Shown here: positions 1 to 64,000 of the stretch, piece by piece | Layout: each line of letters opens with the position of its first letter | Numbering within the stretch: the stretch's first letter is position 1 | Source of the DNA: Sneathiellales bacterium | GTDB taxonomy: Bacteria > Pseudomonadota > Alphaproteobacteria > JANQFL01 | Length of the DNA: 64,000 nt | Direction: 5' to 3' | Assembly (NCBI GenBank): GCA_028277845.1 | Contig: JANQFL010000103.1 | Coordinates: 1-64,000 of the forward strand | The notes under the pieces: generated by a model | What the model was told of the DNA's origin: nothing | What the model saw: the letters and a program-made list of their open reading frames with translations, nothing else | Database searches by the model: none | Position numbers and translations under genes: made by a program

Positions 1-162
1 ACCCAGGAAGTCTCGAGCAATATCGGCGGCGTCACCCAGGCGGCCCAGGAAACCGGCAGTGCGGCGGGCGAGGTCCTATCCGCCGCCGGTGAACTGAACC
101 AGCAGTCCAATTCGCTGAACAGCGAGGTCGAGGGCTTCCTGCGTAAGATCCGCGCCGCCTGA
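1..162 (+). CDS. Methyl-accepting chemotaxis protein, C-terminal fragment
   Basis: Frame 1 is open from the window edge to TGA at 160-162 and encodes 53 residues (TQEVSSNIGG...FLRKIRAA). The text is typical of the last part of a methyl-accepting chemotaxis protein: Gln/Ala/Ser-rich coiled coil with VSSNIGGVTQAAQETG, then LNQQSNSLNSEVEGFL at the extreme C terminus. The protein would transmit ligand signals to CheA/CheW at the inner membrane. The sensory domain lies outside the window, so no ligand can be assigned. It is too short at the edge to appear in the ORF track. Confidence 0.85.
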   Translation, partial: TQEVSSNIGGVTQAAQETGSAAGEVLSAAGELNQQSNSLNSEVEGFLRKIRAA

Positions 163-238
163 CCGCGACCGCACAAACGAATTCCACGGGGCGGGTGCCG
201 AGGGACGGCCGCCCCGTTTCGTTTACTGTGGGCGGCGC

Positions 239-1003
239 TCAGGCCTGAGCGATCACGACGCGCGTATCGGCGGCGTCCAGCACGGACGCCAAAGGCGGCG
301 GCGGCGGTTCGTCGGTGACCAGGATATCCACCAGTTCAGGCCCGCACACCCGCACCAGGCTGGTGTGCTCGAACTTGGACTGATCGACAGCGACGATGAC
401 CTGTTCGGCCTGCGCGATCACGGCTTGGGAAAACTCCGCTTCGCACAGATGGAAATCCATGAAGCCCTTGTCGTGGCGCAGGGCGCCCATGGACAGGATG
501 GCGTAGCGCACCTGGAAGCGCTTGACGAACTCGATGGCGTCGGCGCCGAACGCCGCCGCGTCGTGGGCGCGCAATTCGCCGCCGGCCATGAACACCCGGT
601 TGTCGTTACGCACCGATAGAAGGTTGGCGATGTAGGACGAATTGGTCACCACGGTCAGGTTGGCGTGGTTGGCGAGCGCCTGGGCCACATAGGCCGTGGT
701 CGAGCCGGTATCCAGCATCAGCGCATCGCCGTCCTGTACCAATTCGGCGATGTGCGCGGCGATACGTTGCTTGGACGGCTGGTTCTGCAGCATGCGGCGC
801 TGGATCGGCGGCTCGAAAAACTGCTCGGGCAGCACGATGGCGCCGTGCACCTTCTCCACCATGCCTGCATCGGTCAGCGGCTTGATGTTGCGCCGGATGG
901 TCTCCTCCGACACGTTCAGCCGCTGGGCCAGATCGCCGATGCCGCAGGAGCCCTGCAGCCGGACCAGGCGGAGAATTTCGTTCTGTCTCGGCGTTGCCCG
1001 CAT
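239..1003 (-). CDS. DeoR-family transcriptional regulator
   Basis: A 254-residue DeoR/GlpR-type repressor. The N-terminal winged helix reads NEILRLVRLQGSCGIGDLAQ followed by LNVSEETIRRNIKPL, and the effector domain carries the family motif DALMLDTGSTTAYVAQAL and a VAVDQSKF segment, as in sugar-phosphate-sensing DeoR proteins. The ORF track starts 30 codons earlier, but ATG at 1003 is preceded by GGGAAAG and begins exactly where DeoR homology starts (MRATPRQNEIL). It is divergent from the quaternary-amine transport operon and separated from it by about 230 bp of repeat-rich DNA, so it is probably the local regulator. The effector is unknown; a phosphorylated amine made by the operon's kinases would fit the family but is inference. 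Confidence 0.85.
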   Translation of the reverse strand: MRATPRQNEILRLVRLQGSCGIGDLAQRLNVSEETIRRNIKPLTDAGMVEKVHGAIVLPEQFFEPPIQRRMLQNQPSKQRIAAHIAELVQDGDALMLDTGSTTAYVAQALANHANLTVVTNSSYIANLLSVRNDNRVFMAGGELRAHDAAAFGADAIEFVKRFQVRYAILSMGALRHDKGFMDFHLCEAEFSQAVIAQAEQVIVAVDQSKFEHTSLVRVCGPELVDILVTDEPPPPPLASVLDAADTRVVIAQA

Positions 1004-1233
1004 GCTCGTCGTGCTTTCCCTGTTTCCCGCAATTGTAGACGATTTGTGAGATTCAACAACAAAAAGCCACATAATTCCCACATAAAACCACATTTATTGT
1101 TGACTCTCCCACACATATCCTCCGAAATGGCAGGCGGGAATATTCCGCATCCGGGGGCACAACGGCGCAGAACGCGCCCCGTTCCTCAGCCGCCGGACAC
1201 AACGAAAACGAAGACCGAGGAGGAGAGAACAGG
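1004..1233. promoter_or_regulatory. Divergent control region with repeat array
   Basis: This intergenic region lies between the DeoR-type regulator and the transporter operon. It is conspicuously AT-rich around 1040-1110. It contains three direct copies of CCACAT at 1067, 1078 and 1088 (spacing 11 and 10 bp, about one helical turn), flanked by the inverted pair TCAACAA (1053-1059) and TTGTTGA (1097-1103). This looks like an operator array for the adjacent regulator. A strong ribosome-binding site (GAGGAGGAGAG) precedes the downstream ATG at 1234. Confidence 0.55.
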
Positions 1234-2193
1234 ATGTCATCCCTATCACGTATCAAGACGGCTCTGGTCGGCGCCGTGGCCCTGGCCGGGCTGGCCGCCG
1301 GCGGCCAGGCTCTGGCGGCCGAGTCCAAGGACCCGATCAAGCTGACCCTGCACGACTGGACCGGCCAGCTCATCACCACCAAGCTGATGGGCGAGGTGCT
1401 GAAGCGCGGCGGCTACAACATCGAATATGTCCAGGCCGACTACATCGCCCAGTTCGCCGGCCTGAAGACCGGCGATCTGCACGTGGCCATGGAGATCTGG
1501 GAAACCACGGGCCGCGACGCCATGGACGAGGCGACCAAAACCGGCAAGGTGGTCAATCTGGGCGAAACCGGCATGCAGGCCATCGAGGAGTGGTGGTATC
1601 CGCTCTACATGAAAGAGAAGTGCCCGGGCCTGCCCGACTGGAAGGCGCTGAACGACTGCGCCGAGGCGTTCTCGACGCCCGAGACCGCACCGCGCGGCCG
1701 GTATCTCGGCGGCCCCGTGACCTGGGGCGGTTTCGATGACGAACGGGCTGAGGCGCTCGAGTTGGATTACGAAGTGGTGCACGCCGGCACCGACGCCGCG
1801 CTGTTCGCCGAACTGGAATCGGCCTATCAGCGCAAGGCGCCGATCCTGCTGTGGGTCTACGCGCCGCACTGGGCGCCAGCCAAGTTCAAGGGCGAATGGG
1901 TCGATTTCCCGGCCTACACCGCCGAGTGCTACCAGGACCCGAAATGGGGCAGCAATCCGGACATGGCGCACGACTGCGGCAAGCCGCGCGGCCCGATCTG
2001 GAAGGTCTCCTGGGCCGGTCTCGAGAAGAAGTGGCCGGGCGCCCACAAGGCGATCAAGGCCTTCACCGTCTCCAACGACGAGATGGCCAACATGATCGTC
2101 GAGGTCGACCTCAACGGCAAAAAGCTCGACGACGTCGTATCCGCCTGGATCGGCCAGAACGAGAAGCGCTGGCGCACCTGGATCGGCAAGTAA
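1234..2193 (+). CDS. Glycine betaine/choline-type ABC transporter substrate-binding protein
   Basis: A 319-residue periplasmic binding protein of the OpuAC/ProX family. Residues 1-29 form a Sec signal peptide (hydrophobic ALVGAVALAGLAAGG then ALA-AES). The mature part has LTLHDWTGQLITTKLMGEVL at its N terminus and several Trp residues (EIWETTGR, EEWWYPLYM, LLWVYAPHWAPAKF) of the kind that form the aromatic cage for quaternary ammonium groups. It is the first gene of the operon, followed by the ATPase and a fused permease. The ligand is probably a methylated amine; which one cannot be read from the sequence. Confidence 0.9.
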   Translation: MSSLSRIKTALVGAVALAGLAAGGQALAAESKDPIKLTLHDWTGQLITTKLMGEVLKRGGYNIEYVQADYIAQFAGLKTGDLHVAMEIWETTGRDAMDEATKTGKVVNLGETGMQAIEEWWYPLYMKEKCPGLPDWKALNDCAEAFSTPETAPRGRYLGGPVTWGGFDDERAEALELDYEVVHAGTDAALFAELESAYQRKAPILLWVYAPHWAPAKFKGEWVDFPAYTAECYQDPKWGSNPDMAHDCGKPRGPIWKVSWAGLEKKWPGAHKAIKAFTVSNDEMANMIVEVDLNGKKLDDVVSAWIGQNEKRWRTWIGK

Positions 2194-2225
2194 CACCGCT
2201 CCGGCGATTGGCGTAGACGTTACGC

Positions 2226-2258
2226 GGGCGCGTGTCAGAGACGCATTGTCACGCGCCC
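2226..2258 (+). other. Intercistronic hairpin
   Basis: A perfect 9-bp inverted repeat, GGGCGCGTG at 2226-2234 and CACGCGCCC at 2250-2258 with a 15-nt loop, lies in the 150-bp gap between the binding-protein gene and the ATPase gene. No T-run follows, so it is unlikely to be a full terminator. Such hairpins after binding-protein genes often stabilise the upstream mRNA so that more binding protein than membrane components is made. Confidence 0.5.
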
Positions 2259-2343
2259 TGTAACAGGCTTTAACACGGAAGGGGAGGCGCACTACCGCCT
2301 CCCCGTCCGAACCCGCGCGCCAATCGACCCAAGGAAAAGACCC

Positions 2344-3390
2344 GTGACCCAAGCCCCGGTGAAACTCGCCTGCCGCAATGTCTGGAAACTGTTCGGCGAC
2401 GGCGCGGAAGAGACCCTCGCCCGCCATGACGGGTCTCCCGGCGAGGACGCCATCAAGGCCGCCGGGCTGATCGGCGCCGTGCGCGACGCCAACCTGGATG
2501 TGCGCCAGGGCGAAATCTTCATCATCATGGGCCTCAGCGGCTCGGGCAAATCGACCCTGGTGCGCTGTCTCTCGCGGCTGATCGAACCGACGGCCGGCGA
2601 GATCCTGTTCGAGGGCCAGGACCTGTTGCGCGCCTCCGAGCGCGAGATGATCGACATCCGCCGCCACAAGATGGGCATGGTGTTCCAGCACTTCGCCCTG
2701 CTGCCCCACCTCACGGTCTTGGGCAACGTGGCGTTTCCGCTCGAGGTCCAGGGCGTCGACAGGGCGGCGCGCGAGCAACGCGCCCGCGAAGTCATCGAGC
2801 TCGTGGGACTGGAAGGCCGCGAGAACTATTACCCGCGCGAACTGTCGGGTGGCCAGCAGCAACGCGTCGGCATCGCCCGCAGCCTGGCGGTGGAGCCGGA
2901 ACTGTGGTTCCTGGACGAACCGTTCTCGGCCCTCGACCCGCTGATCCGGCGCGAGATGCAGGACGAGTTCATGCGCCTGCAGAACGTGCTGCACAAGACC
3001 ATCGTCTTCATCACCCACGATTTCGACGAGGCCATCCGCCTGGCCGACCGCATCGCCATCATGAAGGACGGCGCCATCATCCAGACCGGCACGCCCGAGG
3101 AACTGGTGATCGATCCGGCCACCGACTATGTCGCCGAATTCACCCGCCACATCCCGCGCGCCAAGGTGCTGTCGGCCGGCTCGGTCATGACGCCGCTCGG
3201 TGCCACGAACGGTTTCGCCGGCGAGGTGCGCGACACTGACCGCATCGCCGACATCGCCGACAAGGTCGAGGCGGCCGACGCGCCATTCGCCGTGGTCGGC
3301 GACGACGGCGAGAAAGTCGGCGTGCTGAACCGCGACGCCGTCATCGACGTGCTGATCGGCCGCGCCGTCGACCGGACGCCGGACTCATGA
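2344..3390 (+). CDS. ProV-type quaternary-amine ABC transporter ATPase
   Basis: A 348-residue ATPase of the OpuAA/ProV class. Walker A is GLSGSGKST (about residue 62), the Q-loop region reads MVFQHFALLPHLTVL, the signature is [17 protein letters not shown] and Walker B is LWFLDEPFSALDPL. Beyond residue 270 a tail (VMTPLGATNGFAG...FAVVGDDGEKVGVLNRDAVIDVL) resembles a CBS half-module, which in OpuA-type ATPases senses osmotic or nucleotide state. The unusual N-terminal insertion before Walker A (FGDGAEETLARHDG) is typical of ProV proteins. It overlaps the downstream permease by 4 bp (ATGA), indicating translational coupling. Confidence 0.93.
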   Translation: MTQAPVKLACRNVWKLFGDGAEETLARHDGSPGEDAIKAAGLIGAVRDANLDVRQGEIFIIMGLSGSGKSTLVRCLSRLIEPTAGEILFEGQDLLRASEREMIDIRRHKMGMVFQHFALLPHLTVLGNVAFPLEVQGVDRAAREQRAREVIELVGLEGRENYYPRELSGGQQQRVGIARSLAVEPELWFLDEPFSALDPLIRREMQDEFMRLQNVLHKTIVFITHDFDEAIRLADRIAIMKDGAIIQTGTPEELVIDPATDYVAEFTRHIPRAKVLSAGSVMTPLGATNGFAGEVRDTDRIADIADKVEAADAPFAVVGDDGEKVGVLNRDAVIDVLIGRAVDRTPDS

Positions 3391-5384
3391 CGGCCGCCAT
3401 CGCTAAACGCCTGACCCTGACGAACGCGTTCTGGATCGGCGCGCTGATCTTTTCGTTCGTGCTGGCGGCCAATGCCCGCGGCTGGCTGCCGCGCTGGGCG
3501 ACCAAATATCCGCGCAAGTGGAATATCCCGGTCAAGCAGACCATCACCGACTTCATGAACTGGCTGGTGGAAACCGCCACGTTCGGCCTGTTCACCTTCC
3601 AGGAACTGACCCGCGGCATCGCCTGGCTGCTGGAATGGCCACTGGCCTTCGCCACGTCCCTGTTGTCGTCGGGCTTCCTGCAGGGCCAGGGGTCCGATGC
3701 CGTACAGATCCTGCCGCCGCTGACCTGGATCGCCGTGCTGGTGGTCATCGTCGCCATCGGCAAGTACGCCCGCGACTGGAAGCTGGCAGCCTTCGTCGGC
3801 GCCTGCTTCGGCTACCTCGCCGTATTCGGTCAGTGGAACAGCGCCATGGTGACGCTGTCGTCCATCGTCATCACCGTGCCGTTCGGCGTCGCCGGCGGAT
3901 TGCTGATCGGCATCGGCGGCTACCGCTGGCCGTGGTTCGAGCGCGCCGTGACGCCGGTCTTGGACCTGATGCAAACGGTGCCGGTGTTCGCCTACCTGAT
4001 CCCGGTCCTGTTCCTGTTCGGTTTCGGCCCGGTGGCGGCCATGATCGCCACCATCATCTACGCCATGCCGCCCATGGTGCGCATCACCATGCTGGCCTTG
4101 AAACAGGTGCCGGGCGAGATCAGCGACTTCGGCCACATGGCAGGCTGCACCAAGCGGCAATTGATGTGGAAGGTGCTGGTGCCGTCGGCGACGCCCGGCC
4201 TGATGGTCGGGGTCAACCAGGTCATCATGCTGTCGCTGAACATGGTGATCATCGCCTCCATGATCGGCGCCGGTGGCTTGGGGTACGATGTGCTGACCTC
4301 TCTCCGTCGTCTCAACATCGGCGCCGGCTTGGAAGCGGGCATCGCCATCGTCGTGCTGGCCATCGCGCTGGACCGGTTGAGCCAGGCCTTCGTGCACCGC
4401 CCGCCGCCGGTGCACATCGACCCCAGCCAGAACTACCTGCAGCGCCATCCCTGGTTCGTCACCTGCATCGCCGTCATCGTCGGCACCGGCCTGGTCGGCC
4501 TGGTGGCGGCGCCGGTGCAGTCTTATCCGGAAGCCTTGCAGATCACCACGGCCAGTTTCTGGGAAGACCTGGTCAAGGCGATCAACGTCAACTTCTTCGA
4601 CCAGTTGGAGGCGGTGAAAACCGCCGTGCTGCTGAACGTGCTGGTGCCGGTCAAACGCTTCCTGCTGGGTCTGCCGTGGGGCTGGACCATCCTGCTGGTG
4701 ACGTTGGCCGCGTGGCAAATCGGCGGCTGGCGTATCGCGCTGTTGAGCGTCGTCCTGTCCGGCTTCATCGTCGTCACCGGTCAGTGGCCCAAGGCGATGA
4801 TCACGGTCTATCTGTGCGGCGTGTCGGTGATGTTCGCCGCCCTGATCGGCATCCCGCTGGGCATCGCCGCGGCGCAGAACGCCCGGCTCGGCCGTGTCAT
4901 TCAGGGCTTCATCGACACGTTGCAGACCCTGCCCAGTTTCGTCTACCTGATCCCGGTGGTGATGCTGTTCCGGGTCGGCGACTTCTCGGCCATGATCGCG
5001 GTCATCCTCTATGCCCTGGCCCCGGCGGTGCGCTACACCGCCCACGGTATCGGCCGCATCGATCCGAGCCTGATCGAGGCCGGCGTGGTGTCCGGCTGCA
5101 CCAAGCGCCAGTTGCTGTGGAAGGTGAAGCTGCCGCTGGCCTTGCCCGAGATCATGCTGGGCATCAACCAGACCATCATGCTGGCCCTGTCCATGCTGGT
5201 GATCACGGCGCTGGTCGGTACCCGCGATCTCGGCCAGGAGGTCTACATCGCCCTGACCAAGGCGGACACCGGGCGCGGCCTGGTCGCCGGCCTGTCCATC
5301 GCCTTCATCGCCATCATCGCCGACCGCATGATCGCCGCCGGCGCCCGCAAGGCCCGGGCGCGGCTCGGCCTGCCAGAGCATTGA
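3387..5384 (+). CDS. Tandem-fused ProW-type ABC permease
   Basis: A 665-residue inner-membrane protein holding two complete binding-protein-dependent permease domains; usual ProW proteins have one and about 280-350 residues. The internal duplication is plain: PVLDLMQTVPVFAYLIPVLF is matched by GFIDTLQTLPSFVYLIPVVM, and the EAA-loop segments GCTKRQLMWKVLVP and GCTKRQLLWKVKLP are nearly identical. A single chain could therefore supply both transmembrane halves of the transporter. It follows the ATPase with an ATGA overlap and precedes a kinase-like gene by 28 bp. Confidence 0.92.
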   Translation: MTAAIAKRLTLTNAFWIGALIFSFVLAANARGWLPRWATKYPRKWNIPVKQTITDFMNWLVETATFGLFTFQELTRGIAWLLEWPLAFATSLLSSGFLQGQGSDAVQILPPLTWIAVLVVIVAIGKYARDWKLAAFVGACFGYLAVFGQWNSAMVTLSSIVITVPFGVAGGLLIGIGGYRWPWFERAVTPVLDLMQTVPVFAYLIPVLFLFGFGPVAAMIATIIYAMPPMVRITMLALKQVPGEISDFGHMAGCTKRQLMWKVLVPSATPGLMVGVNQVIMLSLNMVIIASMIGAGGLGYDVLTSLRRLNIGAGLEAGIAIVVLAIALDRLSQAFVHRPPPVHIDPSQNYLQRHPWFVTCIAVIVGTGLVGLVAAPVQSYPEALQITTASFWEDLVKAINVNFFDQLEAVKTAVLLNVLVPVKRFLLGLPWGWTILLVTLAAWQIGGWRIALLSVVLSGFIVVTGQWPKAMITVYLCGVSVMFAALIGIPLGIAAAQNARLGRVIQGFIDTLQTLPSFVYLIPVVMLFRVGDFSAMIAVILYALAPAVRYTAHGIGRIDPSLIEAGVVSGCTKRQLLWKVKLPLALPEIMLGINQTIMLALSMLVITALVGTRDLGQEVYIALTKADTGRGLVAGLSIAFIAIIADRMIAAGARKARARLGLPEH

Positions 5385-5412
5385 ACACGACAAGGAAAGT
5401 TCCGGAGACCCC

Positions 5413-6300
5413 ATGACCACACCGCCCGAACGCGTCGCCAATCTGTCTTTCTGGTCCGGCCCGGTGCAGCCGCAGACCTTGGGCGGCGGCATATCCAACC
5501 ACAACTTCACCGTCGAGGACGGCGGCGAGACCTATGTCGTGCGCATCGGCGAGGACATTCCGGAACATCACGTCTTCCGCTGGAACGAAGTGGCCGCCAG
5601 CAAAGCCGCTTTTGCCGCCGGCATTTCGCCCGAGCTTGTGCATCACGAACAGGGCGTATTGATCCTGCGCTACATCGAAAGCGAAACACTGACGCCGGAG
5701 ATGGTGTGCGAACGGGCGCAGCTGGAACGTATCGTCGCGTTGATCCAACGGTACCACCGTGACATGCCGAAACACTTCCGCGGCCCGGCGCTGATCTTCT
5801 GGCCGTTCCACGTCATGCGCGATTACACCGCCCGCCTGAACGACGAGAACAGCCGCATGATTCCCGAACTGCCGCGCCTGTCGGCGGCGGCGGACAAGCT
5901 GGAACGCGCCGTCGGCCAAATCGACCTGGTGTTCGGCCACAACGACCTGCTGGCCGCCAACCTGCTGGACGACGGCGACCGGCTGTGGCTGATCGACTGG
6001 GAGTACGGCGCGTATTCCAGCCCGCTGTTCGACCTGGGCAATTTGGCCTCCAACAACGAACTGAAGCGCGCCGACGAGCAATGGCTGCTGGAAGCCTACT
6101 TCGACCGGCCCCTCGATGACGGCCTGTGGCGCAGCTATGCGGCCATGAAGTGCGCCTCGCTGCTGCGCGAGACCATGTGGAGCATGGTGGCGGAAATCCA
6201 TTCACCGCTCGATTTCGACTACGCCGCCTACACCGACGAATATCTGCAACGCTTCGACGGCATTTATGCGGCCGTCGACCAGGAAGTGGGATTGTCATGA
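5413..6300 (+). CDS. Choline/ethanolamine-kinase-like phosphotransferase
   Basis: A 295-residue APH-fold kinase. N-terminal LGGGISNHNFTVEDGGETYVVRI is the nucleotide loop. The catalytic Brenner motif is VFGHNDLLAANLL (about residue 177), and LWLIDWEYGAYSSPLFDLGN corresponds to the choline-kinase motif that contains the metal-binding Asp. This resembles LicA/choline kinase more than aminoglycoside kinases, because no resistance context exists. It would phosphorylate an imported amino-alcohol in the cytoplasm. It shares an ATGA with the downstream dehydrogenase gene. A second, divergent homologue lies later in the operon. The substrate is inferred from context. Confidence 0.8.
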   Translation: MTTPPERVANLSFWSGPVQPQTLGGGISNHNFTVEDGGETYVVRIGEDIPEHHVFRWNEVAASKAAFAAGISPELVHHEQGVLILRYIESETLTPEMVCERAQLERIVALIQRYHRDMPKHFRGPALIFWPFHVMRDYTARLNDENSRMIPELPRLSAAADKLERAVGQIDLVFGHNDLLAANLLDDGDRLWLIDWEYGAYSSPLFDLGNLASNNELKRADEQWLLEAYFDRPLDDGLWRSYAAMKCASLLRETMWSMVAEIHSPLDFDYAAYTDEYLQRFDGIYAAVDQEVGLS

Positions 6301-8744
6301 GCGACACGTTTCCGACCCAGGCCGAAATCGTCATCATCGGCGGCGGCATCATCGGCTGCAGCACGGCCTACCACCTGGCCAAGGAAGGCAAGAAAGACGT
6401 GGTGCTGCTGGAACGCGGCCAGCTGACCTGCGGCAGCACCTTCCACGCCGCCGGTCTGGTCGGCCAGTTGCGCTCGTCCGCCAGCATCACCCGGCTGCTG
6501 AAGTACAGCGTCGAACTGTACGACCGGCTGGAAGAGGAAACCGGCCTGGCGACGGGCTGGAAGATGAACGGCGGCCTGCGGCTGGCCTGCAACCGGGAAC
6601 GCTGGACCGAGATCAAACGCCAGGCCACAACGGCCCACAGCTTCGGCCTGGAAATGAACCTGCTGACACCGTCGGAGGCCAAGGACATCTGGCCCCTGAT
6701 GGATGTGTCCGATCTGGTCGGCGCCGCGCTGCTGCCGACCGACGGCCAGGCCAACCCGTCCGACATCACGCAATCGCTCGCCAAAGGGGCACGGTCGGGC
6801 GGCGTGCGCATCATCGAGGACGTCACCGTCACCGGCATCGACGTGGTCAACGGCCGGGTCACCGGCGTACGGACCAACCGGGGCGATATCGCCTGCCGGA
6901 AGCTGGTCAACTGCGCCGGCCAATGGGCCAAGGACGTCGGCCGCATGGCCGGCGTGTCCGTGCCGCTGCAATCGGTGCAGCACCAGTACATGGTGACCGA
7001 ACCCATGGAGGGCGTCGACCGCGACCTGCCGACCCTGCGCGACCCCGACCGGCTGATCTATTTCAAGGAAGAGGTGGGCGGCCTGGTCATGGGCGGCTAC
7101 GAACGCAACCCCATTCCCTGGGCCGAGAACGGCATTCCCGACGGGTTCGTCTTCTCCCTGCTCGACAGCGACTGGGATCATTTCGAACAGTTGATGGAGC
7201 AGGCGCTGATCCGCGTGCCGTCGCTGGCCGAGGCGGGCGTGCGCACCCTGACCAACGGACCGGAATCGTTCACGCCCGACGGCAACTTCATCCTCGGCGA
7301 GGCACCCGAGGTGCGGAACTTCTACGTCGGCGCCGGTTTCAATGCCTTCGGTATCGCGGCCGGCGGCGGCGCCGGCAAGGCGCTGGCCGAATGGGTCATT
7401 GCCGGCGAGCAGCCCATGGACCTGTGGGTCGTCGATATCCGGCGGTTCTCCAATGTGCACCGCGACGACGAATGGACGCGCAAGCGCACACTGGAAATGT
7501 ACGGCAAGCACTACACCATGGCCTGGCCGCACGAGGAGCACGAAAGCTGCCGCCCGGTGCTGACGTCGACGCTCTACGACCGGTTGCAGGCGCAGAACGC
7601 CTGTTTCGGCTCGAAGCTGGGCTGGGAGCGGCCCAACTGGTTCGCCCCCGACGGCATGGAGCCGAAGGACGACTACTCGTTTGGCCGCCAGAACTGGTTC
7701 GATGCTGTCGGCGCCGAACACCGGGCGGCGCGGGAACGGGTCGCGCTGTTCGACCAATCCTCCTTCGCCAAGTTCGAGATCAGGGGTAAGGATGCGGAAG
7801 CGGCATTGTCGTGGATCTGCGCCAATGACGTGGCCAAGCCGGTGGGCAGCCTGATCTACACCCAGATGCTGAACAGCCGCGGTTGCATCGAATGCGACCT
7901 GACCGTCGCCCGCATTGCCGAGGACGCCTACTACATCGTCACCGGCACCGGCTACCGCACCCACGACTTCGCATGGATCGGCCAGAACATCCCCGATGAT
8001 TTGGACGCCCGGCTGATCGACATTACCGAAGACTGGGGCACGTTGTCGCTGATGGGGCCGCGGGCCCGCGACGTGTTGTCGGTGGTCACCGATGACGATA
8101 TTTCCAACGAGGCGTTTGCCTTCGGCACCTGTCGCGACATCCGCGTCGGGCCCGACACCGTGCGGGCGTTGCGCGTCACCTTCGTCGGCGAGTTGGGTTG
8201 GGAGTTGCACATGCCCATCACCGCCATGGCCGATGTCTACGACAAGCTGATGGCGGCGGGCACGCCGTATCGCATCGCCAACGCCGGCTACCGGGCCATC
8301 GAATCCCTGCGCCTCGAGAAAGGCTACCGGGTGTGGAGCGCCGACATCACGCCGGGCGATTCGCCGTTCGAGGCCGGCCTGGGCTGGGCCGTCAAACTGA
8401 AGACCAACGCCCCGTTCCTCGGCCGCGACGCCGCCGAACAGGTGCGCGACAACCCGCTGGCCAAGCGCCTCGCCTGCTTCACCCTGGACGATCCGGACAT
8501 CGTGCTGCTGGGCCGCGAGACCATTTACCGCAACGGCGAACCGGTCGGCTGGCTGACCAGCGGCGGCTGGGGTTACACGGTCGGCAAGAACATCGGCTAC
8601 GGCTATGTGCGCAACGGCGGCGGCGTCACCATGGACTACCTCAAGTCGGGTTCCTACGAACTGGAAGTGGCCTGCGAGCGGGTGCCGTGCGAACTGCAGA
8701 TCGGCGCCCTCTATGACCCCAAGATGGAACGTATCAAGGTTTAA
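6297..8744 (+). CDS. FAD-dependent dimethylglycine/sarcosine dehydrogenase-like protein with GcvT domains
   Basis: Starting at the ATG inside the ATGA overlap, this is an 815-residue protein. The DAO-type FAD domain has the dinucleotide motif VIIGGGIIGCSTAYHLAKEG at the N terminus and STFHAAGLVGQLRSS, the segment around the His used for covalent FAD in this family. The C-terminal half (from about residue 460) is a GcvT folate-binding region, with AALFDQSSFAKF-like and GYRAIESLRLEKGYRVWSAD segments. Such proteins oxidatively demethylate N-methyl amino acids and pass formaldehyde to tetrahydrofolate. The exact N-methyl substrate is not determinable. It is paralogous to the next gene. Confidence 0.88.
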   Translation: MSDTFPTQAEIVIIGGGIIGCSTAYHLAKEGKKDVVLLERGQLTCGSTFHAAGLVGQLRSSASITRLLKYSVELYDRLEEETGLATGWKMNGGLRLACNRERWTEIKRQATTAHSFGLEMNLLTPSEAKDIWPLMDVSDLVGAALLPTDGQANPSDITQSLAKGARSGGVRIIEDVTVTGIDVVNGRVTGVRTNRGDIACRKLVNCAGQWAKDVGRMAGVSVPLQSVQHQYMVTEPMEGVDRDLPTLRDPDRLIYFKEEVGGLVMGGYERNPIPWAENGIPDGFVFSLLDSDWDHFEQLMEQALIRVPSLAEAGVRTLTNGPESFTPDGNFILGEAPEVRNFYVGAGFNAFGIAAGGGAGKALAEWVIAGEQPMDLWVVDIRRFSNVHRDDEWTRKRTLEMYGKHYTMAWPHEEHESCRPVLTSTLYDRLQAQNACFGSKLGWERPNWFAPDGMEPKDDYSFGRQNWFDAVGAEHRAARERVALFDQSSFAKFEIRGKDAEAALSWICANDVAKPVGSLIYTQMLNSRGCIECDLTVARIAEDAYYIVTGTGYRTHDFAWIGQNIPDDLDARLIDITEDWGTLSLMGPRARDVLSVVTDDDISNEAFAFGTCRDIRVGPDTVRALRVTFVGELGWELHMPITAMADVYDKLMAAGTPYRIANAGYRAIESLRLEKGYRVWSADITPGDSPFEAGLGWAVKLKTNAPFLGRDAAEQVRDNPLAKRLACFTLDDPDIVLLGRETIYRNGEPVGWLTSGGWGYTVGKNIGYGYVRNGGGVTMDYLKSGSYELEVACERVPCELQIGALYDPKMERIKV

Positions 8745-11171
8745 ATGATGTCCGCAACGCAGCACGCACAGTATCTGATCATCGGCGGCGGCATCATCGG
8801 CTGCTCCATCGCCTACCACCTGACGCGCATGGGCGCGACGGATGTGGTGATCCTGGAGAAGAGCGGCCTGACCCACGGCGCCACCTGGCATGCCGCCGGG
8901 CTGGTCGGCCAGTTGCGCTCGTCGCGCAACACCACCCGCATGCTGCAGAGGTCGGTCGAACTGTATGACCGGTTGGAAGAGGAAACCGGCCAGGCCATCG
9001 AATGGAAGAAGGTCGGCAGCCTGCGCCTCGCCGCCTCGCCCGACCGCATGCTCGAGGTCAAGCGCCTGGCCACCATGGCCCGCAGCTTCGGTTTGGAGAT
9101 GCAGGTGATTTCGCCGACCGAGGCGAAAGAGCTGTTTCCGTTGATCGACACCGCCGAAGTGCTGGGCGCGGCCTACCTGCCCACCGACGGCTATATCGAC
9201 CCGAGCGGTGTCTGTCAGGCTCTGGCCGCCGGCGCCCGCAAGCAGGGCGCCAGGATCGTCCAAGGCGTGCGGGTCGAGGCGGTGCACAGCGACGGCCGCA
9301 CCGTCACCGGCGTCGACACGGACAACGGCTCCTGGACCTGCGATACGATGGTGCTGGCCGCCGGCATGTGGTCGCGCGAGATCGGCGCCCTGTCGGGCGT
9401 CAACGTGCCGGCCTGCGCCGTCGAACACCAGTACATCGTCACCGAACCCATCGCCGACATGCCCAAGGACATGCCGACCCTGCGGGACCCGGACCGGCTG
9501 GTCTACTACAAGCCCGACGCCGGGCGTCTGGTGGTCGGCGGGTATGAGCCCGACACCATTCCCTTCGGCGACGAGGGCGTGCCGCGCGACTTCGGCCAGG
9601 AACTGCTGCCCGGCAACATGGACCGCTTCCTGCCCCTGGCCGAGAAGGGCGCCAAGGTGACGCCGGTGCTCAACGAAGTGGGCATCCGCGAGGTGATCAA
9701 CGGACCCATCCCCTATTCCGCCGACGGCGATTTCATTATGGGCCGGGTGCCTGAGTTGGATAACTATTTCGTCGCCAGCGGGTTTCTGTACGGTATCGCC
9801 GCCGGCGGCGGCGCCGGACAGATGATGGCCGAATGGATCCTCGACGGCCGGCCGAGTCTCGACCTGTGGCCCCTCGACGTGCGCCGCTTCCTGCCCCATC
9901 ACAACACCCGGCGCTTCATCGTCGACCGCGCCGTCGAGCATTACGGCGGTCATTACCTGCTGCACAAGCCGGGCGAGGAAAGCGGCACCGCCCGCGGCCT
10001 GCGCCGCAGTCCGCTCTACGGCACCTTGAAGCACCGCCGCGCCGTCTACGGCTCCAAAGCCGGCTGGGAACGGCCCAACTGGTTCGCGCCGGAGGGCACG
10101 GAGATCGCCGATGCGCTCTCGTTCGACCGCCGCGCCACCAATTGGTTCCCGGCGATGGCCGAGGAACACCGGGCGGTGCGCGAGCGGGTGGCGCTGATCG
10201 ATCAATCCTCGTTCGCCAAGCTCGAGGTGTGGGGACGCGGCGCGTTGGACGCATTGCAGACACTGGCCGTGTCCAACCTGGACAAGCCCGTCGGCGCCGT
10301 CGTTTACACCCAGCTCTGCAACGAGCGCGGCGGCATCGAATGCGACCTGACCATCATCCGCACCGGCGAAGACCGCTTCTACGTCGTCACCGGCTCGGGT
10401 TTCGGCGCGCACGATTTCCATTGGATCACCACGCACATGCCGGACGACGGATCGGTCGCCTGGCGCGAGGTGACCTCGGCCTATGCCGTCGTCAACCTGT
10501 GCGGCCCCCGGGCGCGGACGGTGCTGCAACAAGTCGCCGACGGAGATGTCTCCAACGCCGCCCAGCCCTTCGCCACGGCGCGGGAACTGGACATTGGTGC
10601 CGCCACGGTTCTGGCCGCCCGCATCGGCTATGTCGGCGAGCTGGGCTGGGAGCTGCACATCCCGACCGAGTTCGCCGGCCATGTCTACGGGTTATTGCGC
10701 GAGGCCGGCGAGCCGCACGGCATCGCCGACGCCGGCTACCGGGCCATCGACAGCCTGCGCATGGAGAAGGGCTATCTCTATTGGAGCGCCGACATCACGC
10801 CCGACTACACCCCCTACGAAGCCGGTCTCGGCTTCAAGGTGGCGCTGAAATCGAAAGGCGACTTTCTCGGCAAGACGGTGCTGCAGGCGCAAAAGGAGAG
10901 CGGCCCCACGCAGCGCCTCTGCACCTTCACCGTCGACGATCACGTGTCACTCTATGGCGGCGAGCCGGTGTTCCTGAACGGCGAGCAGGTCGGCTTGACC
11001 ACCAGCGCCAATTACGGCCACACGGTGGGCAAGGAAATCGCCTACAGCTACCTGCCCGCCGCCGCGTGGGACGCGACGGACTTTGAGATCGAATCCTTCG
11101 GCGAGCGTTACAAGGCCGCGCGGCACGACCGGCCGCTTTATGATCCCGACAATGAAAGGTTGAAGGCATGA
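8745..11171 (+). CDS. Second FAD/GcvT dimethylglycine/sarcosine dehydrogenase-like protein
   Basis: 808 residues, starting immediately after the stop codon of its paralogue. It has the same architecture: FAD motif LIIGGGIIGCSIAYHLTRMG, ATWHAAGLVGQLRSSRNTTR around the flavinylation region, and a GcvT half with RVALIDQSSFAKLEVWGRGA and GYRAIDSLRMEKGYLYWSAD. The two copies differ enough to suggest separate substrates or sequential demethylation steps, for example dimethyl to monomethyl to free amine. It overlaps the following kinase gene by 4 bp. The reaction type is well supported by family; the substrate is inference. Confidence 0.88.
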   Translation: MMSATQHAQYLIIGGGIIGCSIAYHLTRMGATDVVILEKSGLTHGATWHAAGLVGQLRSSRNTTRMLQRSVELYDRLEEETGQAIEWKKVGSLRLAASPDRMLEVKRLATMARSFGLEMQVISPTEAKELFPLIDTAEVLGAAYLPTDGYIDPSGVCQALAAGARKQGARIVQGVRVEAVHSDGRTVTGVDTDNGSWTCDTMVLAAGMWSREIGALSGVNVPACAVEHQYIVTEPIADMPKDMPTLRDPDRLVYYKPDAGRLVVGGYEPDTIPFGDEGVPRDFGQELLPGNMDRFLPLAEKGAKVTPVLNEVGIREVINGPIPYSADGDFIMGRVPELDNYFVASGFLYGIAAGGGAGQMMAEWILDGRPSLDLWPLDVRRFLPHHNTRRFIVDRAVEHYGGHYLLHKPGEESGTARGLRRSPLYGTLKHRRAVYGSKAGWERPNWFAPEGTEIADALSFDRRATNWFPAMAEEHRAVRERVALIDQSSFAKLEVWGRGALDALQTLAVSNLDKPVGAVVYTQLCNERGGIECDLTIIRTGEDRFYVVTGSGFGAHDFHWITTHMPDDGSVAWREVTSAYAVVNLCGPRARTVLQQVADGDVSNAAQPFATARELDIGAATVLAARIGYVGELGWELHIPTEFAGHVYGLLREAGEPHGIADAGYRAIDSLRMEKGYLYWSADITPDYTPYEAGLGFKVALKSKGDFLGKTVLQAQKESGPTQRLCTFTVDDHVSLYGGEPVFLNGEQVGLTTSANYGHTVGKEIAYSYLPAAAWDATDFEIESFGERYKAARHDRPLYDPDNERLKA

Positions 11172-12124
11172 CCAACCTGGCCCAGGAGGTGCAGACCGCG
11201 CTTTCGCAAATTCCCCGTTTCGGTTCGATCACGCCGGACGACTACACCATGGACCGGCTCGGCGGCCTGACCAACAAGGTCTTCCGTATCGAAACCGGCG
11301 GCGAGCGTTTCATCCTGCGCATCCCCGGCGAAGGCACCGAGGAGTACATCGACCGGGTGGTCGAGGGCCACAACGCCCAGGTCGCCGCCGACGCCGGCGT
11401 CTCGGCCGAGGTACTGCACGTCGACCCGGCCAGCGGCCTGATGCTGAGCCGTTGCATCGACGACATCGTCACCATGAGCCCCGAAGCCTTCAAGTCCCGC
11501 ACCGGCGCACCGGCGCGCGCCGCGCGGGCGTTCAAGCAGATGCACGAATGCGGTATGGAATTTCAGTTCCGCTTCGAACTGTTCGCCATGATAGACGAAT
11601 ACCGCGGCCACCTGTCCAAGCTCGGCGCGCAACTGCCCGAAGGCTATGACGCGGCGGTGGAGGAGGCCGGTGGCATCCAGACCATCCTGGCCGCCCACCC
11701 GATCCCGCTGGCGCCGTGCCATTGCGACCCGCTGTCGGAGAACTTCCTCGACAACGGCGAACGCATGTGGATCGTCGACTGGGAATATTCCGGAATGAAC
11801 GATCCCATGTGGGACCTGGGCGATCTGTCGGTCGAGGCCGAGTTCGACGCCGAGCAGGACGCCGAAATGATGCGCGCCTATTTCGACGGCACCCCGCCCG
11901 CCGCAATGATGGGCCGCATGGTCATCTACAAGGCCATGTGCGACCTGCTGTGGACGCTGTGGGGATTGATCCAGCACACCAACGACAACCCGGCCGAGGA
12001 TTTCTGGGCCTATTCCGTCAACCGCTTCGAACGCTGCCGCGCCCTGATGGCGACGCCCGATTTCAAGATGCATCTGACCGCCGTCGCCGAATCACCGACG
12101 CTGGCGGCCAAACGATTTTCTTAA
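11168..12124 (+). CDS. Second choline-kinase-like phosphotransferase
   Basis: A 318-residue APH/choline-kinase-fold protein. The nucleotide-loop segment is LGGLTNKVFRIETGGERFILRI, the catalytic motif is APCHCDPLSENFL (His-Cys-Asp instead of the usual His-Asn/Gly-Asp), and the metal site is MWIVDWEYSGMNDPMWDLGD. It is clearly related to, but diverged from, the kinase at 5413-6300. It overlaps the preceding dehydrogenase by ATGA, so its product is made together with it. Two kinases of this type in one amine-catabolism operon is unusual. An alternative is methylthioribose-kinase-like or other small-alcohol kinase activity. Confidence 0.8.
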   Translation: MTNLAQEVQTALSQIPRFGSITPDDYTMDRLGGLTNKVFRIETGGERFILRIPGEGTEEYIDRVVEGHNAQVAADAGVSAEVLHVDPASGLMLSRCIDDIVTMSPEAFKSRTGAPARAARAFKQMHECGMEFQFRFELFAMIDEYRGHLSKLGAQLPEGYDAAVEEAGGIQTILAAHPIPLAPCHCDPLSENFLDNGERMWIVDWEYSGMNDPMWDLGDLSVEAEFDAEQDAEMMRAYFDGTPPAAMMGRMVIYKAMCDLLWTLWGLIQHTNDNPAEDFWAYSVNRFERCRALMATPDFKMHLTAVAESPTLAAKRFS

Positions 12125-12142
12125 CTGTAAGGTAGATCATCC

Positions 12143-12901
12143 ATGACCATCCGCGCCGTGACCTTCGATCTGTGGGACACCATGGTTCACGACGATTCCG
12201 ACGAGGCCAAGCGGGCCGCCCGGGGCCTGCGCAGCAAGCGCGACGAGCGCCGCCATCTGGTGTGGGCCGCGCTCAACGAGATCGAGCCGATCGACCTCGA
12301 CGCAGTGACGTTGGCCTACGACACCGCCGACGCCGGCTTCAATGTGGTGTGGAAGGAGTTGTTCATCAACTGGACCGTCGAGCAGCGCCTGCGGGTGGTG
12401 CTCAATGGTTTGAAGCGTTCCCTGCCCGACGACGCCTTCGCCAAGCTGGTCGAAGACACCGGCAACATGGAAGTCGACATCCCGCCCGACGCCATCGAGG
12501 GTATCGGCGAAGCGCTCGAAGACCTGGCCGGCCGCTACAAACTGTGCGTCGTCTCCGACGCCATCGTCACGCCGGGCACGGGGCTGCGCCGGATCCTCGA
12601 GCAGTACGACCTGGCCAGGCATTTCTCCGGCTTCGCCTTCAGCGACGAGATCGGCCACTCGAAACCGCACCGCTCCATGTTCGATTCGGCGGCGGAGCAA
12701 CTGGGCATTCCGGTCAACCAGATGGTGCACATCGGCGACCGCGACCACAACGACGTCAAGGGTCCGCATGCGCTCGGTGCCAAGGCCGTGCTGTTCGTCG
12801 CCACCCGCGACGCCGACCGGGCGACCACCACCGCCGACGCCATCTGCGAACACCACCGCGATCTGCCGGCCATTATCGACCGGCTCGCCGCCGAGGCCTG
12901 A
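12143..12901 (+). CDS. HAD-superfamily phosphatase
   Basis: 252 residues. HAD motif I is VTFDLWDTMVHDD near the N terminus, motif II falls in LCVVSDAIVTPG, motif III is the Lys of IGHSKPHRSMFDSAAEQLG, and motif IV is MVHIGDRDHNDVKGPHALG. The layout is that of a C1-capped haloacid-dehalogenase-type hydrolase acting on a small phosphorylated metabolite. It follows the second kinase by 18 bp. A pair of kinases followed by a phosphatase suggests that a phosphorylated intermediate is processed in the pathway (inference). Confidence 0.82.
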   Translation: MTIRAVTFDLWDTMVHDDSDEAKRAARGLRSKRDERRHLVWAALNEIEPIDLDAVTLAYDTADAGFNVVWKELFINWTVEQRLRVVLNGLKRSLPDDAFAKLVEDTGNMEVDIPPDAIEGIGEALEDLAGRYKLCVVSDAIVTPGTGLRRILEQYDLARHFSGFAFSDEIGHSKPHRSMFDSAAEQLGIPVNQMVHIGDRDHNDVKGPHALGAKAVLFVATRDADRATTTADAICEHHRDLPAIIDRLAAEA

Positions 12902-12913
12902 GGAGACACAACC

Positions 12914-13774
12914 ATGTCGCAGCACCCCCGTTTCCTCGTCGTCGACGGCTACGCCAAGGCCGGCCGCGACGACCTCGCCTCCGGCGGCGCCACCACGGCC
13001 GGTAACCTCTACGCCGCCATGCTCGAGCGCTGCCACCCGGGCGCCCAATCCGACATCGTCTACCCCGCCGACCCCGACGCGGCCCTGCCCCAGGGCGCGG
13101 CCATTGCGCAGTACGACGGCATCGCCTGGACCGGCTCGAGCCTGACCATCCACCAGCCCGATCCCAAGGTGACGCCACAGATCGCCCTGGCCGAGGAAGC
13201 CTTCCGCGCCCACGTGCCCCAGTTCGGCAGCTGCTGGGCGGCCCAGATCGCCGCGGTGGCGGCCGGCGGCCGCTGCGACGTCAACCCCAAGGGCCGCGAG
13301 ATGGGCATCGCCCGCAAGATCGGCCTGACGCCCGAGGGCCGGTCCCATCCGCTCTATACCGGCAAGAAGACCGTGTTCGACGCCTTCATCAGCCACGACG
13401 ACGAGATCACCCACCTGCCGGCCGGCGGGGTCCTGTTGGCGTCCAACGCCTACACCCACGTCCAGGCCCTGGCGGTGACGTACGAGGGCGGCGAGTTCTG
13501 GGGGCTGCAGTACCATCCGGAGTACGACCTGCACGAAATGGCCCGGCTGTGCTACTGCCGCAAGCGGAAGCTTACGGACAAGGGCTTTTTCCAGGACATG
13601 GACGCGGCCCAGCGCTTCGTCGACCTGCTTGAGGCCCTGCACCAGGACCCGGGCCGCAGGGACATCGCCTGGCTCTTAGGCATCGACGAGGACATCACCA
13701 ACCCCGATATCCGCGTCGCCGAGGTGCGTAACTGGATCCGCCACCTGGTGCTGCCGCGCATGGCGGAGAAGTAG
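12914..13774 (+). CDS. Class I glutamine amidotransferase-like protein
   Basis: 286 residues with a Triad_GATase fold. The nucleophile elbow is FGSCWAAQIAAVAAGG, the catalytic His and Glu lie in LQYHPEYDLHEMA, and the N-terminal half has YDGIAWTGSSLTIH as in GMP-synthase-like stand-alone GATases. Relatives hydrolyse gamma-glutamyl amides or supply ammonia to a partner; the gamma-glutamylmethylamide route for methylamines is one possible connection. No synthetase partner is adjacent. A good ribosome-binding site (GAGGAGA) precedes the ATG. It is the last gene of the amine operon: an 8-bp inverted repeat CGGCGGAT/ATCCGCCG (13834-13863) follows but lacks a T-run. Confidence 0.8.
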   Translation: MSQHPRFLVVDGYAKAGRDDLASGGATTAGNLYAAMLERCHPGAQSDIVYPADPDAALPQGAAIAQYDGIAWTGSSLTIHQPDPKVTPQIALAEEAFRAHVPQFGSCWAAQIAAVAAGGRCDVNPKGREMGIARKIGLTPEGRSHPLYTGKKTVFDAFISHDDEITHLPAGGVLLASNAYTHVQALAVTYEGGEFWGLQYHPEYDLHEMARLCYCRKRKLTDKGFFQDMDAAQRFVDLLEALHQDPGRRDIAWLLGIDEDITNPDIRVAEVRNWIRHLVLPRMAEK

Positions 13775-13879
13775 GCGCGGTGCGCTGAACTTTCGAAAAC
13801 CTGGAATACGTCGTAGGTGGCAATGCGCGAATTCGGCGGATTCGTGCGGGTTTTGATCCGCCGCACAGAGTCACTTGTC

Positions 13880-13905
13880 TAAATGATATAACTTTATATC
13901 ATTTA
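13880..13905. promoter_or_regulatory. Perfect AT-rich palindrome, candidate operator
   Basis: An 11-bp perfect inverted repeat with a 4-bp spacer (TAAATGATATA, ACTT, TATATCATTTA) stands out in otherwise GC-rich DNA, 38 bp before the ATG of the LeuC-type gene. It has the size and symmetry of a GntR- or TetR-type operator. Its left side abuts ACTTGTCTA, a string also found before the phn operons. No regulator gene is adjacent, so the binding protein is unknown. Confidence 0.55.
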
Positions 13906-13943
13906 AGCGAATTTCGACTTCGGAAACGTGCGGACCCAAGCGG

Positions 13944-15221
13944 ATGGCGGCGACCCTGGCGCAGAAGATCATTGCCCGTGCGGCGGGCCGGGAGCATATC
14001 GATCCCGGCGCCATCGTCACCTGCCGGGTCGACCTGGCGATGATGCACGATTCGGGCGGCCCGCGCCGGGTCAAGCCGATCCTCGACCGGCTCGGTGTCG
14101 GCGTCTGGGACCCGGCCCGGGTGGTGGTGGTGACCGACCACTACGTGCCCGCCGTCGACGCCGAGAGCGCCCGCATCCTGGCGCTGACCCGCGACTGGGT
14201 GGCGGACAACGCCATCGCCGCCTTCCATGACATGCAGGGCATCTGCCACGTGGTGGTGCCCGAACACGGCCATCTGAAACCCGGCATGCTGGTGGTCGGC
14301 GGCGACAGCCACTCGCCGACCGGCGGCGCCTTCGGGGCCTACATGTTCGGCGTCGGCGCCACCGAGATGGCCGGCGTGCTGGCCACCGGCGAGATCTGGC
14401 TCAAGGTGCCCGAGACCATCCGGCTGGAATGGACCGGCACGCTGGGACCGGGTGTGTCGGCCAAGGACATGGTGCTGGCCCTGTGCGCCCGCCTGGGCAT
14501 GGGCGGCGCCGATTACCAGGCGGTCGAATATGCCGGCGACGGCGTCGCCGCCCTGCCCATGGCCGAGCGCATGACGTTGAGCAACATGGCCGCCGAACTG
14601 GGCGCCCAGACCGGCCTGATCGCCCCCGACGACACCACGGCCCGGGCGATCCGCGACGCCGGCGCCGAACCGGGCGACATGACGGATCTGCGCGGCGACG
14701 ACGACGCGGCCTACAACCAGGTGCATACACTGGACGCCGGCGCCCTGGCGCCCCAGGTCGCCGCGCCGCACAGCCCGGCCAATGCCGCCGCCGTCGGCGA
14801 GCACGCCGGCACCGCCATCGACCAGGCCTATCTCGGCGCCTGCACCGGGGCCAAGCTGGACGATCTACGCATGGCCGCCCAGGTGCTGAAGGGCCGCACC
14901 GTGGCCCCCGACACCCGGTTGCTGGTGGCCCCGGCGTCGACCCGGACCACGGCCGCCGCCGCGGCCGACGGTACCCTGGCGGTCCTGACGGCGGCCGGCG
15001 CCCACATCATGCCGTCGGGCTGCGGCGCCTGCGCCGGCTACGGCGCGGGCGTGCTGGCGGACGGCGAGGTCTGCATCGCCTCGACGGCGCGCAACTTCAG
15101 GGGCCGCATGGGCGCGACCGGATCGCGGGTCTATCTCGCGTCGCCCTTCACCGTCGCCGCCGCGGCCGCCACCGGCCGCATCACCGATCCGCGCGACCTG
15201 TTGAGCGAGGCCGCGGCATGA
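13944..15221 (+). CDS. Aconitase-superfamily hydro-lyase, large subunit (LeuC-type)
   Basis: A 425-residue protein resembling the 3-isopropylmalate dehydratase/homoaconitase large subunit. Visible family segments are VVTDHYVP, GGDSHSPTGGAFGAYMFGVGATEMAGVLATG, LGACTGAKLDDLRMAAQVLKG and MPSGCGACAGYGAG, which supply the cysteines for a [4Fe-4S] cluster. No leuB or leuA is nearby; instead an isocitrate-lyase-type C-C lyase follows, so a role in hydrating or isomerising another dicarboxylate is more likely than leucine synthesis. The ATG overlaps no gene and has only a weak Shine-Dalgarno. It ends in an ATGA overlap with the small subunit. Confidence 0.85.
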   Translation: MAATLAQKIIARAAGREHIDPGAIVTCRVDLAMMHDSGGPRRVKPILDRLGVGVWDPARVVVVTDHYVPAVDAESARILALTRDWVADNAIAAFHDMQGICHVVVPEHGHLKPGMLVVGGDSHSPTGGAFGAYMFGVGATEMAGVLATGEIWLKVPETIRLEWTGTLGPGVSAKDMVLALCARLGMGGADYQAVEYAGDGVAALPMAERMTLSNMAAELGAQTGLIAPDDTTARAIRDAGAEPGDMTDLRGDDDAAYNQVHTLDAGALAPQVAAPHSPANAAAVGEHAGTAIDQAYLGACTGAKLDDLRMAAQVLKGRTVAPDTRLLVAPASTRTTAAAAADGTLAVLTAAGAHIMPSGCGACAGYGAGVLADGEVCIASTARNFRGRMGATGSRVYLASPFTVAAAAATGRITDPRDLLSEAAA

Positions 15222-15742
15222 GCGAACACGGCCTGACCGTCGGCCGGGCCTGGGTGTTCGGCGACGACATCGATACCGACGTGCTGGCTCCCGGCCTGTA
15301 CATGAAAAGCCCGCTCGAGGAACTGGCGTCCCACTGCCTGGAAACCGTCGACCCGCAATTCGCGGCGAACGTCCGGGCCGGCGACGTGATCTTCGCCGGC
15401 AATAATTTCGGCATGGGCTCGTCGCGGGAGCAGGCGGCCGAGGCGCTGAAGCACCTGGGCGTCACCGCCGTTGTCGCGCGGTCGTTTGCCGGTATCTTCT
15501 ACCGCAACGCCATCAATCTCGGCCTGCCGGCGGTGACCTGCGCACAGACCGATCTGATCCACAACGGCGATCAGATCGTCATCGACCTGGACAACGGCGA
15601 GATCCATAACCGCACCACCGGCGCCACGCTTGCGTGCGAGGCCATCCCGGTGCACCTCGCGGCCCTGATCCGCGACGGCGGCCTGGTCGCCCATCTGGAA
15701 AAACGGTTTGCGCGCCAGCGCGCGGAAGGCTCAGCCTCATGA
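15218..15742 (+). CDS. Aconitase-superfamily hydro-lyase, small subunit (LeuD-type)
   Basis: 174 residues starting at the ATG within ATGA of the large-subunit stop; the ORF track gives a much longer frame whose N-terminal part is a shadow. Typical LeuD swivelling-domain motifs are VFGDDIDTDVLAPG and FAGNNFGMGSSREQAAEALKHLGV with KS-like ARSFAGIFYRNAINLGLP. It would complete the active site of the large subunit in the cytoplasm. It overlaps the next gene by ATGA. Together they form a two-subunit dehydratase comparable to the dimethylmaleate hydratase of nicotinate degraders (functional analogy, inferred from context). Confidence 0.87.
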   Translation: MSEHGLTVGRAWVFGDDIDTDVLAPGLYMKSPLEELASHCLETVDPQFAANVRAGDVIFAGNNFGMGSSREQAAEALKHLGVTAVVARSFAGIFYRNAINLGLPAVTCAQTDLIHNGDQIVIDLDNGEIHNRTTGATLACEAIPVHLAALIRDGGLVAHLEKRFARQRAEGSAS

Positions 15743-16632
15743 CCTCTTCACACCAACACCTGCGCCAGTTGCTGGCCCACGACGCCATCCTGGTCGCGCC
15801 GGGGATCTACGACGCCCTCGGCGCCCTGCTCGCGGGCCGCGCGGGCTTCGCCGCCGCTTATCTGTCCGGCGCTTCCATCGCCTACACCCGCTTCGGCCGG
15901 CCCGATATCGGCCTGGTGGGCATGAGCGAAGTGGCCGCCACCCTGTCGGCGGTGAAGGAGCGGGTCGACCTGCCGGTGATCGTCGATGCCGATACTGGTT
16001 TCGGCAACGCCCTCAACGTCATGCGCACGGTGCAGCTGTTCGAACGCAACGGCGCCGACGCCATTCAGATCGAGGACCAGGGATTTCCCAAACGCTGCGG
16101 CCATCTGACCGGCAAGACGGTGGTGCCGGTCGGCGAGATGGTGGGCAAGATCAAGGCGGCGCTGGATGCCCGCCGCGACGGCGCACTGATCATCGCCCGC
16201 ACCGACGCCATCGCCGTCGAGGGATTCGATGCCGCCCTGGACCGGGCCGAGGCCTACCGCGAGGCCGGCGCCGACATGCTGTTCGTCGAGGCACCGCAAA
16301 GCCGCGACGACATGGCCCGGGTGGCCGAACGGTTCGGCGGCCGCATACCGTTGATGGCCAACATGGTGGAAGGCGGCCGCACGCCGGACCTGACCGCCGA
16401 CGAACTGCAGGCGCTGGGATATTCCCTGGCCATCTTCCCGGGCGGACTGGTGCGCGCCTTCGCCCGGCTGGCCGAGGAATACTTCGCCAGTCTGCAGGCG
16501 TCGGGCAGCACGGCGCCGTTCCGCAACCGCATGTACGATTTCAACGGCCTCAACGACGTGCTCGGCACGGCCGACATGCTGGCCACCGGCGAACGCTACG
16601 ACGGCGAATTGATTAGCGGCGGAGAAGATTGA
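15739..16632 (+). CDS. Isocitrate lyase/PEP mutase-family C-C lyase
   Basis: 297 residues from the ATG in the ATGA overlap. The fold is shown by VDADTGFGNALNVMRTVQLFE (metal site) and IEDQGFPKRCGHLTGKTVV. The KRCGH motif holds the catalytic Cys of lyases such as 2-methylisocitrate lyase and 2,3-dimethylmalate lyase, and argues against a phosphonomutase, which lacks it. Other family segments are IIARTDAIAVEGFDAALDRAEAY and LFVEAPQS. It would split a substituted malate or isocitrate into pyruvate or glyoxylate plus an acid. It follows a LeuCD-type dehydratase directly, suggesting hydration then retro-aldol cleavage. Confidence 0.87.
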   Translation: MTSSHQHLRQLLAHDAILVAPGIYDALGALLAGRAGFAAAYLSGASIAYTRFGRPDIGLVGMSEVAATLSAVKERVDLPVIVDADTGFGNALNVMRTVQLFERNGADAIQIEDQGFPKRCGHLTGKTVVPVGEMVGKIKAALDARRDGALIIARTDAIAVEGFDAALDRAEAYREAGADMLFVEAPQSRDDMARVAERFGGRIPLMANMVEGGRTPDLTADELQALGYSLAIFPGGLVRAFARLAEEYFASLQASGSTAPFRNRMYDFNGLNDVLGTADMLATGERYDGELISGGED

Positions 16633-16634
16633 GC

Positions 16635-18320
16635 ATGATCGATCCCGTCACCCTGGCCGTGCTCAAGGGCCGGCTCGAACAGATCGCCGACGAAATGGAC
16701 GCGACCCTGTTCCGCAGCGCCTTCAACCCGATCATCGCCGAGGCCCACGATGCCAGCCACGGCCTGTATCACCGCGACACCGGCGAGACCCTGATCCAGG
16801 GCAAGTCGGGCCTGCCGGTGTTCGTCGGCGCCATGTCGTTCGCCGTCAAGGCGGTGATCGACGTGGCGGCCCGGGACGGCGACCTGGCCGACGGCGACGT
16901 CTATATCTTCAACGACCCCTACGACGGCGGCACCCACCTGTCCGACTTCAAGCTGGTGCGGCCCTATTTCCGCGACGGCGAACTGTTCTGCTATCTCGCC
17001 TCGGTCGGTCACTGGCACGACGTCGGCGGCAACGTGCCGGGCAACTACAACCCCGTCGCCACCGAGTGCTTCCAGGAAGGCATGCTGATCCCGCCGGTCA
17101 AACTGTTCGCCGCCGGCGAGATGCGCCGGGACGTGGTGCGCATTCTGCAGGCCAACTCGCGCCTGCCCGGAAGCCTGTACGGCGACCTGAACGGCCAGAT
17201 CAACGCCCTCGATCTGGGCGTGCAGCGGTTGACCGCCTTGCTGGACGAATACGGCGACAAGGTGGTGACCGAAGCCCTGGCAGAATTGAAGGACCGGGCG
17301 GCGCGTCTGATGCGGTCCAATATCGCCGAGCTGCCCGACGGCACCTATGCCGCCGAGGACTGGCTCGACAATGACGGCATCACCGACGACCCGTTGCGTA
17401 TCGGCCTGACCGTCACGATAGCCGGCGACGAAATGACGCTGGATTTCTCCAATACCGCGCCGGCCTGCGCCGGACCGGTCAACATCGCCCGCTCGACGGC
17501 CATCGCGTCGTGTTACGTGGCGCTCAAACACATCTTCCAGGACGTGCCGGCCAACGCCGGCGTGCTCGACCCCATCACCTTCGTCATTCCCGACGATTCG
17601 CTGCTCAGCGTCACCGCGCCCAAGCCGGTCGGCGGCTACACCGAAACCATCCTCAGGGTCATCGACGTGGTGTTCCAGGCCTTTGGCCAAATCGCGCCGG
17701 AACGCAGCAACGGATGCGCCTACGGCACCATCAACGCCCTGTCCCTGGCCGGCCATCGCAAGGACGGGCGGCGCTGGGTGATGTTCTCGTTCTTCGGCGG
17801 CGGGCACGGCGGCAACCCGGTCGGCGACGGACTCAACCACGGCAACGCGCCGATCTCGACCGCCACCATTCCGCCGGTGGAAATCCTCGAGGCCGCCTAT
17901 CCGGTCAAGTTCACCCAATGGGCGCTCAGGCCCGACAGCGGCGGCGCCGGGCGCCACCGGGGCGGCCTGGGTGCGGTTTATGAAATCGAACTGCTGGAGG
18001 AAGAGGCCGACGTGTTCCTGTTCGCCGAGCGCGGTAAGTACGCGCCCCAGGGCATCGCCGGCGGTGGCGCAGCCGCGGCCAATCGGTTCGTCTACGAACA
18101 GGACGACGGCGACCACGAACTGCCCTTCGTCTCGAAGGGCGTCGGCATCAAGATCAGCAAGGGCCAGCGGCTGCATTTGGAGACGCCGGGCGGCGGCGGC
18201 TACGGCAATGCAAGCGAACGCGCCACCGACGATATCGCCCGTGACATCCGCCTTGGGTATTTGACCGACACGGGCGCCCGCGAGGACTACGGTGACGGCG
18301 GGTCGGGGCAGACGGCATGA
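16635..18320 (+). CDS. Hydantoinase B / N-methylhydantoinase-type subunit
   Basis: About 561 residues of the HyuB/HydB family (also oxoprolinase and acetone-carboxylase relatives). Characteristic parts are DPVTLAVLKGRLEQIADEMD, the region VYIFNDPYDGGTHLSD, GHWHDVGGNVPGN and the Gly-rich C terminus LETPGGGGYGNASERA. ATG at 16635 has GGAGAAG seven bases upstream; a TTG at 16629 overlapping the previous stop is the alternative. With the following HyuA it should form an ATP-dependent amide-ring-opening or carboxylating complex. The substrate is not identifiable. Confidence 0.9.
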   Translation: MIDPVTLAVLKGRLEQIADEMDATLFRSAFNPIIAEAHDASHGLYHRDTGETLIQGKSGLPVFVGAMSFAVKAVIDVAARDGDLADGDVYIFNDPYDGGTHLSDFKLVRPYFRDGELFCYLASVGHWHDVGGNVPGNYNPVATECFQEGMLIPPVKLFAAGEMRRDVVRILQANSRLPGSLYGDLNGQINALDLGVQRLTALLDEYGDKVVTEALAELKDRAARLMRSNIAELPDGTYAAEDWLDNDGITDDPLRIGLTVTIAGDEMTLDFSNTAPACAGPVNIARSTAIASCYVALKHIFQDVPANAGVLDPITFVIPDDSLLSVTAPKPVGGYTETILRVIDVVFQAFGQIAPERSNGCAYGTINALSLAGHRKDGRRWVMFSFFGGGHGGNPVGDGLNHGNAPISTATIPPVEILEAAYPVKFTQWALRPDSGGAGRHRGGLGAVYEIELLEEEADVFLFAERGKYAPQGIAGGGAAAANRFVYEQDDGDHELPFVSKGVGIKISKGQRLHLETPGGGGYGNASERATDDIARDIRLGYLTDTGAREDYGDGGSGQTA

Positions 18321-20395
18321 GTGATTCACCCGGGCGTATCGTCGGTGTCGATGTCGGCGGCACCTTCACCGACGTGTTTTTTCTCAACGAGGCCACCGGC
18401 GGCTACGAAGTGGCCAAGGTGCCGTCGACGCCGGGCGACCAGTCCAAGGGTTTCCTCAACGGGCTCAAGCAAGGCGAGGCACCCTTCGCCGAAATCGCCA
18501 CCGTGGTACACGGCACGACCGTCGGCACCAATGCGTTGCTGGAACGCAAAGGGGCCAGGACCGGTTTGATCACGTCACGGGGTTTCCGCGACGTGCTGGA
18601 AATGCGCCGGCGCGACCGGCCGCAGACCTGGGGCCTGTGGGGCACGTTCGATCCGGTCATCCCGCGCGACCTGCGCCTGGAAGTGGCCGAACGCACCCAC
18701 GCCGACGGCATGGTCGCAGAGGCGGTCGATGCACAGGAAGTCAAGGCCCGCGCCAGGGACCTGGTCGAGATGGGCTGCGATGCCGTGGCGGTGTTCTTCA
18801 TCAACAGTTACGCCAACGCGGCCAACGAACAGGCCGCACTGGCCGCCGTCGCCGAGGTCTGGCCCAACGAGCATATCGTCGCCTCGCACCGGATCGTGCC
18901 GGAGATCCGCGAATTCGAGCGCATCTCCACCACGGCCCTGAACGCCGCCCTGCGGCCGGTGGTCGGCACCTACCTGCACCGGCTGGAAACGGCGTTGGTC
19001 GACGACGGCTTCGGCGGCCAGGTTCTCATCGTACAGTCCAACGGCGGCGTCATGTCGGTCGACACGGCCCGGCAGTTGCCGATCCGTACCGCGCTGTCGG
19101 GCCCGGCCGCCGGGGTCATCGCCGGCGCCCACATCGCCAAGGCCGCGGGTTATCCCGACGTCATCACCTGCGACATGGGCGGCACCAGCTTCGACGTCGC
19201 CCTGGTGGTCGACGGCGAAAGCGCGCTGAGCCCGCAGACCGCCATCGACTTCGGCATGGTGGTGCGCACGCCGATGATCGAGATCACCACCATCGGCGCC
19301 GGCGGCGGCTCCATCGCCTGGGTCGACCGCGGCGGGCTGCTGCAGATCGGTCCGGAATCGGCGGGTTCGGACCCCGGTCCGGTGTGTTACGGCCTGGGCA
19401 ACGACCGGCCGACGGTGACCGACGCCAACCTGGTGCTGGGCCGCATCAACGCCGAGCGGCCGATCGGCGGCAAACTCGACCGCCTCGATGTCGACGCCGC
19501 CAAGGCGGCCATCGCGGCGCATGTGGGCGAACCACTCGGTCTGGGCGCCATGGACGCCGCCGAGGCCATCATCCGCGTGGCCAACGCCCGCATGGCCGGC
19601 GCCATCCGCCTGGTTTCGGTCGAACGGGGCCATGACCCGCGCGGTTTTTCGGCCATGCCGTTCGGCGGCGGCGGTTCGCTGCACACGGGCGCGCTGATCA
19701 AGGAGGTCGGCCTGGCCCGCGCCCTGGTGCCGCGCTTTCCCGGCGTGACCAGCGCGCTGGGCTGCGTCATCGCCGATATGCGCCACGACTTCGTGCACAC
19801 CCTCAACGTCATGCTCGACGACCTGGACGAAGGGGCGCTCGATGCGGAGATGTCCGGCCGTGCCGGTGAAGGTCTGGCGCTGCTTGAGAAGGCGGGAATC
19901 GGGTTGCAGGGGAACACCTGCCAGTTCGAACTGGACATGTCGTATCTCGGGCAGACTCATACCGTATCGGTCCCCCTGCCGGTCACGCTCGACGGGGACA
20001 CCACCGGCGTGACCCGCGCCCTGATCCGCCAGGCCTTTGAGGATGCCTACCGGGCCGCCTACGGCCGGTTGCTGGACGACATCGCCATCCGTGTGCTCAA
20101 CCTGCGCGTCGCCGTCATCGGCCACCGGCCCAAGTTCGACCTTTCCGCGCTGGCGCCGGGACCGGACGCCTCGGCCGAGGCGGCGAGAACCGGCGAGCGC
20201 CAGGTCTGGGTCGACGGCGGCTGGCATACGGCGGCGATCTACGACCGGCTGGTCCTGCCGGCCGGCGCCGGGGTGCCCGGACCGGCCCTGCTGGAACAGC
20301 CCGACACCACCATTTTCATCGACCCCGATCTGGCCGGCACCGTCGACGCCCACGGCAATCTGGTCATCGAACGCAAGCAGGACGCCCGGCCATGA
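18317..20395 (+). CDS. Hydantoinase A / N-methylhydantoinase-type ATPase subunit
   Basis: 692 residues of the HyuA/Hydant_A family. The phosphate-binding motif IVGVDVGGTFTDVFFLNE is at the N terminus; VVHGTTVGTNALLERKGART and TCDMGGTSFDVALV are further ASKHA-type segments, followed by a C-terminal domain with PFGGGGSLHTGALI. It overlaps hyuB by ATGA. The pair resembles ATP-dependent N-methylhydantoinase (creatinine pathway), 5-oxoprolinase or acetophenone-type carboxylases. Because the downstream isochorismatase-like protein lacks its catalytic Cys, the creatinine route is only one possibility. Confidence 0.9.
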   Translation: MSDSPGRIVGVDVGGTFTDVFFLNEATGGYEVAKVPSTPGDQSKGFLNGLKQGEAPFAEIATVVHGTTVGTNALLERKGARTGLITSRGFRDVLEMRRRDRPQTWGLWGTFDPVIPRDLRLEVAERTHADGMVAEAVDAQEVKARARDLVEMGCDAVAVFFINSYANAANEQAALAAVAEVWPNEHIVASHRIVPEIREFERISTTALNAALRPVVGTYLHRLETALVDDGFGGQVLIVQSNGGVMSVDTARQLPIRTALSGPAAGVIAGAHIAKAAGYPDVITCDMGGTSFDVALVVDGESALSPQTAIDFGMVVRTPMIEITTIGAGGGSIAWVDRGGLLQIGPESAGSDPGPVCYGLGNDRPTVTDANLVLGRINAERPIGGKLDRLDVDAAKAAIAAHVGEPLGLGAMDAAEAIIRVANARMAGAIRLVSVERGHDPRGFSAMPFGGGGSLHTGALIKEVGLARALVPRFPGVTSALGCVIADMRHDFVHTLNVMLDDLDEGALDAEMSGRAGEGLALLEKAGIGLQGNTCQFELDMSYLGQTHTVSVPLPVTLDGDTTGVTRALIRQAFEDAYRAAYGRLLDDIAIRVLNLRVAVIGHRPKFDLSALAPGPDASAEAARTGERQVWVDGGWHTAAIYDRLVLPAGAGVPGPALLEQPDTTIFIDPDLAGTVDAHGNLVIERKQDARP

Positions 20396-20994
20396 CCGCT
20401 TCCGATCCCGCCCGCACGGCCCTGGTGCTGGTCGACATGCAGAACGATTTCCTGCACCCGAACGGCGCCTACGGCCGGGCCGGTGTCGGCGACCCGTCCA
20501 TCGCCGCCCTGCCGGACCGGCTCGCTCCGGTCGCGGACGCCATGCGTCGTGCGGGCGGCTGGATCGTCTCGACCCATTTCACCCTGGTGCCGGGCAAGAA
20601 CGGCGCGCCCTTCATTTCCGATCATCTGCGCAAGCTGCGGCCGTTTCTGACGACCGGCGATTTCGTGCCGGGCGGCTTCGGCCACGACCTGATCGACGCC
20701 CTCAAACCCGCCGACCTGTCGGTGGAAAAAGTGGCGTTTTCCGCTTTCTATCAAAGCCACCTGGAGTTCGTGCTGGGCCGCGCCGGCATCGACACCCTGA
20801 TCTTCGGCGGCATCGTCACCAACGGCGGCGTCGCCTCGACGGTGCGCGACGCCCATGTGCGCGACTTCCACATCACCGTTCTCAGCGACGGCTGCGCCGC
20901 CTTCGGCGCCGAGGCGCACGAGGCGACGATCAAATCGCTGTCGACCATTGCAACCATCTCGACCTGTGAAGAGGCTATCACTACAGTTACCTGA
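20392..20994 (+). CDS. Isochorismatase-family protein lacking the catalytic cysteine
   Basis: 200 residues with the isochorismatase-like fold: ALVLVDMQNDFLHPNGAYGR contains the conserved Asp, and SVEKVAFSAFYQS contains the Lys. At the nucleophile position, where amidases of the family have TNxCVxST, this protein reads TNGGVASTVRDAH, so Cys is replaced by Gly. Gly at this point is known in true isochorismatases (EntB/PhzD), which hydrolyse a vinyl ether without a Cys nucleophile. It overlaps hyuA by ATGA and ends the operon. N-carbamoylsarcosine amidase would be the expected partner of an N-methylhydantoinase, but the missing Cys argues against that. Confidence 0.82.
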   Translation: MTASDPARTALVLVDMQNDFLHPNGAYGRAGVGDPSIAALPDRLAPVADAMRRAGGWIVSTHFTLVPGKNGAPFISDHLRKLRPFLTTGDFVPGGFGHDLIDALKPADLSVEKVAFSAFYQSHLEFVLGRAGIDTLIFGGIVTNGGVASTVRDAHVRDFHITVLSDGCAAFGAEAHEATIKSLSTIATISTCEEAITTVT

Positions 20995-21019
20995 CCGTTC
21001 CTTTCGTACCGAGTAAATC

Positions 21020-21988
21020 ATGACCAGTATCGTGCACGTGCGTTGCGGCAGCGACATCCGCGACGCGCTGAGTGAAGCCGGCATCCCCGGCGACTTTGTC
21101 GAGTTTTCCGATCCCATCTGCCAAGGCCCCGTACCGCCCGGCCTGTCCGAGGACGGCCTGCACAGCGTACGGACGGCATTCATCACCGAGACCTACGGCG
21201 CAGCAGCAGCCGTGCCCGTTCCCGGCCGGCTGGAGCGGGAATCGGAGGTGCTGGACAGCATCACCGGTGCCGACAAGATCGTGCTGTGGTTCGAGCACGA
21301 CATCTACGACCAGGCGATCCTGATCCGGTTGCTGGCAGCGCTGAAGGACCGTAACGATCTGCATAACCGGCTGTTCATGATCAGCACCGACCGTTTTCCC
21401 GGCATCGACCGCTTCGTCGGACTGGGGCAGTTGATGCCGGAGCAGTTGGGGGAACTGTGGGGGACCGAGACGCCGGTGACCGGGGCCCAGATGAACGCGG
21501 CCGCCGAGGCCTGGACCGCCTACCGAAGTGGCGATCCGAGCGACCTGTTGCCGTTTGCCAAGACCACCGACGGACCGCTGCCCTATCTGGCCGGCGCGTT
21601 GACCCGGCACCTGCGGGAACTGCCTTGGACGCGCGACGGCTTGTCCCTGACCGAACGGCTGATCCTGACGGCCATCGCCAAGGGAGCGGCGACGCCGGGT
21701 CTGGCCTTCCGGGACCTGTATGTCGAGTACGAGCCGCAACCGTTCCTTGGCGATTTGATGTTCTGGCCCATCGTGCGCGGCTTGGCCGGGGCACGGGAAC
21801 CGGCGCTCACCCCGTACACCGCACCGCCTGATCCTATCGCCCTCACCGATTTCGGGCATGGGTTGCTGAACGGCGATGCCGACTGGATCGTAACCAACGG
21901 CATCGACCGCTGGTGGGGCGGTACTCACCTGACCGGCGATCCCGATTGGCGCTGGGATGACGGTCCGGACTCGGTCGTGATGGTTTAA
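21020..21988 (+). CDS. DUF1835-domain protein
   Basis: 322 residues. The N-terminal segment IVHVRCGSDIRDALSEAG followed by SDPICQGPVP matches the DUF1835 family, and KIVLWFEHDIYDQAILIRLLA is a second conserved block; the C-terminal half is consistent with the DUF3658-like helical partner. No enzymatic function is established for this family. It is a separate unit, 25 bp after the isochorismatase-like gene and convergent with the glycosylase-like gene (1 bp between stops). Confidence 0.8.
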   Translation: MTSIVHVRCGSDIRDALSEAGIPGDFVEFSDPICQGPVPPGLSEDGLHSVRTAFITETYGAAAAVPVPGRLERESEVLDSITGADKIVLWFEHDIYDQAILIRLLAALKDRNDLHNRLFMISTDRFPGIDRFVGLGQLMPEQLGELWGTETPVTGAQMNAAAEAWTAYRSGDPSDLLPFAKTTDGPLPYLAGALTRHLRELPWTRDGLSLTERLILTAIAKGAATPGLAFRDLYVEYEPQPFLGDLMFWPIVRGLAGAREPALTPYTAPPDPIALTDFGHGLLNGDADWIVTNGIDRWWGGTHLTGDPDWRWDDGPDSVVMV

Positions 21989-21989
21989 G

Positions 21990-22661
21990 TCAAGGCACCG
22001 ACGCCGCCAGGGTCATGCTGATCTGGCAAAGCGGCAGGCCGCTTTCCTCGGCCCAGGCGTTGTAGGCCTCCTGCACGGCTTTCCTATCGCCCTTGCCCTT
22101 GGGCTCGCCGTCGAAGGCGCCCCAGTGGTTGAGGGCCTTGACCACGAAACCGGTCAGCACGAAGGTGTCCTTGCCGACCATGCGCAGGAAGTAAGGCCCG
22201 GAATTGCCGCCCAGTTGCTTGAAGCGCTTGCCCAGATCGAACCACAGGCCGACCACGTCGTCCTTGGGCCAGCCGGCCAGGTAGTCGCCCATGCCGCCGA
22301 ATTCGTCGATCACGTCGCACAGCGCCGCGGCGTTGTGCAGTGTCGCCCGCATCTTGCCGCCGTGGCGGATCAGGGCTTTGTTGGACATCAGCCGGTCCAG
22401 GTCCTCGTCGTTGAAGGACCGCACCCGGTGCGGATCGAAGCCTTCGAACGCCTCCTCGAAATCCGGCCAGCGGGCGTCGACCATGCTTTGCTTGAGGCCG
22501 GCGCGGAAGATGCGCAGGGACATCTGCGAGAAATAGCGGTCATCGGAGACATTGCGCAACGCCTTCGGGCCCTTCGGTTTCGGCATGCGCTTGGCCAGTT
22601 CGTCCTCGCCGATGCGCTTCACAGCCGCTGCCTGGATTTTCGCGAATGTCGTCATGCTCAT
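21990..22661 (-). CDS. DNA-3-methyladenine glycosylase I-like protein
   Basis: 223 residues resembling the Adenine_glyco (Tag) family of helix-hairpin-helix DNA repair enzymes. Recognisable parts are DRYFSQMSLRIFRAGLKQSMVDARWPDFEEAFEGFD, in the place of the Tag substrate-pocket region, LIRHGGKMRATLHNA and the C-terminal LTGFVVKAL segment. It would excise alkylated adenine from DNA. It overlaps the upstream murI stop by 4 bp, so the two are co-transcribed. The zinc-snap Cys/His residues of classical Tag are not obvious, so this may be a Tag-like subfamily. Confidence 0.72.
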   Translation of the reverse strand: MSMTTFAKIQAAAVKRIGEDELAKRMPKPKGPKALRNVSDDRYFSQMSLRIFRAGLKQSMVDARWPDFEEAFEGFDPHRVRSFNDEDLDRLMSNKALIRHGGKMRATLHNAAALCDVIDEFGGMGDYLAGWPKDDVVGLWFDLGKRFKQLGGNSGPYFLRMVGKDTFVLTGFVVKALNHWGAFDGEPKGKGDRKAVQEAYNAWAEESGLPLCQISMTLAASVP

Positions 22662-23494
22662 ATCCCTTCCCCACCACTGTCCGGCCAGGTTAAATGTCGT
22701 GTGAATCCGGTCTCCGTCAAGAGGGGAGCCAGATGGTCGAGGTCGGACAGGACACCGGTCGTGTAGGCCGTGTCGGGACCGGTTGCCCGGGCGGCGCCAT
22801 CCGGCAAGACGTCGCGCAACCGCCTAGCCACCGCCGGCGCGGGATCGAGCCAGGTGATGGCACCGTCCGACAGGGCGTCCAGTTCCGGCAACAGAAACGG
22901 GTAGTGCGTACACCCCAGCACGCCGACATCGATGGGCGGTTCGGCGGACAGGATGGGTGCGACGATGGCGCGGAGCCGGTCGCTGTCCACCGGTTTGCCG
23001 CGCATCTTGTCTTCCGCCATCTGCGCGAGTTCGGGGGAACCGACCCGGACGATGCGGCAATCGGGCGCGAAGTCCGCCACCAGCCGGTCGAGATAGCGCC
23101 GCCGTACCGTGGCTTCCGTGGCCAGTACGGCGATGGCGCGGGTGCGCGAGCGTTCGCCGGCCGGCTTGACCGGCGGCACCACGCCGACGAACGGCATAGC
23201 GAACCGGTCCCGCACGGCATCCAGCACCACCGTGCTGGCGGTGTTGCACGCCACGACCACGGCGTCGACGGCGGCCGGCGCGGCGGCGATCAAGGCGCAT
23301 ACCCGGGCGACGAGCCGGTCTTCGGCCATGGCACCGTAGGGAAACGCCGCGAAATCGGCCAGATAGCTCAAACGCAGGCCGGGTGCCGCGGCGCGCATCG
23401 CCCGCACCACGCTGAGGCCGCCGATGCCCGAATCGAGCACCAGGACGTGATGGCATGGCGGAGCATCTGGTGACATGGGGCGGGACAATGACAC
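22658..23494 (-). CDS. murI: Glutamate racemase
   Basis: 278 residues, cytoplasmic, making D-glutamate for peptidoglycan. The N-terminal motif VLVLDSGIGGLSVVRAMRA, the first catalytic Cys in VVACNTASTVVLDAV, and the second in GVLGCTHYPFLLPEL are all present, as is YLADFAAFPYG. The length is normal for MurI. It is transcribed leftward with the Tag-like gene (ATGA overlap). The next upstream feature is a divergent glycosyltransferase with a 145-bp gap. Confidence 0.93.
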   Translation of the reverse strand: MSLSRPMSPDAPPCHHVLVLDSGIGGLSVVRAMRAAAPGLRLSYLADFAAFPYGAMAEDRLVARVCALIAAAPAAVDAVVVACNTASTVVLDAVRDRFAMPFVGVVPPVKPAGERSRTRAIAVLATEATVRRRYLDRLVADFAPDCRIVRVGSPELAQMAEDKMRGKPVDSDRLRAIVAPILSAEPPIDVGVLGCTHYPFLLPELDALSDGAITWLDPAPAVARRLRDVLPDGAARATGPDTAYTTGVLSDLDHLAPLLTETGFTRHLTWPDSGGEGI

Positions 23495-23639
23495 AACCGT
23501 CCCGCCGCGGTAAAGGCACGGCGCCGCCGAAGCGATAAACGTTTAGGCCGACGCCAAACCAGTATGATAGTCGTTTAAGCCGGCGCCGGAAACGAGTATG
23601 CATGGGCCGGACCCAATGCCCCGGAAGCAAGGAAACCGC

Positions 23640-24389
23640 ATGCGAGTCGCTGTCGTCACGCCCTATTTCGAAACGCCGCGGGACTGGTTCGAGCAATGCC
23701 ACCGGTCGGTCATGGCGCAGACCCATCCCTGCACGCACATCGTCGTGGCCGACGGCGCGCCCGAGGATTATGTCGGCGGCTGGGAGGCGCAGCACATCAT
23801 GCTGGACGTCAACCACGCCGATTATGGCGACACGCCACGGGCCATCGGCTCGGTAGCGGCCATCGGCCAGCAGTTCGACGCCATCGCCTATCTCGATGCC
23901 GACAACTGGTACACGCCCGACCACATCGCGTCCCTGGTCGAGCTGCACCGGGAGACCGATGCCGACGTGTGCATCTCCAGCCGGACCATGAACCATCTGG
24001 ACGGCAGCGAACTGGGGCCGTGCCTCGAGACCGACGGGGCGTTCTTCGCCGACACCAGTTGCCTGATGCTGACGCGCCCGGCGTTCCGCGTCGCCGGGGC
24101 CTGGGCCATGTTCGAGCCGCAACTGCATCCCATCTGCGACCGCATGATGATGCACGTGATCCGGCAGCATCAACTGAAACGGGCGTTCAGCGGCAAGACC
24201 ACGGTGGCGTTCCGGACGGCCTACAAAGGGATGTACAGGCTCTATGGCGTCACGCCGCCGCCGGGCGCGGACAAGTCCGGCGATGACTTTCTCAAGGCCA
24301 TCGACTATCTCAAGCACATGGGCGGACCCGACCTGTCGCCCCGGATCATCCGCCGGCCGCCGGGCGGACAGGTTTCGCACACCGACTGA
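23640..24389 (+). CDS. Small family 2-type glycosyltransferase
   Basis: 249 residues beginning MRVAVVTPYFETPRDWFEQC. This start has AAGGAAA upstream, whereas the ORF-track start adds 14 unlikely residues. GT-A fold signs are the N-terminal VVTPYFETP nucleotide-binding strand, HIVVADGAPED, and the metal motif AIAYLDADNWYTPDHI. It lacks a membrane anchor and is short, so it may be a soluble enzyme acting on a surface polysaccharide or glycolipid. No polysaccharide genes are adjacent, and acceptor and donor are unknown. Confidence 0.78.
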   Translation: MRVAVVTPYFETPRDWFEQCHRSVMAQTHPCTHIVVADGAPEDYVGGWEAQHIMLDVNHADYGDTPRAIGSVAAIGQQFDAIAYLDADNWYTPDHIASLVELHRETDADVCISSRTMNHLDGSELGPCLETDGAFFADTSCLMLTRPAFRVAGAWAMFEPQLHPICDRMMMHVIRQHQLKRAFSGKTTVAFRTAYKGMYRLYGVTPPPGADKSGDDFLKAIDYLKHMGGPDLSPRIIRRPPGGQVSHTD

Positions 24390-24458
24390 TCCCCTCGCCG
24401 GGCCGACGCCGAACGGCTATGGTTGCCCGTTCATGCAATCGACCGCCGACAAGCATTC

Positions 24459-25169
24459 ATGCGCCGAGCCGACCGACTGTTCCTGCTGATCCAGATCCTG
24501 CGCCGCGGCCGCGTCGTCACGGCCAGCGACATCGCCGGGGAGCTGGAGGTTTCGACGCGCACCGTCTACCGCGATATCGCCGACCTGACGGCCACCGGCG
24601 TGCCCATCGACGGCGAGGCCGGCGTCGGCTATGTGCTGCGCCCGGGCTTCGACATGCCGCCCCTGGGCTTCACCACCGACGAACTGGAGGCCCTGGCGCT
24701 GGGCGCGCGTATCGTCGCCGGTAGCGGCGACGAGAAGCTGGCCCGCGCCGCCGAGGATGTCCTGGCCAAGGTGGCGGCGGCGGTGCCCGACCAGGACGCC
24801 GAAACCATCGACGCCATCGCCTTGCTGGCACCGCCGGACGACACGCGCCCGCCCGTGGTGGCCGACATTCCGGCCCTGCGCCGGGCCATTCGCGAACGGC
24901 GCAAGGTGCGGCTGGCCTACCGTTCGGAACGGGGCGACGACACGACGCGGGTGATCCGGCCGCTGGTGCTGCTCTATTTCGGACCGGTGTGGCTGCTGGC
25001 CGGCTGGTGCGAACTGCGCCGGGGCTTCCGCAATTTCCGCCTCGACTGGGTCGCCGGGGCCGACGTTCTGGACGAAACCTTCCCCGATGCACCGGGCCAC
25101 AGGCTGGCCGATTATCTGAAACTGGAACGGGAAAAGCTGGCGCCGCACCAGTCCGCGAAGGCGGATTAA
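24459..25169 (+). CDS. WYL-domain HTH transcriptional regulator (YafY-type)
   Basis: 236 residues from the ATG at MRRADRLFLLIQILRRG, the usual start of YafY-like proteins; the ORF-track start is a TTG 12 codons upstream. The winged helix reads VVTASDIAGELEVSTRTVYRDIADL, followed by a WYL domain with RRKVRLAYRSERGDDTTRVIRPLVLLYFGPVWLLAGWCELR and FRLDWV. Such proteins sense nucleic acid or small ligands and control stress or catabolic genes. It stands alone, convergent with the AMDase cluster, so its target is not apparent. Confidence 0.87.
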   Translation: MRRADRLFLLIQILRRGRVVTASDIAGELEVSTRTVYRDIADLTATGVPIDGEAGVGYVLRPGFDMPPLGFTTDELEALALGARIVAGSGDEKLARAAEDVLAKVAAAVPDQDAETIDAIALLAPPDDTRPPVVADIPALRRAIRERRKVRLAYRSERGDDTTRVIRPLVLLYFGPVWLLAGWCELRRGFRNFRLDWVAGADVLDETFPDAPGHRLADYLKLEREKLAPHQSAKAD

Positions 25170-25235
25170 ACGTCGCCCTTGCGGTAGTCCTTCGGCGCCG
25201 GTCCCCGTTCGCCTCAATGTCACCCCGGCCTTGTT

Positions 25236-25961
25236 TCAGGCCGGCGGTTCGAGCAGGCGGCCGCGGCCGCGGGCCGTTGCGTCGCAGCCGCTCAACCGCA
25301 GTGCCGCCCAACTGCCCGCCACGGCGCTGGACACCATGGGAATACCGGTTTCCGCTTCCAGCGCCGTGGTCACGTCCAATGTGTGCAGGCCACCGCAGGA
25401 CACCAGGATGGCGTCGGAATGGGCATCGCGCCCTTCGGCGTAGGCGCGGCGGCCGAGATCCAACAGGTCGTCCTGGCCGACGTCGGCGATCGCATCGACG
25501 GCTTCGATGTTCAGCGACGCCAGGGCCGTGACCGTGAAGCCCGAAACCGCAAGAAATTCGACGAGACGGCGGTTGACCGGGTCCGTGTAAGCCGTGCCGA
25601 CGGCGACGCGCCGGGCACCCAGCACCCGCAGGGCATCGACGACGGCGTTGCTCATGGTCGTCGCCGGAAGGCCGGTTTCCGCGCGCATGATATCGACCAG
25701 CCGCCTGTTGAACGCGGCGCCGCGGTAGAAACTCATCGACGTGCCCATCAGGACGACGGCGTCCGCGCCCCGGCCGGCCAGGCGTTCGGCATGGCCGGCG
25801 ATACTGTCGACAACGCCGTCGTAACCATCCGGCGTCAATCTGTCGAGCCCCAGACCGGCGGCGATGAACGACGCCCGATCCCCGTAGAGCGCCGGGCATT
25901 CCGGCGGCACCAGGCCGCCGGCCGGGGGAACGATCAGTCCGATAGTCGGTTTGCCGGCCAT
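25236..25961 (-). CDS. Arylmalonate decarboxylase (AMDase) homologue
   Basis: 241 residues of the Asp/Glu racemase superfamily. The start MAGKPTIGLIVPPAGGLVP is at 25961, inside the longer track ORF. Active-site features match Bordetella AMDase: MGTSMSFYRGAAFN supplies the Gly74-Thr75-Ser76 oxyanion element (Gly replaces the first racemase Cys), GTAYTDPVN the Tyr, and VSCGGLHTLD the single catalytic Cys188-Gly. One Cys plus the GTS motif distinguishes decarboxylases from two-Cys racemases. The predicted reaction is cofactor-free decarboxylation of an alpha-substituted malonate. It lies downstream of an enolase-superfamily gene and TctABC. The native substrate of AMDases is unclear. Confidence 0.85.
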   Translation of the reverse strand: MAGKPTIGLIVPPAGGLVPPECPALYGDRASFIAAGLGLDRLTPDGYDGVVDSIAGHAERLAGRGADAVVLMGTSMSFYRGAAFNRRLVDIMRAETGLPATTMSNAVVDALRVLGARRVAVGTAYTDPVNRRLVEFLAVSGFTVTALASLNIEAVDAIADVGQDDLLDLGRRAYAEGRDAHSDAILVSCGGLHTLDVTTALEAETGIPMVSSAVAGSWAALRLSGCDATARGRGRLLEPPA

Positions 25962-25998
25962 GATGTCTGCCTTCGCTGTTGAATCGGAAAGGGGCGTG

Positions 25999-27153
25999 TC
26001 AGCCTTTGCCGGCGCCGCGCGATTTCGGCTGTTTCGACAAATCGCGCACATGATCGATATTCGGCTCGAATCCGAGTCCCGGGCCGGTGGGCAATGTCAG
26101 CCAGCCGTCCTCGGGTTGCGGCAAATTGTCGAAGATCAGGCCGTAACACTCGACCGCAAGATAGTGGTGTTCGACCAGCCAGCCGTTGGCCAGGCCGGCG
26201 TGAATGTGCATGTTGTGATAGGACCAGGCGCCGCCGTTGGCGTAGGGCGTGTTGAACGCCGCCGCCATGCCGGCGATTTTCGCGCACTGGGTATAACCGC
26301 CGGTAATGACCACGTTGGGCTGAACGACATCGACCGCGCCGGCGGCAAGCAGATCGCGGAAGCGGTAGGCCAGACCCTCGTTCTGGCCGCAGGCCAGCGG
26401 AATGCGCGTCTTGCGGCGCAGCTCGGCCATGCCGCGTACATCGTTCTGGGTAATCGGCTCCTCGAAGAAGGAAATGCCGCAATCCTCCACGGCGCCGGCA
26501 AGCTGGGAGGCATGAAACAGATCGAGGTTGCAGTTGGCGTCGATGTAGAGGGCGATATCCTCGCCGACCGCCGCGCGCACGGCGCGCACGCGCTGGATAT
26601 CCTCGGCGAGGACGTCGGCCGGCGGCCGCGGCTCGTCGCGCCGCCTGAGGGCCCCGTCGCCCACGGTCATTTTGAGGCGTGTAAATCCGTTCGCAACCCA
26701 CAGCTTGGCCGCTTCGGCCAGTTGCTCGCGGTCGAAAACCGAGAAACCGAACGTGGCATAGACCGGCACGCGGTCGCGGGCGGCGCCGAGCAGCCGCCAG
26801 ACCGGCTGTCCGAGCGCCTTGCCCTTGAGGTCCCACAACGCGACGTCGACGGCGGCGATGGCGTGCGACGCGTAACCGGTCTGCCCCCGCGGGCTGAGCA
26901 ACCAGTAAAGGTCATGCCACAACGCTTCGCTTGCCAGCGGGTCCCGCCCGATTATCGCCGGCCCGGCGACCGCGTTGACGGCCTCGGCGACGACTTCCTC
27001 CTCGGTGATGCCCGTCATGCCCCACCCCGTGAGGCCGGTATCCGTATCGATCCGCACCAGACACACCGACAATCCGGTTTTCTTGTCGAGGCCGAGAACA
27101 TCGACGGTGACGGGAAGGAACAGCGGAATGGCTTCGACGTTCGCAATCTTCAT
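25999..27153 (-). CDS. Mandelate racemase/muconate lactonizing enzyme-family protein
   Basis: 384 residues from ATG at 27153 (the track's TTG start lies only 3 nt from the AGGAG). It is an enolase-superfamily barrel: the N-terminal capping domain, then RLKMTVGDG at the KxK position with the second Lys missing, metal ligands in YIDANCNLD and SFFEEPI, and ACGQNEG at the third ligand position, where Gly-Glu is usual. HNMHIHAGLANGWLVEHH forms the C-terminal active-site loop. Proton abstraction from a carboxylate, giving dehydration or racemisation, is expected; the altered residues argue against classical mandelate racemase. It is between tctA and the AMDase gene. Confidence 0.83.
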   Translation of the reverse strand: MKIANVEAIPLFLPVTVDVLGLDKKTGLSVCLVRIDTDTGLTGWGMTGITEEEVVAEAVNAVAGPAIIGRDPLASEALWHDLYWLLSPRGQTGYASHAIAAVDVALWDLKGKALGQPVWRLLGAARDRVPVYATFGFSVFDREQLAEAAKLWVANGFTRLKMTVGDGALRRRDEPRPPADVLAEDIQRVRAVRAAVGEDIALYIDANCNLDLFHASQLAGAVEDCGISFFEEPITQNDVRGMAELRRKTRIPLACGQNEGLAYRFRDLLAAGAVDVVQPNVVITGGYTQCAKIAGMAAAFNTPYANGGAWSYHNMHIHAGLANGWLVEHHYLAVECYGLIFDNLPQPEDGWLTLPTGPGLGFEPNIDHVRDLSKQPKSRGAGKG

Positions 27154-27237
27154 GGCGACCAAATGCTCCTGACTTGATACTGGGACCCCAACACATACGA
27201 GTCCGGTTCGGTCATGGCGGCGGCAGTGACGGCATTA

Positions 27238-28746
27238 TCAATCCCCATCGTCCGCCTCCGGCGCGCGGTTCCGGAAATATGCCGGCAGATAGCGCATCAA
27301 GGGCCAAAACGCCGTGGCGAACGCCACGACCAGAAAGGCGAGCGAGACCGGCCGGGTGACCAGCGGCAGGAAGCTGCCGTCGTAGATCATCAGGCCCGAG
27401 CGCAGATTGACTTCGGCGATGGGCGCCAGAATGTAGCCGATGATGAACGGACCCGTCGGCACGCGGGCCTGAATCATGGCGAAACCGAGGGCACCGAACC
27501 CCAACATGACCCAAACGTCGAACAAACGGTTGCTTTCCGAGAACGCGCCGATAATGCAGAACACGACAATGGGCGGCATCAGCCAGACCCGCGAGACATA
27601 CATCAGGCGGGCGAAAACCGGCGTCGCGACCAGCATGATCAACAGCATGAGCACGTTGGCGACCAGCGCGGCGGCGATGATGCCGTAGGCGCTCTCGGGC
27701 GAATTCTGAAACAGCAGCGGCCCGGGCGTGAGATTGTGAATGACCAGGGCGCCGAGGAGAATCACGTCGATCACGCTGCCGGGAATGCCCAGGGTAATCA
27801 GCGGTACCAACGCACCGTTGACGGCGGCGTTGTTGGCGGTTTCCGCCGCCACGATGCCGTCCTCGCACCCCTTGCCGAACTTCTCGGGGTGACGCGAGAA
27901 GCTGCGCGCGGTGGTATAGGACGCGATGGCGCCGGTCGTGCCGCCGATGCCGGGCAGGATACCGATCCAGGTGCCGATCAGCGACGACCGCACCAAATTG
28001 ACGGCCTGGGCCTTCAGGTCGGACAGCGTCATGAACATGCTGCGCGTCGTCGTCCGCACCCGCTCGAGCGGTTGTTCGATATCGATGACGTCCTTGAGAA
28101 CCTGGCTCAGGACCAGCATGCCGAGAATCACCGGCAGCAGTTGGAAGCCGCTGTCCAGGTCGTGGAACCCGAACGTCATGCGGACAACGCCGGACGCGTT
28201 GTCGACCCCCACCATGGACACGACGGCGCCCAGCACGCCGGAAAGCAGGCCCTTGATCATCGAGCCCTGGCTGACCGCGCTGATCAGCATCAGCGCGACC
28301 AGGCTGATGGCGAAGATCTCGTACGGACCGAACCGCACCGCGATGTCGGCGAGCGGCGGCGACAATGCCGCCAGAAATACCCAGGAGATCAGGCCGCCGA
28401 TAAACGACGCCATGATCCCGAAGCCGAGGGCACGCCCGGGCTGGCCCCGCTTGGCCATGGGAAAGCCGTCCAACACCGTCATCATCGCCGCCGGTGTTCC
28501 GGGCATGCGCATCAAGGTGGCCGAGATCAGCCCGCCGCTCGTCGAGCCGACGTACATGGCCACCAGCAGCACCAGGGCATGGGTGCTTTCCATGAAAAAC
28601 GTCAACGGCAAGGCGAGGGCAATGACCATCGCGCCGCTCATGCCGGGAATGGCGCCGACCACGATACCCACGAACACGCCGAGAAACACCAGCAGAAAGG
28701 GAAGCGGCGCAAACAGTTCCGCGAACGAGGACAGCAATGGCTCCAT
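27238..28746 (-). CDS. Tripartite tricarboxylate transporter large permease, TctA-type
   Basis: 502 residues, about a dozen hydrophobic segments. The TctA signatures are FVGIVVGAIPGMSGAMVIALALPLTF and ILPGIGGTTGAIASYTTARSFSRHPEKFGKG, with GVDNASGVVRMTFGF between. This is the large inner-membrane permease of a sodium-dependent TTT carrier, working with TctB (15 bp upstream) and the periplasmic TctC. The neighbouring AMDase and enolase-superfamily enzyme suggest it imports a malonate-like or other dicarboxylate (inference). Confidence 0.93.
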   Translation of the reverse strand: MEPLLSSFAELFAPLPFLLVFLGVFVGIVVGAIPGMSGAMVIALALPLTFFMESTHALVLLVAMYVGSTSGGLISATLMRMPGTPAAMMTVLDGFPMAKRGQPGRALGFGIMASFIGGLISWVFLAALSPPLADIAVRFGPYEIFAISLVALMLISAVSQGSMIKGLLSGVLGAVVSMVGVDNASGVVRMTFGFHDLDSGFQLLPVILGMLVLSQVLKDVIDIEQPLERVRTTTRSMFMTLSDLKAQAVNLVRSSLIGTWIGILPGIGGTTGAIASYTTARSFSRHPEKFGKGCEDGIVAAETANNAAVNGALVPLITLGIPGSVIDVILLGALVIHNLTPGPLLFQNSPESAYGIIAAALVANVLMLLIMLVATPVFARLMYVSRVWLMPPIVVFCIIGAFSESNRLFDVWVMLGFGALGFAMIQARVPTGPFIIGYILAPIAEVNLRSGLMIYDGSFLPLVTRPVSLAFLVVAFATAFWPLMRYLPAYFRNRAPEADDGD

Positions 28747-28761
28747 AAGACGGCGCGGCCC

Positions 28762-29268
28762 TTAGCCGGGTAAATCGATGTAGAAGAAACCGGTGAAAAT
28801 CCAATGCAGGCCGACGCCCAAAACCAGCGCCACGCCAAGCGCCACCGGGAGCATGCGGACGCGCCGGCCGGCAAGAACCATGATGAAGGCAAAGACAAAC
28901 AACACGGACGCCCAGCGAAATCCCAGCACCTGCCATTCCATGGCCAGAACGTAAAGCACCGTGAGTCCGGCGGCGGCGGCGGCCAAGTCGCGGCGCGGCC
29001 GGGCGGCCGGTGCGTCCGGCGCCGGCGCGCCTTCGCTCTCCGGGTTTGCGGATCCGGACCGGCCGCGGGCGGTCTGCACGGCGGCGGCGATGGACAGAAC
29101 GACCAGCACAAGCCCCGCCCAAAGCGGAAACGCGGCCGGACCGACAGGCTCGAGCATCGGCGGCGGCAATCCGATACTGCTCCAGATGGCCAGCCCGCCG
29201 ACCGCGGCCATGGCACAGGCAAACGCATTGTCGGCCACCCAGGCCGTGAACAAAGACCGGTTCATCAT
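28762..29268 (-). CDS. Tripartite tricarboxylate transporter small permease, TctB-type
   Basis: 168 residues with four hydrophobic stretches, as in TctB: AFACAMAAVGGLAIW, FPLWAGLVLVVLSIAAAVQ, LTVLYVLAMEWQVLGFRWASVLFVFAFIMVL and VALGVALVLGVGLHWIFTGFFYIDLPG. The closing FYIDLPG is the common TctB ending. It sits between tctC (upstream) and tctA in the standard C-B-A order on the minus strand. Confidence 0.9.
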   Translation of the reverse strand: MMNRSLFTAWVADNAFACAMAAVGGLAIWSSIGLPPPMLEPVGPAAFPLWAGLVLVVLSIAAAVQTARGRSGSANPESEGAPAPDAPAARPRRDLAAAAAGLTVLYVLAMEWQVLGFRWASVLFVFAFIMVLAGRRVRMLPVALGVALVLGVGLHWIFTGFFYIDLPG

Positions 29269-29368
29269 CGACCTCCGCTTCCCCGGTGAGACGTCCGTCC
29301 GGGAAAAGGTACCATCGGCGCCGGAAAAGACACCAACGGCCGTTTCCCGGACCGTGGGAAGCGAGCCC

Positions 29369-30328
29369 TTATTGCATCGACGCCTTTACGGTGCCCGCGA
29401 CACTCTCGAACGACTTCATTTCGGCCGCGATATCCTGCTTGAGCTGCGCGCCCGTGCGCACGCGGATCGTACTGAGCCGTTGCTTGTGATACTCGATCAG
29501 TTCCGGGGTCCGCATGACCTTTTCCAGCACGCCGGCAAAGTAGGCGACATGGTCCGGCGACGTTCCGGCGGGAGCCCAAAAACGCCGGTTCAGGCAAGCC
29601 TCGATATCAAGTCCGCGTTCCTTGGCCGTCGGCATGCCCTTCGCCGCGGCGGGCAGGGCCGATCCCATCCACAGGAGTCCCCTGAGTTCATCGCCGGCGC
29701 GTTTGATCCAACCCGGAGACATGAACGCCATGTCCGTGTGACCGCCCTTCATCGAGGCAAAACGCTTCGACGTGCCGCCGGTGTGCACGACTCCGAACTT
29801 GATACCCAGCCTGTCCATCATCATGGCCGCCGGGAAATGGGAAATACCGCCGATGATATCCGCCAGTTTGAGCTGGCCCGGGTTGGCCTTGGCGTACGCC
29901 GTCATGTCGTCAAATGTCTTGAGTTGGGATTTCGCCGGCACGGCGAGATAAAGGCACGACTGGGTGGTTTGCGCCACCGGTTCGTAGGCTGTGGCCGGAT
30001 CGAAGCCGAGCCGGCCGGTGGCCGCCAGCGCGAACATCTCGTTGTGCATCTGCAAGAACGTATAACCGTCGGGATCGGCATCCTTGACCCGCCGGGCACC
30101 GACGGCGCCGCCGGCACCGGTCACGTTGACCACGACCAGCGGCTGCGTCATCAGCTTGTGTTTTTCGATGGCGGCCTGAATGGTCCGGGCCAAACCGTCG
30201 GTTCCGCCGCCGGCCCGGTAAGGCAGAATCAGCTTGATCGGTTTTTCGGGATATTCCGCAAACGCGGCGGAGCCCGCAAAGAGAATCGGTAGCGCCAACA
30301 ACGCTGTGATCAGTTTTCGCCCCATCAT
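29369..30328 (-). CDS. TTT solute-binding protein, TctC/Bug-type
   Basis: 319 residues from ATG at 30328 (preceded by AGGGAGG); the track ORF adds 30 implausible residues. The signal peptide is MMGRKLITALLALPILFAGSAAFA. The mature protein starts EYPEKPIKLILPYRAGGGTDGLARTI, the Bug-family motif in which the carboxylate-binding residues lie. It delivers a carboxylic solute to TctAB in the inner membrane. It is the first gene of the leftward cluster TctC-TctB-TctA-enolase-AMDase, divergent from the LysR gene. Confidence 0.92.
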   Translation of the reverse strand: MMGRKLITALLALPILFAGSAAFAEYPEKPIKLILPYRAGGGTDGLARTIQAAIEKHKLMTQPLVVVNVTGAGGAVGARRVKDADPDGYTFLQMHNEMFALAATGRLGFDPATAYEPVAQTTQSCLYLAVPAKSQLKTFDDMTAYAKANPGQLKLADIIGGISHFPAAMMMDRLGIKFGVVHTGGTSKRFASMKGGHTDMAFMSPGWIKRAGDELRGLLWMGSALPAAAKGMPTAKERGLDIEACLNRRFWAPAGTSPDHVAYFAGVLEKVMRTPELIEYHKQRLSTIRVRTGAQLKQDIAAEMKSFESVAGTVKASMQ

Positions 30329-30430
30329 GGCAGCCTCCCTGGTTCTGGTTGGTTCGGCTTTGCGAACGAGAACCGGGCCACCGGCACCAGCCACCTTTTT
30401 CATCACATCGCCGCTCAAATTGGCTTGAGA

Positions 30431-30460
30431 TTGACAGGCTGATCCTAAACCGACAATTAT
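30431..30460 (+). promoter_or_regulatory. Putative sigma70 promoter of the LysR gene
   Basis: TTGACA at 30431-30436 and AATTAT at 30455-30460 are separated by 18 bp on the plus strand, in a locally AT-rich stretch between the divergent tctC and lysR-type genes. The start codon follows 35 bp later. Confidence 0.45.
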
Positions 30461-30478
30461 ATTTTTTTACCTAAGCCA

Positions 30479-30491
30479 TAACCAAAGGTTA
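30479..30491. promoter_or_regulatory. LysR-type T-N11-A operator
   Basis: TAACCAAAGGTTA is a perfect interrupted palindrome with exactly the T-N11-A layout of LysR-family binding sites. It ends three bases before the ATG of the LysR-type gene, a position suited to autorepression, and lies in the control region shared with tctC. Confidence 0.65.
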
Positions 30492-30494
30492 AGT

Positions 30495-31412
30495 ATGGAG
30501 CTGCGTCAGCTTGGCCATTTTCTCGCGATCGTGGAGCACGGGTCGTTGGGCCGCGCGGCCCTGGCCCTCAACATCACGGAACCGGCGTTGAGCAAGAGCA
30601 TCCGGCGGCTGGAAGACAGCCTGCAGGTTTCGCTGTTCGACCGCGGCACGCGCGGCATGACCCGCACGCCGTTCGGCGATTCGTTTCTCCAACACGCCCG
30701 GCTGATCGTCGGCGAGATCGAGACCACGCGTCAGGAACTGGATGAACTGCGCGGTATCAGCCGCGGTATCGTCCGTATCGGCGCCCGGCCCAGTTTCAAT
30801 TTGACCGTATTGCCGCGGGCGGTTACCCGCATGCAAACGAGCCGGCCGGGCGTACAGGCCGTCGTGCGCGAAGGCTTCATGCCGAACCTGATCACCGAAG
30901 TCATTCAGGGCGACCTCGACTTTATCGTCGTGACCGAGGCGGACGATCTCGATCAAAGCCTCACACAGGAACCGTTGGCAATGAGCCCGGTCGGCCTGAT
31001 GGCCCAGGCCAACGATCCGCTGCTGCGGAAAGGCACGCTTGCCGCCGCCGACCTCGACGGCGCCAAATGGATCCTGCCGTTGCCGACCGATCCGATCCGC
31101 CGCCAATTGGAACACGCCCTCGGGACCATCGGCCTCGATCCGGTCAATGTCGTGGCGGAGTCCAATTCGGTTCTGTTCACCATGTCGTACATCCGCGAAA
31201 CCGGCGCGGTCGGTTTCCTGCCCCGCGCGACGATCGAGCTCGGGCTGGGCTGGGGCCGTGACGACCTTGCGTTCCTCGACGTGCCCGAACTGTCCTGGCA
31301 GCGGCAACTGAATATCATTCGCCGCCGCCGCGCCAGCCTGTCGCCACCGGCGCAATTGATGATCCGGGAATTGAAGGCGGTCAGCGAGGAACTTGGCGTC
31401 GGCATCACATAA
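30495..31412 (+). CDS. LysR-family transcriptional regulator
   Basis: 305 residues. The N-terminal winged helix is MELRQLGHFLAIVEHGSLGRAALALNITEPALSKSIRRLEDSL, followed by FDRGTRGMTRTPFG and a periplasmic-binding-like effector domain (RIGARPSFNLTVLPRAVTRM...). It is divergent from the TctCBA/enolase/AMDase unit and has a T-N11-A site just before its start, so it most likely activates that unit when the transported acid or an intermediate is present. The effector is unknown. Confidence 0.9.
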   Translation: MELRQLGHFLAIVEHGSLGRAALALNITEPALSKSIRRLEDSLQVSLFDRGTRGMTRTPFGDSFLQHARLIVGEIETTRQELDELRGISRGIVRIGARPSFNLTVLPRAVTRMQTSRPGVQAVVREGFMPNLITEVIQGDLDFIVVTEADDLDQSLTQEPLAMSPVGLMAQANDPLLRKGTLAAADLDGAKWILPLPTDPIRRQLEHALGTIGLDPVNVVAESNSVLFTMSYIRETGAVGFLPRATIELGLGWGRDDLAFLDVPELSWQRQLNIIRRRRASLSPPAQLMIRELKAVSEELGVGIT

Positions 31413-31464
31413 AGACGTACTCCCGTACGTTGGGCTCCATCCCCTGCCTGCGGACGCCGGTTTT

Positions 31465-31543
31465 CCAGCCCTACTTCAGCGCCCGGCCGAGATAATCCAC
31501 CGCCGCCTGGGTGCCGCCGGTGCCGTGGGGGGATGTCCAGTGC
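31465..31543 (-). pseudogene. 3'-end fragment of a class V aminotransferase gene
   Basis: About 75 bp almost identical to the last codons of the intact aminotransferase gene at 32670-33857 (including its stop codon), in the same orientation: three substitutions, then one extra G that shifts the frame after ...HGTGG (the minus-strand reading becomes LDIPPRHRRHPGGGG). Homology ends abruptly on the right, where AT-rich DNA begins. It is a direct repeat of a gene tail, not a functional gene. The 221-aa minus-strand ORF that runs through it is a shadow. Confidence 0.75.
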
Positions 31544-31572
31544 CTCCTTCCATTGCAAAGAAAAGATCGCAC

Positions 31573-31614
31573 CATCAAACCCTGGGATCAAACACCTAAA
31601 GCAAGGGTTTGATG
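31573..31614. repeat. 11-bp perfect inverted repeat
   Basis: CATCAAACCCT (31573-31583) and AGGGTTTGATG (31604-31614) are exact reverse complements with a 20-nt loop, just inside the left edge of the AT-rich island. It could be a bidirectional terminator for the LysR gene, lacking a clear T-run, or an element end. Confidence 0.55.
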
Positions 31615-31678
31615 TCATTTGCTATCCGTATTGGAATTAGTCGACCTGCTTGATTGAGACGCAACTTTCGCTACAGAA

Positions 31679-32260
31679 ATGCAACCATTAAGGATAGAAT
31701 ATTGTTTCGTTTCTGTTCAAATTATTGGGCCACCCGACAAGGAGTTAAAACCAAGATACGGATGTTTGGATATGTACTCACTCCTCAACATAGTCGGCGC
31801 TCTAGCCTCGATTGCGGGGCTTGTTTTAACAATTATTGCGATGGATTTCAGAACGGGCTCCGTCGTCGTGCCGACAATTCCATTGAAAAATCTTCCCTTA
31901 TTAATTCTAATATTTCTTGTTTTGGAATATTTATTTGCCCATTTTTTTATAACGTTACTTATGTGGTTCAATAGTCGAATTAATAATGCAACAATTTTTA
32001 TAGTTGGATTTATACTTCTTTTTCTTTCTGGCTGGCAATCGTCCGTTTTGTGTCAATATATCTGGGGAGTTTCTCCCAACTCATCTCTTGATTGGGCGAA
32101 ATACATAGCACTTGGCGCGTTCTGCGTCATTTTACATCCCATGCCTGTACTTGGCTCTTCTTCCAAATTGGAATCAGATTTCGATGATAGTTTTATGAAC
32201 ATGACTTTTGTTTTTGGGATACCTTTCTTTTTTGCTTTCATTACGGCAGGCCTAGGTTAA
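31679..32260 (+). CDS. Hypothetical integral membrane protein of the AT-rich island
   Basis: 193 residues if ATG 31679 is used, 162 if MYSLLNIVGA at 31772 is used; the second start begins directly with a transmembrane helix and is more protein-like. Four or five hydrophobic helices are visible: LLNIVGALASIAGLVLTIIA, PLLILIFLVLEYLFAHFFIT, ATIFIVGFILLFLSGW, AKYIALGAFCVILHP and FVFGIPFFFAFITAGLG. Base composition and codon choice (many A/T-ending codons) differ sharply from all neighbours, which points to recent transfer. I do not recognise the family and assign no function. Confidence 0.6.
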   Translation: MQPLRIEYCFVSVQIIGPPDKELKPRYGCLDMYSLLNIVGALASIAGLVLTIIAMDFRTGSVVVPTIPLKNLPLLILIFLVLEYLFAHFFITLLMWFNSRINNATIFIVGFILLFLSGWQSSVLCQYIWGVSPNSSLDWAKYIALGAFCVILHPMPVLGSSSKLESDFDDSFMNMTFVFGIPFFFAFITAGLG

Positions 32261-32669
32261 TTTTACCCGCGAAATTTTTGCTTTAACTTAACTCGGACTT
32301 GAGCATGTCGCTCTTTACATACCTGCAACAATACTGTTGGCGAGCTCCATAGGCGTTGGCATTGAAGTGTTGAATGCAAGGCCAAAAGCCACTTGGTCTA
32401 CTTTACCTAGTCAAACAAACTAAGTACGAAAACAGTCAATTAGATAATCTAGTCAGCCGCATAAGATTTGCCTGGATTAGTCCATTTTATGTCAGAGACG
32501 TGAAATGGCCATTGATGCTCGAAATGTTGCTGCCAGCAATTCAAAGCATCTTGAAGACAAGTGACTACCATTTACCCACGGTCACAATCGCGAGTTTCTC
32601 GCTGTACTTGCGTCCGGTCCAGGAAACGACTTGCAGGTTTTGGTTCTAGGGTTAGAGCTCCGCCCAGCC

Positions 32670-33857
32670 CTACTTCAGCGCCCGTCCCAAATAATCCACC
32701 GCCGCCTGGGTGCCGCCGGTGCCGTGGGGGATGTCGAGGGCGGCGAGGCCGGTTTCCAGGGCGCCGAGGGTGCCGAGCACCATGGGGGCGTTGGTGTGGC
32801 CCATGTGGGCGATGCGCAGGGCCTTGCCGTCCATTTCCTCGCCGATGCCGATGCCCAGCACCACGCCGCAGGTTTCGCGCACGAAGTCGAGCAGCCGCTG
32901 CGGATCGTAGCCCTGCTTGACCAGCACCGTGGTGACCGAGACGGCCCGTTCCTCGGGCCTTTCGATGTTGAAATCGAGCACCCCGCCGGTGCGCCAGACG
33001 TCGACCGCGGCATGCACGGCGCCGGCCAGCAGGCGATGGCGGCGGAAGGTGTTTTCCAGGCCTTCCTCGAGCAGGATGTCGAAGGCCTTGCGCAGGCCGA
33101 ACAGCAGGTGCTCGGGCGGCGTGCCGCAGTATTTCTGGTAGTGCAGCGGCCCGTCGCGCTGGGTCCAGTCCCAGTAGTAGGTGCGCAGGCCGGCCGACTG
33201 GTGGCGTTCGACCGCCTTGGGTCCGGCGGCGACGAAGCTGAGCCCCGGCGGCGTCATCAAACCCTTCTGCGAACCGGTCACGGCGATGTCGACGCCCCAG
33301 CTGTCCATGGCGAAGGGCATGCAGCCCAACGAGGCGATGCAGTCGACCATGAGCAGTGCGTCGCTGCCGGTGTCGTCCATGGCGGCGCGGATCGCCGGAA
33401 TGTCGTTGACCACGCCGGACGCGGTGTCGATCTGCACCACCAGGATGGCCTTGAAATCCTTGGCGTCGTCGGCCTGCAGGCGCGCCTTGAACGCCGCCAC
33501 GTCGACCGCCGCGTGCCAACTGCCGGGCAGCACCTCGACCTCGACGCCGAGCATGTCCGCCATCATGCCCCAGGCGGTGGCGAAGCGGCCGCTTTCCAGC
33601 ACCAGTACCTTGTCGCCGCGGTTGAGCACGTTGGTCAGGGCCGCCTCCCAGGCGCCGTGGCCGTTGGATGCGTAAATGTAGGCCCGGCCCTCGGTGCGGA
33701 AGACGGTGCGCAGGTCCTCGTGGCACGACGAGGTGATGTCGAGCAGCGAGCCGGAATAGATGTCCACGGCCGGGCGGTGCATGGCGTTGAGCACTTCATC
33801 GGGCACGTTGGTGGGACCGGGGATGGACAGGAATTCGCGGCCGTTGGCGACAGTCAT
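32670..33857 (-). CDS. Class V aminotransferase (serine/alanine-glyoxylate type)
   Basis: 395 residues, PLP-dependent fold type I. The N terminus reads FLSIPGPTNVPDEVLNAMHRPAVD as in alanine- and serine-glyoxylate aminotransferases; ASNGHGAWEAALTNVL precedes the cofactor site; LLMVDCIASLG gives the PLP-ring Asp; and VTGSQKGLMTPPGLSF holds the Schiff-base Lys. It probably transaminates glyoxylate with serine or alanine; 2-aminoethylphosphonate transaminase is less likely by sequence character. Its last 75 bp are duplicated at 31465-31543. It is divergent from the GST gene, with the structured leader between them. Confidence 0.87.
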   Translation of the reverse strand: MTVANGREFLSIPGPTNVPDEVLNAMHRPAVDIYSGSLLDITSSCHEDLRTVFRTEGRAYIYASNGHGAWEAALTNVLNRGDKVLVLESGRFATAWGMMADMLGVEVEVLPGSWHAAVDVAAFKARLQADDAKDFKAILVVQIDTASGVVNDIPAIRAAMDDTGSDALLMVDCIASLGCMPFAMDSWGVDIAVTGSQKGLMTPPGLSFVAAGPKAVERHQSAGLRTYYWDWTQRDGPLHYQKYCGTPPEHLLFGLRKAFDILLEEGLENTFRRHRLLAGAVHAAVDVWRTGGVLDFNIERPEERAVSVTTVLVKQGYDPQRLLDFVRETCGVVLGIGIGEEMDGKALRIAHMGHTNAPMVLGTLGALETGLAALDIPHGTGGTQAAVDYLGRALK

Positions 33858-33878
33858 GACAAAACCTTCGATTTTGGG

Positions 33879-34050
33879 GGTCGATTTCAGAACCGGCGCC
33901 GACTCTTTCGCAAGCGGCGGTGAAAGTCCAGTCCTGTGAGCCTCACGGCGCCGTGACCGCCGGGACGATCACTGCTGACAGGACGGTGTCAGCAGGGTCC
34001 TGTTACATCAACGGGACGCCGGCGCACCGCCGGACGTCTGAAAACCGACC
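33879..34050 (+). promoter_or_regulatory. Structured RNA leader, candidate variant cobalamin riboswitch
   Basis: The 5' region of the GST gene folds into a closed multi-stem RNA. A long-range helix pairs GGTCGATTTCAG (33879-33890) with CTGAAAACCGACC (34038-34050). Inside are GGCGGT/ACCGCC (33916/33956), CTGCTGACA/TGTCAGCAG (33972/33987), GTCCTGTT/AACGGGAC (33997/34010, one G-U) and CCGGC/GCCGG (34019/34029). Primary motifs GGTGAAAGTCC, CTGTGAGC and a terminal CGTCTGAAAACCGACC resemble the core and B12 box of cobalamin riboswitches, in the correct order, but the usual CCCGCAA segment is missing. The box ends just before the GAGGACAAG ribosome-binding site, fitting translational control. Confidence 0.45.
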
Positions 34051-34066
34051 GACGAGGACAAGACCC

Positions 34067-34684
34067 ATGATGACGCTCTATCACTATCCCTATTCGCAAC
34101 ACGCCCGCCGCGTGGTGTCCCTGCTGGAGGCCGCCGGGCTGCCTTACCGGCTGCATCCCGTGGACATGGGGAAACAGGAATACCTGACGGACGAATACGC
34201 CGCCATCAACCCCAACCGGCAGATCCCTACACTGATCGACGGCACCGTCATCATCCACGAATCCAACGCCATCCTGCGCTATCTGTGCGCCAAGCACGGC
34301 CTGGACGACTGGTATCCCGCCGACCTGGCGCGGCGGGCGGCGGTGGAGCAGTGGCTCGACTGGAACCAGTGCCGGCTGGGCCCGGCGGTGGTCGACATCG
34401 TGCTCAACACCGTGTTCATGGGCGAGGACGGCGACAAGGCGGCCATCGCCCGCGGCCACGAGAAACTGACAGCGCTGGCCAGGATCCTCGACGACGCCCT
34501 GGCGGCGCAGGACTATCTGGCCGGCGATACGCCGACCATCGCCGACCTGTCGGTGGCGTCGAACATCTTCCACTTGGGCTTCGCCGACGCCCTGCCGGAC
34601 CGGCCCAACATCCGCGCCTGGTTCGCGCGCATGAGCGCCATCGAAGGGTTCCGCAAATCCCTGCCGGAGAAGCAAGCGGCCTGA
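34067..34684 (+). CDS. Glutathione S-transferase-family protein
   Basis: 205 residues starting MMTLYHYPYSQHARRVVSLLEAAGLPY; the longer track ORF runs back through the RNA leader and is not credible. The thioredoxin-like N-terminal domain has NPNRQIPTLIDGTVIIHESNAILRYL (cis-Pro and the Glu-Ser that bind glutathione), and the helical C-terminal domain contains DYLAGDTPTIADLSVASNI. No Cys is seen at the N-terminal active-site position; Tyr or Ser probably serves. Detoxification or thiolysis of an electrophile is the family role. The unusual leader suggests that this gene is regulated by a metabolite. Confidence 0.87.
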   Translation: MMTLYHYPYSQHARRVVSLLEAAGLPYRLHPVDMGKQEYLTDEYAAINPNRQIPTLIDGTVIIHESNAILRYLCAKHGLDDWYPADLARRAAVEQWLDWNQCRLGPAVVDIVLNTVFMGEDGDKAAIARGHEKLTALARILDDALAAQDYLAGDTPTIADLSVASNIFHLGFADALPDRPNIRAWFARMSAIEGFRKSLPEKQAA

Positions 34685-34686
34685 GC

Positions 34687-35286
34687 CTATTGCCGGGCTA
34701 CGGTCCCGGCCCCGCCGGACGGAGGCCGGGCGCCGCGGCGGCGTGCGAACAGCACGGCGATTCCCGCCAGCATGATGCCGCCGCCGAGCGCGGCGCGCAG
34801 CCAGTCCACCGGCGCCGCGTTGGCCCGCAGGGAGAGGCTGGCCGCGCTCACCGTCGCCGTGCGGGCGTTGAGCGACCAGTCCAGCCGGTAGCCGCCGCCG
34901 ATGGAGACATCGAACGTGCCCAGGCCCCTGCGCAGCGATCCCTTGTGATAGTGGTCGCTGCGGTCGGTGGCGTCGTCCCGGTGCACGGCCTTACCCGACC
35001 ACACGGCGATGTCGGCGGTGTTGCGCACCTCGACCCGGGTGTCGAACAGCGGCGTGTTGGGCCGGCGGTGGGTCATCTCGTAGTCGATGTCGAACACCGC
35101 GCGCAACGGGTTCATGTATTCTTCCAGCCGGACCGTCGTCTCCCGGGTGCCTCCGCCGGACAGCTCGAGCCGCGCCACCTCGCGACCCGACGACAGGGCG
35201 GCATCGATGGTGGTGTAAAAAAGATAAAACCCGGCGCCGATGAGCGCCAGTGACGGCACGATGCGCACGATGCCCCGTGATTTCAT
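34687..35286 (-). CDS. Hypothetical protein with N- and C-terminal membrane segments
   Basis: 199 residues. An N-terminal hydrophobic helix (IVRIVPSLALIGAGFYLFYT) and a C-terminal helix (LRAALGGGIMLAGIAVLFARRRG) flank a beta-rich middle region that is probably periplasmic (ELSGGGTRETTVRLEEYMNPLRAVFDIDYE, GYRLDWSLNARTATVSAASLSL). I do not recognise the family. It is transcribed with the YHYH lipoprotein gene upstream (37-bp gap), and its stop is 2 bp from the convergent GST stop. Confidence 0.65.
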   Translation of the reverse strand: MKSRGIVRIVPSLALIGAGFYLFYTTIDAALSSGREVARLELSGGGTRETTVRLEEYMNPLRAVFDIDYEMTHRRPNTPLFDTRVEVRNTADIAVWSGKAVHRDDATDRSDHYHKGSLRRGLGTFDVSIGGGYRLDWSLNARTATVSAASLSLRANAAPVDWLRAALGGGIMLAGIAVLFARRRGARPPSGGAGTVARQ

Positions 35287-35323
35287 AACGCCCCCCTCAT
35301 AACACCCTCAGCGCGCTGGCCGG

Positions 35324-36106
35324 CTACGGCCGGCGGAAGTCGCGGCCGACCCTACCCCAATGGCAGCGCGGATAAAACGGATAGGTGTCGGTGGCGAAAT
35401 AGACGTATTTGCCGTCCAGCATGCCGCCGTTGCATTCGTCCAGCGTGCCCGACCCGGCGACGTACTGCCAGTCCTGCACGAACCGACCGTCATGACGCCC
35501 GCCCGGCGCGGAAGAACGGGTGCCCGGCTTCAACCGGTAGCTCGACTTGGCCTTGGCGCCGACATAGTGCAGTTCGAAACCGTCGGCGGCGTAGCCGATA
35601 TGGCTTGACGCGCTTTGATCCACCAGACCCACGGGCACGCCGTGATAGTGATACAGCCCGCGGCGATCGACGTGGGCGTTGTGGTGGTCCATGCCGAGGC
35701 GGCGGGCGTTGCCCATGCCCTCCAGGTTCCAGCCCGAGGACCGGTCGCGGCTGTGGCCGCGCGGCGACGAGGCGTCGTACCAGTCGGCGGTGCCGGGCCG
35801 TACCGGCACACCGTTCAGGGCAACTGCGACCACCGGGGCACCATAAAACGGCGTGCTGTTGCGCCGTGGATTGGCATCGAAGCAATAGCGCAGCCGCTGG
35901 CTGCGAAAGCGGTGCGGATTGCCCCGGTTGGGAAACCGCCCCATGTCGTGGTTCGGCGTACCGTCGGAGACGATGCAGCGTTGATCGCCTTGCTGGAAGA
36001 TGCGCACCGAGTGCGCGCCGGAAGGGGGGTTCTGGGCGGTCGCCGAACACGCGGCGAGGACGAAGGCGCTCAAAGCCAAAACGGATACGCGTCGAACAAT
36101 CATCAA
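35324..36106 (-). CDS. YHYH-domain lipoprotein
   Basis: 260 residues. Signal peptide VSVLALSAFVLAAC ends in a lipobox with the acylated Cys at about residue 19. The central part has MDHHNAHVDRRGLYHYHGVPVGLVD, the His-rich YHYH signature, and GYAADGFELHY; the protein is rich in Arg/Tyr and ends with CHWGRVGRDFRRP. YHYH proteins are secreted or envelope proteins of unknown biochemical function, possibly metal-binding given the His cluster. It probably forms a two-gene unit with the membrane protein downstream. Confidence 0.8.
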   Translation of the reverse strand: MMIVRRVSVLALSAFVLAACSATAQNPPSGAHSVRIFQQGDQRCIVSDGTPNHDMGRFPNRGNPHRFRSQRLRYCFDANPRRNSTPFYGAPVVAVALNGVPVRPGTADWYDASSPRGHSRDRSSGWNLEGMGNARRLGMDHHNAHVDRRGLYHYHGVPVGLVDQSASSHIGYAADGFELHYVGAKAKSSYRLKPGTRSSAPGGRHDGRFVQDWQYVAGSGTLDECNGGMLDGKYVYFATDTYPFYPRCHWGRVGRDFRRP

Positions 36107-36125
36107 TCAACTCCTGCGGACCGTC

Positions 36126-36902
36126 TCAGGTTACCAGCGTCTCGGCGTAGCCGTCGACGGCGATGACCTGGCCGTTGATGTGGCGGCCGTTGTCGGAGGC
36201 GAGGAACAGGGCCATGTCGGCGATTTCCTCGGGTTCGATCAGGGTGCGCATGGCGCTTTGTTGGACGTAGGCCTGGCGGACCTCGTCCTCGCTGACGCCC
36301 TTGGCCGCGGCCTCGCGGGCGATGACGCCGGCCATGCGGTCGTTGTTGATCGAACCGGGCGCGATGGCGTTGACGCGGATGCCGTCGCCGCCCAGCTCCA
36401 TGGCCAGGGTCTTGGTCAGGCCGACGACGGCCCACTTGGCGGCGGCGTAGGGCGCGCGCAGGGGATAGGCGAGCACGCCGGCGGTGGACGCGATGTTGAC
36501 GATGACGCCGGACGATTGCGCCTTCATCACCGGCACGGCGCGGCGGCAGCACAGGAAACTGCCGTCCAGGTTGACCGCGGTGCAGTGCCGCCAGTCTTCG
36601 AGCGACAGTGAATCGACACCGCCGGTGGGTCCGGAGACGCCGGCGTTGTTGACCAGCACGTCGATGCCGCCCAACTCGGCCAGGACCAGATCGAAAAAGC
36701 CATCCACGTCCGTCTCGGACGACACGTCCGCCCGCGCGGCGATGACGCCGGGCAGCGCGGCCTGCAAAGCGTCGAGATGGTCCTGGGATATGTCACAGAC
36801 GGCAACGCGGCCGCCGCGATCTGCAAACCCCTGTGCGATCGCCCGGCCGATGCCGGACCCGCCGGCGGTCACCACCACGCGCTTGCCGTCCAAACCCCGC
36901 AT
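36126..36902 (-). CDS. Short-chain dehydrogenase/reductase
   Basis: 258 residues from ATG 36902, preceded by GGGAGGAGG; the long track ORF upstream is a shadow. Classical SDR motifs: cofactor loop VVVTAGGSGIGRAIAQGFAD, acidic VAVCDIS (favouring NAD), DVLVNNAGVSGPTGG, active-site Ser in GVIVNIASTAGVLAYP and YAAAKWAVVGLTKTLAMEL for Tyr-x3-Lys, and the C-terminal GQVIAVDGYAETL. It oxidises or reduces an alcohol/ketone; no substrate is evident. It stands alone, downstream of remnant genes. Confidence 0.9.
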   Translation of the reverse strand: MRGLDGKRVVVTAGGSGIGRAIAQGFADRGGRVAVCDISQDHLDALQAALPGVIAARADVSSETDVDGFFDLVLAELGGIDVLVNNAGVSGPTGGVDSLSLEDWRHCTAVNLDGSFLCCRRAVPVMKAQSSGVIVNIASTAGVLAYPLRAPYAAAKWAVVGLTKTLAMELGGDGIRVNAIAPGSINNDRMAGVIAREAAAKGVSEDEVRQAYVQQSAMRTLIEPEEIADMALFLASDNGRHINGQVIAVDGYAETLVT

Positions 36903-36970
36903 GACGCCTCCTCCCACGCATTGTCGGAATGGGAGGACTGTAGCAGCGGTTGCCGACCCCGGAAACGATC

Positions 36971-37228
36971 CTATTGGTCCGTCGCGGGTTCCGGATGGCC
37001 CTGGAGAAAGTCGGCGCTTCCCGGGTGCCAAGGCACGGCGTAGCCGGTGGCGGCTTCGGTGCCGGGCGACAACGGGCTGCCGACCAGGGCGCCGGTGACC
37101 AGCCAGGCATGACGGGCCGGCAGATCGGCGCGGGTGATCAAAAGCCGGTCGCCGAACGGCGCCAGCAGGCGCAGATCGATCGGCCCGTAGGGCACGAAGG
37201 CACCCGTCCCCTGCCGCCTGGCTGATCT
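36971..37228 (-). pseudogene. 3' remnant of an unidentified gene
   Basis: The minus-strand frame ending at TAG 36971 encodes PYGPIDLRLLAPFGDRLLITRADLPARHAWLVTGALV and ends in TGYAVPWHPGSADFLQGHPEPATDQ, a protein-like C terminus without a proper start: only an internal GTG at 37195 is available. The ending with a WHPG segment vaguely recalls TAXI-type solute-binding proteins. The frame loses its protein-like character at about 37200-37228, exactly where the oppositely oriented GT39-like remnant begins, so the gene was probably truncated by a deletion or rearrangement. Confidence 0.4.
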
Positions 37229-37869
37229 TCGGTCTCGTTTCGTCGCACGCTCGATACAGGGTTTTACTGCGCGGCCTTGTCGCCGTTGTTGTCGTGATGG
37301 CCGTCATCTCACCGTGGACGGTCAGAAACTATCTGGTGTTGGGAGATTTCATCCCGGTTTCGAGCAATGGAGGCTCCGTCCTTTACCGCGCTAAAAACCC
37401 GCTTGCACGCGGAGGCTATTCGACGAGAGGGGAACGCGACCTCGACGCGCTCAGAGGAAACGAAGCCGAGTGGAATCGCACCGGCGTTCGATGGGCAGTG
37501 GTCTGGATTAAAGACAATCCCCTCGAGTTCGTCGAACTCGTGTTTCACAAACAAAGACTGTTCCTGGCAAACGACTATTCGGGTGCGTACTACGCATTCA
37601 ACCGTTTCGTTCAGCAAAAGCCGGACAGCACTCTGCTGGAAAACACCGTTGCAAACTATTTCCGTGCGGCCGGCAATTTCTGGTGGGTATCGCTTTGGAT
37701 ATTGGTTGCCTCGTCTTTGCTGTCCCGCGCGGACCACTGGCGGTCTATTCCGAGTGTCATGTTGTTGTTGCTGCCGCTTATCTATTTGTTGGGCATCCAT
37801 TCCGTGTTCGAGAGTTAGCCGCGATATTATATTCCGGCGGTCACGTTTCTGTGTATCGGCGCGTCGTAG
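37201..37869 (+). pseudogene. 5'-truncated, amber-interrupted GT39-like membrane glycosyltransferase
   Basis: The open frame can be followed from about 37201 (AAWLIFGLVSSHARYRVLLRG) into the track ORF, with VVVMAVISPWTVRNYLVLGDFIPVSSNGG, the juxtamembrane motif of ArnT/PMT-like transferases, then helices ending LLLLPLIYLLGIHSVFES. The TAG at 37816-37818 interrupts a continuing frame (PRYYIPAVTFLCIGAS, TAG at 37867) where homologues usually read ESSPRYxxP, so a Ser codon seems to have become amber. The catalytic N-terminal half is absent. Base composition is lower in GC than nearby genes. Confidence 0.65.
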
Positions 37870-38025
37870 ATATTTGTGCCTAGCAGCAGACACTCTCGAA
37901 ACCATTGACGGTTGGCGCGTTTCTGTATTCCCGACCGCGTCCGCGAATTGCCAGAATTTTGCAACCATCGCGCCACAAAACTGAAATCGAGTCAACATCG
38001 AACTGTCTTGAAGCGCCACTAACAT

Positions 38026-38061
38026 GGCCCCGTTTTCCAAATTTGTGTCATTAGCGGGGCC
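38026..38061 (+). other. Hairpin at the translation start of the first phnD-like gene
   Basis: GGCCCCG (38026-38032) and CGGGGCC (38055-38061) can pair across a 22-nt loop, with the right arm covering the GCGGGG stretch, the only purine-rich segment before ATG 38067. This could hide the ribosome-binding site. Confidence 0.35.
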
Positions 38062-38066
38062 TGAAC

Positions 38067-38957
38067 ATGTTCAAGAAATTTATCGCCGCCGCCGTCATGG
38101 TCGCGGGGCTGCTGACATTGCAATCTCCTGCCGTATCGGCGGAAAAGATCAGACTTGCCGTTACCGACCTGGTCGGGCTCGAGGAGCTGCAGCGTGAATT
38201 CGGCGCCTTCAAATCGGTGCTCGGCAAGGCGACCGGCTACGATATCGAATTTCTGCCGGTGACCAACCGGACGGCGGCCGTCGAGGCGCTGCGCTTCAAG
38301 AAGGTCGACTTCGTGCTGACCGGCCCGGCCGAATACGTGGTGATGAAGAAGCGCTCCAACGCCAGGATCGTCGTCGGTTTCTCCCGGCCCGACTATTTCG
38401 CCGTGCTGATCGCCCTGGCCGACAGCCCTTACACCATGGCCAAGGACCTCAAGGGCAAGAAGGTCGCCCTGGGCTCGGTGGGATCGACGTCGAAGCACCT
38501 CGGTCCGAGTCAGGTCATGGCCGACTACGGCCTGGATCCGATGAAGGATGTCCAGGTGATCCACACCAAGATGCCGGTTGCCTGGGAATCGCTCAAGAAG
38601 GGCGACGTTGCGGCGGTCGGTATGAACCACCTGAAGTTCCTCAGCTTCCGCAAGAAGGAAATGGAAAAGGGCGGGATGCCGCCGGGTGCCTTCCGTGTCG
38701 TCGGCCGCGGCCCCGATCTGCCCAACGACGTGCTGATGGTCGGCAGCCATGTGGACCAGGCCACCGTCGACAAGATGCGCAACGCGTTCGTCAAGCACTC
38801 CGACGAACTGGTGGGCGCCATCCTCAAGGGCGAGGACAATCAGAAGTACGAGGGCATGGCGTTCCTGAGCAACATTCAGGACAAGGATTACGACTATGTG
38901 CGGTCGATGTACCGTACGGTCGGGTATCCGGAATACGCCGATTTCATCGGCAACTGA
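38067..38957 (+). CDS. PhnD-type phosphonate/phosphite ABC transporter substrate-binding protein
   Basis: 296 residues. Signal peptide MFKKFIAAAVMVAGLLTLQSPAVSA, then IRLAVTDLVGLEELQREFGAFKSVLGKATGYDIEFLPV, the PhnD/PtxB/HtxB fold start; NRTAAVEALRFKKVDFVLTGPAEYVVMKK and LKGKKVALGSVGSTSKHLGP form the ligand cleft, the Ser/Thr cluster matching the phosphonate-binding P-loop. It is followed by its own ATPase (2-bp gap), permease, a PhnM paralogue and PhnN, making a second phosphonate-type importer distinct from 42.5-45.4 kb. The ligand may be another reduced or esterified phosphorus compound. Confidence 0.88.
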   Translation: MFKKFIAAAVMVAGLLTLQSPAVSAEKIRLAVTDLVGLEELQREFGAFKSVLGKATGYDIEFLPVTNRTAAVEALRFKKVDFVLTGPAEYVVMKKRSNARIVVGFSRPDYFAVLIALADSPYTMAKDLKGKKVALGSVGSTSKHLGPSQVMADYGLDPMKDVQVIHTKMPVAWESLKKGDVAAVGMNHLKFLSFRKKEMEKGGMPPGAFRVVGRGPDLPNDVLMVGSHVDQATVDKMRNAFVKHSDELVGAILKGEDNQKYEGMAFLSNIQDKDYDYVRSMYRTVGYPEYADFIGN

Positions 38958-38959
38958 CC

Positions 38960-39778
38960 ATGACCGCGGTTGCGCGCCTGGCAACCTTTGAAGGCAACGG
39001 GCAGGACGGGCCGCCGGCGAGCAGCCTGTCCCCCACCCCGGCGCTGCAGGTACGCCGGCTCAGTAAAAGTTTCACAGCCGGCGGCCAACCGGTCTTCCAC
39101 GACGTCACGTTCGATGTCCCGCAAGGACAGTCGGTGGCCCTGATCGGCGCCAACGGCGCCGGCAAGAGCACGTTGTTGCGCTGTTGCCTGCGCCTGGTCG
39201 AACCGGACAGCGGCGACATCGCGTTTCATGGCACGGATTTCGTCGCCGCCCGCCGTCAGGCGCTGCGCCGCATGCGTGCCCGCGTCGGTTTCGTGTTTCA
39301 GAAGCACAATCTGGTGCCGCGCCTGTCCGTGCTGACCAACGTCATGCATGGCGCCCTCGCCCGCGGTGTCGGACCGCGGTCGTGGTTCCAGGCGATCGCC
39401 CCCGGGGCGGAGCGCGAAAAAGCCATGGCGTGCCTCGAGCAGGTCGGTCTCGCCGACCTCGCGGACAGAAGGGCCGACCGGCTGTCGGGCGGTCAGTCGC
39501 AACGGGTCGCCATCGCCCGGTCCCTGATGCAGGACCCCGAGCTGATGTTCGCCGACGAACCGGTGGCGAGCCTCGACCCCGCGGCCGGCGAAGGCATCAT
39601 GGAACTGTTCGCGCGACTCAACCACGACCGCGGGCTGACCCTGGTGTTCGTCTCGCACCAGCTGGATCACGCGCTGCGCTATGCCGATCGGGTGCTGGGG
39701 CTCCGGGAAGGCGGCCTGGCGCTCGATGCCGCGAGCGCCGGCCGGACGCCCGGCTGTCTGCGCGGCCTGTATGACTGA
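38960..39778 (+). CDS. PhnC-type phosphonate ABC transporter ATPase
   Basis: 272 residues. After a 30-residue N-terminal extension (LATFEGNGQDGPPASS...), Walker A is GANGAGKST, the Q-loop region [26 protein letters not shown] is characteristic of PhnC, the signature is LSGGQSQRVAIARSLMQ and Walker B LMFADEPVASLDP. It works with the PhnD-like protein upstream and the permease downstream, whose ATG lies 8 bp inside this gene's end. Confidence 0.9.
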   Translation: MTAVARLATFEGNGQDGPPASSLSPTPALQVRRLSKSFTAGGQPVFHDVTFDVPQGQSVALIGANGAGKSTLLRCCLRLVEPDSGDIAFHGTDFVAARRQALRRMRARVGFVFQKHNLVPRLSVLTNVMHGALARGVGPRSWFQAIAPGAEREKAMACLEQVGLADLADRRADRLSGGQSQRVAIARSLMQDPELMFADEPVASLDPAAGEGIMELFARLNHDRGLTLVFVSHQLDHALRYADRVLGLREGGLALDAASAGRTPGCLRGLYD

Positions 39779-40580
39779 TACCGCGACAAGCCGGAGCGGG
39801 CCAAAACGCTTCGCCGCGCCCGAACCGCTGAAGGCCGCGCTGTTCGCCGGCGGTCTCGGGTTTTTCCTCTGGTCCCTGGCCGGCGCCGGCGTGTCGATCA
39901 GCGAACTGATTTCCGGCCTGCCCAACATGGGGGTCATCGCGTCGGAAATGGTGCCGCCGGCGACGGACCGCTTCCTGCCCATGCTGTGGTCGGTGCTGAC
40001 CACGTTTCAGATGGCGCTGGTCGGTACGGTCATCGGCGTCGTCATCAGCGTGCCGCTGGCCGTGCTCGCCGCCCGCAATCTGGCACCCCATCCGCTGATC
40101 CATGCCGCCGTGCGCGGGATCGTCAGTTTCCTTCGTACCGTGCCCGATCTGGCCTGGGCCTTGTTTTTCGTCGCCTCGGTCGGACTGGGCCCGTTTGCCG
40201 GAACGCTGACCATCATCGTCGACACGGTCGGGTTCTGTGCCCGCTTCTTCGCCGAGAACATGGAAGAGGCCGACCCCGGCCCCGGCGAAGCCATCGCCAC
40301 CCTGGGCGGCCGGCGCATCGACATCGTCGTCTGCTGCATCTTTCCGGCCGCCCTGCCGGCCATGATCAACACCAGCCTGTTCGCGTTGGAAAAGGCTGTG
40401 CGCTCGTCCGTCGTGCTCGGCCTGGTCGGCGCCGGAGGCATCGGCGCCGAACTGGCCGTGTCCATGGAAATGTTCCGCTACGACCAGGCCGCCACCATCG
40501 TGCTGATGATCTTCGTCCTGGTGCTCGGTGTCGAACGCTTCAGCTCATGGTCGCGGGGGCGGCTGATCGGAAGAGCCTGA
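39771..40580 (+). CDS. PhnE-type phosphonate ABC transporter permease
   Basis: 269 residues from ATG 39771, overlapping the ATPase stop; the track ORF start is upstream. About six hydrophobic segments, with VLTTFQMALVGTVIGVVISVPLAVLAARNL and FLRTVPDLAWALFFVASVGLGPFAGTLTIIVDTVG, typical of PhnE, and the EAA-like loop MEEADPGPGEAIATLGGRR. The final VGAGGIGAELAVSMEMFRYDQAATIVLMI is also PhnE-like. It imports the ligand of the upstream PhnD-like protein. Confidence 0.9.
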   Translation: MTDTATSRSGPKRFAAPEPLKAALFAGGLGFFLWSLAGAGVSISELISGLPNMGVIASEMVPPATDRFLPMLWSVLTTFQMALVGTVIGVVISVPLAVLAARNLAPHPLIHAAVRGIVSFLRTVPDLAWALFFVASVGLGPFAGTLTIIVDTVGFCARFFAENMEEADPGPGEAIATLGGRRIDIVVCCIFPAALPAMINTSLFALEKAVRSSVVLGLVGAGGIGAELAVSMEMFRYDQAATIVLMIFVLVLGVERFSSWSRGRLIGRA

Positions 40581-40609
40581 CCCATACCCGGAGAAAGAGA
40601 GTACGCCCG

Positions 40610-41770
40610 ATGGATCAATTCAATCCCCACCAGGTCACCGTCGTCGAGAACGCGCACGTCCTTACGCCCGAGGGCTGGCGCAAGGACGTCTCGCTCGTCA
40701 TCCGCGGCGGCCTGATCGAGGAGATTACCAAGCTGCGCCCCGCCGCCGATTTCTACCTGCCGGGCGAGGACCGTTATATCCTGCCGGGCATTGTCGATAT
40801 TCATGGCGACGCCTTCGAGAGGCACATCGCGCCGCGGGCCGGCGTCCAGTTTCCTGTCTCCATGGCGGTGCAGTTCAACGACGCCAGCCTCGTCGCGGCG
40901 GGTATCACGACCTTTTTCTACAGCATCACCGACGGTTTCGAACCCGGTCTGCGCAGCCGCCGCACCGTGCGCGAGATCATGCAGGCCCTTAACGATCATC
41001 GCGGCAAGCTGCTGTGCGATTCGCGCGTACACATTCGCCATGAACAGGCCAATACCGAGGATCATGACGAGCTGGTCGCCTGGATGAAGAGCGGGCAAAT
41101 CGACCTGTTGTCCCTCAACAACCACTTGCCGCCGGCCGGCAACCAAAAGGCCTTCGACCGCAGCGTCAACGGGCTCAGGCGCCGGGTCTCCATCAGCGAG
41201 CCGGAAGCCGTGGCGTATCTGCAGAACCTTCAGGCGCGAATTCCCGAGGGCAAGGTTCAAGTCGAGGAGCTGGCCCGGCTGGCCCGGGACCACGGCGTAC
41301 CTCTTGCATCTCACGACGACGCCAACGAAGCGGACGTTCGGCGCTCGCTCATGCTGGGCGTCGATATCGCCGAGTTTCCCATGACCATCGAGACCGCCCG
41401 TTCCTTCCGCGACGAAGGCGTGCACGTGGTCATGGGGGCGCCCAACGGCGTGCGCGGCAAGTCGCATCTGTCGGCGCTCAGCGTGCGAGAGGCGGTGGCC
41501 GCCGGGATCGTCGACGTGCTGTGCAGCGATTATCATTACCCCAGCCTGTTCCAGGTGCCCTTCCTGCTCAATCAACTGGGCGCGCTCGACCTGGCCGAGG
41601 CCTGGAAGCTGGTCAGCGCCAATCCCGCCCGCGCCGTCGGCCTGGAGGCGATCAAGGGCGGTATCGAACCCGGCATGGCGGCCGATGTTCTGCTGCTCAA
41701 CGCATTGACCGGTTCGGCCTTCGACCTCGACGGCGTTGTCGTCGGCGGCCGTGTCGTGCTGCAGCGTTAG
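40610..41770 (+). CDS. PhnM-family amidohydrolase (paralogue)
   Basis: 386 residues from ATG 40610 (GGAGAAAGAGAG upstream). A metal-dependent amidohydrolase: YILPGIVDIHGDAFERHIAPRAGV (metal His and PhnM-like HIAPR), DSRVHIRHEQAN, LASHDDANEADV, FPMTIETARSFRDEGVHVVMGAPNGVRGKSH and VLCSDYHYPSLF. True PhnM is a diphosphatase acting on alpha-D-ribose-1-methylphosphonate 5-triphosphate. A second, more canonical PhnM lies at 46670-47812. This copy has IHGDAF instead of LHTDNL and travels with its own importer and PhnN, so it may serve a related ribosyl-phosphorus intermediate. Confidence 0.83.
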   Translation: MDQFNPHQVTVVENAHVLTPEGWRKDVSLVIRGGLIEEITKLRPAADFYLPGEDRYILPGIVDIHGDAFERHIAPRAGVQFPVSMAVQFNDASLVAAGITTFFYSITDGFEPGLRSRRTVREIMQALNDHRGKLLCDSRVHIRHEQANTEDHDELVAWMKSGQIDLLSLNNHLPPAGNQKAFDRSVNGLRRRVSISEPEAVAYLQNLQARIPEGKVQVEELARLARDHGVPLASHDDANEADVRRSLMLGVDIAEFPMTIETARSFRDEGVHVVMGAPNGVRGKSHLSALSVREAVAAGIVDVLCSDYHYPSLFQVPFLLNQLGALDLAEAWKLVSANPARAVGLEAIKGGIEPGMAADVLLLNALTGSAFDLDGVVVGGRVVLQR

Positions 41771-41780
41771 GGCTTCCGGC

Positions 41781-42401
41781 ATGGGCCGATTTCCCGGCAC
41801 CCTCGTTCTCGTTCTCGTTGTCGGCCCGTCGGGCGCGGGCAAGGATACGATCCTGAACGGCGCCCGCCGGCTGCTGGCCGACGATCCACGCTTTTTCTTT
41901 CCCCGGCGCGCCATCACCCGCCCGGCCGACGCCGGCGGCGAGGACCACATCGCCGTCAGCGACCAGGATTACGACGCCATCCTGGCGCATGACGGCTTCG
42001 CGCTGCATTGGCAGGCGCACGGCCTGCGCTACGGCATTTCCCGCGGCATCGAGCGCGACCTGGCCCTCAACCGTTCGGTCGTCGTCAATGCCTCGCGCAC
42101 GATGATCGAAACGGCGCAGCACCTGTATCCGGGCACGCAGGCCATTTTCGTGACGGCGTCGCCACAGGTGCTGGCCGAACGGCTCGCGGCGCGCAACAGG
42201 GAAACCCATGACGCGATTCTGGCCCGCCTAAACCGGAAAACACCGTTGCCGACAACGGGAGATGGTATCTGGCACGTGCGCAACGATGGAACTGCCGACA
42301 CGGCGATCAATGCATTCGTCGCGATCCTCAAACGCATTGTTCTGCTCGGCTCCGGAACCGGGGTCTCGAGCGGGCCATCCGAATTACGCCCGTTCCAATG
42401 A
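41781..42401 (+). CDS. phnN: Ribose 1,5-bisphosphate phosphokinase
   Basis: 206 residues from ATG 41781 (MGRFPGTLVLVLVVGPSGAGKDTIL), where the Walker A GPSGAGKD is of the PhnN/guanylate-kinase type. Other conserved pieces: FFFPRRAITRPADAGGEDHIAVS, LHWQAHGLRYGI and VVVNASRTMIETA. It converts ribose 1,5-bisphosphate from the C-P lyase pathway to PRPP. It follows the PhnM paralogue by 10 bp and is the only phnN in the window, so it serves the phnG-M operon encoded on the other strand as well. Confidence 0.9.
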   Translation: MGRFPGTLVLVLVVGPSGAGKDTILNGARRLLADDPRFFFPRRAITRPADAGGEDHIAVSDQDYDAILAHDGFALHWQAHGLRYGISRGIERDLALNRSVVVNASRTMIETAQHLYPGTQAIFVTASPQVLAERLAARNRETHDAILARLNRKTPLPTTGDGIWHVRNDGTADTAINAFVAILKRIVLLGSGTGVSSGPSELRPFQ

Positions 42402-42432
42402 CTTCGACACTTGTCTAGCCGACGACACCGTT

Positions 42433-42483
42433 TTGTCATTTTGACTTCATGAAGCGGTCATCTTGACTTCATGAAGCGGTCAT
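42433..42483 (+). promoter_or_regulatory. Pho-box array of five heptamers
   Basis: Upstream of phnC five heptamers occur at exact 11-bp intervals: TTGTCAT (42433), ACTTCAT (42444), CGGTCAT (42455), ACTTCAT (42466) and CGGTCAT (42477), each followed by a 4-bp spacer. The alphaproteobacterial Pho box is CTGTCAT-N4-CTGTCAT, so this is an extended PhoB site able to bind several dimers in tandem. The last four units form an exact 22-bp tandem duplication. Phosphate-starvation control of the downstream phnCDE is the natural reading. Confidence 0.75.
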
Positions 42484-42484
42484 C
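42441..42484. repeat. Exact 22-bp tandem duplication in the phnC promoter
   Basis: TTGACTTCATGAAGCGGTCATC occurs at 42441-42462 and again, without a mismatch, at 42463-42484. Each copy contains the 10-bp palindrome CTTCATGAAG. Two helical turns per unit keep all PhoB half-sites on the same DNA face. Confidence 0.95.
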
Positions 42485-42522
42485 GCCGGTTGTTAGAGCA
42501 CGGTAGAGGAAAGGAGGCCGTC

Positions 42523-43386
42523 ATGACGCCTGCCATACACGTGCAAGATCTCAACAAGACCTTCGGCAAGAAGAAACGGGCGTTGCGTGACGTCAGCCTG
42601 AATGTGGCCGAGGGGGAAATGGTCGCACTGATCGGCGCCTCCGGTTCCGGCAAGTCCACGCTCATTCGCCATGTCGCCGGCCTGGTCGAGTCGGACAAGA
42701 CCGGCAGCCAGGTCGCGGTGTTCGGACAAACCATGCAATCCCAGGGCCGGCTGGCCGGCAATGTATCGGTTTTGCGCCGCGATATCGGTGTCATCTTTCA
42801 GCAGTTCAATCTGGTCGGGCGGCTCTCCGTCCTGACCAACGTCCTGGTCGGCCTGCTCGGATCGATCCCCGGCTGGCGCGGCGCCATGGCCCTGTTCACC
42901 CGGGACGAGAAGCAAACCGCCATGCAGGCCCTGCGCCGCGTCGGCATCGACGATACGGCGCTGCAGCGGGCCAATACCCTGTCGGGCGGCCAGCAGCAGC
43001 GGGCCGCCATCGCCCGGGCCCTGGTGCAGGGCGCACGGATCATCCTGGCCGACGAGCCGATCGCCTCGCTCGACCCGGCCTCGGCCAAGCGGGTGATGGA
43101 AACCCTGTCGTCGGTCAATGCCGGCGACGGCATCACGGTGCTGGTGTCGCTGCATCAGGTCGAATACGCACGCCGCTTCTGCCCGCGCACGGTGGCCATG
43201 CGGGACGGCGAGATCGTCTACGACGGTCCCAGCGCCGCGCTGACCAACGACTTCCTGCGCGAGATCTACGGCGAGGCCAGCGAGGAGTTGGTCCTGCCCG
43301 ATGCCAGCGATGGCGAAATCATCGTCGCGCCGATTCCGCGGCCGCACGAGTTCCCGGCCGCCGCCGAAGCCGTCGCGACGGCCTAG
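42523..43386 (+). CDS. phnC: Phosphonate ABC transporter ATPase
   Basis: 287 residues from ATG 42523, preceded by a strong AAAGGAGG; the track start is 11 codons earlier. Walker [11 protein letters not shown]-loop [34 protein letters not shown] (a very PhnC-like stretch), signature [17 protein letters not shown], Walker [14 protein letters not shown] and switch His in [15 protein letters not shown]. It has a longer C-terminal tail than usual. First gene of phnCDE behind the Pho-box array. Confidence 0.95.
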
Positions 43387-43437
43387 GTGTTGTTCCTGTC
43401 CATCCGCCCGTTCCACTCAGCAAGCTTGGAGACTTCC

Positions 43438-44493
43438 ATGAAACTCGTAAGAACCCTTGCCGTCGCCGCCTTGGTGTCGGCGGTGTCCTTCTCCGCTTCG
43501 GCGAAGAAGATCCACGTCAACAAGAACAGCGACGGCAAAGTTTTGATCAACGTCGGCCTACTGGCGACGGAATCCCAGGAAAACCTGATGAAGCGCTGGG
43601 GCCCGATCATCGACCTGATGGCGAAGAAGACCGGCTACGACGTGAAACCGTTCTTCGCGTCCGACTATGCCGGCGTCATCGAGGGCATGCGCTTCAACAA
43701 GGTCGATCTGGTGCTGTACGGCAACAAGTCGGCCATGGAAGCGGTCAAACGGGCCGATGCGGAAATCTTCGCCCAGGTCGTCGAGATCGGCGGCGGTCTC
43801 GGATATTACTCCGTGCTGCATACCCTGAAGTCGAACGACAAGATCAACTCGCTCGACGACGTCTTGAAGTGCGACAAGTCGATCAACTTCGGCATCGGCG
43901 ACCCCAACTCCACGTCGGGATTCCTCGTGCCGACCACGTTCATTTTCGCCAAGCACGGCGTCAACCCGCAGAAGTGCTTCAAGACCGTGCGCAACGCCAG
44001 CCATGAAACCAACCTGCTGTCGGTCGCCAACGGCCAGGTCACCGTGGCCACGGCCAACAACAAGGCCATGCACATCCGGCTGCAGCGCAATCACCCGGAG
44101 AAATACAACAAGCTCAAGGAAATCTGGCGCTCGCCGCTGATCCCGTCCGATCCGCTGGCCTATCGCGGCAATCTGCCTGCGGACGTCAAGGCCAAGATCT
44201 TCCACTTCTTTATCGGTCTCGGCCGCTTCGGCACGCCCGATGAGATCCGCAAGGAGCGGGCGATCATGAACTACGCCACCTTCGCCGGGTTCAAGCCGTC
44301 GTCCAACGCCCAGCTCTTCCCGATCCGCGAGATGGCCTTGAACAAGGACATCATGAAGGTCCAGGCGGACAAGAAGCTGTCGGCCGACGAGAAGAAGAAA
44401 AAGATCGCCGAGCTGACCAACAAGATCAAGGAGATCCAGGCCCTGGCCAACGAGATCCCCAACGATCTGGGACAGACCAAGCTCATCAACTGA
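43438..44493 (+). CDS. phnD: Phosphonate-binding periplasmic protein
   Basis: 351 residues from ATG 43438. Signal peptide MKLVRTLAVAALVSAVSFSASA. Family segments: LINVGLLATESQENLMKRWGPIIDLMAKKTGYDV, FASDYAGVIEGMRFNKVDLVLYGNKSAMEAV (the ligand-contacting region) and INFGIGDPNSTSGFLVPTTFIF, where Ser/Thr bind the phosphonate group. A Lys-rich C terminus (DKKLSADEKKKKIAELTNKI) is a normal feature of PhnD. It is encoded between the ATPase and permease. Confidence 0.95.
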   Translation: MKLVRTLAVAALVSAVSFSASAKKIHVNKNSDGKVLINVGLLATESQENLMKRWGPIIDLMAKKTGYDVKPFFASDYAGVIEGMRFNKVDLVLYGNKSAMEAVKRADAEIFAQVVEIGGGLGYYSVLHTLKSNDKINSLDDVLKCDKSINFGIGDPNSTSGFLVPTTFIFAKHGVNPQKCFKTVRNASHETNLLSVANGQVTVATANNKAMHIRLQRNHPEKYNKLKEIWRSPLIPSDPLAYRGNLPADVKAKIFHFFIGLGRFGTPDEIRKERAIMNYATFAGFKPSSNAQLFPIREMALNKDIMKVQADKKLSADEKKKKIAELTNKIKEIQALANEIPNDLGQTKLIN

Positions 44494-44579
44494 TGACGCG
44501 CCGGTACGGGCGGTGGCCGCATGCGGCCACCGCCCGCCCCTTTTGAACCCTCGCCCATCCCTACACGATTGGTCCCGCC

Positions 44580-45395
44580 ATGCCGGACGCCGCCGCGGTC
44601 AAGCCCGCCGAAGACATCGCCATTCCGAAAGAGGACTTGAGCCGCAGGCTCTACCGCTGGGCCATGTGGGGCGCCATCGGTATTATCCTCGCCTGGGGCT
44701 ACGGCCCGTCCGAGGTGCACAAGTTCACCAGCCTGTTCACCGACGCGGCCAACATGGCCGAATACGCGTCCGACTTTCTCGAACCGGATTTCCATGCCTG
44801 GGAGATCTATGTCGAACAGATGGTGCTGACCATCCAGATGGCCTTCTGGGGCACGTTCCTGGCCGTGGTGTTCGCCATCCCCTTCTCCTTGCTGTCGTCC
44901 AACAACATCGTGCCGTTCTGGATCGTGCAGCCGATCCGCCGCCTGATGGACGCCGCCCGGGCGATCAACGAAATCGTCTTCGCCGTGCTGTTCATCGTCG
45001 CCGTGGGGCTCGGCCCGTTCGCCGGGGTGATGGCCCTGTTCGTGCACAATGTGGGCGTCATCGCCAAGCTGTTTTCCGAGATCGTCGAAACCATCGACCA
45101 CCGGCCGGTCGAAGGCATCCGGGCGACCGGCGCCACGCGGCTGGAGGAAATCGTCTTCGGCGTGCTGCCCCAGGTGCTGCCCAACTGGATTTCGCTCTCG
45201 CTCTACCGGCTCGAGACCAATGTGCGCTCGGCGACGGTGCTCGGCATCGTCGGCGCCGGCGGCATCGGCTTCGTGCTGCACGAATCGATCCGCGCCTTCG
45301 AATACGGCAAGGCGTCGGCGATCATCATTGTCATCATCGTCGCCGTATCGCTGGTCGACATCATCTCCCAGCAACTGCGCAAGCTGGTGGTGTAA
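44580..45395 (+). CDS. phnE: Phosphonate ABC transporter permease
   Basis: 271 residues with about six transmembrane helices. PhnE motifs: MVLTIQMAFWGTFLAVVFAIPFSLLSSNNIVP, EIVFAVLFIVAVGLGPFAGVMALFVHNVGVIAKLFSE, EGIRATGATRLEEIVFGVLPQVLPNWIS (coupling loop) and TVLGIVGAGGIGFVLHESIRAFEY. It completes the second phosphonate importer. Its stop lies only 4 bp from the stop of the convergent DUF1045 gene. Confidence 0.95.
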   Translation: MPDAAAVKPAEDIAIPKEDLSRRLYRWAMWGAIGIILAWGYGPSEVHKFTSLFTDAANMAEYASDFLEPDFHAWEIYVEQMVLTIQMAFWGTFLAVVFAIPFSLLSSNNIVPFWIVQPIRRLMDAARAINEIVFAVLFIVAVGLGPFAGVMALFVHNVGVIAKLFSEIVETIDHRPVEGIRATGATRLEEIVFGVLPQVLPNWISLSLYRLETNVRSATVLGIVGAGGIGFVLHESIRAFEYGKASAIIIVIIVAVSLVDIISQQLRKLVV

Positions 45396-45399
45396 GGCG

Positions 45400-46092
45400 C
45401 TACCCGAAGGGAAAGCGCGCCCAGGTTTCGAACGGCGCGCCGGCGGAGGGTTGCCGGAACACGGTCAGCGCGTCGCATAGGATCGGCGAACGCAAGGCAA
45501 CGGCGAAGTGATCGGCCAGAACCGGAAGGACCCGGTCCCGCGCGTCGTCGTCGAGCTTACCGGTCAACGTCATGTGAAAGCGGAACTCGTCCAGTACGTA
45601 CGGATAGCCCCATGCGTCCAGCAGTTGGCGCCGGCGGTCCGACAGGCGCTCGGGCCTGCGCCGGGCTCGTTCGCCGGCGGTCAGCGGCGCACGCAGGAAC
45701 TCGAAATGCCTGACACAGTGGCCGGCCAACCGGTGGAGTTCGGGACATTCGTCCTGAAGCAGAAGCGCGACGAATCCGGCGATTCGGCCGACGGCCAGTT
45801 GCGGCAAGGAAAACGCCTGGACCGCCGCGGCGAGGTCTTGCGCCGCGTTTTTCACATCCTCCGGACGGGCGTCTTCGGCCAGGCGGAACGGCGGCTTCAG
45901 CGTGGCATGAAAGCCATAGGTGCGCGGCGCGGCCGTCAGGTCGTGTAGTTGGTTGGGCGACAGGCCGGGAACCGCCGGGCGGGGCGGAACCGCGCCGCCC
46001 GGCCGCGGATTGCGGCCGAGCCAGGCGGCGGCCGCCTGTTCCAGCGTGCTGCCGGGCGGCGGCGCGAAATAGACGGCAAAACGTTCCGTCAC
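45400..46092 (-). CDS. DUF1045 phosphonate-metabolism protein
   Basis: 230 residues, MTERFAVYFAPPPGSTLEQAAAAWLGRN at the N terminus followed by YGFHATLKPPFRL and FRFHMTLTGKLDDD. The two HxTL motifs mark the 2H phosphoesterase fold, and the whole matches the DUF1045 family that is found in phn operons. A cyclic-phosphate or phosphodiester hydrolase role, possibly replacing PhnP (absent here) in opening ribosyl 1,2-cyclic phosphate, is a reasonable inference. Last gene of the leftward phn operon, 3 bp after the HD gene. Confidence 0.85.
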   Translation of the reverse strand: MTERFAVYFAPPPGSTLEQAAAAWLGRNPRPGGAVPPRPAVPGLSPNQLHDLTAAPRTYGFHATLKPPFRLAEDARPEDVKNAAQDLAAAVQAFSLPQLAVGRIAGFVALLLQDECPELHRLAGHCVRHFEFLRAPLTAGERARRRPERLSDRRRQLLDAWGYPYVLDEFRFHMTLTGKLDDDARDRVLPVLADHFAVALRSPILCDALTVFRQPSAGAPFETWARFPFG

Positions 46093-46095
46093 CGG

Positions 46096-46677
46096 CTAGG
46101 CGGCTCGGCCGTTCCTGAGCGCAAGTTGCGCGAAGCCGAGATAATAGTCCAGATCTTCCGTCTCTGCGGCCGGATCCTTCGCCAGGTCGTCCCAACGGCG
46201 CAAGCGAATGGCCTCGCGGGCATGGGGCCGTTCGAGAAACGCTGCCGATTCCGGGCCGTCGAACGCGCCACCCTGCAGTTCGAGGCTGCGGACCGACCCG
46301 GGAGACAAGCCGTCGAAATAGCCGCCGTCGACGGCACAGAGATAGCGCTTGGCCGCGACATGAAGCTGAATCGGACCGGTGACGTCGGGCCCGAACCATT
46401 TGCCCAGATAGCCGCAGCCGATGTCCTCGTGCCGGCGGTCGATGCCGGCCTCGGCGGCCCCCTCGAAATGGGTGTCGACCAGATGGCCGATATCGTGCAG
46501 CAGCGCCGCGGTGATCAGATCCGCCGACGAACCGGCCGCCTCCGCATGGGCGGCGCACTGCAGGGCATGCTGCAATTGCGTCACCCGCTGTTCGCCATAG
46601 CGCTCGACGCCGGCGGTTTGCAGGATATGCGCGATTTCCTCGATCGGTGTCATGTCTCTCTCCCGCTTGTCATGCAA
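46096..46677 (-). CDS. HD-domain protein of phosphonate operons (PhnZ-like)
   Basis: 193 residues; an ATG at MTPIEEIAHILQTAG (46653) is an alternative start. The HD metal site is in QLQHALQCAAHAEA, AALLHDIGHLVDTHF and the conserved IQLHVAAKRYLC. It matches the HDIG-type family associated with phosphonate degradation, related to PhnZ, which oxidatively cleaves 2-amino-1-hydroxyethylphosphonate with a di-iron centre. The residues before the first metal His read RYGEQRVTQLQH, whereas PhnZ has YIGEAINQLEH, so the lid Glu and a Glu next to the His appear as Gln. No phnY is nearby. Confidence 0.8.
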   Translation of the reverse strand: MHDKRERDMTPIEEIAHILQTAGVERYGEQRVTQLQHALQCAAHAEAAGSSADLITAALLHDIGHLVDTHFEGAAEAGIDRRHEDIGCGYLGKWFGPDVTGPIQLHVAAKRYLCAVDGGYFDGLSPGSVRSLELQGGAFDGPESAAFLERPHAREAIRLRRWDDLAKDPAAETEDLDYYLGFAQLALRNGRAA

Positions 46678-47812
46678 TACGAACGCCTTCGCGCCAGACG
46701 CCGCGGATGAGCGGATGATGGGGCGTGTGGCGCACGCGAACGAAATCGGCGCGCTTGCCGATGGCGATCTCCCCCCGGTCGTGCAGACCGGCCGACTCCG
46801 CCGCCGTCTTGGTCACCGTGCGGATGGCCCGCGGCAGGTCATAACCCTCGACGTCGTCATAGAGCAGAAAGGCCGCGTGCAGCAGGCTGTTGGGGACATA
46901 ATCGCTGGAGAAAATGTCCAGCAGGTCGTCCTCGGCCAGGGTCTGCGCAGACACGTTACCCGAATGGGAACCGCCGCGCACCAGATTGGGCGCGCCCATC
47001 ATGACGCAAAGGCCGTTGCCGTGGGAGGCCCGGGCCGCCTCGACCGTCGTCGGAAATTCGGCGATCGACATGCCGTCGGCGACCGCTTCGTCCACATGAG
47101 CCGTCGTGGCGTCGTCGTGGCTGGCCAGACTGAGACCCAATGCCTTGGCCCGGTCGACCACATGGCGCCGGTTCGGCGCGCTATGACGGCGCTGGTCTTC
47201 CTTGCGCAAGGCGACGAAGGTATCCATCTCGGCGTCGCTCATGCCGAACTTGCCCTGATAGTAGATGCGGTATTTTTCCTCGGCCACGAACTGCCGTTGA
47301 CCGGGCGTGTGATCCATGACCGAAACGAGCCGCACCAACGGGCTGTCCATGATGGGGTCGAGCAATTCCTGCAAATCGGGGTACGACACCTCGCAGCGCA
47401 GGTGGATCAAGTGATCGGCCCGCAACAGGTCGTCGCGCACGCCGGTTTCGATGGCGCAGACCATTTCGCGCAGCCGCTTGATCCGGGCGCTGGTCTCGGA
47501 CAAGGCGCCGACGGCAATGGCGTCGAACACCGTGGTGATTCCGGAGACGGCGACCTGGCTGTCGTGGGCGATCAGCGCCGCCGTGGCCGGCCATTCGGTC
47601 TGCGGCCGGGGCGTCATATGACCTTCCAGATTGTCGGTGTGCAGTTCGACCAGCCCGGGGATCAACAGATCACCTTCCAGGTCGCGGGCCTCCGGCAGGG
47701 ATGAAGGCCCGCTGTCGATGTCGCTGATCAGGCCGTCCTCGATGACCACCGTGCCGGGCACGACGTCGTTTTCGAGCACCAGCCGGGCATTGGTCAGCAC
47801 ATGGTCTTTCAT
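46670..47812 (-). CDS. phnM: Alpha-D-ribose 1-methylphosphonate 5-triphosphate diphosphatase
   Basis: 380 residues from ATG 47812, overlapping the phnL stop by ATGA; the longer track ORF is a shadow extension. Canonical PhnM motifs: LLIPGLVELHTDNLEGHMTPRP with metal His, LIHLRCEVSYPDL, LVSVMDHTPGQRQF, LSLASHDDATTAHVDEAV and FPTTVEAARASHGNGLCVMMGAPNLVRGGSHSGNVSA, and IFSSDYVPNSLLHAAF. It removes pyrophosphate from the PhnI product before PhnJ acts. It overlaps the HD-domain gene by 8 bp. Confidence 0.94.
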   Translation of the reverse strand: MKDHVLTNARLVLENDVVPGTVVIEDGLISDIDSGPSSLPEARDLEGDLLIPGLVELHTDNLEGHMTPRPQTEWPATAALIAHDSQVAVSGITTVFDAIAVGALSETSARIKRLREMVCAIETGVRDDLLRADHLIHLRCEVSYPDLQELLDPIMDSPLVRLVSVMDHTPGQRQFVAEEKYRIYYQGKFGMSDAEMDTFVALRKEDQRRHSAPNRRHVVDRAKALGLSLASHDDATTAHVDEAVADGMSIAEFPTTVEAARASHGNGLCVMMGAPNLVRGGSHSGNVSAQTLAEDDLLDIFSSDYVPNSLLHAAFLLYDDVEGYDLPRAIRTVTKTAAESAGLHDRGEIAIGKRADFVRVRHTPHHPLIRGVWREGVRIA

Positions 47813-48510
47813 GCCGCCCGCTGCCCCAGTTCGGCCGTGTCCAGAACGCGGGTCGCCACGGTTTCGCGTGCCTCCCGGTCGTGGAAAATGCCGATGACGG
47901 CGCTGCCCCGCTCGCGCGCTTCCAGGATCAGCGACAGAACGATCCGCTTGTTGGCGGCATCCAGACTGGCCGTCGGTTCGTCGAGCAGCAGGATGGGATA
48001 GGGGTGCACGAAACCCCGGGCGATGTTGACCCGCTGCTGCTCGCCGCCCGAAAAGGTGACCGGCGACAACGACCACAGCCGTTCCGGCACATTCAGGCGG
48101 GTGAGCATGTTACCTGCCTCGACCAGGGCCTGGTCGGCGTCCATGCCGACGGCGCGCAACGGCTCGGCGACGACGTCGATGGTCGGGACGCGGGGCACGA
48201 CACGGAGGAACTGGGAGACATAGCCCATGGTGCGTCGCCGCACATCGAGAACACGGTGCGGATGGGCTGATGCCATGTCGACCCAAGCGCCGTCATGATG
48301 CACCAGGATGCGTCCTTGCGGACAGGTATAGTTGGCGTGGATCATGCGGATCAGCGTGCTCTTGCCGATGCCGGACGGCCCGGCCAGCGCGACGCATTCG
48401 CCGGCCTCGACGGTCAGGTCCAGGCTTTCGAACACCGGCAGTTCGACGCCGCCCTGAACATGCAGGGTGAAACTCTTGCCCACGTTTTCCAGCTTCAGCA
48501 TGGTCGTCAT
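47809..48510 (-). CDS. phnL: C-P lyase accessory ABC protein PhnL
   Basis: 233 residues. Walker A GPSGIGKST, PhnL-specific VDMASAHPHRVLDVRRRTMGYVSQFLRVVPRVPTIDVVAEPL, signature FSGGEQQRVNIARGFVH and Walker B ILLLDEPTASLDAANKR. It lacks any permease partner and is a soluble component associated with the PhnGHIJK core. Overlaps phnM by ATGA and follows phnK after 7 bp. Confidence 0.94.
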   Translation of the reverse strand: MTTMLKLENVGKSFTLHVQGGVELPVFESLDLTVEAGECVALAGPSGIGKSTLIRMIHANYTCPQGRILVHHDGAWVDMASAHPHRVLDVRRRTMGYVSQFLRVVPRVPTIDVVAEPLRAVGMDADQALVEAGNMLTRLNVPERLWSLSPVTFSGGEQQRVNIARGFVHPYPILLLDEPTASLDAANKRIVLSLILEARERGSAVIGIFHDREARETVATRVLDTAELGQRAA

Positions 48511-48517
48511 GGCGTCC

Positions 48518-49300
48518 TCACGTCTGCAGGATTGAGGAAACGAGGAGTTGCGAATAAGGATGCTGGGGATCGTCCAGCACCTGATCGGTCAGGCCGTTCT
48601 CGACCACATAACCGTCTTTCATAACCATCAGCCGGTGGGCCAGTAGCCGGACCACCGCCAGATCGTGGGTGACAATGACCGCCGATAGTCCGAGGTCGGT
48701 CACCAGGCCTCGGATCAGGTCGAGCAAACGGGCCTGGACCGAGACATCCAACCCGCCGGTCGGCTCGTCCATAAAGACGAGGCGCGGGCCGGTGACCAGG
48801 TTGCGGGCGATCTGCAGGCGCTGCTGCATGCCGCCGGAAAAGGTCACGGGCAGGTCGTCGATGCGGCCGTGTTCCACCTCGACCCGCTCCAGCCACTCCA
48901 CGGCCTGGCCGCGGATATTGCCGTAATGGCGCCGGCCGATGGCCATCAGCCGTTCGCCCACATTGGCCCCGGCCGAGACGTTCATGCGCAGGCCGTCGCG
49001 CGGGTTCTGATGCACGAAGGCCCAGTCCGTGCGCATCAGCAACCGGCGCTCCGGCTCGCCCATACGGTGAATGTCGACTTCGCCGCCCGATCGGCCGCGA
49101 TAGCGGACCGATCCGGTCGAGGGGGTCAAATGGCCCGCCAGCACGTTCAACAGCGTGGTTTTGCCGGAGCCGGACTCGCCGACCACGCCCATGACCTCGC
49201 CGGGATAGAGATCGAACGAGACCCCGGCGCAGCCACGCTGCCGGCCATAGTCGTGCGACACGTTATCGACGGACAAGATCGGTTGTTCGCTGCCCAGCAT
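48518..49300 (-). CDS. phnK: C-P lyase accessory ABC protein PhnK
   Basis: 260 residues from ATG 49300, inside the ATGA-type overlap with phnJ. Walker A GESGSGKTT, the PhnK-type RTDWAFVHQNPRDGLRMNVSAGANVGERLMAIGRRHY, signature FSGGMQQRLQIARNLVT and Walker B LVFMDEPTGGLDVSVQ. In E. coli PhnK docks on PhnJ of the core complex, and the oligopeptide-transporter-like sequence fits. The ATPase activity probably supports turnover of the complex rather than import. Confidence 0.94.
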   Translation of the reverse strand: MLGSEQPILSVDNVSHDYGRQRGCAGVSFDLYPGEVMGVVGESGSGKTTLLNVLAGHLTPSTGSVRYRGRSGGEVDIHRMGEPERRLLMRTDWAFVHQNPRDGLRMNVSAGANVGERLMAIGRRHYGNIRGQAVEWLERVEVEHGRIDDLPVTFSGGMQQRLQIARNLVTGPRLVFMDEPTGGLDVSVQARLLDLIRGLVTDLGLSAVIVTHDLAVVRLLAHRLMVMKDGYVVENGLTDQVLDDPQHPYSQLLVSSILQT

Positions 49301-50202
49301 CAGTCCGCCGCCTCCCCGTCGAACAGGGCCGGTCCGGCGTGGCCGGCGGCGCGCCGTTCGCTGCAATGGTCCGTGTCGGAGCAGACGAACATGCGCTTGC
49401 CCCGGTCGTCGAGGATGACCTCGTCGAGGAAGGTGTCCTCGGCGCCGCAGAAGGCGCACACATCCTGCCACTCCGGCAGCTCGAACGGATAGTCGTCGAA
49501 GTCGAGGCTCTTGACCTCGGTATGGGGCGGCACGGCGTAGATGCGTTTTTCCCGCCCGGCGCCGAACAACTGCAGCGCCGCCATGCGGTCCATCTTGGGA
49601 TTGTCGAATTTCGGCGTCGGCGACGGGTCCATCACGTAGCGCCCGGCGACCTTGACCGGATAGGCGTAGGTGGTGGCGATGTGGCCGTGATGGGCGATGT
49701 CCTCGTACAGCTTGACGTGCATCAGGCCGTAATCCTCCAGTGCGTGCATGCGCCGGGTCTCGGTCTCGCGCGGTTCGAGAAAGCGCAGCGGTTCCGGGAT
49801 CGGCACCTGGAACACCAGGATCTGATCGGCGCGCAGGTCCTTTTCCGGAATGCGGTGGCGGGTCTGGATCAGCGACGCGTCCGCCGTGCTCTCCGTCGTC
49901 TCGACGCCGGTGGTGCGGACGAAGAACTTGCGGATGCTGATGGCGTTGGTGGTGTCGTCGGAACCCTGGTCGATGACCTTGAGAACGTCGTCGGGGCCGA
50001 TGATGCTGGCGGTCACCTGAATACCGCCGGTGCCCCAGCCGTACGGCATGGGCATCTCGCGGCTGGCAAACGGCACCTGGTAGCCCGGAATCGCCACGGC
50101 CTTGAGGATGGCGCGGCGGATCATGCGCTTGGTCTGCTCGTCGAGAAACGCGAAGTTGTAGGCGCTGTCGAACGCCGAACCGGATTCACTCTGCGGCGAC
50201 AT
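49300..50202 (-). CDS. phnJ: Carbon-phosphorus lyase, radical SAM subunit
   Basis: 300 residues from ATG 50202, starting 17 bp inside phnI. The unique PhnJ cysteine motif is intact: CAFCG then, after exactly 21 residues, C in MFVCSDTDHC, giving Cx2Cx21C for the [4Fe-4S] cluster plus the following Cys. Other PhnJ segments: AYNFAFLDEQTKRMIRRAILKAVAIPGYQVPFASREMPMPYGWGTGGIQ (start), RKFFVRTTGVETTESTADASLIQTRHRIPE and DYPFELPEWQDVCAFC. It cleaves the C-P bond of 5-phospho-ribosyl 1-phosphonate, releasing the alkane and a cyclic phosphate. Confidence 0.96.
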   Translation of the reverse strand: MSPQSESGSAFDSAYNFAFLDEQTKRMIRRAILKAVAIPGYQVPFASREMPMPYGWGTGGIQVTASIIGPDDVLKVIDQGSDDTTNAISIRKFFVRTTGVETTESTADASLIQTRHRIPEKDLRADQILVFQVPIPEPLRFLEPRETETRRMHALEDYGLMHVKLYEDIAHHGHIATTYAYPVKVAGRYVMDPSPTPKFDNPKMDRMAALQLFGAGREKRIYAVPPHTEVKSLDFDDYPFELPEWQDVCAFCGAEDTFLDEVILDDRGKRMFVCSDTDHCSERRAAGHAGPALFDGEAAD

Positions 50203-51298
50203 CGGCAGCCTCCCCTTCGGCCCAGCGGCCCTCCGCGATTTCCCGCCGCATCTTGCGCACCAGCTCGAGCTCGGACTGGAAGTCCACATAGTGGGGCAAT
50301 TTGAGATGCTGCACGAAGCCCGAGGCCTCGACGTTGTCGGCGTGGGCCAGCACGAACTCCTCGTCCTGGGCCGGCGCCGTCGCCTCCTCGCCCAGTTCGC
50401 GGCAGCGCAGGGCGCGGTCGACCAGGGCCATGGCCATGGCCTTGCGCTCGCAGAAACCGAAGGTCAGGCCGTAGCCGCGGGTGAACTGCGGCGGCTCGGT
50501 CTTCGATCCGGCGAACTGGTTGATCATCTCGCATTCGGTCAGGGTGATTTCGCCGATGACCACCGCTTCGCCGATTTCCTCTACGAAGACCTCGACCTCC
50601 ACCGCGCCCATGCGGATTTCGCCGGCGAACGGATGGGTGCGGCCGTAGCCGCGCTGGGTCGAATAGCCCAGCGCCAGCAGATAGCCTTCGTCACCCCGGG
50701 CCAGGGCCTGCAGCCGCAGGGCACGCTCGGCGGGGAAATCCATCGGATCGCGGGTCAGGTCGGGCGGCGGTGCGCCGTCATCGCCCGCCGGTTCGGTTTC
50801 GATCAGGTTTTCGTTGGCCAGCAGGTCCGAGACACGCGGCATGGTGCCGTCGTCGCCTTGGGGCGCTTCCGGCGCGTCCGGCACCGCGCCTTCCGCCGCC
50901 AGTGCGAAGTCGAGCAGGCGGTGGGTGTAGTCGAACGTGGGTCCCAGCACCTGGCCGCCGGGTAGATCCTTGTAGGTCGCCGAGATGCGCCGGCGGATGC
51001 GCATGGCGCCGGTATCGACCGGGCGTGTCTCGGCCAAACGCGGCAGTGTGGTACGGTAGGCCCGCAGGAGAAAGATCGCCTCGACCAGGTCGCCGCGCGC
51101 CTGCTTGATGGCCAGGGCCGCCAGGTCGCGATCGTACAGCGACCCTTCCGTCATTACCCGGTCGACGGCCAGGGTCATCTGTTGCTTGATCTGGTCGATG
51201 CCGAGTTCCGGTACCGCCTGGTCGCCGCGCCGGTCCTCCGCCAGCAGGGCGTGGGCGTTTTCGATGGCCTGCTCTCCGCCCTTGACCGCCACATACAT
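50186..51298 (-). CDS. phnI: C-P lyase core subunit PhnI
   Basis: 370 residues from ATG 51298 (MYVAVKGGEQAIENAHALLAEDRRGD), the standard PhnI start; the track ORF starts in phnH. Typical segments: LGIDQIKQQMTLAVDRVMTEGSLYDRDLAALAIKQARGD, RTTLPRLAETRPVDTGAMRIRRRISATYKDLPGGQVLGPTFDYTHRLLDF and LALGYSTQRGYGRTHPF. With PhnG, H and L it transfers the phosphonate to ATP's ribose, displacing adenine. It overlaps phnJ by 17 bp. Confidence 0.95.
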   Translation of the reverse strand: MYVAVKGGEQAIENAHALLAEDRRGDQAVPELGIDQIKQQMTLAVDRVMTEGSLYDRDLAALAIKQARGDLVEAIFLLRAYRTTLPRLAETRPVDTGAMRIRRRISATYKDLPGGQVLGPTFDYTHRLLDFALAAEGAVPDAPEAPQGDDGTMPRVSDLLANENLIETEPAGDDGAPPPDLTRDPMDFPAERALRLQALARGDEGYLLALGYSTQRGYGRTHPFAGEIRMGAVEVEVFVEEIGEAVVIGEITLTECEMINQFAGSKTEPPQFTRGYGLTFGFCERKAMAMALVDRALRCRELGEEATAPAQDEEFVLAHADNVEASGFVQHLKLPHYVDFQSELELVRKMRREIAEGRWAEGEAADVAAE

Positions 51299-51299
51299 G

Positions 51300-51896
51300 T
51301 CAGCTCTCCACTTTGGTTGTGCGCGGCAGGCAGGCGAGCCGGCCGCCGGCCACCAGAATGAAATCGAGGCCCAGGGGGAACCGCGCATGGTTCGCGCCGA
51401 CCAGGTCCCAGAAGGCCGGCGAAACACCGGTGACATCCAGGCGGTGCTCGCTTTCGATGCCCGGTCCGGTCAGCCGCCGGCCGTGTCCTTCGGTCAAGGC
51501 CGCCACCTGAACGATGAGCGTCGCCGAGCGGTCGGGATATTCGGGAGTGCCGGCGGAAAAGTCCCGGGCCAGGGATGCGCCGTCCATACCGGATATGATG
51601 GCGAAGGCGGCGGTGCCGGGATCGTCCGTCATCGGACAACCGGTGTGAAAGGAGAAAAACCCGGCCGCCGCGTCGGTGATGATGTCCGGCGCGATCCACA
51701 CCGGCGTCGCCAGGTCGAACAGTGTCAGCCCGGCGGCCGCCGTGGCGGGCGCCAGGGGGGGCGGCGCCGTTTCGAGGCGGTCGACCTGCGATATCCGTCC
51801 CGGCTGGGCGAAGGCGGACAGGATGGCCCGGTAGACGTGCTGGGAATCGAGGACGGGATCGGCCAATCCGGCCGCCGGCGCCGTAGATGCCATCAT
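51300..51896 (-). CDS. phnH: C-P lyase core subunit PhnH
   Basis: 198 residues from ATG 51896 (a second ATG follows at once). PhnH features: ADPVLDSQHVYRAILSAFAQPGRI, LTLFDLATPVWI, FFSFHTGCPMTDDPGTAAFAII and FPLGLDFILVAGGRLACLPRTT at the C terminus. It is a PLP-transferase-fold protein without PLP and forms part of the PhnGHIJ core. Its stop precedes the phnI ATG by one base and phnG ends two bases before its start. Confidence 0.93.
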   Translation of the reverse strand: MMASTAPAAGLADPVLDSQHVYRAILSAFAQPGRISQVDRLETAPPPLAPATAAAGLTLFDLATPVWIAPDIITDAAAGFFSFHTGCPMTDDPGTAAFAIISGMDGASLARDFSAGTPEYPDRSATLIVQVAALTEGHGRRLTGPGIESEHRLDVTGVSPAFWDLVGANHARFPLGLDFILVAGGRLACLPRTTKVES

Positions 51897-51898
51897 GC

Positions 51899-52393
51899 TC
51901 AGCGCCCCCGTTCCATGGTGAAGAATTCGACCTTGGTTGCCGCCGCCTTTGCCGCCTGCGCGGCGCGCGCGCGTTGCCGGGTCTGCCGCAGGGCGGGCAA
52001 TACGGATTGGCGCAGAGCGGGCCCCAGCCCGTTGTCCTGAAACACGGCGTCGAACAGCGCCACCAGTTCGGCATGGCGGCGACTGCGGCCGGCGACGGTG
52101 GCCGTGCCTTTGATACTCTCGCCACTCACGCTGTCCGCGATGCCCACGGTGCAACGGGTGATCGTCATTTCACCCAGATTGAAGGCGGCGCCGGACCCGC
52201 CGGTCCGCCCCCTGACCAAGGCGAGACCGGTTTCGGGCCGGCGCAGAAACGTGTGAACGGGCGGTGACGGCTGATCGTTCCACAGGATTTCCAGCTGATC
52301 CGAATCGGACTGGGCCAACACGGCCAGCCATTCGCGCCGGCTGAAAGCCTGAGAGCCGCCGTCTTCATGCTTACGATCCGAGGAGGAGGACAT
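51899..52393 (-). CDS. phnG: C-P lyase core subunit PhnG
   Basis: About 164 residues if ATG 52393 (MSSSSDRKHEDGG) is used; the track uses a GTG at 52408 that adds MSKLS and lies against the operator-like palindrome. PhnG motifs: RREWLAVLAQSDSDQLEILW, TFLRRPETGLALVRGRTGGSGAAFNLGEMTITRCTV (the main family block) and GRSRRHAELVALFDAVFQD. First gene of the leftward phnGHIJKLM-HD-DUF1045 operon, divergent from phnF. Confidence 0.92.
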   Translation of the reverse strand: MSSSSDRKHEDGGSQAFSRREWLAVLAQSDSDQLEILWNDQPSPPVHTFLRRPETGLALVRGRTGGSGAAFNLGEMTITRCTVGIADSVSGESIKGTATVAGRSRRHAELVALFDAVFQDNGLGPALRQSVLPALRQTRQRARAAQAAKAAATKVEFFTMERGR

Positions 52394-52409
52394 CGACAGT
52401 TTACTCACT

Positions 52410-52419
52410 TGTCTAGACA
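52410..52419. promoter_or_regulatory. Palindromic operator candidate for PhnF
   Basis: TGTCTAGACA is a perfect 10-bp palindrome in the phnG-phnF divergent gap, 16 bp before phnG ATG 52393 on the minus strand. It shares the TG-TAGAC-A core of TGGTATAGACCA reported for mycobacterial PhnF. The extended string ACTTGTCTA recurs before phnC (42409) and before the LeuC-type gene (13873). Confidence 0.55.
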
Positions 52420-52481
52420 GATTTCATCTCAAGTCCTACACTCCTATGGTTTCCGTCGCTTGACAGCCATGTGAACATTTT

Positions 52482-53213
52482 ATGACGCGCACCATCGACC
52501 GGCAGGCCTTGCTACCCCTGTGGCAGCAAATCCGCGATGTCCTGGCCGACGAAATCCGCACCGGCGTTCTGGGCGCGGACGGTAAGCTGCCGTCGGCTGG
52601 CCGCCTGGCGGAACGCTTCGGCGTCAACCGCCATACGGTGCGGCAGGCGTTGATGGCGCTGGAGGAATCCGGCCTCACCCAGACCCGGCAGGGGGCGGGC
52701 AGTTATGTGGTCGGCCGCGTCGTCGACTACCCCATCTCGCGCCACACACGGTTTTCGGAAATCGTGCTGAAACAGGGCATGGAACCGTCCGGGGAAGTGC
52801 TGCGGGATACGGAGAAAACCGCCAGCAAGGAAGTCGCCGACGCTCTCGCCGTCAAACACAACGCGCGTGTCATCATGATTGAACGCACGTGCCGGGCCGA
52901 CGGTCTGCTCATCGGCATCACCCGGCACCACTTCCCGGCCACCCGGTTTCGCAAATTGGGCCGTATCGTCCGGGAGACGTTCAGCATCTCCGACGCCTAT
53001 CGGCGAGTCGGTATCAAAAACTATTACCGCAGCGCGACCACGGTCTCGTCACGCCTGCCGACATCGCGCGAGGCCCGGCTTCTCGGCCAGCCGGCCTCCC
53101 ATCCGGTACTCGTCTCGAAGGCCGTCAATATCGATGAGGACGGACGGCCGATCGAATACGGTGTCACGCTGTTTTTGTCAGACCGGGTTTGCCTGCGATT
53201 TGGCGGACTGTAA
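52482..53213 (+). CDS. phnF: GntR/HutC-type regulator of phosphonate metabolism
   Basis: 243 residues. The winged helix is LWQQIRDVLADEIRTGVLGADGKLPSAGRLAERFGVNRHTVRQALMALEESGLTQTRQGAGSYV, and the UTRA effector domain follows (DYPISRHTRFSEIVLKQG, VIMIERTCRADGLLIGITRHHFP, RPIEYGVTLFLSDRVCLRF). It matches PhnF proteins that repress phn genes and respond to phosphonates or their metabolites. Divergent from phnG with a 10-bp palindrome in between. About 210 bp of non-coding DNA with no recognisable feature follow it. Confidence 0.92.
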   Translation: MTRTIDRQALLPLWQQIRDVLADEIRTGVLGADGKLPSAGRLAERFGVNRHTVRQALMALEESGLTQTRQGAGSYVVGRVVDYPISRHTRFSEIVLKQGMEPSGEVLRDTEKTASKEVADALAVKHNARVIMIERTCRADGLLIGITRHHFPATRFRKLGRIVRETFSISDAYRRVGIKNYYRSATTVSSRLPTSREARLLGQPASHPVLVSKAVNIDEDGRPIEYGVTLFLSDRVCLRFGGL

Positions 53214-53427
53214 AAGTCGTTTGAGAGCAAGCACCCTACGGATTTCGCCGCATGCGAATCAGGCCCGTACCCTGTGTGGACCGTCTGGCGCCCACGAAGC
53301 CGGATCGCCCCGCGGACGATCGATGTTCCATGAAATACGGAATGTCCGAGTTGGGTCGAACCCGCCCCCAACCCTTTCCGACCGGAGAAACCGTAAACCG
53401 TCTCGCCGGAACGAACTCTAGGAAAAA

Positions 53428-53516
<89 letters not shown>

Positions 53517-53673
53517 ACGGGGCCCGGCGGCGGGCCGCCGGGAAGGCCCGGAACCTACCCCAAGGCGCTTTTTGGGGCAAGACCCGCGTATCTCAAGAAA
53601 TTTGCCGAGGAAAAGGTTAACGCCGAGCCGCCACCGAGCTGGAAAACGCCCTTAAAACGGCCTCGGAAAGCCG

Positions 53674-53701
53674 TTGACAGGCGGGCCGCGGCGGTTATAT
53701 T
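53674..53701 (+). promoter_or_regulatory. rplU sigma70 promoter
   Basis: TTGACA (53674-53679) and TATATT (53696-53701) are separated by 16 bp, 65 bp upstream of the rplU start. Both hexamers are close to consensus, which fits a strongly expressed ribosomal-protein operon. Confidence 0.75.
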
Positions 53702-53766
53702 CCCGTCCTTCGGATCGCAGCGGCGCGAAAGGTTCGCGGCCGCTCCATTTTCTTTGGAAGAATATC

Positions 53767-54357
53767 ATGTACGCAGTCATCAGGACGGGTGGCAAACAGC
53801 AGAAGGTCGCCGCGGGTGAGGTCATCAAGGTCGAGAAGCTCGATGGCGAAGCCGGATCGACGGTCACCCTGGACGACGTGCTGGCCATCGGCGACGACAA
53901 GGGCCTGACCGTGGGATCCCCCACCGTCGACGGCGCGTCGGTCACCGCCGAAGTGCTGGAGCAGACCCGTGGCGCCAAGATCATCGTGTTCAAGAAGAAG
54001 CGCCGCAAGAACTACCGCCGCAAGAAGGGCCACCGCCAGCACGTGACCGTGCTGCGGGTCACCGACATTTCCGGCCCGGGCGCCAAGAAGGCCGCGGCGA
54101 AGAAGGCGCCGGCGAAGGCCAAGGCCGACGACGCGGCGGAAGAGAAGAAGCCGGCGGCCAAGAAGGCCCCCGCCAAGAAGACCGAGGCGAAGACCGAAGC
54201 CAAGACCGAGGCGAAAGCGCCGGCCGCCAAGAAGGCCCCGGCGAAGAAGGCCCCCGCCAAGAAGACCGAAACGGCGGCGGCCAAGAAGCCTGCGGCGAAG
54301 AAAGCCCCCGCTAAGAAAGCACCGGCCAAGAAGGCCGCGGACAAGTCCGAGGAGTAA
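53767..54357 (+). CDS. rplU: 50S ribosomal protein L21 with long Lys/Ala-rich tail
   Basis: 196 residues from ATG 53767. Residues 1-103 are ordinary L21: [61 protein letters not shown]. After [15 protein letters not shown] a tail of about 90 residues consists of AKKAPAKK- and KTEAKTEA-type repeats resembling histone H1. Typical bacterial L21 ends near residue 105. The tail is probably disordered and strongly basic. Expressed with rpmA from the promoter at 53674. Confidence 0.96.
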
Positions 54358-54360
54358 GCA

Positions 54361-54618
54361 ATGGCACATAAAAAGGCAGGTGGTAGCTCCCGCAACGGCC
54401 GCGACAGCGCGGGCCGGCGCCTGGGCGTGAAGAAATTCGGCGGCGAAGCCGTCATTCCCGGCAACATCATCGTGCGCCAGCGCGGCACCAAGTGGCACCC
54501 GGGCGAAAATGTCGGCCTGGGCAAGGACCACACCATCTTCGCGCTGGTCGAAGGCAAGGTGAAGTTTCTGCGTGGACGGAACAATCGTTCGATCGTTTCG
54601 GTGGAGCCGTCGCGCTGA
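54361..54618 (+). CDS. rpmA: 50S ribosomal protein L27
   Basis: 85 residues: [48 protein letters not shown], the conserved L27 N terminus that reaches the peptidyl-transferase centre. Three bases separate it from rplU. A strong terminator follows. Confidence 0.98.
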
Positions 54619-54646
54619 CGTGATCCCCTATCCATGTTCGGATCAA

Positions 54647-54675
54647 GGGGAATGGCCCGCCATTCCCCTTTTTTT
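54647..54675 (+). terminator. Rho-independent terminator after rpmA
   Basis: GGGGAATGG (54647-54655), loop CCCG and CCATTCCCC (54660-54668) form a perfect 9-bp stem followed by TTTTTTT (54669-54675). It separates rplU-rpmA from the obgE operon. Confidence 0.93.
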
Positions 54676-54683
54676 GTGTCTAA

Positions 54684-56896
<2,213 letters not shown>

Positions 56897-56916
56897 CAAG
56901 GCCAAGGAGAGGTGTC

Positions 56917-58200
56917 ATGAGTACACATGAACATGCGTCCGAGCAGTCGCTGGAAACCGTGATGGAGGAGCTGGGCAAGGCCGCCCGGGCCGCCATGGAA
57001 GCCCTGGCGCTGGCCGCGCCGGATGCCAAGATCGCCGCCCTCAAGGCCGCCGCCGCCGCCATGCGCGCCGACAAGGACGCCATCCTCGCGGCCAATGAAA
57101 AGGACATGGAGGTCGGCCGCCAGCGTAACCTGTCGGGCCCCATGCTGGATCGGCTGCAGCTCACCGAGGACCGCATCGAGGCCATGGCTCGTGGTGTTGA
57201 GGACGTCGCCGACCTGAACGATCCCATCGGTGAAGTCCTGGGCGAATGGGACCGCCCGAACGGCCTGCGCATCAGCCGCGTGCGGGTGCCGCTCGGCGTC
57301 ATCGGCGTTATTTACGAATCACGGCCCAACGTCACCGCCGACGCTGGCGCGCTGTGCCTCAAGGCCGGCAATGCCGCCATCCTGCGCGGCGGGTCGGAGA
57401 GCTTCCATTCCAGCCGCGCCATCCACACGTGCCTGGCCCATGGCCTGCGCATGGCCGGCCTGCCGGAAACGGCGATCCAGTTGATCCCCACCACCGACCG
57501 GGCCGCCGTCGGCATGCTGCTGTCCATGCCCGAGTATGTCGACGTCATCGTGCCCCGGGGCGGCCGGTCGCTGATCGAACGGGTGCAGAGCGAGAGCCGG
57601 GTGCCGGTGTTCGCCCACCTGGAAGGCCTGTGCCACATCTACGTGCACGAAAAGGCCGACGCCGAGATGGCCAAGTCGATCGCCGTCAACGCCAAGATGC
57701 GCCGCACCAGCATCTGCGGCGCCGCCGAGACGCTGCTGGTCGATAGGGCGGTGGCCGGGAACCAGCTGCCCGGCCTGATCGATGCCCTGATCGACGCCGG
57801 CTGCGCCGTGCGCGGCGACGACGCGACGCAGGCCGCCGACAGCCGGGTCACCCCGGCCGAGGATGTGGACTGGATCACCGAATATCTGGCGCCGGTCATT
57901 TCGGTGCGGGTGGTGGACGGTATCGAACAGGCCATGGCGCATATCGACCGCTACGGCTCGCATCACACCGATTCCATCGTGACCGAGGATCAGGCGGCGG
58001 CGGAGCGGTTCCTGCGCACGGTCGACAGCGCCATCGTCATGCACAACGCCTCGACCCAATACGCCGACGGCGCCGAGTTCGGCATGGGCGCCGAGATCGG
58101 CATCTCCACCGGCCGCATGCACGCCCGCGGCCCGGTCGGCGTCGAGCAGCTGACCACGTTCAAATACGTTGTACGGGGGTCGGGCCAGACCCGGCCCTGA
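56917..58200 (+). CDS. proA: Gamma-glutamyl phosphate reductase
   Basis: 427 residues of the aldehyde-dehydrogenase-like ProA family: [77 protein letters not shown], and the catalytic Cys in [17 protein letters not shown]-terminal [31 protein letters not shown]. It makes glutamate-5-semialdehyde with NADPH; follows proB by 20 bp. Confidence 0.97.
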
Positions 58201-58232
58201 CCGACGGCAATGGCGACGGGCACGGATCCGGC

Positions 58233-58865
58233 ATGAGCGGCCTGCGCGTCGGTTTGCTGGGCGGGTCGTTCAACCCGGCCCATGAAGGCCACCGCCATAT
58301 CAGCCTGGTGGCGCTGGAACGGCTGGCGCTGGACCAGGTCTGGTGGATGGTGTCGCCGCAGAACCCGTTGAAGCCGGTCAGCGGCATGGCCGACTTCACG
58401 CACCGCGTGCAACAGGCCCGGGACATCGCCCGGCATCCGCGTATCGTCGTCACCGACGTGGAAAACCGTCTGGGTACGCGTTTTACCGCCGAAACCGTCA
58501 AACGCCTGCAACAACGGCACCCTAGCATGCGATTCGTATGGTTAATGGGGGCCGACAATTTGTTACAGATCCCGGAATGGCGGAACTGGCGGACAATCTT
58601 CAATGCCCTGCCCATTGCGATTCTCGACCGCGGTCCCTATTCTATTTTCTATCGGGCCTTGTCCGGTCAGGCAGCCCAGACATTCAAACCTTTCAGGGTT
58701 TCTGCCAGCCGGGCCAGCCGATTGGCGGACATGGACGCCCCCGCCTGGGTCTACCTGCGGGACATGAAACGGCATCCGGCCTCCGCCACGGGTATCCGTG
58801 AAGCGGCGCGTTCGCGACAATCGAGCGGGCCGCCTGACATCAACCACGCCGGGACGTCCTCCTAG
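58233..58865 (+). CDS. nadD: Nicotinate-nucleotide adenylyltransferase
   Basis: 210 residues. Nucleotidyltransferase motif GLLGGSFNPAHEGHRHISLVAL with the HxGH signature, VWWMVSPQNPLK, and FVWLMGADNLLQIPEWRNWRTIF with the substrate-binding Asp. NAD biosynthesis, in the standard alphaproteobacterial position between proA and rsfS. The last 25 residues (SSGPPDINHAGTSS) are low-complexity. Confidence 0.95.
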   Translation: MSGLRVGLLGGSFNPAHEGHRHISLVALERLALDQVWWMVSPQNPLKPVSGMADFTHRVQQARDIARHPRIVVTDVENRLGTRFTAETVKRLQQRHPSMRFVWLMGADNLLQIPEWRNWRTIFNALPIAILDRGPYSIFYRALSGQAAQTFKPFRVSASRASRLADMDAPAWVYLRDMKRHPASATGIREAARSRQSSGPPDINHAGTSS

Positions 58866-58881
58866 CTGTCCCGGCCCTGAA

Positions 58882-59268
58882 ATGGAGCACGAAACCATAG
58901 GAATCCAGAGTAGCCCCGAACGGGCCGCCGCCGAGTTGCTGACGTTGATCCAGCACTCGCTTGAAGACGACAAAGCGGAAGATGTCGTCACTATCGATCT
59001 CGCAAAGAAATCCTCGATCGCCGATTTCATGGTCATCGCCAGCGGCCGTTCACAACGGCAGGTGGGCGCGATCTCGCAGCATTTGGCCGAACGGGTCAAA
59101 TCGGGCGGGTACGGACCGGCGCGGCTGGAGGGCACCAACACCTGCGACTGGGTGCTGGTGGATACGGGCGATGTGATCGTGCATGTCTTCCGACCCGAGG
59201 TGCGCAGCTTCTACAACCTCGAAAAACTGTGGTCCGTCGTCATGCCGGAGGAGGCCGCCGTCGTCTGA
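58882..59268 (+). CDS. rsfS: Ribosomal silencing factor RsfS
   Basis: 128 residues from ATG 58882 (MEHETIGIQSS); the track start lies in nadD. Motifs: DVVTIDLAKKSSIADFMVIASGRSQRQVGAISQHLAE, NTCDWVLVDTGDVIVHVFRPEVRSFYNLEKLW. It binds L14 to prevent subunit joining in starvation. 16 bp after nadD. Confidence 0.95.
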   Translation: MEHETIGIQSSPERAAAELLTLIQHSLEDDKAEDVVTIDLAKKSSIADFMVIASGRSQRQVGAISQHLAERVKSGGYGPARLEGTNTCDWVLVDTGDVIVHVFRPEVRSFYNLEKLWSVVMPEEAAVV

Positions 59269-59358
59269 GCCGACGGCCCCGCCTCCCTACACGGCAGGTA
59301 AGACTTTCCGGCGCCACGCACACGCGCCGGCCCTGTCCGTATATCGTATCCATTCCGG

Positions 59359-59823
59359 ATGAGCACCAAAATCACCATCGCCAGCGTCGGGCGCTGGCGC
59401 GACTGTCCCGAGCGCCGGTTGTTCGACGACTATGCGCGCCGCCTCGCCTGGCCGGTCGTACTGCGTGAAGTGGAGGTCAAGAAGTCCCTGCCCGACGCGG
59501 CGCGCATGACCCGGGAAGGCGACCTGTTGCGCCAGGCCGTGGACGGCTGCGACGTGTGTGTCGCCCTGGACGAACGCGGCAAGGCCCTGACCAGCCGCGA
59601 TATCGCCAAGCAGTTCGAATCTTGGCAGATGAACGGCCAGGGCGCGGTCGGTTTCCTGATCGGCGGCGCCGACGGCCTCGACGACGTCACCCGCAACGCC
59701 GCCGACGCGCGCTGGTCGCTCGGCGCCATGACTTGGCCACATATGCTGGTCAGAGTGCTGCTGGCCGAGCAGATCTACCGGGCGTCGAGTATTTTGGCCG
59801 GACACCCCTATCATCGGGGTTGA
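59359..59823 (+). CDS. rlmH: 23S rRNA (pseudouridine1915-N3)-methyltransferase
   Basis: 154 residues of the SPOUT family: MSTKITIASVGRWRDCPERRLFDDYARRL, VALDERGKALTSRDIAKQFESW, GAVGFLIGGADGLDDVTRNAAD and MTWPHMLVRVLLAEQIYRASSILAGHPYHRG, the last being the RlmH C-terminal signature. Normal length. Confidence 0.96.
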   Translation: MSTKITIASVGRWRDCPERRLFDDYARRLAWPVVLREVEVKKSLPDAARMTREGDLLRQAVDGCDVCVALDERGKALTSRDIAKQFESWQMNGQGAVGFLIGGADGLDDVTRNAADARWSLGAMTWPHMLVRVLLAEQIYRASSILAGHPYHRG

Positions 59824-59947
59824 GCCGAGGCGCCGACCGGGCTAGGAAACGGGACCAAAAGCGTGTCATCCGCGTGTCTCATTCAAATGTTCGTAGACCC
59901 GCCGACTAGGTAAACAAAGCGTTAGTAAATCCATGTATAGTGCCGCC

Positions 59948-61546
59948 ATGCCCAACCCGCGCTCGCCTTCCGACGCCGCCGCCCGTCCGAAACCGGTCGT
60001 GCTGTGTATCCTGGACGGCTGGGGGCTGCGCAGCGATCCCACCGACAACGCCATCGCCCTGGCCGACACACCCCACTGGGACGCCATGATGCGCGATTGC
60101 GCCACGGCGCGGATCGCCACGTCGGGCGAGGATGTCGGCCTGACCGCCGGCCAGATGGGCAATTCGGAAGTGGGCCACATGAACATCGGCGCCGGCCGTA
60201 TCGTCGTGCAGGACCTGCCGCGGATCGACGCGGCGGTGGCCGACGGATCGCTGGCGCAAAACGCCGATCTTCTGGCGTTCATCGAAAAGCTGAAAGCCTC
60301 GGGCGGCGTCTGTCATTTGATGGGGCTGCTGTCGCCCGGCGGCGTGCACAGCCACCAGGACCACGTGATCAGCCTGGCGCGTACTATCGCCGGCCACGGC
60401 ATTGCCGTGCGCGTCCACGCCTTCCTCGACGGCCGCGACACGCCGCCGAGAAGCGCCGACGGGTTCATGCGGCGGTTCGTCGACGCCCTCGGCAGCGACG
60501 GCGACATCCGCGTCGCCACCGTCTGCGGCCGTTACTACGCCATGGACCGGGACAAGCGCTGGGAGCGGGTATCGCTAGCCTACGACATGCTGACCGCGGC
60601 CACGGGCCGGCACGCCGACGATCCGGTGGAGGCCGTCACCGCAGCCTACGCGGCCGATGAAAACGACGAATTCGTCCTGCCCACCGTGGTCGGCGACCAT
60701 ACCGGCATGGCCGACGGCGACGGACTGCTGATGGCCAACTTCCGGGCCGACCGGGCGCGGGAAATTCTGACGGCGCTGGTCGACCCGCACTTCGACGGCT
60801 TCAACCGCGCCAAGACGGTCACCTTCGCCGCCCGGGCCGGCATGGTGTCCTACTCGACGGCGCTGGACGAATTCCTGCCCGCCCTGTTCCCGCCGATCGC
60901 GCTCAGGAACACCATCGGCGAACTGGTGGCCAAGGCCGGCATGACGCAGTTGCGCATCGCCGAAACCGAGAAATACGCCCACGTCACGTTCTTCCTGAAC
61001 GGCGGCGAGGAAAAGGTCTTCGACGGCGAGGACCGCGAGTTGATCCCCTCGCCCAAGGTGGCGACCTACGACCTGCAGCCGGAAATGTCGGCGCCGGAAG
61101 TGACCGACCGGCTGATCGCCGCCATCGGTTCGAACCGGTACGATCTGATCATCGTCAATTACGCCAATCCGGACATGGTCGGCCACACCGGCATCATGCC
61201 CGCCGCCATCACCGCGGTGCAGACCATCGATACCTGTCTCGGCCGGCTGAACGATGCCGTCAAGACGGCCGGGGGCGTCATGCTGGTGACGGCCGATCAC
61301 GGCAATATCGAACAGATGACCGACGACACCGGCGGGAACCCGCACACCGCCCACACGACCAATCTGGTGCCCCTGGTCCTGGTCAACGGTGCGCAGGGCG
61401 TGTCCTTGCGCGACGGCCGCCTGGCCGACATCGCACCGACCTTGCTGCGGTTCCTCGGGCTGCCCGTGCCGGACGACATGACCGGCCAGCCGCTGGTGGA
61501 TGCCGCCGGCGTGAACAGTGGACTGGAGCACCGTGCGTCGGCCTGA
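59948..61546 (+). CDS. gpmI: 2,3-bisphosphoglycerate-independent phosphoglycerate mutase
   Basis: 532 residues from ATG 59948 (MPNPRSPSDAAARPKPVVLCILDGWG); an upstream ATG (59933) adds five residues. Phosphatase metal site VLCILDGWGLRSDPTDNAIALAD, the phosphorylated Ser in GQMGNSEVGHMNIGAGR, VHAFLDGRDTPPRSA, CGRYYAMDRDKRWERV and the second metal cluster VTADHGNIEQM plus GGNPHTAHTTNLVP. It interconverts 3- and 2-phosphoglycerate in glycolysis. Confidence 0.96.
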   Translation: MPNPRSPSDAAARPKPVVLCILDGWGLRSDPTDNAIALADTPHWDAMMRDCATARIATSGEDVGLTAGQMGNSEVGHMNIGAGRIVVQDLPRIDAAVADGSLAQNADLLAFIEKLKASGGVCHLMGLLSPGGVHSHQDHVISLARTIAGHGIAVRVHAFLDGRDTPPRSADGFMRRFVDALGSDGDIRVATVCGRYYAMDRDKRWERVSLAYDMLTAATGRHADDPVEAVTAAYAADENDEFVLPTVVGDHTGMADGDGLLMANFRADRAREILTALVDPHFDGFNRAKTVTFAARAGMVSYSTALDEFLPALFPPIALRNTIGELVAKAGMTQLRIAETEKYAHVTFFLNGGEEKVFDGEDRELIPSPKVATYDLQPEMSAPEVTDRLIAAIGSNRYDLIIVNYANPDMVGHTGIMPAAITAVQTIDTCLGRLNDAVKTAGGVMLVTADHGNIEQMTDDTGGNPHTAHTTNLVPLVLVNGAQGVSLRDGRLADIAPTLLRFLGLPVPDDMTGQPLVDAAGVNSGLEHRASA

Positions 61547-62870
61547 CCCCTCTTTGGCCCGAACCCGCCGCGTCTTGGCGGCCGCCGTACTGACAGGCCT
61601 GTTTGCGGCACCGCTCGCGGCCGACGCGGCGGAAAAGACGCCGCAGGACGAGTTGCGCACGGTCGAACAGAATTTGAGCGCCGAGCGCCAGCGCGAAAAA
61701 ATCCTGTCCCGCAAGCGCACGCGCATCGAGAGCGACCTGGCGGCCCTGCGCAAGGGCCTGGTCGCTGCGGGGGCGCGCATCCAGAAGAACGAGGCCCAGG
61801 TCACCAAACTGGAAAAACGCCTGACATCGCTCAACAAGCTTGTGGCGGAAAAAAGCGATGCCCTGGAGGCCCGCCACAAGGACATTTCGGCGGCCCTGGG
61901 CACGATGGTCCGCATCAGCCGCAGCCCGCGCGCCGTGCTGGTTTCGGCGCCCGGCAACATCACCGACGCCGCCCGCAGCGTCACCGTCATGCGCCACGTC
62001 ACCGACACATTGCAGGGCCAGAGCAAGGACCTGCAGCGCGATCTGATTCAACTGGCCAGCCTGCGCGGCGACGTCATCCGCGAGCGCAAGTCGCTGGAAG
62101 ATGCCCAGGCGATGTTGGCCAAGGAGCGGGGCGCGTTGGATATCCTGCTCAACCGCAAGGCTTCCCTGCGCCAGCGCACGGTGAGCGAACAGGGCAAGCT
62201 GAACAAGCGCCTGGCCCGGCTGTCGAAGGCGGCCACCAGCCTGCGGTCGTTGCTGGACAAGCTGAACGCCGAAGCGGTGCGGGAAGAAAAGCGCAAACAA
62301 ACGGCATTGCGGGCGGCGAGACCCGAAACGCCCGCCGGGCCGCCCGCGCGCGCGACAGCCAAGCGACCGGAACGCGGGCAAAAACCTGCGGCGCCGGAAA
62401 CCGACGTCGCCGCGTTGCAACCGGCGCCGCGGGCGGAAACCCTGCCACGCAACGGCGCCCTTTTTTCCGATGCGCGGGGACGGTTGCCCCTGCCGGCGCG
62501 CGGCAAGATCGTCACCCTGTTCGGTGCCCCCAACGACAATGGCGGGCGCAACAAGGGCATCACTCTGGCGACCCGGTCCCAGGCCACCGTCGTGGCCCCA
62601 TATGACGGTAAAGTGGTGTATGCCGGCCAGTTTCGCGGCTACGGGGAGCTATTGATCATCGCCCACGGCGAGGGATATCATACGTTGCTTGCGGGCATGG
62701 CCCGTATATACGGTGTCGTCGGTCAACGGCTTCTTGCTGGGGAGCCTGTCGGGCTCATGGCAGACAGTCCGAACGGGGTACCGCGTCTTTATGTGGAATT
62801 GCGACGCGACGGCGTCGCCATCAATCCTGTCCCCTGGTTGGCGGCAAGCGAAAGGAAGGTCAGCGGATAA
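61533..62870 (+). CDS. EnvC-like murein hydrolase activator (degenerate LytM/M23)
   Basis: 445 residues from GTG 61533 (MRRPDPSLARTRRVLAAAVLTGLFAAPLAADA, a signal peptide), overlapping gpmI. A long coiled coil (about residues 35-230, EQNLSAERQREKILSRKR..., KLEKRLTSLNKLVAEKSDALEARHKD) is followed by a Pro/Ala linker and a C-terminal LytM domain. Its Zn ligands are lost: KGITLAT replaces the usual HxGxD stretch and LYVELRRDG replaces HLHFE. It therefore probably activates amidases at the division site rather than cutting murein, as EnvC does. Confidence 0.88.
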   Translation: MRRPDPSLARTRRVLAAAVLTGLFAAPLAADAAEKTPQDELRTVEQNLSAERQREKILSRKRTRIESDLAALRKGLVAAGARIQKNEAQVTKLEKRLTSLNKLVAEKSDALEARHKDISAALGTMVRISRSPRAVLVSAPGNITDAARSVTVMRHVTDTLQGQSKDLQRDLIQLASLRGDVIRERKSLEDAQAMLAKERGALDILLNRKASLRQRTVSEQGKLNKRLARLSKAATSLRSLLDKLNAEAVREEKRKQTALRAARPETPAGPPARATAKRPERGQKPAAPETDVAALQPAPRAETLPRNGALFSDARGRLPLPARGKIVTLFGAPNDNGGRNKGITLATRSQATVVAPYDGKVVYAGQFRGYGELLIIAHGEGYHTLLAGMARIYGVVGQRLLAGEPVGLMADSPNGVPRLYVELRRDGVAINPVPWLAASERKVSG

Positions 62871-64000
62871 TGCGTAGGCTTGTAATCTCGGGTGTGGCGG
62901 CGATCACGCTTCTCACCTTCTCGGCCCCTGCGTTGAGCGCCGGGTCCGATACCTATAAGCAATTGGATCTGTTCGGCGATATTTTCGAGCGCATTCGTTC
63001 GGACTATGTCGAAACCGTCGATGACGCCAAGCTCATCGAAGCGGCCATCAACGGCATGCTGACGTCGCTCGATCCGCATTCCAGCTACCTCAATCCGAAA
63101 AACTACCGCGACATGCAGGTCACGACCCGCGGCACCTTCGGCGGCCTGGGTATCGAGGTGACCATGGAGAACGGTCTGGTCAAGGTGGTCGCGCCGATCG
63201 ACGATACCCCGGCTTACGACGCCGGCATCAAATCGGGCGATTTGATCACCGCCATCGACGGCGAACCGGTCATGGGCCTGACCCTGAGCGAAGCCGTCGA
63301 GAAGATGCGCGGCCCGGTGGACACCACCATCGACCTGACCCTGTCGCGCAAGGGTGAAAAGAAACCCCTTGACGTCACCATCAAGCGCGCCGTCATCAAG
63401 GTGCGTTCGGCCCGCGGCCGGGCGGAAGGCAAGGTCGGCTATGTCCGTATCTCGTCGTTCAGCGAACAGACGACCAATGGCTTGAAGAAAGCGGTCGAGA
63501 AGGCCAAGAAGGACATCGGCGACGAGTTTGCCGGCCTGGTGCTTGACCTGCGCAGCAACCCCGGCGGTTTGCTCGATCAGGCCATCCAGGTGTCCGACGC
63601 GTTCCTGGAGCGCGGCGAGATCGTTTCGACGCGGGGCAAGACCACGGGCGATTCGCAACGTTTCAACGCCCGCCCGGGCGACATCATCGACGGCTTGCCG
63701 CTGGTGGTGCTGATCAACGGCGGTTCGGCCTCGGCTTCCGAGATCGTCGCCGGCGCGTTGCAGGATCACCGCCGCGCCCTGGTGCTCGGCACCAAGTCTT
63801 TCGGCAAGGGTTCGGTGCAGACCATCATTCCGCTCGGCGGACGTGGCGCGCTGCGTTTGACGACGCAACGGTATTACACGCCGTCGGGACGGTCCATTCA
63901 GGCGAAAGGCATCACGCCCGACATCATCGTCACGCCGGCCCAGATCGAGTCGGAGGAAGAGGCCAAGGTGCGGAGCGAATCCGATCTGCGCAACCATCTC
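62870..64000 (+). CDS. ctpA: C-terminal processing peptidase, S41 family (partial)
   Basis: Starts at ATG 62870 (TAATG overlap with the EnvC-like gene) and is open to the window end, 377 residues visible; it is missing from the ORF track because it has no stop. Signal peptide MRRLVISGVAAITLLTFSAPALSA; family start YKQLDLFGDIFERIRSDYVETVDD; PDZ domain TRGTFGGLGIEVTMENGLVKVVAPIDDTPAYDAGIKSGDLI; catalytic Ser in INGGSASASEIVAGALQDH and Lys in GTKSFGKGSVQTIIPL. A periplasmic Ser/Lys protease that trims envelope proteins. Confidence 0.96.
   Translation, partial: MRRLVISGVAAITLLTFSAPALSAGSDTYKQLDLFGDIFERIRSDYVETVDDAKLIEAAINGMLTSLDPHSSYLNPKNYRDMQVTTRGTFGGLGIEVTMENGLVKVVAPIDDTPAYDAGIKSGDLITAIDGEPVMGLTLSEAVEKMRGPVDTTIDLTLSRKGEKKPLDVTIKRAVIKVRSARGRAEGKVGYVRISSFSEQTTNGLKKAVEKAKKDIGDEFAGLVLDLRSNPGGLLDQAIQVSDAFLERGEIVSTRGKTTGDSQRFNARPGDIIDGLPLVVLINGGSASASEIVAGALQDHRRALVLGTKSFGKGSVQTIIPLGGRGALRLTTQRYYTPSGRSIQAKGITPDIIVTPAQIESEEEAKVRSESDLRNHL

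Follow-up and report, generated by a model that had tools for sequence, protein, structure and literature searches.

The window, that is, the whole 64,000-nucleotide stretch of DNA analysed here, carries a phosphonate gene cluster in which an array of 11-bp-spaced heptamers precedes phnC, phnD and phnE (Table 1). Each of these three genes exceeds its NCBIfam cut-off. A phnD-phnC-phnE-like set is found further upstream at 38067-40580, with phnE over and the other two genes under the cut-off, and is accompanied by phnM and phnN. On the opposite strand we detected phnG, phnH, phnI, phnJ, phnK, phnL and phnM together with a conserved phosphonate-operon protein, and a GntR regulator gene, phnF, lies next to phnG. 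The cluster comprises two phnCDE-type transporter sets (the upstream set and the one at 42523-45395) and two phnM genes, which belong to different subfamilies (40598-41770 and 46670-48076). At 31000-33000, the GC content falls to 0.41 against a background of 0.65. This AT-rich patch is possibly acquired DNA; within it, an isolated Pho-like pair is located on the minus strand (32184).

Table 1. Features of the phnCDE promoter region and associated genes in the window.
Feature	Positions	Strand	Remarks
PhnF-operator-like site CTTGTCTAGCCGAC (putative)	42410-42423	+	matches CTTGTCTAGACAAG at 11/14 letters; shortly before the array
Weak in-register sixth heptamer ACGACAC	42422-42428	+	passes 2-bit heptamer threshold in array scan
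Heptamer 1, TTGTCAT	42433-42439	+	outside the duplication
Tandem duplication, TTGACTTCATGAAGCGGTCATC twice	42441-42484	+	copies 42441-42462 and 42463-42484, head to tail
Heptamer 2, ACTTCAT	42444-42450	+	
Heptamer 3, CGGTCAT	42455-42461	+	
Heptamer 4, ACTTCAT	42466-42472	+	copy of heptamer 2
Heptamer 5, CGGTCAT	42477-42483	+	copy of heptamer 3; promoter-proximal
Predicted -10 element TAGAGC	42494-42499	+	10 bp after heptamer 5; placed by position from relatives
Ribosome binding site AAAGGAGG	42510-42517	+	
phnC, phosphonate ABC transporter ATP-binding protein	42523-43386	+	TIGR02315, 302 bits, cut-off 266.1
phnD, phosphonate-binding protein	43432-44493	+	TIGR03431, 284.6 bits, cut-off 261.1
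phnE, permease	44580-45395	+	TIGR01097, 299.8 bits, cut-off 216.7
phnF, GntR regulator	52482-53213		divergent from phnG; TIGR02325, 215 bits, cut-off 156.8

Probable Pho-box identity of the heptamer array

A sequence-only reading of this DNA had placed five NNNTCAT heptamers ahead of phnCDE. All five are present in the sequence, with a spacer of 4 bp between consecutive heptamers. If the weak ACGACAC is added, the array can be read as five strong heptamers and one weak one. Pattern searches of the 5.39 Mb genome returned the array as the sole match, both for TCAT-N7-TCAT-N7-TCAT without mismatch and for four TCAY in register. A chance origin of the array is excluded; the independent heptamers number only three, since heptamers 4 and 5 are copied from heptamers 2 and 3.

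To describe the motif, a matrix was learned from the upstream regions of 68 phnC homologues, the window being excluded (proteins 52-68% identical, mostly from Alpha- and Betaproteobacteria), with an EM motif finder that used two tied 11-bp units and started from NNKTCAT. The learned motif, C[CT][GT]TCA[CT]NNAA, is the Pho box, that is, two C[CT][GT]TCA[CT] heptamers 11 bp apart, and reached a log-likelihood of 316 versus 21-30 in ten shuffled sets treated alike. Among 127,966 positions scored with this matrix, the pairs of heptamers 2 and 3 and of heptamers 4 and 5 both rank 3 (13.55 bits each), followed by heptamers 3 and 4 (rank 11) and heptamers 1 and 2 (rank 14). The comparison of adjacent pairs with background thus left the Pho-box reading standing. 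The weak heptamer paired with heptamer 1 (42422-42439) scores 11.35. While genome-wide rarity was taken from the pattern searches, matrix scoring covered the window and the genome's own loci, where 13 of the 435,664 scored positions reach or exceed the best window pairs.

The assignment of Pho boxes to the region before phnCDE was corroborated by homologous promoters, in which this motif is found at the corresponding position. Arrays of at least two heptamers (p <=0.02 against their own shuffles) were obtained for 59 of the 68 relatives and also for the window. The genome's own pst promoter bears the same motif (18.1 bits) within a multi-heptamer array. On contig C20 of the same genome we found the gene order phoR-pstS-pstC-pstA-pstB-phoU-phoB. 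Its PhoB scores 347.6 bits with TIGR02154 (curated cut-off 296.2), the DNA-binding domain aligns with the E. coli PhoB chains 3t72 and 1gxp (E about 5e-26), and in the recognition-helix region, VYVE.RTVDVHIRRLRKA, all but one position are the same as in E. coli PhoB. The prediction that the heptamers are PhoB sites is well supported. As the best explanation, we consider it very probable that the phnCDE promoter has a composite PhoB operator at 42422-42483, and from this we infer binding and activation by PhoB.

The repeated unit could instead be chiefly the operator of another dimeric regulator, its likeness to a Pho box being secondary. Such a regulator would read the perfect 10-bp palindrome CTTCATGAAG, which occurs twice (42445-42454 and 42467-42476), the two copies being 22 bp or two helical turns apart, and the GntR regulator gene phnF sits in the same cluster. 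However, homologous promoters keep the direct heptamer repeat and not the palindrome (2 of 108 junctions palindromic), and the putative PhnF operator of the cluster has a different palindrome, CTTGTCTAGACAAG. Moreover, a common combination of Pho heptamer and spacer, TTCAT plus GAA, is enough to make CTTCATGAAG. For its lack of conservation the palindrome was rejected as the main element, and we regard a non-Pho operator of this kind as highly improbable.

An exact 22-bp duplication within the array

The distinctive feature of the array is its exact duplication. The proposed 22-bp tandem repeat was confirmed, its two copies being identical at 22 of 22 positions. TRF assigned 42435-42484 a period of 22 with 2.3 copies and a 96% match. 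Heptamer 1 shares its GTCAT with heptamers 3 and 5, which extends the period back to 42435; the one difference within this stretch is at 42440/42462.

Repeats of this kind might also arise from constraint on a shared motif. Compared with itself at a shift of 22, however, the array is identical at 22/22 positions, whereas the best of 17 other four-heptamer arrays reaches 14/22, and for two units taken independently from the motif the expected agreement is about 10.6 of 22 positions. Shared constraint therefore fails to explain the repeat and tandem duplication does, as the sequence-only reading had held for the last four heptamers. That is, one copying of a 22-base piece accounts for the five or six predicted PhoB sites in a row. 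Without one 22-bp copy, the operator would equal a three-heptamer array, as found in relatives. We propose that an ancestral operator of three heptamers (four with the weak one) would have been lengthened by one 22-bp tandem duplication. As 22 bp correspond to two helical turns, all heptamers lie on the same face of the helix. The perfect identity of the copies suggests, without proof, that the duplication is recent.

Since the assembly is a draft of 124 contigs and repeats are prone to mis-assembly, we also considered that the second copy is an artefact. But the array is about 50 bp long and below the usual read length, and the copies sit within unique sequence and differ in their flanking letters (42440 T, 42462 C). 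The chance of an artefact is in our view close to negligible.

Promoter layout and a putative PhnF input

Homologous arrays mostly end 35-75 bp before the phnC start, and in the window the phnC start is 39 bp downstream of the array. No sigma-70 consensus promoter was found in 42350-42560. When 54 relatives were aligned by their last heptamer, 27 had T at +11 and 34 had A at +12; the corresponding TAGAGC of the window is a weak -10 candidate. PhoB-dependent promoters are laid out in this way, with sigma-70 polymerase recruited by the PhoB that occupies the proximal pair. For phnCDE, low phosphate would be sensed by the Pst system, upon which PhoR would activate PhoB by phosphorylation, and phosphorylated PhoB would bind to the 11-bp-spaced heptamers in head-to-tail orientation. 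Heptamers 4 and 5, the pair nearest the promoter, would occupy the -35 position, 10 bp before the weak -10 element, and because a consensus promoter is lacking there, PhoB on this pair would recruit the sigma-70 RNA polymerase. The upstream heptamers would supply one further dimer site, perhaps two.

What the additional sites contribute is a matter separate from the Pho-box reading. They may help through cooperative binding, and the sequence-only reading had supposed that the doubled site could make the importer's response to phosphate starvation steeper or stronger. The extra 22-bp copy might, however, be neutral in function. It would then be a product of slippage, perhaps occupied by PhoB but without effect on the control of phnCDE, because contact with RNA polymerase would be made by the promoter-proximal pair only. 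This explanation disputes a functional role of the duplication, not the identity of the sites, and we give it slightly less than an even chance. It fits the canonical place of the proximal pair as well as the array length among homologous promoters, which ranges from 2 to 4 with no sign of a constraint on number, and direct repeats are known substrates of slippage. However, Pho promoters across the class repeatedly show arrays of several sites, an indication that additional sites are retained for some reason, and in the case of ArcA the repeat architecture is reported to determine how long the footprint is and how occupancy responds to concentration (PMC3798270). A bolder view, which we think unlikely, is that the PhoB operator acts as a slippage-prone minisatellite: the 11-bp heptamer periodicity would let 22-bp units come and go in helical phase, so that one, two or more copies would be found among strains of this lineage, which would differ in the sharpness of their phosphonate-uptake switch.

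Just upstream of the array lies a putative PhnF-type operator that the sequence-only reading had overlooked (Table 1). Matches to CTTGTCTAGACAAG occur only twice in the window (0.51 expected), namely at this candidate site, which has 3/14 mismatches and a degraded right half, and in the phnF-phnG intergenic region, where a near-complete palindrome is located at 52408-52421. Sites resembling TTGTCTAGACAA with at most two mismatches were detected in 14 of the 69 phnC upstream regions versus 0.5% of shuffled ones; they sit near the start codon or, as in the window, about 90-120 bp before it. It is the link to phnF that leads us to take the candidate as a PhnF operator. Through it, the cluster's own GntR regulator may provide a second input to the phnCDE promoter.

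Pho-like sites are also found at other promoters of the cluster. A Pho array on the minus strand of the phnF-phnG intergenic region (52442-52488, GCGTCAT aaaa TGTTCAC atgg CTGTCAA) scores highest in the window with the matrix (16.4 bits) and adjoins the near-perfect PhnF palindrome; the C-P lyase operon is probably under the same two inputs, PhoB and PhnF. The Pho-like pair GCGCCACAAAACTGAAAT (37970-37987, plus strand) scores 12.9 bits and is located some 80 bp upstream of the start of the first phnD (38067), and this other phosphonate transporter operon may be controlled by PhoB as well.

Array length among PhoB operators

According to the sequence-only reading, ordinary Pho boxes have two heptamers. 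This did not hold, since arrays of three to four are present in relatives, in the genome's own pst promoter, at other Pho genes of the class and in the literature (PMC4415409, PMC3798270). Applying the 2-bit threshold, by which the window has six in-register heptamers including the weak ACGACAC, we counted three or four in 32 of the 68 relatives, a figure that is perhaps inflated and partly in-sample because the same relatives trained the matrix. A less refined criterion, three or more of the four TCAT letters in each heptamer, gave 16 relatives with at least three heptamers. Within the phnC promoter set (window plus 68 relatives) the array is the longest, owing to the exact 22-bp duplication.

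When 385 genomes of the class were scanned blind for four TCAY in steps of 11 bp, 39 of them gave matches. Several of these matches lie before genes for PhoX phosphatases, for PPK2 and for PhnC-type ATPases, and one before a GDPD gene. Many other matches were 11-bp minisatellites in which TCAY is preceded by A and were set aside as not Pho-like. The array at the GDPD (glycerophosphodiester phosphodiesterase) gene, locus L163 (G079:C97:15287-15345 and beyond) of another genome in the class, has six perfect TCAY heptamers spaced 11 bp apart; if only perfect heptamers are counted, it is longer than that of the window. In the genome collection used here, searches for comparison genomes at the genus, family and order level returned only the present genome, and a DNA search of the 40 nearest genomes matched only the coding part of phnC. 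Since multi-site switches are common in related bacteria, the array is long but ordinary. It is a new, unusually long case of the known multi-box PhoB operators, and its unusualness had been overstated.

The array leaves existing knowledge of Pho boxes unchanged. Its value is that of a clean natural case in which the operator of a response regulator was lengthened by one exact, phase-keeping duplication, and the contrast between one copy and two is suited to asking what extra PhoB dimer sites do. The neighbouring PhnF-type site further points to a possible two-input promoter for phosphonate import, served by PhoB and PhnF.

The Pho box consists of 11-bp units with seven conserved and four less conserved letters (PMC4415409). 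Like the E. coli Pho box, the window array is composed of head-to-tail 11-bp units beside the promoter of a phosphate-starvation transporter, but compared with the minimal two-unit box it has five strong units and one weak one, four of them from an exact duplication. Multiple PHO boxes have been described at E. coli ugp, and simple as well as complex operators in S. coelicolor (PMC4415409). With ugp and the complex operators of Streptomyces PhoP the array shares more than two in-register direct repeat units; unlike these, it is of the alphaproteobacterial type, is located at phnCDE and includes an exact tandem copy. Most E. coli ArcA sites comprise three to five 11-bp direct repeats, and multiple repeats were noted for PhoB too (PMC3798270). 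ArcA likewise belongs to the OmpR/PhoB family of response regulators and shows 11-bp spacing with mostly more than two repeats, although regulator and signal are different and its action is mainly repression. The array also resembles phnC promoters of related Alpha- and Betaproteobacteria (for example loci L026, L139, L009, L028 and L010), which carry 11-bp-spaced Pho heptamers, often three to four, at a similar distance from phnC. In none of the related phnC promoters, in contrast to the window, does the number of perfect TCAT heptamers reach five or the 22-bp identity exceed 14/22.
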